Origin: Natrinema hispanicum
GTDB lineage: Archaea > Halobacteriota > Halobacteria > Halobacteriales > Natrialbaceae
Assembly (NCBI RefSeq): GCF_900111485.1
Contig: NZ_FOIC01000025.1
Coordinates: 1 to 38,316 of the forward strand
Direction: 5' to 3'
Length of the DNA: 38,316 bases
Shown: one piece after another, positions 1 through 38,316 of the stretch
How the letters are laid out: each line of letters starts with the position of its first letter
How positions within the stretch are numbered: position 1 is the first letter of the stretch
Notes under the pieces: model-generated
The model's input: the letters and a program-made list of their open reading frames with translations, nothing else
Databases searched by the model: none
Told to the model about the DNA's origin: nothing
Program-made: the position numbers and the translations under genes

Positions 1-23
1 CTGAGGGCGAAGTAGAAAGGGGT
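1..23 (+). repeat. Left terminal inverted repeat of the IS
   Basis: Bases 1-23 pair with the complement of 2008-2030 at 20 of 23 positions. The outer eight bases (CTGAGGGC) and the inner AGAAAGGGGT are identical. Confidence 0.8.
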
Positions 24-132
24 CCGGTCAGACGGCTTATGGGCTACGCGTAGGCAGTGAAAAACTTACTGAAATTATATTGAAAAGCTATACGTCACTT
101 CAGCTCGAATAGTCGCAGTATTGGGGTAAGAC

Positions 133-1902
133 GTGTTTAAAGAGAATAATGAGTATCAGCAGGAAGCACTGTTTTCGCCTGTAAAAGACCTACAATCCGG
201 ACTAAAGACGAAGTTACAGAATCACTGGTCTACTCATTTCTACGAACATGTCTTCACCCAGATTGATGAGAAGAAGTTCGGCCAGCTATACCATGACGGG
301 TATAGCCGGCCGAACAAACCGGTCAACGAGTTGGTTTCCCTGGAAATCATCAAGCACCTGCTTGGGCTATCTGATGAGCAGCTCGAACACGCCTATCTGT
401 TCGATTTTCGCGTCAGGAACGCGCTAGGGAAGGAAACGCTCGGTGACAACATCTGTGCGAAAACGTTCACCAATTTCCGCCGACGCTTACTGGAACACGA
501 AGAAGAGACTGGTCAAGACCTGTTGCACGAGGTTTTCCAGGATCACCGAAGCTACCTCCAAGACGAGTTCGAGATCGATGCCAGTACCCAGCGAATGGAT
601 TCGACGTTTATCGAGGCTAACATCAAGCAACTCTCCCGAATCGATCTCATCGCCAAAGTCGTTCACAACTTCCTGGACGATCTCCCCGACGAGATCGTCC
701 AGGAACTCCCTGCCGGACTAGACGAATTCGCCGATACGGAGAACCTGGAGCTATCCTATGAACTGGAGCCAGGTGAGATCAACTCGACCATGGAAACACT
801 CATCGAGCATGCTACTTGGTTGATCGACAGGTTCGAAGAGGAGCAAAACTACGCTGAACTGGAGAGTTTTGCTCATCTCCAGCAAATCCTCGACGAACAG
901 TGCTACCGCATTCCTGAACTCGAAGACGATGACCGTGATCACGATGAAGACGACGATGACGACCATCCCGGTGACTCGCCGTCACCGGGATGGGAACCAC
1001 TTAGAACCTTCACATCCAGCGAGGGAGAGACAGGCCACGAGCAGGCCAGTGATGAGCCAGCCCAGTCCAATGAGGACGACCACGAGCAAGATCGCGTCGG
1101 GCTGAAAGAGCCCGACGAGATCAGTAGCGGGTCGATGCAAAATCCCCACGACGTGGATGCGACTCACCGCCGGAAGGGCGGTGAGTCTTTTTGCGGCTAC
1201 AAAGCGAACGTCGCTGAGACCTGTGGCGGAGAGAACCCATTTCGACTGATCACGACGATTCGCGTTGACACGAACAACACAGACGATGGTGATCTGTTAG
1301 CCGAAGACGTGCCAGAATTGCCGGAGGAGACCGGGTTAACGGATCTCCTCGTTGACGGTGGCTACACGCACAAAGAAGTAGAGGCGTGCTGCGATGATCA
1401 TGGGATCACGCAGCACTTCACGGGACTAACCGGGCAGCGGCCTCCTGCAGAGAAGTTATCGCTAGCGGATGCAGAGTGGGACGACCACCGAATGGTTGCG
1501 TGTCCCGCCGGACACGAACCATTCGAGCAGCGGTACATGCCCGAGAGTGGTCGTATCTCAGGGCGAATGGGGAAAGAGTTCTGTGAAGACTGTCCACACA
1601 GGGAGAATTGCTTCGTCCGGGAGAAACAGAAGTTCTACAGTTACGGCTTCTACGAGCGGAAATTAGCACTTGCTCACCGACGCAAGCGGTTGGATAATCC
1701 AGCAGAGAAGGAGTTTCTGAACTTACGCGCTGGGGCTGAGTCGTTGGTCAATGAGGTGTATTACCAGGATGGGGAGAAAGCACGGTTCACGGGGACGATT
1801 AAGGTGAAGAACGCGTCGATAGCGAAAGCTATCGGGACGAATCTCAAGCGAGCCTCACGATTCTTGGAATCGGAGGCGAAGCGGGAGCACTCAGCGGGAT
1901 AG
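133..1902 (+). CDS. IS1182-family transposase
   Basis: This 589-residue DDE transposase cuts and joins the ends of its own IS. The N-terminal 120 residues match the DUF772-type helical domain seen in IS5/IS1182 enzymes. A catalytic aspartate fits the RMDST motif (D156) and a second fits LVDGG (D408). The C-terminal part has the CPAGH and CEDCPHRENC cysteine-rich segment usual in this family, then the final helix with FTGTIKVKN. The start is GTG at 133. Residues of about 255-335 form a very acidic, low-complexity insertion (runs of Asp and Glu), probably a haloarchaeal adaptation or a flexible linker, and its DNA carries three perfect hairpins. Full length with no frameshift, so probably functional. 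Family assignment is from recognised motifs, not from a search. Confidence 0.88.
   Translation: MFKENNEYQQEALFSPVKDLQSGLKTKLQNHWSTHFYEHVFTQIDEKKFGQLYHDGYSRPNKPVNELVSLEIIKHLLGLSDEQLEHAYLFDFRVRNALGKETLGDNICAKTFTNFRRRLLEHEEETGQDLLHEVFQDHRSYLQDEFEIDASTQRMDSTFIEANIKQLSRIDLIAKVVHNFLDDLPDEIVQELPAGLDEFADTENLELSYELEPGEINSTMETLIEHATWLIDRFEEEQNYAELESFAHLQQILDEQCYRIPELEDDDRDHDEDDDDDHPGDSPSPGWEPLRTFTSSEGETGHEQASDEPAQSNEDDHEQDRVGLKEPDEISSGSMQNPHDVDATHRRKGGESFCGYKANVAETCGGENPFRLITTIRVDTNNTDDGDLLAEDVPELPEETGLTDLLVDGGYTHKEVEACCDDHGITQHFTGLTGQRPPAEKLSLADAEWDDHRMVACPAGHEPFEQRYMPESGRISGRMGKEFCEDCPHRENCFVREKQKFYSYGFYERKLALAHRRKRLDNPAEKEFLNLRAGAESLVNEVYYQDGEKARFTGTIKVKNASIAKAIGTNLKRASRFLESEAKREHSAG
963..1187 (+). 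repeat. Three perfect hairpins inside the transposase gene
   Basis: Three perfect inverted repeats, each with a 5-base loop, sit within 225 bp: 963-975/981-993 (13-bp stem, loop TCGCC), 1095-1103/1109-1117 (9-bp stem, loop GAAAG) and 1161-1171/1177-1187 (11-bp stem, loop GGAAG). All lie in the DNA encoding the acidic linker, where protein sequence is likely free to vary. Function is unknown. Confidence 0.7.
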
Positions 1903-1988
1903 CCGGAGGAGAATGGAATTTTCTCGGCTCGGAAGTTGGATTCATCGAGTTGGTGAGCAATTCAGCAAATCAGTCGTCGTGATCACTC

Positions 1989-2012
1989 GGGGTGTTCCCG
2001 GCGGAACACCCC
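1989..2012 (+). terminator. Hairpin at the 3' end of the IS
   Basis: GGGGTGTTCC (1989-1998), a CGGC loop and GGAACACCCC (2003-2012) form a perfect 10-bp stem followed by TTTCTCC. It lies 87 bp after the transposase stop. It may end the transposase transcript or block read-through into the iron operon; archaeal termination relies mainly on T-runs, so this role is inferred. Confidence 0.45.
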
Positions 2013-2030
2013 TTTCTCCTGTGCCCTCAG
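2008..2030 (-). repeat. Right terminal inverted repeat of the IS
   Basis: This is the partner of bases 1-23. Its inner edge overlaps a strong hairpin (1989-2012), so the terminator-like structure and the transposase-binding end are nested. Confidence 0.8.
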
Positions 2031-2082
2031 TGACTGCACCAGTCATCAATGTGGCCACCTAAAACCACAACTACTAAAAGTT

Positions 2083-2098
2083 TTTAGGCGCGCCTAAA
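2083..2098. promoter_or_regulatory. Iron-type operator box 1 (permease operon)
   Basis: This is a perfect 16-bp palindrome, TTTAGGCGCGCCTAAA, five bases before the ATG at 2104. ACTAAAAG just upstream sits where a TATA box for a leaderless transcript should be, so a bound repressor would cover the transcription start. The same TTTAGG-N4-CCTAAA pattern recurs six more times before genes in this window. It resembles the TTAGG/CCTAA sites of DtxR/IdeR-family metal-dependent repressors (Idr/SirR-type in haloarchaea). Confidence 0.85.
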
Positions 2099-2103
2099 CA
2101 CAG

Positions 2104-3213
2104 ATGGCAGAAACACAGTCGGTTAGTGGTCAGACACCCGCCCAGCAGCGAGCGGGATGGGTTACGGGGACGCTTATCCTCTTTTGTCTGGCGAGTACGA
2201 TCATCACCGCCATCGCTGGGCTTGTTCAGGTGAGTTTCGGAGAGTACTCGATGACGTTCCTCGAGGCCTGGCGGGCAGTGTTCAATCCTAACGTGATCTT
2301 GAATGTCACCGCGTGGTCAGCGTTTCTGTTCGGGACGGAGCTTCCGGAGATGAGTACCGCGAGCATCGTCGTGTGGGAACTCCGAGTACCGCGCGTGTTC
2401 GTGGGGATCATCACTGGGGCGACGCTTGCGGTCTCCGGTGCGATCTTCCAGGCCGTAACGCGCAACGAACTGGCGAGCCCCTTCGTGTTAGGAGTTAGCT
2501 CCGGCGCTGGGTTCGCCGTCTTGGCGACGCTGATCGTTTTCAGCGGGCTCGCGTCGGTGCTGCCACTCATCGCGACCCTGGGAGGTGCGGTTGCATTTAT
2601 CATCGTCTACACGATCGCTTGGAAGGGTGGCACGAGTCCCGTCCGTCTCGTTCTCGCCGGCGTCATCGTCAACATGGTCTTTCAATCACTCCAACAGGGG
2701 CTGTTCTTTTTCGCTGACGACCTCGGTGTCGTCCAGACGGCAGTCGCTTGGCTTACGGGATCACTGACGGGGACCGGCTGGGACGAGGTCAGAATCGCGA
2801 TCCTCCCAGCGCTCCTCTCGTGTGCAATCGCGATCGGTGGAGCGCGACAGCTAAACGTGTTGATGCTGGGCGAACGGACTGCCCGATCGCTCGGGATGCG
2901 CGTCGAACGGACTCGCTTTCTCCTCTCAGTCGTTGCCATTCTGGCTGCAAGCGCTGCGATCGCTGTCGCCGGGATTGTCAGCTTCTTCGGACTCGTCGTC
3001 CCGCATATCGTTCGAAATACCGTCGGCGGTGACTACCGACGGCTGATACTCGGTTGTCTCTTCGCCGGCCCTGCACTGATGGTCGTCGCCGACGTCGGTG
3101 CACGTCTCGCGCTGTCTGGCACCCAGCTTCCCGTCGGCGTTGTCACCGGACTCGTCGGCGGCCCATACTTCCTCTATCTGATGCGCAAGCAACAATCGAT
3201 GGGTGAATTATAA
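2104..3213 (+). CDS. FecCD-family iron/siderophore ABC permease
   Basis: This 369-residue integral membrane protein is the translocation channel of a type II (BtuCD-like) importer for an iron chelate. Hydrophobic segments are spread along the whole chain, as expected for about ten transmembrane helices. The family block RVPRVFVGIITGATLAVSG begins near residue 94 and continues into a stretch reading NELASPFVLG. The cytoplasmic coupling loop that contacts the ATPase is probably around GERTARSLGM (about 256-265). Only one permease gene is present, so the channel is probably a homodimer. The ATG at 2104 lies five bases after operator box 1, implying a leaderless mRNA. The stop overlaps the ATPase start (TAATG), so the two are translationally coupled. 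Substrate cannot be told from the sequence; iron is inferred from family and operator. Confidence 0.9.
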   Translation: MAETQSVSGQTPAQQRAGWVTGTLILFCLASTIITAIAGLVQVSFGEYSMTFLEAWRAVFNPNVILNVTAWSAFLFGTELPEMSTASIVVWELRVPRVFVGIITGATLAVSGAIFQAVTRNELASPFVLGVSSGAGFAVLATLIVFSGLASVLPLIATLGGAVAFIIVYTIAWKGGTSPVRLVLAGVIVNMVFQSLQQGLFFFADDLGVVQTAVAWLTGSLTGTGWDEVRIAILPALLSCAIAIGGARQLNVLMLGERTARSLGMRVERTRFLLSVVAILAASAAIAVAGIVSFFGLVVPHIVRNTVGGDYRRLILGCLFAGPALMVVADVGARLALSGTQLPVGVVTGLVGGPYFLYLMRKQQSMGEL

Positions 3214-4073
3214 TGGCACGCACACAGGACCACGAACGCGAACAGGACCGGATCACTGACGAGGACGGCGTTGCCATCGACAGCGCACTCGTCGGTGAGA
3301 ACCTCGAGTTGAGCTACCCGACGAGTGAGGAACCGATCGTCGACTGTGCACGCCTCGATATCCCCGAGGAGGCGGTGACCGCACTCGTCGGCCCGAACGG
3401 CAGCGGGAAGAGCACACTGCTGAAGGCGCTCTCGAACCACCTCGAGCCGGAGACGGGAACGGTCCGAATTCATGGCGACGACCTCGACTCGTTCAGTCAG
3501 AAAGCACTGGCGCGCGAACTAGGTGTCCTCTCACAGGAGAACGACTCGCTGGGCTCGATCTCCGTCGAAGATCTCGTCTATCACGGCCGGTACCCCCACC
3601 GTGGATTCTTCGACAGCGTCAGTGAAACGGATCGCGAGGCAGTCGAACGCGCGCTCGAGTTGGCGGGTATCGAACACCTCCGAAACGCCGAACTCGGGCA
3701 ACTGAGCGGTGGGCAAAAGCAACTGGTCTGGATTGCGATGGTGTTGGCACAGGACACCGATGTCCTATTGCTCGACGAGCCAACGACGTTTCTGGACGTT
3801 CACCACCAGTTTCGCGTCCTCGAGACGATCCGTCAGCTAAACGAACAGAAGGGGGTCACCGTCGCTGTGATACTCCACGATATCTCGCAGGCAGCGCGTT
3901 TCGCCGACTATCTGATCGCGATGTGTGACGGCGAACTCTACGACTGGGGGCCGCCCGAAGAGGTCGTCACCGAACAGTTGCTCGCCGACGTCTTCGGCAT
4001 CGAAGCGACCGTCAGGTACGAACCCGAACTACAGGTCCTCCCGAAGCGTTCGTTGCCGAATCGCCGGTTGTAG
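3213..4073 (+). CDS. FecE-type iron/siderophore ABC ATPase
   Basis: This 286-residue cytoplasmic ATPase powers the importer encoded by the preceding gene. All nucleotide-binding landmarks are present: Walker A GPNGSGKST (residues 60-68), signature LSGGQKQ (164-170), Walker B LLLDEPTTFLD (about 185-195, Asp188 and Glu189), and the switch histidine in LHDISQA (His222). An acidic N-terminal extension of about 25 residues precedes the core domain. The start overlaps the permease stop by one base. The gene ends 27 bp before the next operator box, so the binding-protein gene has its own promoter. It looks fully functional. ABC subfamily placement rests on gene context and the overall FepC/BtuD-like motif pattern. 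Confidence 0.92.
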   Translation: MARTQDHEREQDRITDEDGVAIDSALVGENLELSYPTSEEPIVDCARLDIPEEAVTALVGPNGSGKSTLLKALSNHLEPETGTVRIHGDDLDSFSQKALARELGVLSQENDSLGSISVEDLVYHGRYPHRGFFDSVSETDREAVERALELAGIEHLRNAELGQLSGGQKQLVWIAMVLAQDTDVLLLDEPTTFLDVHHQFRVLETIRQLNEQKGVTVAVILHDISQAARFADYLIAMCDGELYDWGPPEEVVTEQLLADVFGIEATVRYEPELQVLPKRSLPNRRL

Positions 4074-4100
4074 TGGCTCCGTTCGGAACGTTTTTGTATT

Positions 4101-4116
4101 TTTAGGCCAGCCTAAA
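4101..4116. promoter_or_regulatory. Iron-type operator box 2 (first binding protein)
   Basis: TTTAGGCCAGCCTAAA sits five bases before the ATG at 4122. Both six-base arms match box 1 exactly; only the four-base centre differs. A T-rich stretch (4091-4103) precedes it and probably holds the TATA element. Confidence 0.85.
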
Positions 4117-4121
4117 ATCTG

Positions 4122-5240
4122 ATGGAGACTGACGCGAGACGGACGAGACGCGGGGTACTGAAAACGGGGGCGGCAATCGCCGGACTCGGCATAACCGCCG
4201 GTTGCCTTGGTGATTCTGGGTCATCGAATGACAGAGCGGATGGAGAACACGGACATTCCGTTACCATGGAGCCCGTTGGTACCGTCGAGTTCGATACCGT
4301 CCCAGAACGGTGGGTACCCTACACAGGAGATTACGCCGACATGGGCGTTGCACTCGGGCAGGCTGATGGACTGGCTGGCATCGGCCTCCGGAGTCGGTTC
4401 GCCGCACACCACTACGACGAGTTGCCGGGCGTCTCGGTCGAGACCGACGAACTCACACAACTCTGGCAGGGCGGTACCGACCGCGAAACATTCTACACTA
4501 TCGATGCGGATGTCCACCTGATCGACCCCAACTTCATGATCAATCGACTCGGCTGGAGCCAGGACGACATCGACGGGATCGCGCGAAACGTCGCGCCGTT
4601 CGTCGGCAACACGATCTTTTCAGCCAGTTACGACTGGCACGACTATTCCCGCTACACGCTGTACGAAGCCTTCGAAAAGGTAGCCGCAGTGTTTCAGGAA
4701 CGGGAGCGCTATGAGGCGTTCGAACGACTCCACGAGGACGTCATCGCGAACGTGCAGTCACGACTACCTGACGAGCGGCCCACCGTTGCAGTGCTCGTTC
4801 CTGCGTCCCAACAACCAGAGGCGTTCTATCCGTACCTCATCGACGAGGGAACGCAATCCAAACACTGGAACGACCTCCGTGTCGAGGGTGCGCTGGCGAA
4901 AAACGGCATCGCCGACGCGCAAGCAACCGGCGGAACCATCGATTACGAGACGCTTCTCGAGATCGACCCCGACGTCATCGCGATCAGACAACAGGGAGCC
5001 GTCACCGACGCGGCGTTCGAGGACGGGATGGTTTCGTACCTGCGAACCCACGACACCGCGAGAAACCTCCGAGCGGTCCAGAACGATCGCGTCGTCTACG
5101 GCGGGATGACCTACCAGGGACCGATTATCCATCTCTTCCAGCTCGAGCGGGCCGCACAGGGAATCTATCCTGACGAGTTCGGCGACGAGGAGCTGTTCGA
5201 CCGACAGGCGGTCGCTGACATCGTCACTGGCACGTTTTAG
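4122..5240 (+). CDS. Iron-chelate-binding lipoprotein (FecB-like), copy 1
   Basis: This 372-residue exported protein binds the iron compound outside the cell and delivers it to the permease. The N-terminus carries a twin-arginine motif (RR at 9-10), a hydrophobic stretch and a lipobox ending ITAGC, giving Cys28 as the lipidated residue. The mature part has the two-lobe layout of class III binding proteins, with segments such as ERWVPYTGDYADMGVALG and DPDVIAIRQQ that match PF01497-type proteins. It is closely related to the next gene along its whole length (for example both have YEAFEK, ERYEAF and IDYETLLEIDP-like blocks), so the pair arose by duplication. It has its own operator (box 2) and probably its own promoter. 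Confidence 0.88.
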   Translation: METDARRTRRGVLKTGAAIAGLGITAGCLGDSGSSNDRADGEHGHSVTMEPVGTVEFDTVPERWVPYTGDYADMGVALGQADGLAGIGLRSRFAAHHYDELPGVSVETDELTQLWQGGTDRETFYTIDADVHLIDPNFMINRLGWSQDDIDGIARNVAPFVGNTIFSASYDWHDYSRYTLYEAFEKVAAVFQERERYEAFERLHEDVIANVQSRLPDERPTVAVLVPASQQPEAFYPYLIDEGTQSKHWNDLRVEGALAKNGIADAQATGGTIDYETLLEIDPDVIAIRQQGAVTDAAFEDGMVSYLRTHDTARNLRAVQNDRVVYGGMTYQGPIIHLFQLERAAQGIYPDEFGDEELFDRQAVADIVTGTF

Positions 5241-5277
5241 GACAAACGATCGCCTGGCTTCGAAACGCTTTTCAATT

Positions 5278-5293
5278 TTTAGGTTAGCCTAAA
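5278..5293. promoter_or_regulatory. Iron-type operator box 3 (second binding protein)
   Basis: TTTAGGTTAGCCTAAA sits five bases before the ATG at 5299, the same spacing as boxes 1 and 2. A T-rich run (TTCAATTTTT, 5271-5280) overlaps its left arm and may be the TATA region. Confidence 0.85.
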
Positions 5294-5298
5294 AGCTG

Positions 5299-6408
5299 AT
5301 GAACGGAGAAAACAGTTGGACGAGACGAAACGTACTTCGAACGAGTGGAGTTGTCGCTGGCGTGAGTACAATGGCCGGCTGCATCGGCGGGAGCGGAACG
5401 TCAGACGACGACGCTGCGTACACGGTGTCGATGCCGCCAGTCGGCGAAGTTGAGTTTGACAGCGTCCCGAAGAAATGGGCGGCCAATAATGGTAGCTGGG
5501 CCGATATGGGGATTGCACTGGGTCAGGAGCCGCCCGAAGCCCTGTATCTCGCCAGTCGCTATCACACGCAGTACTACGACGATATTCCTGGCGTGAGCGT
5601 GGATAAAAGCGATATGACATCGCTCTGGGAAGGAGAACTGAATCCGGAGGAATTCCTCGAGTTGAGCGAGAGCGTCGACCTCTTCGTCAATGATCCGAAC
5701 TTCATCCTCGGTCGAACCGACAGCTGGGCCCAGGAGGATATCGACCGAATCGAAGCGACGGGGACGCCTTTCTTCGGTAACAACATCTTTTCGACCGGCT
5801 ACGGGTGGCACGACTACGACTACCTCTCGCTGTACGAAGCCTTCGAGAAGCTGGCGCAGGTCTTTCAGGAAACGGAGCGATACGAGGCCTTCGCGAGCCT
5901 CCATGACGAGTTCCAGTCGAACGTCACTGATATTGTCCCACCGGAGAGCCAGCGACCGAGCGTCGCCATCATGTGGGCCACCGAAAGCGATATGGGATCG
6001 TTCTCGCCGTACCTGATCGGCGAAGGAACGAGTTTCAAGCAGTGGCGTGACCTCAAGGTCACGGACGCGTTCGCCAATACAGACGTGCGAGACTTCCACA
6101 ACACGCGTGGTTCAGTCGACTACGAGACACTGCTCGAGATCGATCCAGAGATTATTCTGTTCCGCGGACAAGAATCGAAGACCGCCGAGGAGTTTCAGAA
6201 CGCGATCGTCTCCCAGATGAAAAACGACAGTGTCGCCAGCGAGCTAACGGCCGTCCAGAACGGCGATGTCTACCGAGGTGGGCCGCTTTATCAGGGCCCA
6301 ATTACGAACCTCGTTGTGACCGAGCGGGCAGCCAAACAAATCTATGACATTGAGGTGGACCTCTACGACCGGACGGAAGTTAGCGACATCGTCAACGGCG
6401 ACTACTAG
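5299..6408 (+). CDS. Iron-chelate-binding lipoprotein (FecB-like), copy 2
   Basis: This 369-residue paralogue of the preceding gene has the same architecture: twin arginines at 9-10, a lipobox ending TMAGC with Cys28 lipidated, then a two-lobe iron-chelate binding domain. Shared blocks with copy 1 include GLY/WHDY, LYEAFEK, ERYEAF and DYETLLEIDP, while the presumed ligand-contact regions between them differ (for example SRYHTQYYDD here against SRFAAHHYDE). The two probably serve the same permease with different or overlapping substrates, since no second permease is present. It is transcribed separately behind operator box 3. Confidence 0.88.
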   Translation: MNGENSWTRRNVLRTSGVVAGVSTMAGCIGGSGTSDDDAAYTVSMPPVGEVEFDSVPKKWAANNGSWADMGIALGQEPPEALYLASRYHTQYYDDIPGVSVDKSDMTSLWEGELNPEEFLELSESVDLFVNDPNFILGRTDSWAQEDIDRIEATGTPFFGNNIFSTGYGWHDYDYLSLYEAFEKLAQVFQETERYEAFASLHDEFQSNVTDIVPPESQRPSVAIMWATESDMGSFSPYLIGEGTSFKQWRDLKVTDAFANTDVRDFHNTRGSVDYETLLEIDPEIILFRGQESKTAEEFQNAIVSQMKNDSVASELTAVQNGDVYRGGPLYQGPITNLVVTERAAKQIYDIEVDLYDRTEVSDIVNGDY

Positions 6409-6570
6409 ACCCATCGAGTGTGGGACTCGAGTCGTTTCGGCAGAACTGTCCCTCCCAACGGCGTCTACCCAGTCGGGAACGGAGCTGGTGGGTCGGCGGC
6501 CGGCACCGACGGTCACTGTTCGATTCGATTGATTTAAAAATCCCTCGTCAGAATCAGTATTGCACCACTG

Positions 6571-6586
6571 TTTTGGCTGGCCTAAA
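6571..6586. promoter_or_regulatory. Iron-type operator box 4 (degenerate, distal)
   Basis: TTTTGGCTGGCCTAAA differs from the consensus at one arm position (TTTTGG for TTTAGG). It lies 18 bp upstream of box 5, so the 824-residue protein gene has tandem sites. Confidence 0.6.
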
Positions 6587-6604
6587 TCGAATGAGTTATC
6601 AAGT

Positions 6605-6620
6605 TTTAGGCGAGCCTAAA
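6605..6620. promoter_or_regulatory. Iron-type operator box 5 (cupredoxin lipoprotein)
   Basis: TTTAGGCGAGCCTAAA ends four bases before the ATG at 6625. Both arms match the consensus exactly. Confidence 0.85.
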
Positions 6621-6624
6621 AAAT

Positions 6625-9099
6625 ATGCGATCAAGCAGACGGGAGCTATTGGCAGCGAGTACGGCCGCAATTGCAGCTGGACTTGCCGGCTGTAGCGCTT
6701 CGGGAGAGGATGGGGACAACACGACAAAAACAGCCTCACAGGGAACCGACGAGGCAGAGACGGCCGCGTCAGTGAATGCGGCTGTCAGCGCAGAGTGGAA
6801 CGCGATGCGCGCCCGTGTCTGGGATTCCCTTTCGCTGGGCGTCGCCGATGAAACGGGTGCTGGCGCATCGGTCGCTCAGCAGACGTTTGCCCGGTTCGAG
6901 CAAGCCTCCGGGGAGTACGGTGCTCACGAGATGCTCGAGGCGACGAGTGAATCGAACTACGAAGCGTTCGAGGAAGCGCTGGATGAGCTCCGAACGGCAG
7001 GACTCCAGGCCGGAAACATCAGTCGCGCTCGCGAGGAGACAGCTATCGCGAGCACGCAACTCGCCGAGGTCCAGCAGGCACTCGCTGGCGAGACGACGGC
7101 ACAGCTACTCGATCTGCAGTTGTTCGGGGTTACCATCCAGAACGCCGCGTTCCTCGCGGCCTCGGGGAACTTCGAGGCGGCACAAACCACCGCAGCAAAC
7201 GTCCTGAGTCGTTTCGAAGAGGCGCCGGTTCACGATGCACTCCCATCGGCCGACAGTGAAGCCTACGCTACGTTCGAGAGCGCTGTCGCGGCGGTCGAAT
7301 CGGCTGCTGGGAACGAGAATAGCGAGAGTGTCCAGAAAAACGCCAATGAGGCGTTCGAGGCGGCGATCGATGGCAGCTACGCGATTGCTGACAACGAGTC
7401 CGCTGCGGGTGCGGGGCATATGGCAGCGCTCCAGGCCCAGGGCTGGGATGCGGCGGCACTCGCATCGATGGGTGGCCCCTCTTCGTCGTTCGCACACGCT
7501 GCCGCATTGAATATCTATCGCGCCCGCGCGTACGACTGCCAGTGGCTCGCTGCTCGTGGCGAGACCGACCGGGCTGCGACGATGGCGAGCGACATTTTCG
7601 CCCACTTCGAAGGCGCACGAGCACACGAAGCACTCGAAGAAGCCGACGGTGACGCCTACGAAGGCTTCGAAGCCGGACTCTCGGATCTCCAGTCCGCGAT
7701 CAAGAACGGAAACGCGTCCGATATCGACGCTGCTGTCGAAACGGTTGATTCGAATCTTGTGGCCGGGATCGAGGCACTCGCCGGCGCGAACGCACCGCTT
7801 CTCGAGGCAGCGTTCTTCCGAGCACGGTTCGATGACGCCCGTGAACTGTATCGCTTGGGTCAGAATACCGTCGCTGCCTCGATCGCAGAGGACCTCTTCG
7901 AGCGGTTCGAACAAAACGAACTCGAGGTTCACGAGACGGTCGAGTCGACCAGCGAGGATCTCTACACCCAATTCGAGGAAGAGCATCTCAGCGGTCTGAT
8001 CGACGCGTTCAAGAACACGAACGACTCCGGTGTCGAAACCCATTACGAGGGAGTCCAGTCGACGCTACTGGAGTTCGAAACGATGGCCGGCAGCACCGCA
8101 ACGGTGAGCGGTGCCGAGGGTGGCTACATGGCCGCTCGCGGCTTCGACGCAGCCGTCCTCGATACGCTTGGAAATGACAGTCGAGCACAGGCGATCGCTC
8201 AGGACGCGTTCGAACACTTCGAGTCCGGCGCGGGCGGCTACCACGAGGCGCTCGAGGAGGCGGACGAATCGACCTACGAGACGTTCGAAGAACGACTCGG
8301 CGGGATCTCCACGGCTGCCAGCAACGGCGACGACGTGTATCCTGTCACAAAGCAGTTCAACGCGGAGGCGCTGGCGTCGGTTTACGCCATCGTCAGCAGC
8401 AGTGGTGGCTCACACACCGAGGCTGCCGCGGCCGTAATGCAGGACGTGTTCGGTCACTTCGAGGAGGCTCGCGTCCACGAACTGATCGAGGAGGCCGATC
8501 ACAACGCCTACGAAACCTTCGAGGCACAACTCGACGCCTACATCACTGCGCTCCAGGAGGACGGCGACATTGGTGGGGCAGCTGAGTCGTTCGCAAACGC
8601 CTCGCAGTACGCGCAATTCGCACTCGTCGACAGCGTCGAAAAGCTCCCTCTCGATCTCGACCTAGCCGGAGCATCGGGCGGCTCACACTCGCACTCCCAC
8701 TCGGACGACGGTCATGGTAGTAACGCAGACCTCCAAGGCGGTCCAAACGTTGTCGAAGGTGTCCCCGAGAACGCTGATCACGTCATCGACATGACTGCCG
8801 TCGCATACGAGCCGGCAGAGATCACGGTCTCGAAAGGTGACAAGGTGGCCTGGACCTACGCGAGTGGCGAAGCGCACTCCGTGACCGCGTATGAGGACAA
8901 GATTCCCGACAGCGCCGGATACTGGGCGTCGGGTGGCTTCGACTCGCAGTCCGCAGCAGAGACCGGCTGGGAGAACGGGAAGGGTGCCGTCCAACCCGGT
9001 CAGTCATACGTTCACACCTTCGAGGCGACGGGGACACACGAATATTACTGTATTCCCCACGAAGCCGCTGGGATGGTCGGGAAAGTCATCGTCGAATAG
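6625..9099 (+). CDS. Six-repeat lipoprotein with C-terminal cupredoxin domain (DUF5059-like)
   Basis: An 824-residue exported lipoprotein. SSRRELL is a twin-arginine motif and GLAGC places lipidated Cys23. Residues of about 40-680 consist of six related helical repeats, each with an aromatic F-x-x/H-F-E motif followed by a histidine-centred motif (HEMLE at 101, HDALP at 203, HEALE at 334, HETVE at 436, HEALE at 540, HELIE at 618) and then AYETFE-like residues. A Ser/His-rich linker (about 684-697) leads to a halocyanin-like cupredoxin (about 715-824). Its type 1 copper ligands are visible: His751, Cys809, His812 and Met817. The whole resembles what I recall as the haloarchaeal DUF5059 family; that name is from memory. 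Behind two iron-type operators, it probably handles iron or electrons at the cell surface, but the reaction is unknown. Confidence 0.8.
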   Translation: MRSSRRELLAASTAAIAAGLAGCSASGEDGDNTTKTASQGTDEAETAASVNAAVSAEWNAMRARVWDSLSLGVADETGAGASVAQQTFARFEQASGEYGAHEMLEATSESNYEAFEEALDELRTAGLQAGNISRAREETAIASTQLAEVQQALAGETTAQLLDLQLFGVTIQNAAFLAASGNFEAAQTTAANVLSRFEEAPVHDALPSADSEAYATFESAVAAVESAAGNENSESVQKNANEAFEAAIDGSYAIADNESAAGAGHMAALQAQGWDAAALASMGGPSSSFAHAAALNIYRARAYDCQWLAARGETDRAATMASDIFAHFEGARAHEALEEADGDAYEGFEAGLSDLQSAIKNGNASDIDAAVETVDSNLVAGIEALAGANAPLLEAAFFRARFDDARELYRLGQNTVAASIAEDLFERFEQNELEVHETVESTSEDLYTQFEEEHLSGLIDAFKNTNDSGVETHYEGVQSTLLEFETMAGSTATVSGAEGGYMAARGFDAAVLDTLGNDSRAQAIAQDAFEHFESGAGGYHEALEEADESTYETFEERLGGISTAASNGDDVYPVTKQFNAEALASVYAIVSSSGGSHTEAAAAVMQDVFGHFEEARVHELIEEADHNAYETFEAQLDAYITALQEDGDIGGAAESFANASQYAQFALVDSVEKLPLDLDLAGASGGSHSHSHSDDGHGSNADLQGGPNVVEGVPENADHVIDMTAVAYEPAEITVSKGDKVAWTYASGEAHSVTAYEDKIPDSAGYWASGGFDSQSAAETGWENGKGAVQPGQSYVHTFEATGTHEYYCIPHEAAGMVGKVIVE

Positions 9100-9159
9100 G
9101 CGCTCTGATCCAGTCGGCGACTCGCTCATGGTGGCTCGAGAGAGCGTAGGCGTCTGAGG

Positions 9160-9249
9160 ACGACGAAGGAGTGCCCCTCGTGTGGGTTTGAATGTGACCG
9201 CGACGCAAACGCGGCGATAAACGTCCTCAGTGCGGTTTTTCTGAATTAG
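9160..9249 (+). pseudogene. C-terminal remnant of a TnpB (IS200/IS605) protein
   Basis: An open stretch of 29 codons reads TTKECPSCGFECDRDANAAI and ends in TAG. CPSCG plus CDRDANAA is the zinc-ribbon and final RuvC-aspartate region of TnpB. No upstream part of the protein is present, and the following 170 bp contain only scraps of the usual TnpB tail (PVETALPTDT-like and VVEAG-like in shifted frames). It directly abuts the 3' end of a broken CBS-domain gene on the other strand. Confidence 0.7.
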
Positions 9250-9410
9250 GGCTGAGATGGCCCGAAGACATCCTGTGGAGACTGCGCTCCCCACGGACAC
9301 CACTCAGGTATCTGCAAAGCACGTTTGTCGAGGGAACCTCGATAGGCAGTCAGGCGAAGTCTGACAACGTCGTGGAAGCAGGAAGACTCGGGGCTTGACC
9401 CTGAGGCGAT

Positions 9411-9655
9411 TCACGTATGTTCGTCTGGCGGGACTTCAGCTTCGACGAGATTGCTGAGCAGCTTGAGTCCTCGACCGAAGAGCACGACAAAGTCGTCGAA
9501 CGTGACGATCCCGGTAACCTGTCCATCTTCATCAGTGGTTGGAATTCGGCGGATATTTGCGTCCATCATCACACAATTCACATCGAAAATACCAACTCTC
9601 CGTCTCCACTGTGACGGGATCATCGCTCATTACGTCGGCAGCGGTCGCTGTCGTG
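9411..9655 (-). pseudogene. Frameshifted, 5'-truncated CBS-domain protein
   Basis: Read on the minus strand, one frame gives AADVMSDDPVTVETE, and a one-base shift near 9598 continues it as GIFDVNCVMMDANIRRIP, then GQVTGIVTFDDFVVLFGR and a tail ending PPDEHT with TGA at 9411. This is the second half of a typical haloarchaeal two-CBS protein of about 140 residues that would sense adenine nucleotides. The first CBS repeat is missing and the frame is broken, so the gene is dead. Confidence 0.7.
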
Positions 9656-9719
9656 GGAATCAGAACCGGCCAACGGTGGCACTGGAGTGCTGTTACGGTT
9701 GGCCGTGATGAATGTGCAC

Positions 9720-9862
9720 ACGGAAAATGCGAACTACAGTGTGATAAGTGTGAGTTTGACCAGACGTTCACGGAGCGGGCTGGTGCGAACTGGGCTGCCA
9801 GTAATCACGAGGCTGATAACCCAACCCATCGGGTGACCACCCGAGACACCCAGCCTGCCTGA
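9720..9862 (+). pseudogene. Small zinc-finger protein remnant
   Basis: The plus strand reads KCELQCDKCEFDQTF and then ERAGANWAASNHEADNPTHR before TGA at 9862. CxxC followed by a spaced His pair resembles small C2H2-like zinc-finger proteins common in haloarchaea. No start codon with a convincing upstream signal was found, and it lies in a decayed region, so I treat it as a fragment; a short live gene is possible. Confidence 0.35.
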
Positions 9863-10294
9863 GCCACACAGTGAGTTGATACACCCGGAGCGCAGTCGCC
9901 ACAGACACTCGAAAATTATGTAGTGATTTTCGCAGCCCGTCAGAATCACGAAGCGATTTTGAAGACGATGATTCGGAGTGTCTTGCTCCTCCTTCCTCGA
10001 GACTGTGAGAAAAGATTCCATACGCGCTGGATCCCTCGCTGCTCATGCCTGCGCTACGATTGGCGGTTGCTGATACTGCCGGACAAAACGGTTCAGACAC
10101 CGATCGCACTCGAGACGCTGTCGCCGACGGCGACAGCCGTCGAGACGCGATCGAGTATTCACTGACTTTTGTCCGGTAGTATGAGAAAGGGGTGTAGCGC
10201 CTCAATTCAGTGAAAGCGAGAGTGTTTGCCTCACGGTTCTGGACGCATGTTCAGGCTGTCTCGATAGCTACCTTCTATCAGCAACCCCACTTGG
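9863..10294. other. Non-coding decayed interval
   Basis: Apart from the MITE-like element at 10073-10182, I see no gene or conserved signal here. The interval lies between the zinc-finger remnant and the 3' end of the convergent LPFTG protein gene. Confidence 0.5.
10073..10182. mobile_element. Fold-back MITE-like element
   Basis: Terminal 16-bp inverted repeats (10073-10088, beginning ATACTGCCGG, and 10167-10182) match at 15 of 16 positions. Almost the entire 110 bp can fold on itself: an inner perfect stem GCTGTCGCC/GGCGACAGC with a GAC loop is flanked by CGATCGC arms. It encodes no protein. The structure is that of a miniature inverted-repeat element mobilised by a transposase located elsewhere. 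No clear target duplication was seen. Confidence 0.6.
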
Positions 10295-11509
10295 TCACCG
10301 GTCCCACTGGCGATAGCCAACGAGGCCAACACTGAGGAGGCCGATAAGAACGAGACTGACGCCTGTAAACGGAAGGCCACCGAACCCACCAGCTGCGGTG
10401 ATCGACTGTTCACCGTTGGTACTGGTTTGAGACTTCGTTGCAGTCGATTCCGTAACCTCGACGGTTTGGCTCGTCTGCGCTGTGCGGTCGCCGACCGTGT
10501 ACGTCGCCTCGAGCTCAGCAGTCCCGACCAGTGCATTGGTGGCCGGAATCGTCACTGTCTCAGCAGACGCTGCGTCGACAGTCCCGATCGTCGCATCCGG
10601 CAACTGAGTGTCGCCTCCTTGCCCCGAAATCGATACATCGCTAACTGGGGCGTTCCCCTGATTGGTGACTCGGTACTGAAGCACTGTCGATCCGTTTTGC
10701 TCGAGGACTGAGGCGTACAGACCGACGTCTTCGCGTAACGGTTCGACTTGAATCGACCGAGTGGCCGTTACTTGACTTCCACTATTGTACGCCAACGTCG
10801 CCTCGAGGCTGTTAGAACCGATTTTCTCAGGCTGGACGTTGAAATCGAAGGTCGTCATATTTCCAGCACCGAGCGTCGGACGAACCCGCGTTGGGTCTTC
10901 GACAGTTCCGTTGCCCTCGAGCCGGAGCACGAGATCAGTCAACGCGTTGTCGTCGCCGTTCGAGACCGTTACTGTGGCCGGGACGTCGGACCCAGCGACT
11001 GCACGGTCAGTACTGATCTGCAGCTGTGGTTCCGTCACTGGATTGGACGAAGGTTCAGAGACGCTGACGTAGACGGGCCGCTTGATAACACCGATCTTCT
11101 GCGTACTCCCGTCTGCATCTGTTCTGATTCCGCGTACTTTCACCATCAAGCGCTTTTCGCCCGCGGTGTCGAACGTCGTCTGAAGCGGGACATCGATACT
11201 TTCCCCGGCTGCGATGACGCCGAGGTCGCCCGCTTCGTCGACCCGTCCCTGATCAGGAGCCGTTAGAATAACCTGCGTGATCTCGAATCCCCCGTCTTGC
11301 TGACTCGAGAGGCTGACTGTCGGCGTGACTGTGACAGCCTCACCAGTTGTCGGTTCGTCGTTCGAAACTGTAACGTCGGAAACGGTGACGTAGATATCCG
11401 ATGACGACGCGGTAGTGAGTCCGACTCCGGCAAGTAGCGAACAACAGAGTATACCGACGACAAATACCACACGTAGCTGTGCTAACCCGTATCGCTCTGA
11501 TTGTGACAT
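10295..11509 (-). CDS. Secreted CARDB-like surface protein with LPFTG C-terminus
   Basis: A 404-residue exported protein. Residues of about 12-35 form a hydrophobic signal (VVFVVGILCCSLLAGVGL) ending in small residues. The body is beta-rich and made of two or three CARDB/NPCBM-type immunoglobulin-like domains (VTVSNDEPTTGEAVTVTPT, VTVSNGDDNALTDLVLRLEG, YRVTNQGNAPVSDVSISGQG). A Thr/Ser-rich linker precedes LPFTG (379-383), a hydrophobic helix and a charged tail ending YRQWDR. That tail has the form of a sortase sorting signal, though it may simply anchor the protein by its membrane helix. ATG at 11509 is six bases from operator box 6, with box 7 farther out, so it belongs to the same regulon as the importer. 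Its ligand and function are unknown. Confidence 0.75.
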   Translation of the reverse strand: MSQSERYGLAQLRVVFVVGILCCSLLAGVGLTTASSSDIYVTVSDVTVSNDEPTTGEAVTVTPTVSLSSQQDGGFEITQVILTAPDQGRVDEAGDLGVIAAGESIDVPLQTTFDTAGEKRLMVKVRGIRTDADGSTQKIGVIKRPVYVSVSEPSSNPVTEPQLQISTDRAVAGSDVPATVTVSNGDDNALTDLVLRLEGNGTVEDPTRVRPTLGAGNMTTFDFNVQPEKIGSNSLEATLAYNSGSQVTATRSIQVEPLREDVGLYASVLEQNGSTVLQYRVTNQGNAPVSDVSISGQGGDTQLPDATIGTVDAASAETVTIPATNALVGTAELEATYTVGDRTAQTSQTVEVTESTATKSQTSTNGEQSITAAGGFGGLPFTGVSLVLIGLLSVGLVGYRQWDR

Positions 11510-11515
11510 GCAAGA

Positions 11516-11531
11516 TTTAGGCTCGCCTAAA
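11516..11531. promoter_or_regulatory. Iron-type operator box 6 (LPFTG protein)
   Basis: TTTAGGCTCGCCTAAA lies six bases upstream of the minus-strand ATG at 11509. Both arms are perfect. Confidence 0.85.
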
Positions 11532-11549
11532 ACAATTAATCTCTTTCGG

Positions 11550-11565
11550 TTTAGGTCGGCCTAAA
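11550..11565. promoter_or_regulatory. Iron-type operator box 7 (LPFTG protein, distal)
   Basis: TTTAGGTCGGCCTAAA is 18 bp upstream of box 6. The 34-bp centre spacing equals that of boxes 4 and 5, so the tandem arrangement is conserved between the two large surface-protein genes. The TATA element is probably AATTAAT-like sequence (about 11533-11540, read on the minus strand) between the two boxes. Confidence 0.85.
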
Positions 11566-11790
11566 CCAATGTCTGATTCGCTTATTTGACTGTCGAATCG
11601 GTAGGGTTCCTCACAGTGACCCAGCATCGGTAAGCACATACTAGATACGATTAGGTAGCCTGCACCGAACGAGTCGGGGCTTACTGCTGTGGTCCGCTCG
11701 AGATGAACAAACAGCAAGAACGCATCCGTACGCACTAAATCTCTTCCGCTGGCGGAGGAGTTATCCGCTCGAATCGCTCTAGAGCGTGCA

Positions 11791-14700
11791 ATGACAGGTT
11801 CCGCGTTGACCGAGGGTCTTCGGAAAACGCTTGCGTGCTTCGATAGCACCGGGGAACCGCGGACGACAACCGAGGTGGCGGATCAGCTCGATCTCGGCCG
11901 GCGGAGCACCTACGAGCGCTTAGAACGGCTCGTTGAGCACGACCGGATCAAGACCAAAAAGGTCGGTGCAAGTGCCCGTGTCTGGTGGCTGCCACCGTCA
12001 GCGGCCAATCGATCGACCAGTGATCGAGAGCCACCGCCCGGTGCCGAGTTCCCGGTCAGCGACGTGCTCGACGACGCCGAAATCGGGCTGTTCGTTATCG
12101 ACGCAGATCTCGAGATAGCACAGCTCAACGAGACGGCCGAGCAATACTTTGGTCTCGAGCGCGAGCATGCACTCGGTCAGGATAAGCGCGACCTCATCAG
12201 GGATCAGCTTGCCCCAGCCGTCGCAGACAGCATGTCGTTTGCTGACACCGTGCTGGAGACCTACGAGGATAATACATACATCGAACAGTTCGAGTGTCGC
12301 GTCACGGCGAGTGAGAAACGACAGACGCGCTGGCTCGAGCACCAGAGCAAACCGATCGAATCCGGCACGCACGCCGGCGGGCGCATCGAACTCTACTACG
12401 ACATAACCGACCAGAAGCGCTCGGAGCGTGCCCGCCGTACGGAACGTGCCCTCCTCGAGCGCGTCCTCGAGTCCAGTCCGATAGGGATCGGCATCTTCGA
12501 CGCTGACGGCAAAGTACGCCGCGTAAATCAGCGATTCGCCGAGTACCTCGGATTGGGTGGGGACGATCCCACAACGTACGTGCTCGGCGACGTACCCTTA
12601 TTCGACGAGGATGGCGAAGAAATTCCGTACGCAGAGCGACCGGCAGCGCGAGTACTTGCGACCGGCGAGTCAGTCGCCGGTCAGCACATACAGGTCGACA
12701 GTGGCGATGGCCAAACACGATGGCTCTCCGCGAACGCCGAACCGCTCGACGACGGCGTCATCGTCACAACAGCCGACATTACGCAACTCAAAGCGCAGGC
12801 ACAGCGCCTCGAGCGCCAGCACGACGACCTCGAGGCCGAACTCGAAGCGGTGTTCGAGCGGATCGACGACGCGTTCTACGCGCTCGACGACGACCTGCGA
12901 TTCACCTACGTCAATGACCGTGCCGAAACACTGCTGGGCCACTCCGAGTCAGAACTCTTGGGCAGGAACATCTGGCAGGCGCTGTCCGTCCCCGACGATG
13001 ACCCACTCCGGGACCGATACGAGACAGCGCTGGCCACCCAGACCGCGACGAGTTTCGAACGCTACTCTGCGCCGCTCGACATCTGGGAGATCGTCAGCGT
13101 GTATCCCTCGGAGTCCGGCCTCTCGGTGTACGCGACCGACATCACCGAGCGCAAGCGACACGAGCGCCAGCTCCGCGAACGGGAGACTAGCCTCGAGCGA
13201 ACAACGGAGCTACTGGAGCAATCACAGCAACTGGCAAGCGTTGGTGCCTGGGAACTCGACCTGACCGACGACCCTCCAGACCTGCACTGGACCGACGAGG
13301 TCTACCGAATCTTCGAGCGCTCACCCGATCAGGGGGTCGATCTCGAGTGGGTACTGGACCATCTGCCGCCGGAGGACCGGGACCACCTCAACGAGGCCCT
13401 CGACCGTGCGATCGAGGACGGGGACGCCTACGATATCGAAAACCGGATTATCACGGCTGCTGGTGACCAGCGATGGATCCGAAGTATCGGTGAGCCAGTT
13501 CGAGACGACGGCGAAATCATCGCACTCCGCGGCGCGGCACAGGACATCACCGAGCGCAAAGAATACGAACAGGCCCTCGAGCGCCAGCGCGAGCAACTCG
13601 CTGCACTCAACAATCTCAACGACGTCGTTCGCAGTATCACCGATGAAGTCATCGACCAGTCCACACGCTCGGAGATCGAGCAAGTAGTTTGTGAGCGCCT
13701 CGCCGAGGCGGAGTCGTACCTGTTCGCGTGGATCGGGGATGTCGATATCGCTTCACAGACGGTGACTCTGCGAACGGAGGCCGGCGTCGAGGGCTATCTC
13801 GATGATATCACGATCTCTGCCGACCCAGACGACAAGCGCAGTCAAGGGCCGACAGGCCGGGCTATCCTTGAGCGCGAGATCCAGACGACACAGGATATCG
13901 AAGCCGATAGTAGACACGACCCTTGGCGCGACCATATCGAACAGTACGGCTTCCGCTCGTCGGCGGCGACCCCAATCATCTACGAGGACACCGTCTACGG
14001 AGTCTTGAACGTCTATGCCGACCGGCCGAACGCGTTCGAGGGCAAAGAGCGGGCAGTTATCAGTCAATTGGGCGAGGTGATCGGCCACGCGATTGCTGCC
14101 ACCGAGCGCAAGCGGGCATTGATGAGCGACGATGTCGTCGAACTCCAGTTCCGCATCCGTGACATCTTCGACGTCACGGGAGCTGATGCCCCAGCCGACG
14201 GCTCGATCAAAATTGACCATACAGTTCCCATCGAGAACGACGAATTCCTCGTCTACGGGACAGTCACTGAAGACGCTATTGAGAGTTTAGATGGACTCGT
14301 CGATGCACTCCCCCACTGGACTGCTGTCACCTACCGGACTACCGACGGGATGACGAACTTCGAACTTCGGCTCTCCGAACCGCCGGTGCTGTCGACGCTC
14401 GCCTCACTCGGTGGTGCCGTCAAGAGCGCTGTCATCGACGACAATGGCTATCAGATGACGCTTCACCTCGCGCCAGGTGCAGATATCCGACAGGTCATCG
14501 ACGCTGTCCAGACGACCTATCCGACCGCAGAGTTGCTAAAACACCGTCAGACCACGCGTCCTGACACCACCGCTGAACGTGTCCGTCACGTGCTCACGGA
14601 CGAACTCACCGACCGCCAGCGAGCTGCCCTCGATGCTGCCTATCACGCAGGCTTTTTCGAGTGGCCTCGCGATGCCTCCGGCGAGGAGATCGCCGACTCA

Positions 14701-14793
14701 CTCGAGATCGCGCCGGCGACGTTCCATCAACACCTCCGGCGTGCACAAAAGAAGATCTTCGAATCGCTACTCTCGAGGCCGACGACTGCCTGA
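11791..14793 (+). CDS. Bat-like multi-sensor transcriptional regulator (HTH-PAS-GAF-HTH_10)
   Basis: A 1000-residue cytoplasmic regulator. Residues of about 1-70 form a helix-turn-helix (TTEVADQLDLGRRSTYERLE). Four PAS-like domains follow at about 90-205, 215-335, 350-455 and 480-590, each ending in a DIT-E/D-R/K-K-like linker (for example ATDITERKRHE, AQDITERKEYE). A GAF domain lies at about 610-770 (FAWIGDV, GRAILER, SSAATPIIYEDTVYGVLNVY). Then comes the bacterio-opsin-activator domain and a C-terminal HTH_10 (LTDRQRAALDAAYHAGFFEW, then ATFHQHLRR). Proteins of this kind sense redox, light or small ligands and activate transcription. No histidine kinase domain is present. It is separately transcribed and divergent from the LPFTG gene with about 280 bp between starts; a link to iron control is possible but not shown. 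Confidence 0.88.
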   Translation: MTGSALTEGLRKTLACFDSTGEPRTTTEVADQLDLGRRSTYERLERLVEHDRIKTKKVGASARVWWLPPSAANRSTSDREPPPGAEFPVSDVLDDAEIGLFVIDADLEIAQLNETAEQYFGLEREHALGQDKRDLIRDQLAPAVADSMSFADTVLETYEDNTYIEQFECRVTASEKRQTRWLEHQSKPIESGTHAGGRIELYYDITDQKRSERARRTERALLERVLESSPIGIGIFDADGKVRRVNQRFAEYLGLGGDDPTTYVLGDVPLFDEDGEEIPYAERPAARVLATGESVAGQHIQVDSGDGQTRWLSANAEPLDDGVIVTTADITQLKAQAQRLERQHDDLEAELEAVFERIDDAFYALDDDLRFTYVNDRAETLLGHSESELLGRNIWQALSVPDDDPLRDRYETALATQTATSFERYSAPLDIWEIVSVYPSESGLSVYATDITERKRHERQLRERETSLERTTELLEQSQQLASVGAWELDLTDDPPDLHWTDEVYRIFERSPDQGVDLEWVLDHLPPEDRDHLNEALDRAIEDGDAYDIENRIITAAGDQRWIRSIGEPVRDDGEIIALRGAAQDITERKEYEQALERQREQLAALNNLNDVVRSITDEVIDQSTRSEIEQVVCERLAEAESYLFAWIGDVDIASQTVTLRTEAGVEGYLDDITISADPDDKRSQGPTGRAILEREIQTTQDIEADSRHDPWRDHIEQYGFRSSAATPIIYEDTVYGVLNVYADRPNAFEGKERAVISQLGEVIGHAIAATERKRALMSDDVVELQFRIRDIFDVTGADAPADGSIKIDHTVPIENDEFLVYGTVTEDAIESLDGLVDALPHWTAVTYRTTDGMTNFELRLSEPPVLSTLASLGGAVKSAVIDDNGYQMTLHLAPGADIRQVIDAVQTTYPTAELLKHRQTTRPDTTAERVRHVLTDELTDRQRAALDAAYHAGFFEWPRDASGEEIADSLEIAPATFHQHLRRAQKKIFESLLSRPTTA

Positions 14794-14881
14794 ATGCTCT
14801 AGAACGCACCGCTGCCAGTTCGACGAACGTCGTCATTCAAGCCCCACTGCCTGTCCCATCGTCACATCGTCCGGGTCCCAA

Positions 14882-15046
14882 CTGGAGTTGCGAACGACAC
14901 AGGCTGACGAGATCCGTGCTGAGACGGCGACCGCGGTTGCGGTGGCTGACCACTTCGACCTCTCGATGTATACACACGAAGACCCATGTCCAGACTGGCA
15001 CAGCCCGAAGCCGTTCGAGCCGATGCTTCGGGCGATCTTGGTGGGA
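14882..15046 (+). pseudogene. Possible N-terminal transposase scrap
   Basis: One frame reads AETATAVAVADHFDLSMYTH and continues DWHSPKPFEPMLRAIL, a phrase resembling the N-terminal region of some haloarchaeal transposases, before resemblance stops. There is no proper start, and the stretch continues as unrelated sequence. The rest of the 14794-15331 interval shows no gene; near its end ACCTAATACTTAGGT (15256-15270) is a small palindrome followed by T-rich DNA. Confidence 0.3.
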
Positions 15047-15331
15047 CGACCAGCTCGTGGGAGCAAGCAGTGCAATCAAAAACGCCAGCCAATGGCTGAC
15101 GTTGGAGCCCCCTTCGATGGGTTCCACCGAAAGAGTCGAGATCGGGAGGGGGAAGCTGGCAATTGACTGTTGGGACAACTGATCTCGAACCGGCGGGAGC
15201 GGTGTCTCGGATCAGATTGGATCGGTGGCAGCGTGCCAACCTCTGTGTCTCCCGCCACCTAATACTTAGGTTTTTATCATTATAAAAATAATGGTCGGTT
15301 GATGTTATGACAGCACATCTTTCGCGTTCGA

Positions 15332-16714
15332 TCAATCGCCACCGGCCGTGTCGTCGCTATCGGCCACATCCGACTCCGATTCGGCTATCCGTGCGTCTCG
15401 ATCGCTCGAGTTGACGTCATCGGTCTCATCTGGTGCTGTCTTGGATCCAGCAAACATAACCGGGTCATCAGCTCTCGGTTGCGAGGAATTAGTATCCGAC
15501 TTCGATGTGGAACCGCCATTCGATGCCGCGTCCTCGCTCGGTGATGCTAAATCGGACGCATCAATAAACGAAATCTGCTCGTCGTCGCCGGACTTCGCAT
15601 TTTCGCGGCTGTCGGCTACCGACGCGGGCGTCGGTGGCTCGAAGACGTATACGACCCCGTTGTGGCGGACGACATACAGCCCTCGCTCCGGATCGAAGAC
15701 GACCGCAGCGTCGACGTCGATCGCGAACTCAGCCAGCGCCGCTAACGTCGCCGAGTTCGCGTGCGGTCCCTCGAGTGCCGCATCTGGCAACGCCACGGTT
15801 GTGATTACCTCCTCGAACTGGTCGCGGTCGTCGCGGTACGAAAGCCACTCGCGTTCGGCGGCCGTCAGCTCGGGGAGACGTCGTGAAGCGTACGCGAGTC
15901 CCCCGAGACCACCGACGCCGATCAGCAAGAGTACCGGCCCACCGACGGTCCGTGGTGGGCCAACCGAGGCAGGGACAACCTCGGTCTCGTATTCCTCGTA
16001 CGTCTCATCGTACGAACTCGCACTTTCGATCCAGTACGTCCCTTCCTCGACGTGGATCGGAGCCCGATAGCTGCTCGCGACCGATCGCTGCTCGCCGTCG
16101 ATGGTCCCCTCGATCTCTCGGTTGAACTCGAGTACGACCTTGGTCTCGCCTGGACTGGCCCCCAAATCGGATTCGATCTCGTCGATCCGGCTTGCGACGT
16201 CGCTGACGTTAACAGCGAACGCAGCAGTGACGTTCTCGTCCGGTTTGACGTCTTCACTGGTCGTTGAGACGACCCGTTCTCGCTCGCTCCAATAGACAGC
16301 CTCGCCGTCAGGTTCGACCGCGCGGTAGACCAGATCGGCCGAAAGCGAGACGGTGACGTTGTCTCCAGTCCGTGACTCGTATCCCCCAACGAACTCGCCG
16401 TCAATCGTCGGGCTGATCGCCGTGTAGTACAGCGACTCGTTCTCGAGTCGCGTTCCAGTCGGATAGACTGAGTTCGGCTCCGTAACCGTGACGCCGTGTG
16501 AGACGTCGCCTGTCGCGGTCCAAGCGTGCTCACGTTGCTGTGTCGTCTCCTCGCCTGGATTCGCGTACGCGCCGTAACTCAGCCACGCGCCGAGCGCCAC
16601 GAAGACAATGAACGCGACGATCAGTATCGTTCGATACTTCTCGAGCAAAACGTGAAGCCGCAGCCGTCGCTCCTCATCCCCCGCTTCGCTTGTTGCTGTC
16701 GATAGGAATGTCAT
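15332..16714 (-). CDS. DUF5305-like membrane protein, signal-peptidase partner
   Basis: A 460-residue membrane protein. A basic N-terminal stretch (about 15-25) precedes a transmembrane helix (ILIVAFIVFVALGAWLSYGA, about 31-50). The large outside domain is beta-rich (about 55-270), with repeated Val-Thr-Val patterns and a YWSERE block. A second membrane helix follows (VGGPVLLLIGVGGLGGLAYA), then a cytoplasmic part with EREWLSYRDDRDQFEEVIT and VVFDPERGLYVVRHNGVVYV. The last 90 residues are a low-complexity Ser/Asp tail. I start it at the ATG at 16714, seven bases after the peptidase stop, because the longer reading overlaps that gene. This layout matches DUF5305 proteins, which I recall sitting beside archaeal signal peptidases. 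Role unknown; processing or assembly of secreted proteins is inferred from linkage. Confidence 0.78.
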   Translation of the reverse strand: MTFLSTATSEAGDEERRLRLHVLLEKYRTILIVAFIVFVALGAWLSYGAYANPGEETTQQREHAWTATGDVSHGVTVTEPNSVYPTGTRLENESLYYTAISPTIDGEFVGGYESRTGDNVTVSLSADLVYRAVEPDGEAVYWSERERVVSTTSEDVKPDENVTAAFAVNVSDVASRIDEIESDLGASPGETKVVLEFNREIEGTIDGEQRSVASSYRAPIHVEEGTYWIESASSYDETYEEYETEVVPASVGPPRTVGGPVLLLIGVGGLGGLAYASRRLPELTAAEREWLSYRDDRDQFEEVITTVALPDAALEGPHANSATLAALAEFAIDVDAAVVFDPERGLYVVRHNGVVYVFEPPTPASVADSRENAKSGDDEQISFIDASDLASPSEDAASNGGSTSKSDTNSSQPRADDPVMFAGSKTAPDETDDVNSSDRDARIAESESDVADSDDTAGGD

Positions 16715-16721
16715 GTGTGTC

Positions 16722-17882
16722 TCAGTCTTGCCGTCGAACGATCGATTGCGTCTCCCTGCAGCGGCTTCTGATCGCCGCTCGTCTCGAGCGGACATCGCCC
16801 GGTCCAGAGAGGACACGCCCGAGGCCGTAGGTGCCACCGCCCAGCAGCGACAGGATCGTCGCAAGCGGTGCCCATGGATGGAACACGTAGAGGGCGTCAA
16901 TGACCGGTGCCGGGAGCACGTACAGGTAGCGATACTCGGTGATATACGTTGGATAGTGACCCGTCTCTTCGGGAGCCGTAATCGAGACTGTCACCGTCGT
17001 CTCCTCGCGTGGACCGACGATCAGCCGGCCGGAATCGACAGCCACGTCATCGCTGCCGGGTTCGACATAGGAGAGTACGGGAACGAACCCACCGTTGGAA
17101 ACCGGGTACGGAATCTCACCGGTTGTCCCTTGCTCGATCACGACTGGTCGCTCCGAATCGAACTCCGCGCTGATGACGGCATAGGACTGCGTGCCGGCCG
17201 GCACGATCATCGCCGCTGCGGCCGCGACGACGACCAACAGCGCGAAGCCGGCAGAGAGCAGTCGGGGATCGAGCCAGTCGTCGCCCTCGTCGTCAGTGTG
17301 CGACTCGAGCGACGGCTCCCGGCGTTCACGGATCGTCTCGACGACGTAGAGAACGATCGAAACACCGAGAATCGGAAGTGCGAGTCCCGACGTACCCGAA
17401 AGGCTCCGGACGCCGAGTGTAACGGCCAGCCGCGTCTGGACGCGCTCGAGTGCGTCGCTTGCGGTCATGACTGCCGTCCCGAAGGCTGGGATCGTCACGA
17501 CCTCGCCGTTTACCTGCCACGCTTCGGCGACGATCTGGGCATCCTGGACGTACGGCTCGTCGCCGTCTTGGTCGGTAAACGGGTTCGCGTCGCCGCGCGT
17601 CACATACCCCCGGTCGGTCTCTTCGACGATGCGGTGGGTCGTCAGTCCGCCGCCCTGGATCTCTTTTGCCTCGAAGACAACGACATCGCCCTGCTCCGGC
17701 TCGCCGGTCACCTCACTCGGGAGTGCGACGAAGCCGTCGCCGGTCTCGATGGTCGGCTCCATGCTCCCCGTCTCGACGAACCCGAGCAGGATCGGCTGGC
17801 CGAGTGCCTGTCCCGCGACGAGCGAAACGAGTACGACGAGCACCACCCCCTGTAGCCCCTGTTCGACCCTCCGCCGCATCAT
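16722..17882 (-). CDS. Signal peptidase I (archaeal/SipW type) with extracytoplasmic C-terminal domain
   Basis: A 386-residue membrane protease that would remove signal peptides outside the membrane. After a transmembrane helix (about 11-30), the catalytic serine is in SMEPTI (Ser40). TTHRIV gives His83 in place of the bacterial lysine, as in archaeal and ER-type enzymes, and RGDAN supplies Asp98. A second membrane helix lies near 150-165, a third near 210-235. A beta-type domain follows (about 240-335), then a last helix (about 345-365). Ordinary archaeal peptidases are shorter, so the added C-terminal domain suggests a specialised substrate. TTTGTAA at 17912-17918, read on the minus strand, places transcription within a few bases of the ATG at 17882. 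It is the first gene of a two-gene operon with the DUF5305 gene. Confidence 0.88.
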   Translation of the reverse strand: MMRRRVEQGLQGVVLVVLVSLVAGQALGQPILLGFVETGSMEPTIETGDGFVALPSEVTGEPEQGDVVVFEAKEIQGGGLTTHRIVEETDRGYVTRGDANPFTDQDGDEPYVQDAQIVAEAWQVNGEVVTIPAFGTAVMTASDALERVQTRLAVTLGVRSLSGTSGLALPILGVSIVLYVVETIRERREPSLESHTDDEGDDWLDPRLLSAGFALLVVVAAAAAMIVPAGTQSYAVISAEFDSERPVVIEQGTTGEIPYPVSNGGFVPVLSYVEPGSDDVAVDSGRLIVGPREETTVTVSITAPEETGHYPTYITEYRYLYVLPAPVIDALYVFHPWAPLATILSLLGGGTYGLGRVLSGPGDVRSRRAAIRSRCRETQSIVRRQD

Positions 17883-17992
17883 CCGTTATCTAGCCAAGTT
17901 ATGTCCATCTATTTGTAATTATTGATAGATAACTATTTCGTGCTGCTGATCGTATTGATCCGATAATAGTCACCCACGTCCATTGTAAGACA

Positions 17993-18025
17993 ATCGTTGA
18001 CCGACCAGAGAGCGTAGTCAACGAT
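17993..18025. promoter_or_regulatory. Inverted repeat and GTTGACCGACC motif upstream of the peptidase operon
   Basis: ATCGTTGAC (17993-18001) and GTCAACGAT (18017-18025) form a perfect 9-bp inverted repeat. GTTGACCGACC (17996-18006) is identical to sequences at 20627-20637 and 20658-20668 in the control region of the fibre-protein genes. It is about 110 bp upstream of the peptidase start. Confidence 0.45.
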
Positions 18026-18106
18026 CGGTTTTCAAACTCGAGCGACCGGTATTGCTCCTGTTGACCCTGTGTCCTGCGGGTGACGAGGAACTGCTCACGC
18101 TGTCAG

Positions 18107-18179
18107 ACGGACACCTGTCAGTCAGTGCCGGTGGGACCCAACCCGCACTGCGGGCCTACCGGGACAGCAGCCCGTCTCA
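18107..18179 (-). repeat. Dispersed stem-loop repeat, copy 1
   Basis: Read on the minus strand it begins with the stop of the preceding gene, GAGACGGGCTGCTGTCCC, and ends CACCGGCACTGACTGACAGG. Copies 2 (25371-25450) and 3 (30759-30820) share the same order of blocks. This copy lacks 8 bases found in the others and has imperfect stem pairing. Confidence 0.7.
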
Positions 18180-18599
18180 GGTACCGATCATGACTCTCGC
18201 CAGCAGATAGGCGTTCCACGTTGCGGCGAGCAACCAGACGCTTGCGAGCGCAGCCGGCACGATGAGCGTGACGTAATCGGGGGCGATCCGATCCGGCGCT
18301 TGCAGGACGACAGCGGCGACCACGAGTCCAAACCCGACGACCAGCGCTTTCAACCCGAGAAGTCCGAGCACACCCACACTGTCGAGTACGAGTACCCCCG
18401 CAGGGTTCGACTCCTCGAGGCCGAACGCGAGGCCGCTGATCGTGGTTCCGAGGTCGGCACCGATCGCGACCACGACGGCAAGCCAGAGTCGTCGGTCAGT
18501 CGGTGTTCTGTTGACGATTCCTGTTCGCTCGTCCGTCTGTCGATCATCGATCGCGGCGACCAGTGCTCGAAGATAGCGTCGTATCGGTGTTCCATCCAT
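18177..18599 (-). CDS. Small membrane protein (DUF5658-like)
   Basis: A 140-residue membrane protein of unknown function. After a short basic/polar N-terminus it has three to four hydrophobic helices (LWLAVVVAIGADLGTTISGL; VLVLDSVGVLGLLGLKALVV; LVVAAVVLQ; LIVPAALASVWLLAATWNAY). ADLGTTISG and NAYLLARV are typical of DUF5658 proteins. I start it at the ATG at 18599; a longer reading upstream is basic and unlike a membrane-protein N-terminus. A TATA-like CTGTATTACAAT (minus strand, ending 18684) precedes it by about 85 bp, implying a leader of about 60 bases. It lies between the fibre-protein genes and the peptidase operon, in the same direction. Confidence 0.7.
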   Translation of the reverse strand: MDGTPIRRYLRALVAAIDDRQTDERTGIVNRTPTDRRLWLAVVVAIGADLGTTISGLAFGLEESNPAGVLVLDSVGVLGLLGLKALVVGFGLVVAAVVLQAPDRIAPDYVTLIVPAALASVWLLAATWNAYLLARVMIGT

Positions 18600-18752
18600 G
18601 GCTCGAGGGCTTCCTGTTTTCCTGCGTGGCTGTTTCGGGCGGCAATCAACTGCTGCTCGAGAGTATTCGCGCATGCACGGATCATTGTAATACAGCCGTT
18701 GAGGCATCTCATGGTCGTCAAACCGAAAGTTAATGCGAGGCTGTAGGTTCGG

Positions 18753-18869
18753 ATGGCCACGGCTGCGTTCGAAAACGAGCGAGGACGCCAATTTGCGATC
18801 CAAAACGGTCGACAAGACGGTCGTCGAGAACTATTGGTCGAGATCAGCGACGAGATAGCCCGATTGTGA
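18753..18869 (+). CDS. Doubtful 38-residue ORF
   Basis: ATG at 18753 opens 38 codons ending TGA at 18869 (start MATAAFENERGRQF, end ISDEIARL). A weak AAAGTTAAT lies about 25 bp upstream. It occupies the otherwise empty 18600-18926 interval on the strand opposite its neighbours. No family is recognised and it may be chance. Confidence 0.2.
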   Translation: MATAAFENERGRQFAIQNGRQDGRRELLVEISDEIARL

Positions 18870-18926
18870 GGGTCGATCGTGGCTGGGTGAGCGACGCCGA
18901 CGGGCAAAAAAGTCAGTGTCGGCCGC

Positions 18927-19052
18927 CTAACTGGAGAAGAGTCGCTCCAGTTCCGCGTTGATCGTCTCGCGGTCGATCTCTTCGTCGCTTAGGTCAAATT
19001 CGACGTCGGCGGTCTCCTCGTAATTGTTGAGCGTTGGTGTGTCGTCTGCCAT
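18927..19052 (-). CDS. 41-residue acidic protein, third gene of the fibre-protein operon
   Basis: ATG at 19052 begins one base after the TAA of the preceding DUF1102 gene (19054-19056), and the frame stays open for 41 codons to TAG at 18927. The product is very acidic (ETADVEFDLSDEEIDRETIN) and ends in an amphipathic segment, AELERLFSS. It has no signal peptide or membrane helix, so it should stay in the cytoplasm. Tight spacing to a convincing operon and the strongly haloarchaeal composition support it as a real gene. Function unknown; a chaperone or regulator of the secreted partners is only a guess. Confidence 0.6.
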   Translation of the reverse strand: MADDTPTLNNYEETADVEFDLSDEEIDRETINAELERLFSS

Positions 19053-19053
19053 G

Positions 19054-19653
19054 TTAGATCGCCTCCGCAGTGAGTTCGATTTCGTCGTCGATAGCCACCG
19101 AGTCGACTGCGCTGTCGGGCAGTGCGAACGCCACCAGGCTGAACTCGATCTTGTCGCCGGGTGACAGCGTCGAGATGGACATGAGGTTCACCGAAGGCTC
19201 CCACGACAGGTCGTACCCGAGCTTAATCTGACCGATCTGTGGCACCAGCAGGACGCCAAGAATGCCCTCAAAGTCGGTCCTGTCGACGTCGCTGAAGGCG
19301 AGCGGGGCAATCTCGAGTTCGATTTCCTGGGTGCCCTGATTCTTGACCTGGAAGATGTCTTCGATCCCCGTGATGGCGTTCGCGTTCAATCCCTGGCCAC
19401 CGGCGAGTCCATTACCGATGTTGTCGTTATCGCCGGTGAGGTTGATCGCGAGCGCGTCACTGGATGTCGTGTCGACGTAGTTGCCGTTCGGTCCATCGCC
19501 GGGCTGGATCCCGAGGTATGCGCTGGCGTCGGCGGCGACGTTGACGGCGACGTCGCGCTCGGCCTCGAGGCTGCTAAACGCGCCGGTGCTGAGCGTGAGA
19601 CTGCCACCGGCGGCGAGCGCGCCGATACTCAGGACGAATTTGCGTCGTTCCAT
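19054..19653 (-). CDS. DUF1102-family secreted protein (camelysin/TasA-like), copy B
   Basis: A 199-residue exported protein. The N-terminus MERRKFVLSIGALAAGG is a signal of the kind annotated as SipW-dependent: two basic residues, a Gly/Ala-rich core, then TGAFSSLEAERDV at the mature end. The body is beta-rich (VNVAADASAYLGIQPGD; VKNQGTQEIELEIA; IEFSLVAFALP) and matches DUF1102, the archaeal relatives of camelysin and TasA that form extracellular fibres. It starts 15 bp after copy A and shares its N-terminal plan and the VKNQGTQE block, so the two are duplicates. The signal peptidase encoded 1.2 kb away is the likely processing enzyme. Confidence 0.8.
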   Translation of the reverse strand: MERRKFVLSIGALAAGGSLTLSTGAFSSLEAERDVAVNVAADASAYLGIQPGDGPNGNYVDTTSSDALAINLTGDNDNIGNGLAGGQGLNANAITGIEDIFQVKNQGTQEIELEIAPLAFSDVDRTDFEGILGVLLVPQIGQIKLGYDLSWEPSVNLMSISTLSPGDKIEFSLVAFALPDSAVDSVAIDDEIELTAEAI

Positions 19654-19668
19654 GACGTTCCAGCCCAG

Positions 19669-20265
19669 TTAGCTCGACGTCGTGTCCGTACTCGACGTCG
19701 TGTCCGTACTCGGCGTCGCGTCCGCGTTGAAGGTTACCGAGTCGAGCAACTGGTCGCCGTCGCTGAGAGTTTCGCCCTCCGTGTCGACTTTGATGCTGAC
19801 TGGCGTACTGTCACCGGGTCCAAGGGTGTGGTCACTACCCGAGAGCGAAGCGACCCCGTAGTCGCCATCGCTGGGGTGGAACGTGACGAGGTCCTCATTG
19901 TTGTTACTCTCGTCCCCACTAGATTTGGTAATACCCACGTCGACTTCCTGAGTCCCCTGATTTTTGACGGTAAACAGGTTGTCGATTTTCGTGACTGCGT
20001 CTGGGTTGACACCCTCGCCCCCAGTGCTAGTTTTGTTGTTCGAATCGAGGTCGATCGTCAGCGTACCGCCGGTCCCGTCCGCGGTGACGTAGTGCGAGTT
20101 GTCGCCGCCAGTTCCCTTCAGTTGCAGGTAGGCGGTCGCGTCGTCAGCGACTTTGACTTCGACGTCTCGTGTTGCGCTCACGCTCGAGAACGCGCCAGTT
20201 CCGATTCCCGCAGCTGCTCCCGATGCCAGTGCTCCCATTCCGATGACGAATTTGCGTCGTTGCAT
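19669..20265 (-). CDS. DUF1102-family secreted protein (camelysin/TasA-like), copy A
   Basis: A 198-residue exported protein with the signal MQRRKFVIGMGALASGAA and mature start TGAFSSVSATRDVEVKVA. DDATAYLQLKG and FTVKNQGTQEVDVGI are the same landmarks as in copy B. The last 15 residues are a Thr/Ser/Asp repeat (TSSTDTTSSTDTTSS). The gene has a GGAG ribosome site about 11 bases before the ATG and a CTGTATTACAAT promoter-like sequence about 120 bp upstream, so it is translated from a leadered mRNA, unlike most neighbours. It is first in a three-gene operon with copy B and the 41-residue ORF. As with its relatives, fibre formation outside the cell is inferred. Confidence 0.8.
   Translation of the reverse strand: MQRRKFVIGMGALASGAAAGIGTGAFSSVSATRDVEVKVADDATAYLQLKGTGGDNSHYVTADGTGGTLTIDLDSNNKTSTGGEGVNPDAVTKIDNLFTVKNQGTQEVDVGITKSSGDESNNNEDLVTFHPSDGDYGVASLSGSDHTLGPGDSTPVSIKVDTEGETLSDGDQLLDSVTFNADATPSTDTTSSTDTTSS
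19673..19726 (-). repeat. Tandem 18-bp repeat at the 3' end of DUF1102 copy A
   Basis: Three 18-bp units (19673-19690, 19691-19708, 19709-19726) encode the Thr/Ser/Asp C-terminus. The first two are identical (CTCGACGTCGTGTCCGTA) and the third differs by a few bases. Such repeats often change copy number. Confidence 0.8.
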
Positions 20266-20778
20266 TGTTGGATTCTCCGTATTGGTTGTCTCTCACGGGC
20301 GACCACACCTCATCGCGCCACGTCAGCTCGTCGTCGCCCAGATCCCCGCCGCGGGGATCACAGATCATCCGTGACCAGCAAGGGGTATTGTAATACAGTC
20401 GTGGAGTCGATCGCAATTTTTGGTGTCCAGTAGTCAACACACGCCCGACCGAAACGGGACTGATGTATGGGACAGGTCGACTCGAGTCGACCACCAGTTG
20501 AGTCAGTGAAAACTGCGGTCGGACTGTCGTTGACTCGCGGTCGACGACCACCGCGAGTCGGTATCGGTGCGGTTGACTGGCGGTCAAACTGGGTCTGACC
20601 GACCCTCGAGAACCGGTATATCACCGGTTGACCGACCATCTAGACGGTAGTAGTGTCGTTGACCGACCGACTCGAATTCGATGAGAACCCGAATTTCGTC
20701 GGTTACAGAAGAAATGGCAGTCAACTAATTGTTGATCATCAATACTTATGGTGGGTAATGTAGGATGGTAGATCTGTA
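20266..20778. promoter_or_regulatory. Divergent control region with repeated GTTGACC-type motifs
   Basis: This 513-bp gene-free region lies between two divergent genes of the fibre locus. GTTGACCGACC occurs at 20627-20637 and 20658-20668, with TCTGACCGACC at 20594-20604. Related half-sites lie at about 20529 (GTTGACTC), 20572 (GTTGACTGGCGGTCAAAC, an inverted pair) and 20719 (GTCAACTAATTGTTGAT). A TATA-like AATACTTATG (20741-20750) serves the plus-strand gene at 20779, and CTGTATTACAAT (minus strand, near 20388-20399) serves the minus-strand operon. It looks like the target of one DNA-binding regulator. Confidence 0.5.
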
Positions 20779-21435
20779 ATGGGGGCAACTCAAGCGGAGA
20801 CATCCAAAGAGACCGATACGCTAGAGTTGGACACAGACGACGAGCGAACGGACTCATCGGGGGCGGAAGGCGACGCACTCACCGAAGATGAGCTTTTCAC
20901 GCTCCTGTCCAACCGGCGACGACGATACATCTTGCATACGCTGATGCGAGAAGCAGACACGGTCGACATCGGCGATCTGTCACAGGAGATCGCCGCCTGG
21001 GAAGACGGTCTCGAGTACGAGAAGGTATCGAGTAGTGATCGCAAGCGAGTCTACACGGCGATCCAGCAGACGCACCTCCCGAAGATGGACGACGCTGGCG
21101 TCGTTGAGTTCGATCGCAACCGGGGCACGGTCAACCCGACGCCAGCACTCGAGAACGTTGAAATCTATATGGACGTCGTTCGCGGACGTGAGATTCCCTG
21201 GGGCGCGTACTACTTTGGACTGACGGGATTGACCGGCGCGCTGTACCTGGTCGCGACGAGCGGCCTGACGCCGCTCAGTCAGCTCTCGCCGTCGTCCTGG
21301 TTCGTGTTCGTCATCGTCTCCTTTGGCGTCTCCGCGGTCGCACACCAGTACTACGAGCGACAAAACCGGCTCGGCATTGCAGAGGAACCACCGGACGTGG
21401 AACTCGAGTACCACGCCCACTCACGAGACAACTGA
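20779..21435 (+). CDS. Membrane-anchored winged-helix protein (DUF7344-like)
   Basis: A 218-residue protein. An acidic Ser/Thr-rich N-terminus (1-35) precedes a winged-helix domain (about 36-115): ELFTLLSNRRRRYILHTLMR, then DIGDLSQEIAAWE and YTAIQQTHLPKMDDAGVVEF, which is the pattern of DUF7344 transcription-factor-like proteins. Two hydrophobic segments follow (YYFGLTGLTGALYLVA; SWFVFVIVSFGVSAVAHQYY). It is thus a DNA-binding-like domain tethered to the membrane. It sits next to the repeated motifs in its own upstream region, so it is the obvious candidate regulator of the locus. ATG at 20779 is 29-38 bp from the TATA-like box. No enzymatic domain is visible. Confidence 0.78.
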   Translation: MGATQAETSKETDTLELDTDDERTDSSGAEGDALTEDELFTLLSNRRRRYILHTLMREADTVDIGDLSQEIAAWEDGLEYEKVSSSDRKRVYTAIQQTHLPKMDDAGVVEFDRNRGTVNPTPALENVEIYMDVVRGREIPWGAYYFGLTGLTGALYLVATSGLTPLSQLSPSSWFVFVIVSFGVSAVAHQYYERQNRLGIAEEPPDVELEYHAHSRDN

Positions 21436-21499
21436 TGTATCGACGAGTGGACGCGTTACGCTCGATATCGGAACGAGTCTCCGAGAGTACACGAGGGCT

Positions 21500-22051
21500 A
21501 TGAAACGGACGAGACGCGCAACACTGGCGATGATCGTCGGTTCGGGTAGCGTCCTCGCGGTCGACACTACTAGCTTCTCAACCGCGAAAGCCGATCGTGA
21601 TATTCGCGTCGCGGTCGTCGACGATGCCGACGCCTACCTCGGACTGACCGAGGACGGAGTCGAAGACGGCGGCCTGCTATTTGAGGGCGACGCTCGTCAG
21701 TCACCGGTCAGGTTCGCCGTGATCAATCAACTCCCGGAGCCAATCACAGTCACGCTTACAGCCGACGAGTTTCGGTTCGACATGTCCGGTGATCGACTCG
21801 GGCCTGGCGAGCGAATCGACGACGTCACCGTCAAGATCGATCCAGCGGCCAGTCAGCCAGCCAGTGGCACGGTGACGGGAACGATCGAGATCGACGCCAG
21901 TGGAGACGGAATCCAGATCGAAGCTGAGCGTGATCTCACGCTCAAGCGTGAGCCCGAGCGTGCCGCTGACGCGGCGGCCGATACAAACCGGACCGACAAC
22001 GGCAGCTGCGAGAACTGCAGCCAAACGCAAGCTGGGGGGGCCGACCGGTGA
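21500..22051 (+). CDS. DUF1102-like secreted protein, copy C
   Basis: A 183-residue protein with N-terminus MKRTRRATLAMIVGSGSV followed by TSFSTAKADRDIRVAVVDDA, the same signal-plus-mature-start pattern as the two other DUF1102 proteins, though more divergent. Beta-rich segments follow (VRFAVINQLPEPITVTLTAD; IEIDASGDGIQIEAERDLTL). The C-terminus is charged and ends with a CENC pair. I start at ATG 21500 (GAGGG just upstream); the reading can be extended upstream only by overlapping the preceding gene. The stop overlaps the next start by four bases, so expression is coupled to the two membrane proteins that follow. Confidence 0.72.
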   Translation: MKRTRRATLAMIVGSGSVLAVDTTSFSTAKADRDIRVAVVDDADAYLGLTEDGVEDGGLLFEGDARQSPVRFAVINQLPEPITVTLTADEFRFDMSGDRLGPGERIDDVTVKIDPAASQPASGTVTGTIEIDASGDGIQIEAERDLTLKREPERAADAAADTNRTDNGSCENCSQTQAGGADR

Positions 22052-22434
22052 TACTCAGCGCAGTGTTGTTGCCAGTCCTCGGACTCACGGCGAGTATCGC
22101 GCTCGTGCAACTGGCTGGCCTGCGACGCAGCAGCGTGGTCGTTGTTTCGCTGGTAGCGCTCTCTACGCTCGTGGCCGTCAATGTCCACCCGGTGTTCTTG
22201 GGCAGCGTTGCAGGGGCGATTGCTGCCGTTGGCCTCAGTAGCCAGCGGACATCGATTCATCGCCGCGCACTGGTTCTGGCGTCGCTGGCCGCGGATGCGA
22301 TCGTTCCAGTCGCTGGCACGCTCGCGATGAGCGGCCTGTCGCTGCCGGTGACTGGCTTGCACGTTCCGACCGAATTGGCACCACTGACGGCGATAGCCTC
22401 GGATGGCAGTGCCGATGCGGGAGGTATCGAATAA
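22048..22434 (+). CDS. Small four-helix membrane protein
   Basis: A 128-residue membrane protein of unknown function, starting with GTG at 22048 inside the stop of the previous gene. Hydrophobic segments include LSAVLLPVLGLTASIALVQL, VVVVSLVALSTLVAVNV and LAADAIVPVAGTLAMSGLSL. Its plan (small helices, basic loop with RRALVL) recalls the first half of PgsC, but no diagnostic motif is present. It also overlaps the start of the next gene by one base, so it probably works with that protein. Confidence 0.7.
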   Translation: MILSAVLLPVLGLTASIALVQLAGLRRSSVVVVSLVALSTLVAVNVHPVFLGSVAGAIAAVGLSSQRTSIHRRALVLASLAADAIVPVAGTLAMSGLSLPVTGLHVPTELAPLTAIASDGSADAGGIE

Positions 22435-23057
22435 TGGTGCCGACAATCCTGTCTGATTTGGGTGTCCTCGCAGTCGTCTTCGCCGGTGTGCTCGCTGTCG
22501 AAGCGGCCCGCACACGCTATGGACTTCGACTCGGTGGCGTAGTTGCCGTGCCGTTGATCGCTGTCCTCTCATTGACGAACGCGTGGGTGCTGCCGGTCTA
22601 TCTCCCAGGGGTGGTCGTCCTTTTTGTGGCGACAACGCTCCTGCACCGTCTCACGCTGCTCTATGGTCGGGTATTGCTTGCGATGACGCTCACCATGTCA
22701 ATGGGCTATGCGCTGGTCGTCATCGCACTCGGGTTGGTGCTCGGAACCGAACTCCCGGTGACCGACTTCCAACTGTATTTCACCGCCCTCTTTGCGGGCG
22801 CGGGTGCGTATACACTCCATCTGACGTCACCGGCTGACCGCCCGGCGATGGTCACGCTGAGTGGGGCGCTCTTTGTCATTATCCTCGTCGGCTGCCGGAC
22901 CCTCGTGACGCCACCGGCCCGCGGGTTATACGCCGACCTGACGCCGCTCCATATCCTGCCGGTCGCCGTCGTGCTCACTGCTGCGGGGCTGACGTTGACT
23001 CGCCTCGAGCGCCGAGAGCGACCACTCGAAACGCACCGGAGGGAGCTGGGTCAATGA
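22434..23057 (+). CDS. PgsC/CapC-like membrane protein
   Basis: A 207-residue membrane protein with about six hydrophobic helices. LLYGRVLLAMTLTMSMGYAL aligns in kind with the ILYGRRKFAAMLITG segment of Bacillus PgsC, and ELPVTDFQLYF plus AGAGAYTLH fit the PgsC position for EIAEFRGIGI and PGLIANTIQ. PgsC (CapC) is the membrane subunit of poly-gamma-glutamate synthase. No PgsB ligase or PgsA is in the window, so the reaction cannot be claimed. The resemblance is by eye and the protein is longer than bacterial PgsC (149). It is the last gene of the plus-strand operon beginning at 21500. Confidence 0.55.
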   Translation: MVPTILSDLGVLAVVFAGVLAVEAARTRYGLRLGGVVAVPLIAVLSLTNAWVLPVYLPGVVVLFVATTLLHRLTLLYGRVLLAMTLTMSMGYALVVIALGLVLGTELPVTDFQLYFTALFAGAGAYTLHLTSPADRPAMVTLSGALFVIILVGCRTLVTPPARGLYADLTPLHILPVAVVLTAAGLTLTRLERRERPLETHRRELGQ

Positions 23058-23178
23058 GCGTCAGACACCGGGTCCCTGGGGTCGCGCTGACGCAGATCAT
23101 CAAGCTACTGACGAATGACCCAGCGCTTTGCCACGCCAAACATTAAGATCTTGAACATAATAAATGACAGATAGGGGA

Positions 23179-23322
23179 ATGGGGGACAGCAGAGACACAA
23201 ACGAGGGGGACAGAGAGATCGATCTCGTCTTTGAATGGCACCAACTCTGCCATGCCTGCGGCGAACGAAAGTGGTTCAGCGGGCTGATTTGCGACGAGTG
23301 TCGAAATCGTCATCGCGTGTGA
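23179..23322 (+). CDS. 47-residue double-CxxC zinc-ribbon protein
   Basis: ATG at 23179 opens 47 codons ending TGA at 23322. The product has an acidic start (GDSRDTNEGDREIDL) and two CxxC pairs, LCHACGERKW and LICDECRNRH, which can hold one zinc ion. It is of the small haloarchaeal zinc-ribbon type. ACATAATAAATG (about 23153-23164) lies 20-25 bp upstream, consistent with a leaderless transcript. Its target is unknown; small zinc-ribbon proteins in haloarchaea are often regulatory. Confidence 0.65.
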   Translation: MGDSRDTNEGDREIDLVFEWHQLCHACGERKWFSGLICDECRNRHRV

Positions 23323-23422
23323 TTTTCACGTTGAATTCCTGTTGTGGTGACTCGATAGAAACGCAGCAGCGTCGAAGACGTCGCATTCTGTAGCCAGCAA
23401 CTGAGACTCGTAAACGCCGACA

Positions 23423-23429
23423 TTACAAT
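23423..23429 (+). promoter_or_regulatory. TATA-like TTACAAT that decides the start of the asparagine-synthetase-like gene
   Basis: CGACATTACAATGG overlaps the upstream in-frame ATG (23428), so that ATG cannot lie within the transcript. The centre is 29 bp upstream of ATG 23455, the spacing for a leaderless start. Confidence 0.6.
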
Positions 23430-23454
23430 GGTGTCCTCTCACACGGCTACTGCT

Positions 23455-25281
23455 ATGGTCGGCATCACTGGGCGAACTCCTGCGATAGACGAGCAGTCGT
23501 TCGCCAACTCGCTCGAGCCACTCGTTCACACCGATCGGTACGAAGCCGACGTCGTCTTCGAGTCAGCTTCGCACTCGATCGGGACGACAGCGTATCCCGA
23601 ATATCCGATCCGGATCGTCGAGAATGACGACCGGTGGGTCTGTCTCGAGGGGCACATCTATGGTCGCGATGACGAGGCACTCGAGCGCGAACTGCTGACG
23701 GTCGGCGCACACGTGCTCTCGGCCGACGGCGACGACGAGTTTCTGACCCAGTGGCTCCTCGAGACTGACGGGGAGTTCCTGCTCGTTGCTGCCGACAAAG
23801 AGAGCGATCGGCTCGGACTGCTCAATGACCCGCTTGCCCGTCTGCCAACATATTACTTCCACGACGGGGAGACGGTGCTGTTCTCGCGAGAGTTGCGATA
23901 TCTCATCAACGAAGCGCCGATCGAGGGGTTCGATCCAATGGGCATTGCCCAGTGTCTCCTCTTTGGCTACTCGCTTGGTGATCGGATGCTCGTCCACGGT
24001 GCAAATCGACTGCGCCCGGGGACGAAACTCATCGTCGATCCGGAGCGCGGTGCGGTCACGGAGACGGCGTTACACCGATTCGACTTCGGTGACCCGGCCT
24101 TCGAAGACCGAAGCCGGACGCGAAACGCCGCCGAACTCGTCGACCGGTTTAAACAGGCTTGCCGCCAGCGATCGGGATACGGGACCTGTGACGTAATCTC
24201 GTTGAGCGGCGGACTTGACTCCCGATCCGTGCTGGCCGGCTACCACGCTGAGGGGCTCCCAATGACGGCAGCCACGATGGTGTCCGACGACTTCGTGCCA
24301 CCGTCCGACGTCGAAATCGCCCAGCAGTTGGCCGACGAGTTCGACGTCAACTGGCGTCGGTACGAGGTCGGTCCGCCGAACGGTTCGGATCTCGATCGAA
24401 TCATCAAAACGAAAAACGGACAGATCGGCCTCCTGACCTCGTTTATCCTCGAATTCTTTCGGCAACTCCGCGAGGAGTACGACGCCGGCCTCACCTACGT
24501 CACCGGCGACGGCGGGGACAAAGCCCTCCCGGATCTCACTCCAGCGAAGCCGATTTCGGACGACTCGGAGCTAGTCGACTATATTATTCGGGAGAACTCG
24601 TTTCTCTCACTCGAGCAGGTGGCTCGGATCACGGGGCTGTCGGCCGAGTCGATTCGCCGGAGCGTCCGCGACCGCCTTCGCATGTATCCCGAGACGGATC
24701 CAGCGTCGAAGTACGTCCACTTCCTCGTCTACGAGCGGGGCGTCAACTTCCTGTTCGAAGGTGAGGATCGCAATCGGTTCTTCTTTTGGAGCACGACCCC
24801 GTTTTACTCGCTCGAATTTTTCCGGTATGCGATGAACTGCCCGGCCGACCAGAAGGCTCGCTACGACCTGTATCGGACGTTCCTCGAGGAGCTCGAACCT
24901 GCAGCCGCGGATCTAACACATCCGGATTACGGTGTGCCTGTCTCGTCGACCCGCCACGAAATTGCGGCATTCGCAGACGAATTGCTCTCGCGGTATCCAT
25001 GGCTATTCGACGCAGTGCGACCAGTCGTCAAATCACTCAACAGCCTCGAGACGGAGTCACAGCTGCAACCGGATACGGTCGACTGTATTCGCACACAGAT
25101 CGAACAGTGTGAGGCTGTCGACGATGTCCTCGTGACCGACGAACTCCGTCGGTTCCTCGATTCGTATCCCGAGCACGATCGGACATCTGTGTACCGTCTC
25201 TTCGCGGTTACGTCCGTCATCGACGACATCCACTCCTCACAGAGCGTGCTCGAATCCCGATGCGATGCTGTCTTCAGCTGA
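23455..25281 (+). CDS. Asparagine-synthetase-like protein lacking the glutaminase cysteine
   Basis: A 608-residue AsnB-fold protein. The N-terminal half (1-190) is a class II glutamine-amidotransferase-like domain, but it begins MVGITG, with valine where active enzymes have the nucleophilic Cys2. LLNDPLARLPTYYFHDGETV is a typical segment. The C-terminal half holds the ATP-pyrophosphatase motif SGGLDSR (Ser251 onward) and TGDGGDKALPDL. It therefore should adenylate an acid but draw nitrogen from free ammonia or another amine rather than glutamine. The product is unknown; enzymes of this type in surface-glycan loci may amidate sugar acids or aspartate residues. The start at 23455 is preferred because TTACAAT at 23423-23429 overlaps the earlier ATG. 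Confidence 0.82.
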   Translation: MVGITGRTPAIDEQSFANSLEPLVHTDRYEADVVFESASHSIGTTAYPEYPIRIVENDDRWVCLEGHIYGRDDEALERELLTVGAHVLSADGDDEFLTQWLLETDGEFLLVAADKESDRLGLLNDPLARLPTYYFHDGETVLFSRELRYLINEAPIEGFDPMGIAQCLLFGYSLGDRMLVHGANRLRPGTKLIVDPERGAVTETALHRFDFGDPAFEDRSRTRNAAELVDRFKQACRQRSGYGTCDVISLSGGLDSRSVLAGYHAEGLPMTAATMVSDDFVPPSDVEIAQQLADEFDVNWRRYEVGPPNGSDLDRIIKTKNGQIGLLTSFILEFFRQLREEYDAGLTYVTGDGGDKALPDLTPAKPISDDSELVDYIIRENSFLSLEQVARITGLSAESIRRSVRDRLRMYPETDPASKYVHFLVYERGVNFLFEGEDRNRFFFWSTTPFYSLEFFRYAMNCPADQKARYDLYRTFLEELEPAAADLTHPDYGVPVSSTRHEIAAFADELLSRYPWLFDAVRPVVKSLNSLETESQLQPDTVDCIRTQIEQCEAVDDVLVTDELRRFLDSYPEHDRTSVYRLFAVTSVIDDIHSSQSVLESRCDAVFS

Positions 25282-25370
25282 CCGCTCAGTCCGTCAATAC
25301 CAGTCAGCGACCAGTCGTTCGAGCACGATCGGTGTGGATCCGTTTGGCCGACAGTATCGATGACCCTGTT

Positions 25371-25450
25371 TCAGACGGGCTGCTGTCCCGCTGTCCCGGT
25401 GGGACCGCAGGACGGTCGCGGGCCCACCGGCACTGACTGACAGGAGTCCG
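25371..25450 (+). repeat. Dispersed stem-loop repeat, copy 2
   Basis: Begins TCAGACGGGCTGCTGTCCCG and ends CACTGACTGACAGGAGTCCG, matching copy 1 almost throughout. CCGGTGGGACC pairs with GGGCCCACCGG across a 13-base loop. It lies 90 bp downstream of the asparagine-synthetase-like gene in the same orientation. The rest of 25282-25722 holds no gene; TTTATA at 25690-25695 is the probable TATA box of the next gene. Confidence 0.75.
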
Positions 25451-25722
25451 TATCACTGGCAAATCGTCAGGTCACGATTCTAGCGTTTGCGGTCGTTTCT
25501 CGGGTGTTGACAGTGATGGTATCGGTACGCTCTTTTTATACTGTCGACCAGGGCAGAGCGCATCCGTTCTCCCACTGCCATCTCTTGATTTGTCGTATAA
25601 GAATCCGGCATAGAATGCGGCAATTGCATAGCATAATAGTACCGATTCAATTAAAATCACGAAGTTCTACTGATGTAGAGGAAGGAAAGTTTATAGTCTG
25701 GTAGTGTCCCCTCTCAGATCGC

Positions 25723-27471
25723 ATGGCACGCGACGAATCGGTACGGGACACGACGAGTCCCGCCGAACAGACAGTGAGTGACGACGAACGGAACAATACC
25801 AGCGTGATCGATCGACGATCCTATCTGAAATTAGCCGGTGCGACGGCGCTCGCAACAGGCGTCAGCGCGGGCGCGGCAAGCGCAGCGGGCGACGACTACG
25901 AGGTCATCGAGGCACGCGGACAGACGATCACCATCGACTCCGGTCAGACCTGGGAGAACAAGCTTATCGACTTCGGCAACCGAAACGAGATTTCGATCAT
26001 CGCCAAGGGCACGAACTGGACGGTCCGGAATATCGGATTTACGGGCACTATCCCCTACAACACGGCCGTCTTCGGTGTTTGTGACTCCGGTTCTGGAACG
26101 TCGGTGATGGAAAACATCTACTTCGGCGAGTCGACTGGTGAACAGCCCGCAAGTACGCGCTCGATCTGTATCTGGGTTGACCCCAAACACAACGGCCATC
26201 TTGACGTGACGAACGTCAACTTCAACGTCCCCGGAAACAACGGCATCTACGGCTCCGCACCTGCCTACAACGGAAACGGTGGCACGGTCGCGCTCGACAG
26301 CTGTTACGGCAACGACTGCCATCACACAGCCTTCCGGATCGGCGACAACGGCATGTCGATCGACAACTGCATGAGCTACAAGAGTGGGACGCGCGCGGCC
26401 AATCGCAACGTCTGGGTCTGGGAAGGGAAATACGACGGCGGCGCAACGATCCGCAACTCTCATTTCATCACGAACGGGGTCGGTGATTCAATCGCCACGA
26501 ACGGCAATCCGAACCTGACGATCGATAACGTTCACACCGACGACGGCCACGGTGACGGCTCGAACCCCAAACACTTTGTCCCCGAGGGCTGCCCCAAAAG
26601 TGGCGAAGAAGCCGCAAGCGGTGGCAGTAGCAACAGCGCATCCAGTACCCCCTCAACTGACGAGGACACGGACCGCTCCGAGAACACGCTGCTGGTCGAC
26701 GGTGTCGGCACGGCAGGCGACACGCGCTACGAGTTTACCGTCTCGGGGGCTGCTGAGAAAGCGACCATCAAGGGAGCCACGATCGATGACGGAGACTCAA
26801 TTGAGAGCGGCCACATCACGGGACGCGTCGCCGGCTGGCGCGACGCGTTCCGCTTTGCCGGCGACCTCGAGGAACTCACCATCGAGGGCGACGCACGAGT
26901 GTTCGTCAACGGCGAGCGAGTCGATCCCGCCGACTACGGCCAGGAAAAGCCACACGTGCTAACACTGGTCGGGAACGGGACGACCGCGAACTACGAGCTC
27001 GCCGTCGATGGAACGATCGAGACGATTGAGGGTGACGATTCGGACGAGTACGCCACGGTATCGTCCGGAAATACGGTCGAGGGATCGATCGAACGGGCTG
27101 CCCAGCGGTTCCGGTTCTCCGGGACGCTCACCGACGTCACCTTCCTTGACGGCTCGGCACAGGTATATGTTGACGACCAGCGGATCGATCCCGAGCAGTA
27201 CAATGAGCAGGAACTGCTGCCACACGCCATCGTGATCGATGGAACCGATACCGACGGCAGGACCACGTATGCATTCAGCGTCGATGGCGAAGTCATTACG
27301 TCGAGCTATCGCGACGCGTCGGTCAATCCTGGCGACGAGATCGACGGCCGCTCTGTCAGCGGAAAGGTCGACGATGGACTTGATGCCTACTGGTTCGACG
27401 GCGACATCGCTGACTTCCAGCTCAGCGGGAACGCGAACGTCGACGTCGAGTATAACGCCCGCAGTAACTGA
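25723..27471 (+). CDS. Tat-exported beta-helix protein with three C-terminal repeats
   Basis: A 582-residue secreted protein. The start is an acidic leader, then DRRSYLKLAGATALATG, a twin-arginine signal ending near AASAAG (about 60). Residues of about 65-285 repeat short beta-strands with Asn and Gly turns (ISIIAKGTNWTVRNIGFTG; NPNLTIDNVHTDDGHG), as in right-handed parallel beta-helix proteins that often bind or cut polysaccharides. A Ser/Gly linker with GGSSNSASST (about 300) precedes three copies of a domain of about 90 residues beginning near 320, 411 and 501. Each has a FRFAGDL/FRFSGTL/YWFDGDI motif and then VFVNGERVDP-type, VYVDDQRIDP-type or NVDVEYN strands. A TATA box 30 bp upstream gives a near-leaderless start. 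It is next to glycan genes, so glycan binding or cleavage outside the cell is inferred; no catalytic residue is assigned. Confidence 0.75.
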   Translation: MARDESVRDTTSPAEQTVSDDERNNTSVIDRRSYLKLAGATALATGVSAGAASAAGDDYEVIEARGQTITIDSGQTWENKLIDFGNRNEISIIAKGTNWTVRNIGFTGTIPYNTAVFGVCDSGSGTSVMENIYFGESTGEQPASTRSICIWVDPKHNGHLDVTNVNFNVPGNNGIYGSAPAYNGNGGTVALDSCYGNDCHHTAFRIGDNGMSIDNCMSYKSGTRAANRNVWVWEGKYDGGATIRNSHFITNGVGDSIATNGNPNLTIDNVHTDDGHGDGSNPKHFVPEGCPKSGEEAASGGSSNSASSTPSTDEDTDRSENTLLVDGVGTAGDTRYEFTVSGAAEKATIKGATIDDGDSIESGHITGRVAGWRDAFRFAGDLEELTIEGDARVFVNGERVDPADYGQEKPHVLTLVGNGTTANYELAVDGTIETIEGDDSDEYATVSSGNTVEGSIERAAQRFRFSGTLTDVTFLDGSAQVYVDDQRIDPEQYNEQELLPHAIVIDGTDTDGRTTYAFSVDGEVITSSYRDASVNPGDEIDGRSVSGKVDDGLDAYWFDGDIADFQLSGNANVDVEYNARSN

Positions 27472-27474
27472 CTG

Positions 27475-27786
27475 AACTCGACTTCGTTTTCATCGCCGTC
27501 GCTCCGAGATCGGATGACTGGTCTTTCGCGAACTGCAACCGGTTTTTGCTCTGTATTATGCCGTTCTAATTAAGTTTGACAGTAGTATTATCCACTTCAT
27601 AATATAGTGCGTGTTCAGTAATTAACTAAAATAACCGGGTCATAGAAAGACTCGCAGGTGGTTTGTTTCAAGACCCTTTGATTAAATCAGCCGGTAAGGA
27701 GATGTGCAGACACATCAATTGTGCATGATCAAGAACGGTCATTGAATACCAGAAAATAGTTCACTAATCGTAAGATTGTCAGAAAT
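27475..27786. other. AT-rich intergenic region
   Basis: No gene seen. AAAATAGTTC near 27753 is about 30 bp upstream of the lipoprotein ATG and may be its TATA element. Confidence 0.4.
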
Positions 27787-28371
27787 ATGAATAGACGTGG
27801 GTATCTCGCGGCAGTATGTAGTACTGGAGTCGTCACAATGGCGGGGTGTAGCCAAATACGAAGTGAACAGACACTCTCCGACCCGACCGTTCATGCGGAC
27901 TCGAGCGGGCGAAAGACGCTCGTCTTCGCAACCAGCAATGGGGACGTCGGGAAATTTGGGGTAAATGGCCGTGTTGACGCTGGGATAATCGATGCACCAC
28001 TCGAGATTTGGCACCGCGAAGGGACGGCTGTGAAGTCCATCAAACTCCGAGTGTGGATGCCTGAAGTAGCGACGGAATCTCCCCCGAAGGTCGCTATCGT
28101 CTCGCCAGTAGAGGGAGATCGTTCACCACCGCCCTCAGTAGCACTCTACACGCCTGACCGCGCTTTCGGAACAGTCATCGAGGTCTCTGATTTGAATGAC
28201 CTTGCAGACGAGACCATCAGTATCCTCAACCTGCTCGTCAAGCCAGTAGCAGAAACCGCTACCAAGCTCAATATTCACACGACAATCGAACTCACAAGCA
28301 GTGGCGTCCTCGAGCGTGACTACACGCTCAATGGAGAACTCCAGTTAACGTACTCCGAACTCAATCACTGA
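27787..28371 (+). CDS. Lipoprotein of unknown function
   Basis: A 194-residue exported protein. MNRRGYLAAVCSTGVVTMAG then Cys21 makes a twin-arginine-type lipobox (TMAGC), with mature sequence beginning CSQIRSEQ. The rest has alternating beta-type segments (FGVNGRVDAGIIDAPLEIWH; IKLRVWMPEVATE; ELTSSGVLERDYTLNGEL) and no motif I recognise. It is less acidic than its neighbours, and the flanking DNA is more AT-rich, which could mean later acquisition. It stands alone between the beta-helix gene and the convergent glycosyltransferase gene. Confidence 0.65.
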   Translation: MNRRGYLAAVCSTGVVTMAGCSQIRSEQTLSDPTVHADSSGRKTLVFATSNGDVGKFGVNGRVDAGIIDAPLEIWHREGTAVKSIKLRVWMPEVATESPPKVAIVSPVEGDRSPPPSVALYTPDRAFGTVIEVSDLNDLADETISILNLLVKPVAETATKLNIHTTIELTSSGVLERDYTLNGELQLTYSELNH

Positions 28372-28536
28372 TCGTCAGACTTAGTCGACAGCGTCTGTTG
28401 AAATCCGATGAGTCTGGCACTGTCAGTACTGAACCAGCCGTTAGGTGGTTGCTGTACTGACCGCACACTACCGGGTCGAGTCGGCAAGTGACCGATTCTA
28501 TGACACGCTCAAAATCACAGTTGAGCTGCTCGTTCC

Positions 28537-29700
28537 TCACGGAGGGGTCGATTCAACTTTCGCTTTATGTTTCGGTTCAGTTCCCGCTTCCTCGATCGCA
28601 ACAGCACACAGACGTTCCAACCGAGCGGCCTGTTGACGCCACGAAAACTGGCGGGCTCGGTCCCGTGATCGCGCCCCCAGTATCTGCCGACGGGACGGAT
28701 CCAAAAGCAATTCGGAGAGTGCCGTCTCGAGCGCATCCGTATCGCCGGGTGGAACAACAACGCCGTTTTCATCTGGCGTCAGATAGGTTTTGATCGCCTC
28801 AAGATCCGTCGTTACCACTGGTGTCCCACATCCCATCGCCTCGAGATTCACCATGGCGAAACTGTCGACGTGCGTTGGGAGACAGAAGATATCGGCAGCG
28901 GTGTAATATCCGGGCAGCTCGTCGTGTGAAACTTCGCCTTCGAGGGTGACGTCGTCTTCAATATCGAGTTCTCGACAGCGTTGACGAACCTCACTCTCTG
29001 CGTGTCCGGTTCCGATGATGCGGAGATGAACGGGCGCTTCGAGCATCGCAACTGCGTCAAGGAGATCGAAGATCCCTTTCGCTTCGATGAGACGGCCGAC
29101 GAAGAGGATACTCGGTCTATCGCTGGAGAACGCCGGCTCGGCGTCCTCATGGAACTGATCGGCGTCGAGACCGGGAAGAACGACCTCATCGACCGCATAG
29201 CCGAGCGAAGTAGAGACATGGTCGGCTAGATACGGCGAGATGGCGAAATTGGTGTCTGTGGTAGTATATCGTTTATGAACCGCTGTTCCAACACCTCCGC
29301 TGACATCACTCAAGAAGCCACGAATCGTTGGGACGTCAACGAGGTTTGACAAGAGGAGATCGTCGGGCATGTTAAAGCAGATGAGCACGTCGACATGCTC
29401 GTTGATGTGATCAATCACGTCGTTGTAAGACGACCAGGCGATCATCGCCAGCTTGGTGAGTGGCTGCGAACTGACCGGGAGTGGCAGAGATGATAGCAGC
29501 TCGAACGCTGGCACGTCAAAGTTCGGCGTCGTGACGATCTCCGCGTGGGACGCTGCCAGTTCGTGTGCCATGTCTCCGTCTTGCGTGTACACGTAGACAT
29601 CATTCGAGGATGATAATTCTACCGCCAACTGTCGTGCGTAGACGGCAATGCCGCCTGCATGTTTCGTTCCGATGCTGTCGTGATAGAACCCAATTCTCAT
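28537..29700 (-). CDS. GT4-family glycosyltransferase
   Basis: A 387-residue cytoplasmic or membrane-associated retaining glycosyltransferase. The N-terminal lobe begins MRIGFYHDSIGTKHAGGIAV, the acceptor-side GT-B pattern. The C-terminal lobe has ILFVGRLIEAKGIFDLLDAV, the usual donor-binding KG motif (EAKG), then GYYTAADIFCLPTHVDSFAM and NLEAMGCGTPVV, which carries the conserved E-x7-E-type glutamates. It adds a sugar from a nucleotide-sugar donor to a growing lipid-linked glycan; donor and acceptor are not known. ATG at 29700 is chosen over 29712 because the TATA-like TTAAAATA (29724-29731) sits 28 bp away. Confidence 0.88.
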   Translation of the reverse strand: MRIGFYHDSIGTKHAGGIAVYARQLAVELSSSNDVYVYTQDGDMAHELAASHAEIVTTPNFDVPAFELLSSLPLPVSSQPLTKLAMIAWSSYNDVIDHINEHVDVLICFNMPDDLLLSNLVDVPTIRGFLSDVSGGVGTAVHKRYTTTDTNFAISPYLADHVSTSLGYAVDEVVLPGLDADQFHEDAEPAFSSDRPSILFVGRLIEAKGIFDLLDAVAMLEAPVHLRIIGTGHAESEVRQRCRELDIEDDVTLEGEVSHDELPGYYTAADIFCLPTHVDSFAMVNLEAMGCGTPVVTTDLEAIKTYLTPDENGVVVPPGDTDALETALSELLLDPSRRQILGARSRDRARQFSWRQQAARLERLCAVAIEEAGTEPKHKAKVESTPP

Positions 29701-29863
29701 GCTGTTCTCCATATGATAGCTGCTTAAAATAATCCGCAGCCAACAGACTGCCGGGGCGAACTGAAAACGAAGATAAAATGAACATACTGTTCATAGGTCT
29801 CCGTTATCTGACTTTCCGTTCCAACTAGCCGTGACAGCGAGAAGGGAGCGAAACGCGGCGTCA

Positions 29864-30634
29864 TCAGAAACCAGATCGGATTCTGCCACGTTCTTTCTTC
29901 TGGGCATACAGTCGGATACAACCCGACTTACCGATGAGAAGTCGCCTTGGGAGCGAACTCACCGGCGTTATCTCCAGTTCCTTTTCGACGATCCGTGTCC
30001 CCGACTGTTGGAGCAATTCGACAAGTTCGTCGGACGTGTAAAACGAGACGAGGAGTCCGGGAAGCACCTCCTCATCGACCACCGATGCGATCTGGGGGAG
30101 GTGTTTCAGCCCATAGAAGATCAGCTGCGAGGTCAGCGTCTCAGGACCAACGGGACTCTGATAGTAGATGTCCTTGAGAATTAGGTACCCTCCAGGTCGG
30201 AGCAGGTTCACTGCCTCGATCAGAGCGGCTTGCGCTTTCCGCTTCGACGCTGACCGGCTCTCCCCCACGAGGTGGTGAAGCACGTCACTCATCATGACGA
30301 AATCGAAGGACTCGGGCTCGAACGGCAACGGAAGGTCCGTCGCTGAGGCTCGGCGGTACTCCGCCTGAACGTCGTCGCCTGCATTAGGGAGCATCTCCGT
30401 CGAAATGTCTATTCCGTATGCATCGGTGATATCAGTGCTCTCGAGCGCATATTCGAGCAAAAGCCCGTCACCGCATCCGATCTCCAGCATACGATCTCCC
30501 CGCTCACATGTCGGCTCAATAAATCCGTCGACGATGGGCGAGTTTTCGATTTCGTTCGAACTGTGCTCGTGTGTGTACGTGTCGGCCTCCGCATTGAAGT
30601 ACTGGCCGACAGCTTCTCCATCCATAGTATCCAC
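29864..30634 (-). CDS. Class I SAM-dependent methyltransferase
   Basis: A 256-residue methyltransferase. MLEIGCGDGLLLEYAL is the glycine-rich motif I that binds S-adenosylmethionine, DAYGIDISTEML contains the acidic motif II, and FDFVMMSDVLHHLVGES is motif IV. LLRPGGYLILKDIYY is the following strand typical of these enzymes. The C-terminal half varies as expected for substrate recognition. In this locus it probably methylates a sugar or a lipid-linked glycan intermediate. The start may be GTG 30634 (25 bp from TAATACAA at 30655-30662) or ATG 30625. It reads in the same direction as the glycosyltransferase, 163 bp upstream of it, but each has its own promoter. Confidence 0.85.
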   Translation of the reverse strand: MDTMDGEAVGQYFNAEADTYTHEHSSNEIENSPIVDGFIEPTCERGDRMLEIGCGDGLLLEYALESTDITDAYGIDISTEMLPNAGDDVQAEYRRASATDLPLPFEPESFDFVMMSDVLHHLVGESRSASKRKAQAALIEAVNLLRPGGYLILKDIYYQSPVGPETLTSQLIFYGLKHLPQIASVVDEEVLPGLLVSFYTSDELVELLQQSGTRIVEKELEITPVSSLPRRLLIGKSGCIRLYAQKKERGRIRSGF

Positions 30635-31021
30635 CCGACACCGAAGAGAAACGCTTGTATTAGTATTTTCTGCGATACGATCTGCCCTTTGGCGTTCTCT
30701 GTGTGTAATATATTAGCTGCTGAATACAGAGGGTGTCATGACGGTATCTCGTGGTGCTTCAGACGGTCTGCTGTCCCGCTGTCCCGGTGGGACCGCAGGG
30801 CGGACACGGTCCCACCGGCAATATCGCTCACGAAACCGTTCGACAGACGGTGAACGACCCCGTCCTACTCGCCGCCTTCGGCGGCTCCTCGAGGGCGAGA
30901 GCGTGGCACCCTCACCGCCACCGCTAAAAAATGAGCGACAGCCGTACCGATCCAGACACTGGGTGATTCGGCCTGGACAAAACGCGACGTTCGTCTGGAG
31001 AATGGAAGCTGTCCTCGCGCT
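30635..31021. other. Intergenic region between methyltransferase and kinase genes
   Basis: No gene seen. It contains repeat copy 3 (30759-30820) and a small GCCGCC/GGCGGC hairpin near 30869. TTGTATTA at 30655-30662 is the TATA box of the methyltransferase gene. Confidence 0.45.
30759..30820 (+). repeat. Dispersed stem-loop repeat, copy 3
   Basis: Begins TCAGACGGTCTGCTGTCCCG and contains a perfect 11-bp stem, CCGGTGGGACC (30784-30794) and GGTCCCACCGG (30808-30818), with a 13-base loop. The orientation is opposite to both flanking genes, so it is not simply a gene-end terminator. Confidence 0.7.
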
Positions 31022-31960
31022 CTATGCAGGCCAATTCCGGACCATGGCTTTGAGTCGGTCTTCGCCAACCATCCCACTGCGGGCACCTTGCTGGGTACAG
31101 TTGTAGCCCGCAGCTGCCGTCGCGAATCGTCCGGCCAAGCGAATCGGTGCATCCGCGAGCAACCAGCGGTGGAGCAAGCCGCTCACGAACGCATCGCCCG
31201 CGCCCGTCGTATCGGTGACGTCCACGTCCATCGCCGACAGTTCGACGACTAAGCCGTTCGCCCAGAGGACCGCGCCACGCTCCCCGCGGGTAAGGGCTCC
31301 ACGGGAAACGCCGTGGGCCCGCAGTACGTCGACCGCGTCCAAGCCGCTAGCCTCGAGATAGGACCGAACCGACGTCTCATTGGCAACGAATAGTTCAAGA
31401 TGCGGGAGTAGAGCGTCAATCGTTTCGCGCTCGGTCCCGCGGTCTTTCAATCCGTCGAGCGGGCTAGCGAGGTCGAACGCGAGTCGAATCGAGCCGTTCG
31501 CAGCGAGTTCGCCCAGCCTGCTCGTGACTCGGTCCGGACAATACCCATTGGCGAACACGAATTTGGCTGATCGAAGGATCGTTTCGTCGTGATCCGTCAG
31601 TCGAAGGTTCTTGGCCGCTCCGCTCCGAGTGACGATCGTCCGCTCCCCGTCGGAGTCGGAAAAGACCATACAGTAGGTCGACGGTTGGTTCCCTCGTCTG
31701 ACGTGATCGAGCGTGATACCTTCCTCACGGAGGTTATTTGCGACCGCGTCGGCGACATCATCGTCGCCAAGTCGGACGACGACGCCAGTCGAGCGCCCCA
31801 GTCGCGAAAGCGCCACTGCCACATTCGCGGCGACGCCGCCAAACGCCACTGACTCGTCGGACGCGAAGGCTCCGCCGTCGGGTTCCGGGAGATTCGAGAC
31901 CGAGTACTGTTTGTCCAGTAGCGCACTGCCGATGGCTACGACGTCAAGTGTCTCTGTCAT
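31022..31960 (-). CDS. PfkB-family sugar kinase
   Basis: A 312-residue cytoplasmic kinase of the ribokinase family. The N-terminal motif is ALLDKQYSVSNLPEPDGGAF and then FGGVAANVAVALSRLGRST (substrate binding), and the C-terminal motif is DTTGAGDAFVSGLLHR (near 255), containing the catalytic aspartate and the anion hole. It phosphorylates a sugar or nucleoside using ATP; which one cannot be read off. Standing among glycan genes, it may supply a phosphosugar precursor. I start at ATG 31960; the region upstream in the same frame is not conserved-looking and contains a separate small ORF. Confidence 0.82.
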   Translation of the reverse strand: MTETLDVVAIGSALLDKQYSVSNLPEPDGGAFASDESVAFGGVAANVAVALSRLGRSTGVVVRLGDDDVADAVANNLREEGITLDHVRRGNQPSTYCMVFSDSDGERTIVTRSGAAKNLRLTDHDETILRSAKFVFANGYCPDRVTSRLGELAANGSIRLAFDLASPLDGLKDRGTERETIDALLPHLELFVANETSVRSYLEASGLDAVDVLRAHGVSRGALTRGERGAVLWANGLVVELSAMDVDVTDTTGAGDAFVSGLLHRWLLADAPIRLAGRFATAAAGYNCTQQGARSGMVGEDRLKAMVRNWPA

Positions 31961-31965
31961 CCATC

Positions 31966-32112
31966 TCACCTCACGTGATCTCCCGGTACGGCTCCACAGC
32001 TGTTCTCGGTGCCGAAACTGGGCTTGGGGTCGAGAAACGACTGTATCAACGGTGGTGGTACCTCTCCAGGAGCCGTTGCGTCGAAGTCCTGGCTGACTGC
32101 TGTCCCGTCCAT
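31966..32112 (-). CDS. 48-residue ORF directly upstream of the kinase gene
   Basis: ATG at 32112 opens 48 codons ending TGA at 31966, five bases before the kinase ATG. The product reads MDGTAVSQDFDATAPGEV and then FLDPKPSFGTENSCG. No family recognised. Proline-rich and moderately acidic, with no signal peptide. Its tight position suggests a leader gene or a small coupled partner, but it could be chance. Confidence 0.4.
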   Translation of the reverse strand: MDGTAVSQDFDATAPGEVPPPLIQSFLDPKPSFGTENSCGAVPGDHVR

Positions 32113-32245
32113 GGTACCGTTTAGTGTGGCAAACAATCAAATTAGAAATATTCAACACCACTTACCTATGTTCTACATACGGATATCGTTCTCTCCGAGT
32201 TATATCTATAGGCAAGAATAAATAGTTGCCAATCAGGATTCTACC

Positions 32246-33736
32246 TCATCCCATCAGGCCAAGGTACTCACCGGCGAGTTCACGATCCCGGTCGTTGAGT
32301 CCGAGTTGATAGAGAGACACCAAATACGCAGCGACGCCGGCGGTGCTGCCGACGAATACAAGTACCAATCCATCAGCGTACAACCCGGCGAGCCACATGA
32401 TCACGGCAGCGAGGGTTGCGGCTGCAAGCGGCTTCCACAGTGTCGCAGAGTAGGCGAATAGCCCCTCGAGATACCAGACCTGAGCGACCCGGAGGACGTT
32501 CAACGCAGCGAGTATACTCGCGGTCGCAAGTGCTGCCCCAATCATCCCAAACTCGAGGATGAAAAGATAGTTGAGACCGACATTGAGGCCGCCAAACACG
32601 AGATGGTTCACCATGACAAGATACTGATGGTCAGTCATCGTCAGCAGATCATTGGCCGGACCGGAAGCGGCGTTGAACAGCTGGGCAGCGACGAACAAAA
32701 TCACAACGGTTGTCCCCGCGACGAATTCTGGGCCGAACAGGGCGAGGATTTCGGTGCGATAGACGACGACCGGCAGCGCCAAGATGATCGAGGCTGTGAT
32801 CGACCAGCGGGTTACCGTCGCGTATACGGACTCGAGTTCGTCGATCGCCCCTTCTGAGTGAAGTCGCGATGCCACCGGTGGAAACAACTGGTTGATACCG
32901 ATTAGCGGCATCGCGAGAATCGTCGCGATCAGGACCGCGACGTTGTAGATACCGACATCGGCAGCTGCGAGAAAGATCCCAACCATGAACACGTCAATCC
33001 GCTTGAACAGAAAGTTCCCTGCCTTGGACAGCGTCAGTGGTGCTGAGTAGTCGTAGAAGTCGAGCGCCTCGCGACGCGAAAAGTTGAACTCGGGTCGGAG
33101 GTCGGATTGAGCGAGGACGTACCAGAATGCAATCGAGAACGCAACGAGACAGGCGACTGCGTACGCCGCGGCGACTCCAAGCACGGAGTAGCCGACCGCC
33201 ACCGCAGCCACGATGGCGATCAACTGGGCGACCGGACCAAGGACGGCAACGACAGTCTTTCCGACGGCCATTTCGAGACCGCGAAACGTACTCGAAACAA
33301 CATAGGTCAGCGCCTGGAACGGCAACGCGACCGCAAACACCCGCATGGCTGGCTCGAACAGTGGTTCCTCGAGAGTGTAGGCGTTGATCGTCGGTGCCAT
33401 TACAAAGAGGAAAACCGCAACCACGAGACTGACGCCAAGTGTTGTCGCATACGCAAGTCCGAGGATGCGGTTTTGGTAGGCTGGATCGCTGCGATTCGCG
33501 GCGAGATACCGCGTTGCTGAAACATCGGTCCCGAAGTTCGAGACAGTCAATACCGACTGGAGTACCATCGTCCCGTAGGCGTAGATACCATAGATGGTCG
33601 CACCGAGCGTACGAGTCAGAACGAGCGTCAAGAGAAATCCGGCGAGATTTATTACGAGCATCCCGACGTAGTGAAGCGACGCGCCGTCAGCGACCGATCG
33701 GAGAGAGTTGAGTGTGGAAGACGATTGTTCTGACAT
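32246..33736 (-). CDS. Wzx-type polysaccharide flippase
   Basis: A 496-residue integral membrane protein with hydrophobic segments along nearly its full length, consistent with 12-14 helices. GASLHYVGMLVINLAGFLLT, then LTRTLGATIYGIYAYGTMV, is the N-terminal pattern of the oligosaccharide-flippase (RfbX/PST) family, and YDYSAPLTLSKAGNFLF marks the centre. It moves lipid-linked glycan units from the inner to the outer side of the membrane. No Wzy polymerase or oligosaccharyltransferase is seen in the window, so the fate of the glycan is unclear. It is transcribed alone, with its start 244 bp from the divergent phosphatase-superfamily gene. Confidence 0.85.
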   Translation of the reverse strand: MSEQSSSTLNSLRSVADGASLHYVGMLVINLAGFLLTLVLTRTLGATIYGIYAYGTMVLQSVLTVSNFGTDVSATRYLAANRSDPAYQNRILGLAYATTLGVSLVVAVFLFVMAPTINAYTLEEPLFEPAMRVFAVALPFQALTYVVSSTFRGLEMAVGKTVVAVLGPVAQLIAIVAAVAVGYSVLGVAAAYAVACLVAFSIAFWYVLAQSDLRPEFNFSRREALDFYDYSAPLTLSKAGNFLFKRIDVFMVGIFLAAADVGIYNVAVLIATILAMPLIGINQLFPPVASRLHSEGAIDELESVYATVTRWSITASIILALPVVVYRTEILALFGPEFVAGTTVVILFVAAQLFNAASGPANDLLTMTDHQYLVMVNHLVFGGLNVGLNYLFILEFGMIGAALATASILAALNVLRVAQVWYLEGLFAYSATLWKPLAAATLAAVIMWLAGLYADGLVLVFVGSTAGVAAYLVSLYQLGLNDRDRELAGEYLGLMG

Positions 33737-33947
33737 TCAGCGCATTTTCCAGTATCGACCAGTTAGTAGTGCGGTCATTACGGCTCAGAATACCCTTGCC
33801 TATCAAAACTAGATCCGGCTACGGCTTCGTCGTAATCGGCCTCTGTATCAGCCGCGACGTGAATCAGGAGTGGCGGTAACAAGCTTTCGGCATCCTCCTG
33901 TGTCGTACGATCGTGTATGTATCGGATACGCGGTTGTTTCGTCGACA

Positions 33948-33954
33948 TTACAAT
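33948..33954 (+). promoter_or_regulatory. TATA-like TTACAAT before the phosphatase-superfamily gene
   Basis: CGACATTACAATAG is nearly identical to the box at 23418-23431. Its centre lies 30 bp before ATG 33981, which favours that ATG over 33969. Confidence 0.5.
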
Positions 33955-33980
33955 AGCTTCTGTGACTCATGTCGTTCCAT

Positions 33981-34949
33981 ATGGTGCCCACGATTCTGCC
34001 TGACCGCTACTCCGTCGAGAACCTCAGACGAGTATTCGAGAACCCGCGTCTGCTGCGCCGGGAACTGTTCAACTGGACGCTGCGGATTAACTCCCGGTCC
34101 CGACGCGTGCTGAACGCTCTGAGCGGAACGGACGAGAACATCGATATAATCGCCGCCGACTGGGACAATCTGATACTCCTTGATGCCTGTCGATACGACC
34201 TGTTCGACGCGCGGAATCAGCTCGATGGAGACCTTCAGTCGGTCCGCTCGAAGGGCAGCGACAGTTGGGAATTCATGAACGCGAACTTCGCCGGCCGCAC
34301 GCTCCACGACACAGTCTATGTAACAGCCAATCCACACGTCTACGAACTCCCAGACAACACCTTCCACGCCGTCGAGAACTTGCTCGAAACTCGCTGGGAC
34401 GAGGAGGCAGGCACAGTTCGACCAGCGGCAGTTGTCGAGGAGGCAATCAAAGCCCTCGATCGCTATCCCGAAAAGCGCTTGATCGTTCACTTCATGCAGC
34501 CACACTTTCCGTTCCTCGGACCAACTGGCCAGACGTTCGATCACATGGGTATCAAAGATCTCGATGCGGCAGAGCGAAGCGACGCGCCTAATCCCTGGTT
34601 CGGCCTTATTTACGAGGATACTGTGGACGCTGAGACGGTGCTCACGGCTTACCGGGAAAACCTCGATCTCCTCTTTCCCCACGTCGAACGGCTGCTCGAG
34701 ATACTGTCTGGGAAGAGTGTCGTCACCTCCGACCATGGCAACCTGATCGGCGAGCGAGGCTTCCCGATTCCAATGCGTATGTACGGCCACCCACGCGGGC
34801 TCAACCGCGATGAAGTTCGGACCGTCCCATGGCTTGAACTCGAGACTGCCGATCGACGCCGAATCATTTCGGAACCACCCCAGCAGGACGAAACAGAGCC
34901 CAATGACGACGTGGTTGAGGACCGATTGAGTGCCCTCGGATATGTCTGA
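33981..34949 (+). CDS. Alkaline-phosphatase/sulfatase-superfamily protein
   Basis: A 322-residue protein. LILLDACRYDLFD (near 60-70) corresponds to the first metal and nucleophile region, HFMQPHFPFLGP to a central histidine segment, and VVTSDHGNLIGERG to the second metal site (Asp-His). These motifs match the AlkP superfamily branch found in haloarchaeal and bacterial glycan loci, with members that transfer or remove phosphate, sulfate or phospho-alcohol groups. The Ser/Thr nucleophile expected in true sulfatases is not obvious, as DAC-R replaces C/S-x-P-x-R. No signal peptide is visible, so it may work in the cytoplasm. ATG 33981 is selected from the promoter position; 33969 is an alternative. 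Confidence 0.72.
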   Translation: MVPTILPDRYSVENLRRVFENPRLLRRELFNWTLRINSRSRRVLNALSGTDENIDIIAADWDNLILLDACRYDLFDARNQLDGDLQSVRSKGSDSWEFMNANFAGRTLHDTVYVTANPHVYELPDNTFHAVENLLETRWDEEAGTVRPAAVVEEAIKALDRYPEKRLIVHFMQPHFPFLGPTGQTFDHMGIKDLDAAERSDAPNPWFGLIYEDTVDAETVLTAYRENLDLLFPHVERLLEILSGKSVVTSDHGNLIGERGFPIPMRMYGHPRGLNRDEVRTVPWLELETADRRRIISEPPQQDETEPNDDVVEDRLSALGYV

Positions 34950-35031
34950 ACGCCATCCCATCCGTTGGAGGTTCAAACATCGCGGATAGTTCGTGCGGGT
35001 CGAAACGACCACCTTGACCGTTCGCACTCCT

Positions 35032-35078
35032 CTGCCATTTTCGTTTCATTTCCCACCGTATATAACGGAAAATGGCAG
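35032..35078. terminator. Hairpin between convergent genes
   Basis: CTGCCATTTTC (35032-35042) and GAAAATGGCAG (35068-35078) form a perfect 11-bp stem around a 25-base AT-rich loop. It lies 82 bp after the plus-strand stop at 34949 and 91 bp beyond the minus-strand stop at 35170, where a two-way terminator would be expected. Confidence 0.45.
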
Positions 35079-35169
35079 GACGTGATTGCGATGTAACTGA
35101 CAAATAGGGCAAATCATAGTAGCTCGCAAGGACATTCGATATGGCTATACGGTAGCCGAAGCCGGACGA

Positions 35170-36216
35170 TCAAGCCTGCTGCGCTTCGACGAACCGTTTG
35201 CCGTCGTTGCGTGCTTTTGGCCCCGTGTTTCGGAGCAGTGAGACGATCTCCGACTTGTCCAGTTTCTCGGCGTCCCCCGACGAACGGATGATGTCGGTCG
35301 CAGGGGTAAAATCAGACAAGGAGTCAGCAGGGTCGTTGCTTGCTGACTCCGGCTGAATCGCATATAGTGAATCGGTTTCATACGCCCTATTTATCTCGCG
35401 TTCCGTCATAATTTCCTCGTGGAAGGTTTCACCGATCCGAGGACCAATCAGTTCGATCTCAATGTTGCTGGGATCATACCCATACTCCGGAGCGATCGTC
35501 TCAATCATCGCGTTCGCGAGATCGATGATTCGGATCGCAGGCATTTTGTAGACGAATACTTCGCCGTCCCGGGCCCGATCGAGTGATTGCATAACGAGGG
35601 AGAACACGTCGTCGTACGTGAGGAAAAATCGCGTCATTCGTTTGTCAGTCAGCGTAACTGGGCCACCCGATCGAATCTGGTCAGCAAAGATGGGAATCAC
35701 CGACTGTGAGGAATTAATGACGTTGCCGAATCGAACGGACGCGAGCCGGAGTTCGGATCGGTCCGAGCCTATTCGTCTAGATGATATCAACTGTTCGCCG
35801 AGGAGCTTGGTCGTTCCCATCGCGTTTGCAGGGTTCACCGCCTTATCGCTGCTTGTGAAAACGACCCGCTCGACACCTGCGTCGAGTGCCGTATCGACGA
35901 CGTTCTGAAGGCCGATGACGTTCGTCTTGACGGCCTCGTACGGGTCATGCTGACAGACGTCAACATGTTTCATTGCCGCGGTGTGGATCACGGCATCGAT
36001 GCACTGCATCGCTCGCTCGAGACAGCTCTCGTCCCTAATGTCACCGACAACGAACTGCAGCCGATCGTCGTCAAACTGTGTCTGCAGTCTGGCAAGTCTG
36101 GACTCGTCGTTGTCGAGAATTCGCAGCCGTTCCGGATTCCGCTCGAGAAGCCGCGGAATCAGTGACCGGCCGATTGAACCAGCGCCCGTGACTAGAATCT
36201 CTTGTTCGGTGATCAC
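35170..36216 (-). CDS. UDP-GlcNAc 4,6-dehydratase/CapD-like SDR protein
   Basis: A 348-residue nucleotide-sugar-modifying enzyme. ILVTGAGSIGRSL is the Rossmann NAD(P) motif, and DIRDESCLERAM, VIHTAAMKHVDVCQHDPYEA and TSSDKAVNPANAMGTTK follow in the order of FlaA1/PseB/CapD proteins. In these the usual SDR tyrosine is replaced (here MGTTK), and SSDKA supplies catalytic residues. The reaction is probably loss of water from UDP-N-acetylglucosamine, giving a 4-keto-6-deoxy sugar for a surface glycan. GTG at 36216 is chosen: TTTGTATTA (36236-36244) read on the minus strand is TAATACAAA, 24 bp away, and the longer upstream reading is not conserved-looking. Single-gene transcript. Confidence 0.85.
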   Translation of the reverse strand: MITEQEILVTGAGSIGRSLIPRLLERNPERLRILDNDESRLARLQTQFDDDRLQFVVGDIRDESCLERAMQCIDAVIHTAAMKHVDVCQHDPYEAVKTNVIGLQNVVDTALDAGVERVVFTSSDKAVNPANAMGTTKLLGEQLISSRRIGSDRSELRLASVRFGNVINSSQSVIPIFADQIRSGGPVTLTDKRMTRFFLTYDDVFSLVMQSLDRARDGEVFVYKMPAIRIIDLANAMIETIAPEYGYDPSNIEIELIGPRIGETFHEEIMTEREINRAYETDSLYAIQPESASNDPADSLSDFTPATDIIRSSGDAEKLDKSEIVSLLRNTGPKARNDGKRFVEAQQA

Positions 36217-36762
36217 ACACGAACTCTGGGAAGCCTTTGTATTAGTTAATTCTACCAGACAGAGAAATCGAGTGTGTTTGTATACAAATATTGGTGTATG
36301 ATTGAGGACGCATACATTAATTCCAAGAATAATGTGTTTATTAGTGAACTCCCGACCCATATTCTCAAAGAGAGTATATGTCATTGCATTTTGAACGCGA
36401 GCATTGGTTATCTCAACTAGTATAACAGAGTTGCTGATAGTTAGCTTCAGACTCTGCTTTGATAGCACGGTTATCCGCGTCGTTGAGGCCAATTACTACG
36501 TAAATCAAGCGATTGGGAGCCAACGAGATCGAAGATGTACCGTCAACAATGGCCTTGAATGCCTCACCCACACAACAATCATATAATATCAAAAACTAAG
36601 TTTTTCAACCACGATATCTAGTTACGCTTTCATTTTATCGCAAGCCATCTACAGATACAGAGAAGCGTACACTCAATACGCTCATCTTATCAAAAACGAA
36701 ATCATTACACGGTATCTAATACCAATCGAATAACAAAATGATTTCTTTTCTTCGGGGGAGCT
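36217..36762. other. AT-rich intergenic region
   Basis: No gene seen. It is noticeably lower in GC than flanking DNA. A small palindrome, AAAAACTAAGTTTTT, lies at 36591-36605. It separates the glycan locus from the mobile-element remains. Confidence 0.45.
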
Positions 36763-36932
36763 ATGCAGGATACAGAGCGCGAATCGGCCGCGGTCCCCAT
36801 CAAAGACGACGATACATCAGTGCTCTGTGATCCATGGGTGCTCAACGGCGCACACTACGGGTCGTAGGCACACTATCCTGAACAGAGGACTTCAATGACA
36901 TCGATACCATTGAAGAAGTGGGCTACGACGTC
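36763..36932 (+). pseudogene. 5' fragment of an MBL-fold hydrolase gene
   Basis: ATG at 36763 opens MQDTERESAAVPIKDD followed by VLCDPWVLNGAHYGS, then TAG. After the stop, a different frame resumes EDFNDIDTIEEVGYD. The phrase CDPW-NG-YGS-YP-EDFNDID is the beginning of metallo-beta-lactamase-fold proteins found in glycan loci, just before the expected metal motif HxHxDH. The frame is broken and sequence stops at a TnpB-element end (36933), so the rest was displaced or lost. Confidence 0.5.
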
Positions 36933-37845
36933 TTGACATCCTTCCCGCCCTGCCCGCGCCCACTCGAGCACTCGCTGAGGGGCTTGCCGTGGTCGTCCCA
37001 ATTGATGAGTTCGCCGGGTTCGTCGTCTTCTCGGATGCCCGCAAGGTCGCTCACGACAATCGTGCCAATATCCCACTCGAGACACTCAGTGACAATCGCT
37101 TTCGAGAACGGCTGCAAGAAGTTGGTCCGGCGGTCAGTGTGCTGTTGGTCGAGCTGTCGCGCTTCCCGTGACGAACGCGTGTCGCATTGGCGCGTTTCTT
37201 GGCGAAGTAGTATTCGTCTTCTTTGAGTTCCCTACTGGGGTACACCACGGATTCGTCGCCAAAGACACGGCGGCGATGCTGCAGATCTCGAGGTCAATCC
37301 CGGCAATCCGTCGCCGGGTGAATCGGGCACGTCGATCTCGACACGACAGACGAGATGCAATCGCCCCTCGCCGTGTTCGTACACGGCACGAACTTGTTGA
37401 ACGTTCTCGATCGTCGTTGCAGGCGGGCCAATGACCTCGTACTCACAGAGTGCGAAGTCGGAGCAACCGTCCTTGAGGTTTCAACTCTTCGAGAGTCTGA
37501 GACAGTTGTTCGCGGCGTCGTGCTTGAAGCCAGCCTGCTTGAACGTGACCGCTGAGTGGGTGTTCGCTGTTACGTGTTGCGGTAGCCGGGCGGATTCGCT
37601 TTCGTGTTCTCGGTTTCGCGCTTGCCGACCCAACTGGTGAACACCTCACCGGGTTCCGGGAGAACTCGCTGACTTGGCTGAGATGCAGGTTACTGTAGCG
37701 TTCGTGATCTTTCAACTCCGATTTAAGATCAGATTCGTCTGAGCTTTCACCGTCTTCGTCCCATCGCCTTGGATGTAGTAGCGGCCGACGTTCCACAGCT
37801 TGGATGCGGAGAACTCGAGAAGATCTTCTGCAGTATATTGACTCC
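36933..37845 (-). pseudogene. Decayed TnpB element (IS200/IS605 family)
   Basis: The minus strand carries TnpB landmarks in several frames: EDLLEFSASKLWNVGRYYIQ near 37780-37835, LCEYEVIGPPATTIENVQQV and LHLVCRVEIDVPDSPGDG near 37310-37440, then GIDLEICSIAAVS (first RuvC aspartate, in a different frame), and ECLEWDIGTIVVSDLAGIRE near 37020-37080. It ends in NWDDHGKPLSECSSG with no zinc ribbon, so the C-terminal hundred residues are deleted. TTGACATCCTTCCCGCCCTG (36933-36952) resembles the right-end sequences that follow TnpB genes in haloarchaea. At least three frameshifts; non-functional. Confidence 0.7.
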
Positions 37846-37849
37846 TCTT

Positions 37850-37940
37850 CTTAGATGCGTCTCTTAGCTGAGTGACTTAGATGAGAACCTAATACTACAC
37901 TCTTAGATATGTTTCTAAGATAACTTCCTTTGATGTGATC
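37850..37940 (+). repeat. Seven imperfect 13-bp tandem repeats (CTTAGAT type)
   Basis: Units start at 37850, 37863, 37876, 37889, 37902, 37915 and 37928. First seven bases: CTTAGAT, CTTAGCT, CTTAGAT, CTAATAC, CTTAGAT, CTAAGAT, CTTTGAT. Another CTTAGAT occurs at 37989. The array is just beyond the 5' end of the TnpB remnant and 60 bp from the transposase 3' end. It is too short and degenerate for a CRISPR. Iteron-like binding sites are possible. Confidence 0.55.
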
Positions 37941-37996
37941 GTGATCTCTCCTCTGTCAGTATAACATCTGTGAGAGCCATTGCTCTATCTTAGATC

Positions 37997-38316
37997 TCAG
38001 CTTTGCACGCTAGCCTCGGTTGTTGAGTGAACGAAGAGATGGTCGATCTCGGTCATGAGGTCATCAACACCGCGGCCATCGTTGTCTCGAACCCACGAGA
38101 GAAGGTTGTAGACGGCTTCCTTCAGGGAGTGTTCGAGGTTCGCTCGAAGCGATGACGCCTTCGAGCGAACCGTTCCCAAGGCGCTCGAATCGGGATCAAG
38201 ACGAACGAGACTGTAGGCAGCCATCAGGAGGTGCCAGTGGCGACTGGCACCTCCGTCAGTCTGCAGCTCGCAGTCTCCCAAGCCGAGATCCTGCTTCGAG
38301 TCCTCAAAGAACGTCT
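37997..38316 (-). CDS. IS4-superfamily transposase, C-terminal part (runs off the window)
   Basis: The frame stays open from the window edge to TGA at 37997. The visible end includes TFFEDSKQDLGLGDCELQTD and HWHLLMAAYSLVRLDP, matching the catalytic-glutamate region (E in FFEDSK) and C-terminus of IS4-superfamily (IS701-like) transposases known in haloarchaea. At least the first 300 residues lie outside the window, so integrity cannot be judged. Confidence 0.7.
   Translation of the reverse strand, partial: TFFEDSKQDLGLGDCELQTDGGASRHWHLLMAAYSLVRLDPDSSALGTVRSKASSLRANLEHSLKEAVYNLLSWVRDNDGRGVDDLMTEIDHLFVHSTTEASVQS

Follow-up and report, generated by a model that had tools for sequence, protein, structure and literature searches.

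Among described iron systems, EfeO and EfeM of the EfeUOB ferrous-iron system are close to the protein studied here, being iron-regulated extracytoplasmic proteins that likewise bring together a cupredoxin and four-helix bundles. In EfeM, site III is made up of Tyr82, His126, Glu129, Glu189, and Asp190, and lies between four-helix bundles (PMC9174327). By family, the protein belongs with Pfam PF16502 (DUF5059) and the haloarchaeal halocyanins hcpE and hcpG (HVO_1228; HFX_RS06015), which it matches over its full length; H. mediterranei hcpG is listed with an identical DUF5059 and blue-copper architecture (PMC9240420). The published mentions of the family that we found are annotation or expression tables only, with none on function, repeats, ligand set, or operator. 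The sequence-only reading that we followed up knew of no reaction assigned to this architecture, and indeed it is catalogued (Pfam DUF5059; "hcpE"/"hcpG" halocyanins) with no function attached.

Iron acquisition in archaea is poorly understood, and the haloarchaea searched here are without oxidase-dependent Efe/FTR1 systems. A widespread lipoprotein that keeps its blue-copper centre intact, carries five invariant putative metal sites, and stands behind an iron-type operator in every homologue examined offers a testable candidate for an answer that evolved separately, and gives a domain of unknown function, DUF5059, a testable function in the genetically tractable H. volcanii (HVO_1228). New here are the anatomy of the repeat unit, the five-site ligand set, the iron-type operator before every examined homologue, and the absence of Efe components from the class.

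The window—i.e. the whole stretch of Natrinema hispanicum DNA that was analyzed, 38,316 nucleotides of contig NZ_FOIC01000025.1—carries the gene in question:

6625..9099, + strand: DUF5059-plastocyanin lipoprotein gene, 824 aa (PF16502 and PF00127 matches)
6625..6693, + strand: Tat signal and lipobox, RR at residues 5-6 and LAGC with Cys23 (read from the sequence; RR and C invariant)

PF16502 covers residues 53-675 (E 2.4e-244, 813 bits against a cut-off of 25, profile positions 1-619 of 619) and PF00127 (plastocyanin/azurin) residues 721-824 (E 2.3e-16, 60.5 bits, cut-off 21.2). The family search with the entire protein returned DUF5059 and Copper-bind only. The call of a lipoprotein holds, since R5 and R6 of the twin-Arg signal and C23 of the LAGC lipobox are kept in 55/55 homologues. 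The protein would thus leave the cell folded, through Tat, and be lipid-anchored outside the membrane.

Iron-type operators before the DUF5059 gene and its neighbours

One palindrome is common to the DUF5059 gene and the adjacent siderophore-ABC genes:

2084..6408, + strand: siderophore-type ABC genes adjoining the DUF5059 gene (family matches, operators)
2104-3213, + strand: FecCD permease (operator at 2084)
3213-4073, + strand: siderophore-type ABC ATPase (family match)
4122-5240, + strand: first Peripla_BP_2 protein (operator at 4102)
5299-6408, + strand: second Peripla_BP_2 protein (operator at 5279)
6572..6585, + strand: second, upstream operator of the DUF5059 gene, TTTGGCTGGCCTAA, one mismatch, 34 bp from the first (motif comparison)
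6606..6619, + strand: promoter-proximal, DtxR-family-like iron-type operator TTAGGCGAGCCTAA, a perfect TTAGGN4CCTAA, 5 bp before the ATG

We take the site to be of the FerR type (DtxR family, FerR/SirR). Every unit of the ABC locus—the permease/ATPase pair and each of the separately encoded Peripla_BP_2 proteins—has an operator to itself, ~6 bp ahead of its start codon. TTAGGN4CCTAA stands before 59/59 DUF5059 homologues checked, 57 with a perfect copy and 2 with one mismatch, mostly within 25 bp upstream of the start codon, and in most homologues a second copy lies ~35 bp away from it, around -50 to -57. Perfect sites occur in only ~3% of random stretches, a null that was drawn from the same loci and hence includes real sites. 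The window holds six perfect sites plus one with one mismatch, against 0.26 expected, and the whole genome has 17 sites (six of them in the window) against 1 for the reversed control. The iron regulation first read from the sequence is strongly supported by the operator, which stands before all of these homologues and before the adjacent siderophore-ABC genes, and by published expression data on the Haloferax orthologue. An iron-loaded repressor would act at the operator pair, with iron scarcity turning the gene on.

Expression data from H. volcanii bear on the orthologue HVO_1228 (DUF5059), which is up 4.2 log2 on endA knock-down, with iucA, iucB, iucD, diaminobutyrate genes, and two Fe(III)-binding proteins rising alongside it (RNA-seq, PMC7714728). 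In a cas1 study it goes down, as do iucA and one Fe(III)-binding protein (PMC9051519). A proteome paper on iron starvation in H. volcanii, citing another study, ascribes a ferR regulon signal to fhu genes, and does not name HVO_1228 in its main text (PMC11349517).

DUF5059 is found above the family cut-off in 77/292 Halobacteria. The siderophore synthetase IucA/IucC is present in 31/77 DUF5059 carriers compared with 45/215 non-carriers (odds ratio 2.5, p 0.0014, uncorrected for phylogeny); it was not found in the N. hispanicum genome. No relative was found in viral contigs, and viral carriage was rejected on that search; a conserved operon or partner gene was rejected too, as the neighbours change between lineages and siderophore-ABC genes accompany the gene in only some.

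The co-regulation of the siderophore-type ABC genes, and their adjacency in the window, would fit a heme or ferric-siderophore receptor, with heme or chelated Fe(III) taken up by the bundles and handed to the FecCD-type transporter. Invariant His, Tyr, and Phe residues (see below) suit such a role, and a heme role has been weighed for the HxxE motif of imelysin (PMC3143127). We nevertheless regard this reading as very unlikely, given that the ABC adjacency is seen in few genomes only, that no heme-binding family is matched, and that the conserved set is rich in carboxylates, better suited to bare iron than to heme.

Repeat units and their conserved residues

DUF5059 consists of six related four-helix bundles of ~105 aa. 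All 15 pairs of repeat alignments match each other in profile-profile comparison (E 3e-11 to 5e-24), and the motifs follow in the order first-helix Asp, FxxFE, H-x3-E, and Y-x2-F-E. The units are as follows:

6772..7098, + strand: repeat 1, residues 50-158, with D67, E92, H101, E105, Y112, E116 (profile comparison, alignment, AF2)
7090..7386, + strand: repeat 2, residues 156-254, E198 kept, H203 and the E207 position variable (profile comparison, alignment)
7396..7464, + strand: displaced helix A of repeat 6, residues 258-280, D275 in 49/49 (AF2, short-form alignment)
7483..7788, + strand: repeat 3, residues 287-388, with D304, E329, H334, E338, Y345, E349 (alignment; single-repeat AF2)
7789..8094, + strand: repeat 4, residues 389-490, with D404, E429, H436, E440, Y447, E451 (alignment)
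8095..8406, + strand: repeat 5, residues 491-594, with D508, E533, H540, E544, Y551, E555 (alignment)
8410..8628, + strand: repeat 6, helices B-D, residues 596-668, with E613, H618, E622, Y629, E633 (alignment)

Across 28 repeat sequences (repeats 1, 3, 4, and 5 of seven species, paralogues about 26-40% identical), the invariant columns are D22, F43, F46, E47, H52, E56, Y63, F66, E67, and A76, and R19 is nearly so. Among 49 full-length homologues (minimum identity 40%), the set of Asp, Glu, His, Glu, Tyr, and Glu is kept in 48-49/49 in repeats 1, 3, 4, 5, and 6, and repeat 4 has two extra His, H454 and H473, that are fully conserved. Repeat 2 is degenerate, with the His present in 23/49 and a proline, P207, in the N. 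hispanicum protein. It has lost the conserved set, which leaves five ligand sites, not six. Thus, six related units stand as the sequence-only reading had them, and so does its pattern of a Phe/Glu motif followed by a His/Glu motif, which takes the form FxxFE then H-x3-E in five repeats and extends to the Asp and Y-x2-F-E; the full His/Glu set in all six units does not stand, repeat 2 being the exception.

The helix at residues 258-280 is best explained as the displaced first helix of repeat 6, because it carries the invariant Asp275 otherwise missing from that repeat and because of the junction seen in short forms. Six genomes have a form of ~500 aa in which exactly residues 286-596 of the long form (285-599 in one) are missing, i.e. 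repeats 3-5, so that helix 258-280 is joined directly to helix B of repeat 6. Repeat number therefore varies by whole units, being six or three, and the best reading of these alignments is that three whole repeats were inserted into, or deleted from, the A-B loop of the repeat 6 unit.

The helical domain has 68 invariant positions. Of these, 21 are acids (17 Glu and 4 Asp), 8 are His, and 6 are Tyr, whereas the bases come to 2 Arg and no Lys. Invariant acids without matching invariant cations are as expected where a metal supplies the charge, which favours metal over purely structural pairing. On a helical wheel, E47, H52, E56, and E67 all lie on the same flank of their helices, offset from the hydrophobic face by ~80-110 degrees, and the hydrophobic face of helix A has D22/R19 at its centre; these positions are compatible with one Glu3-His site and a buried ion pair, without proving either. 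That the repeats bind metal is our fairly confident expectation.

The central placement of D22/R19 is also what a structural polar network would predict. In such a network, buried hydrogen bonds among Glu, His, Tyr, Asp, and Arg would fix the kink at helices B, B', and C, and the protein would serve as an adhesin, or as a spacer or scaffold that displays the cupredoxin. The fold is generic, and the longest full-chain structural alignments are with scaffold proteins (catenin, vinculin). By contrast, invariant acids far outnumber invariant bases, an iron-type operator precedes the gene, and the same His/Glu set is frozen in five paralogues in which other positions have mostly drifted to ~30% identity, a constancy that structural networks seldom require; we find a purely structural role quite improbable.

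Predicted fold, copper domain, and comparison with known systems

From an 8-row alignment, AF2 predicts an all-helical domain with confidence, most blocks being above 90 pLDDT, and with five helices per unit (long A, B, short B', C, and D), and repeat 3 modelled singly from 28 rows reaches pLDDT 94.6 and pTM 0.87. Prediction of a single repeat and of the chain yields confident helices in most of the DUF5059 part, in keeping with the helical repeats proposed earlier. Compared with known structures, neither the whole model nor the single repeat matches anything beyond generic four-helix bundles (PsbQ, NarX, catenin/vinculin, cytochrome c'), and no E is below 0.001. No known fold could be assigned to the repeat (best Foldseek E 0.096; a VIA Z of 12.8 against a designed helical fusion is in the uninformative range), and its sequence profile against the PDB recovered, at E 0.013 or worse, one unrelated chain and otherwise nothing but designed helical proteins. 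As modelled, the repeat fold is a generic four-helix bundle.

SmbP binds metal through many surface His residues, rather than through one conserved Glu/His set. Like the repeats, SmbP (PDB 3u8v, PF16785) is an extracytoplasmic four-helix bundle of similar size, and repeat 2 aligns with it at Z 10.2 and rmsd 2.2 over 83/83 residues. The Pfam SMBP model finds 4 of the 28 repeats, with a best E of 1.4e-4; repeat 3 scores 17.7 bits (E 0.004), below the cut-off of 29.

This periplasmic metal-binding bundle, a weak neighbour in both structure and sequence, lends some weight to a surface sponge that buffers or stores iron or metals in general, without redox coupling; the cupredoxin would then carry electrons, or bind copper, on its own account. 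Multiple identical sites, and a repeat number that varies as whole units, point the same way. Against this, SmbP was not recovered by the repeat profile among PDB sequences at E up to 10. The copper domain bears on the same question:

8662..8739, + strand: His-rich linker HSHSHSDDGHG, residues 680-705, with the His-rich stretch at about 685-699 (from the sequence)
8770..9096, + strand: plastocyanin/halocyanin-type cupredoxin with type 1 Cu ligands H751, C809, H812, and M817 (family match, alignment)

By sequence, the C-terminal domain belongs with plastocyanin/halocyanin (TIGR02656, PF00127) and has all four type 1 ligands, differing from those proteins in its fusion to DUF5059 and its iron-type operator. 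The four ligands had been picked out from the letters, and H751, C809, H812, and M817 are each present in 49/49 full-length homologues. The His-rich linker, by contrast, does not survive as a feature of the family, where it is gapped or variable; it is peculiar to the N. hispanicum protein and near relatives. TIGR02656 is matched at 68 bits, below the NCBIfam equivalog cut-off of 87.85 bits. The nearest solved sequences are plastocyanins, with the match confined to the cupredoxin domain, and the domain is unmodelled in the 8-row AF2 run (pLDDT mostly below 50), though the sequence match there is clear.

The copper domain is fused in 55/55 homologues, with the Cys and both His ligands invariant, which suggests that the two halves of the protein act together and speaks against a sponge with an unconnected cupredoxin. 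The six short forms are split evenly among Met, Gln, and His as the axial ligand (2 each), which means that Met is replaced in 4/6, so redox tuning is not fixed, as a sponge would allow. On balance we consider the sponge unlikely. Electron transfer between copper and iron is itself a tentative proposal.

The comparison with EfeO made by the sequence-only reading holds as an analogy. The ligand types resemble those of EfeM site III, and that reading had also judged the repeats unrelated to EfeO, which agrees with the lack of any match between single repeats and the M75 model at E up to 10. The motif is H-x3-E here and H-x2-E in M75, and the protein is a lipoprotein with six bundles and a C-terminal plastocyanin-type cupredoxin rather than Cupredoxin_1. 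The M75 fold pairs two four-helix bundles, with HxxE where they meet; in structure comparisons, EfeM (7q1g) gives Z 7.0 over 109 residues and EfeO (7wgu) is in the Foldseek list, both in the generic-bundle range that is uninformative for helical bundles. Beyond analogy the comparison fails: M75/EfeO was found in 0/292 Halobacteria searched, and FTR1 in 0/292 by a search in which four control genomes gave matches. Because both are missing from all the Halobacteria searched, the DUF5059 lipoprotein does not belong to an Efe system; it may still function in the manner of EfeO/M.

The repeat-profile search over 247 genomes of the phylum returned haloarchaeal DUF5059 only, plus two chance matches (the tail of a DnaK, and a locus that on the matched strand encodes an MTA-phosphorylase-like protein). 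The N-terminal domain of FTR1, which bears a resemblance to the repeats, is a doubtful relative of them: FTR1 is missing from the 292 Halobacteria searched, and the profile found DUF5059 and the two chance matches only.

Proposed role at the cell surface and other operator-bearing genes

That the DUF5059 lipoprotein has a role in iron acquisition is likely, and it probably captures or oxidizes iron at the cell surface. Our preferred reading, with a probability of roughly 0.5, is that in iron-starved cells the protein binds iron at the surface, with Fe(II)/Fe(III) redox linked to its Cu. Under starvation, a repressor of the DtxR-family type would release the operator pair and the gene would come on; the lipoprotein, exported folded by Tat, would be held by its lipid outside the membrane. 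Each intact bundle (repeats 1, 3, 4, 5, and 6) would hold one iron ion, or a comparable metal in the divalent or trivalent state. The ligands would be one His and two or three Glu, located around the point where helices B, B', and C meet, and the Tyr and the Asp/Arg pair would lie close to the metal site. The type 1 Cu domain would exchange single electrons with the bound iron, most likely taking one from Fe(II) to give Fe(III), which could then pass either to a siderophore or to the FhuD-type binding proteins that share the regulation. Points against this reading are that HVO_1228 goes unnamed in the main text of PMC11349517, that no more than 31/77 carriers have IucA/IucC and N. hispanicum has none, and that no neighbouring partner gene is conserved. 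A stronger version, that haloarchaea, in which no genome searched has FTR1 or EfeO, evolved a surface iron-capture ferroxidase of their own, one lipoprotein in which five carboxylate/His sites, each within a four-helix bundle of its own, oxidize captured Fe(II), feed the electrons to a fused type 1 Cu, and pass the iron on as Fe(III), is a doubtful extension.

Other genes of the window, and a transposon remnant, are the following:

133-1902: IS1182-type transposase gene, upstream of the ABC locus
About 9171-9249, + strand: C-terminal remnant of TnpB (CPSCGFECDRDANAAINVLSAVFLN), directly 3' of the DUF5059 gene (DNA read by eye)
10295-11509, - strand: CARDB/Ig-type secreted protein, 404 aa, with a C-terminal membrane anchor (operators 11517-11530 and 11551-11564)
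11791-14793, + strand: PAS/GAF/BAT-type regulator, 1000 aa, with HTH_10 (bacterio-opsin activator-like)

The CARDB/Ig-type gene shares with the DUF5059 gene a double TTAGGN4CCTAA operator at 34 bp spacing. Its product is an uncharacterised, putatively iron-regulated surface protein, perhaps comparable to HVO_A0466, which sits beside an iron-starvation RND permease (PMC11349517). Elsewhere in the genome, operator sites adjoin an Fbp-type ABC ATPase, an extracellular solute-binding lipoprotein, and DUF7551/DUF7552 proteins, which suggests further iron-regulated genes of uncharacterised role, and one further site has a Dps/ferritin-family gene nearby.
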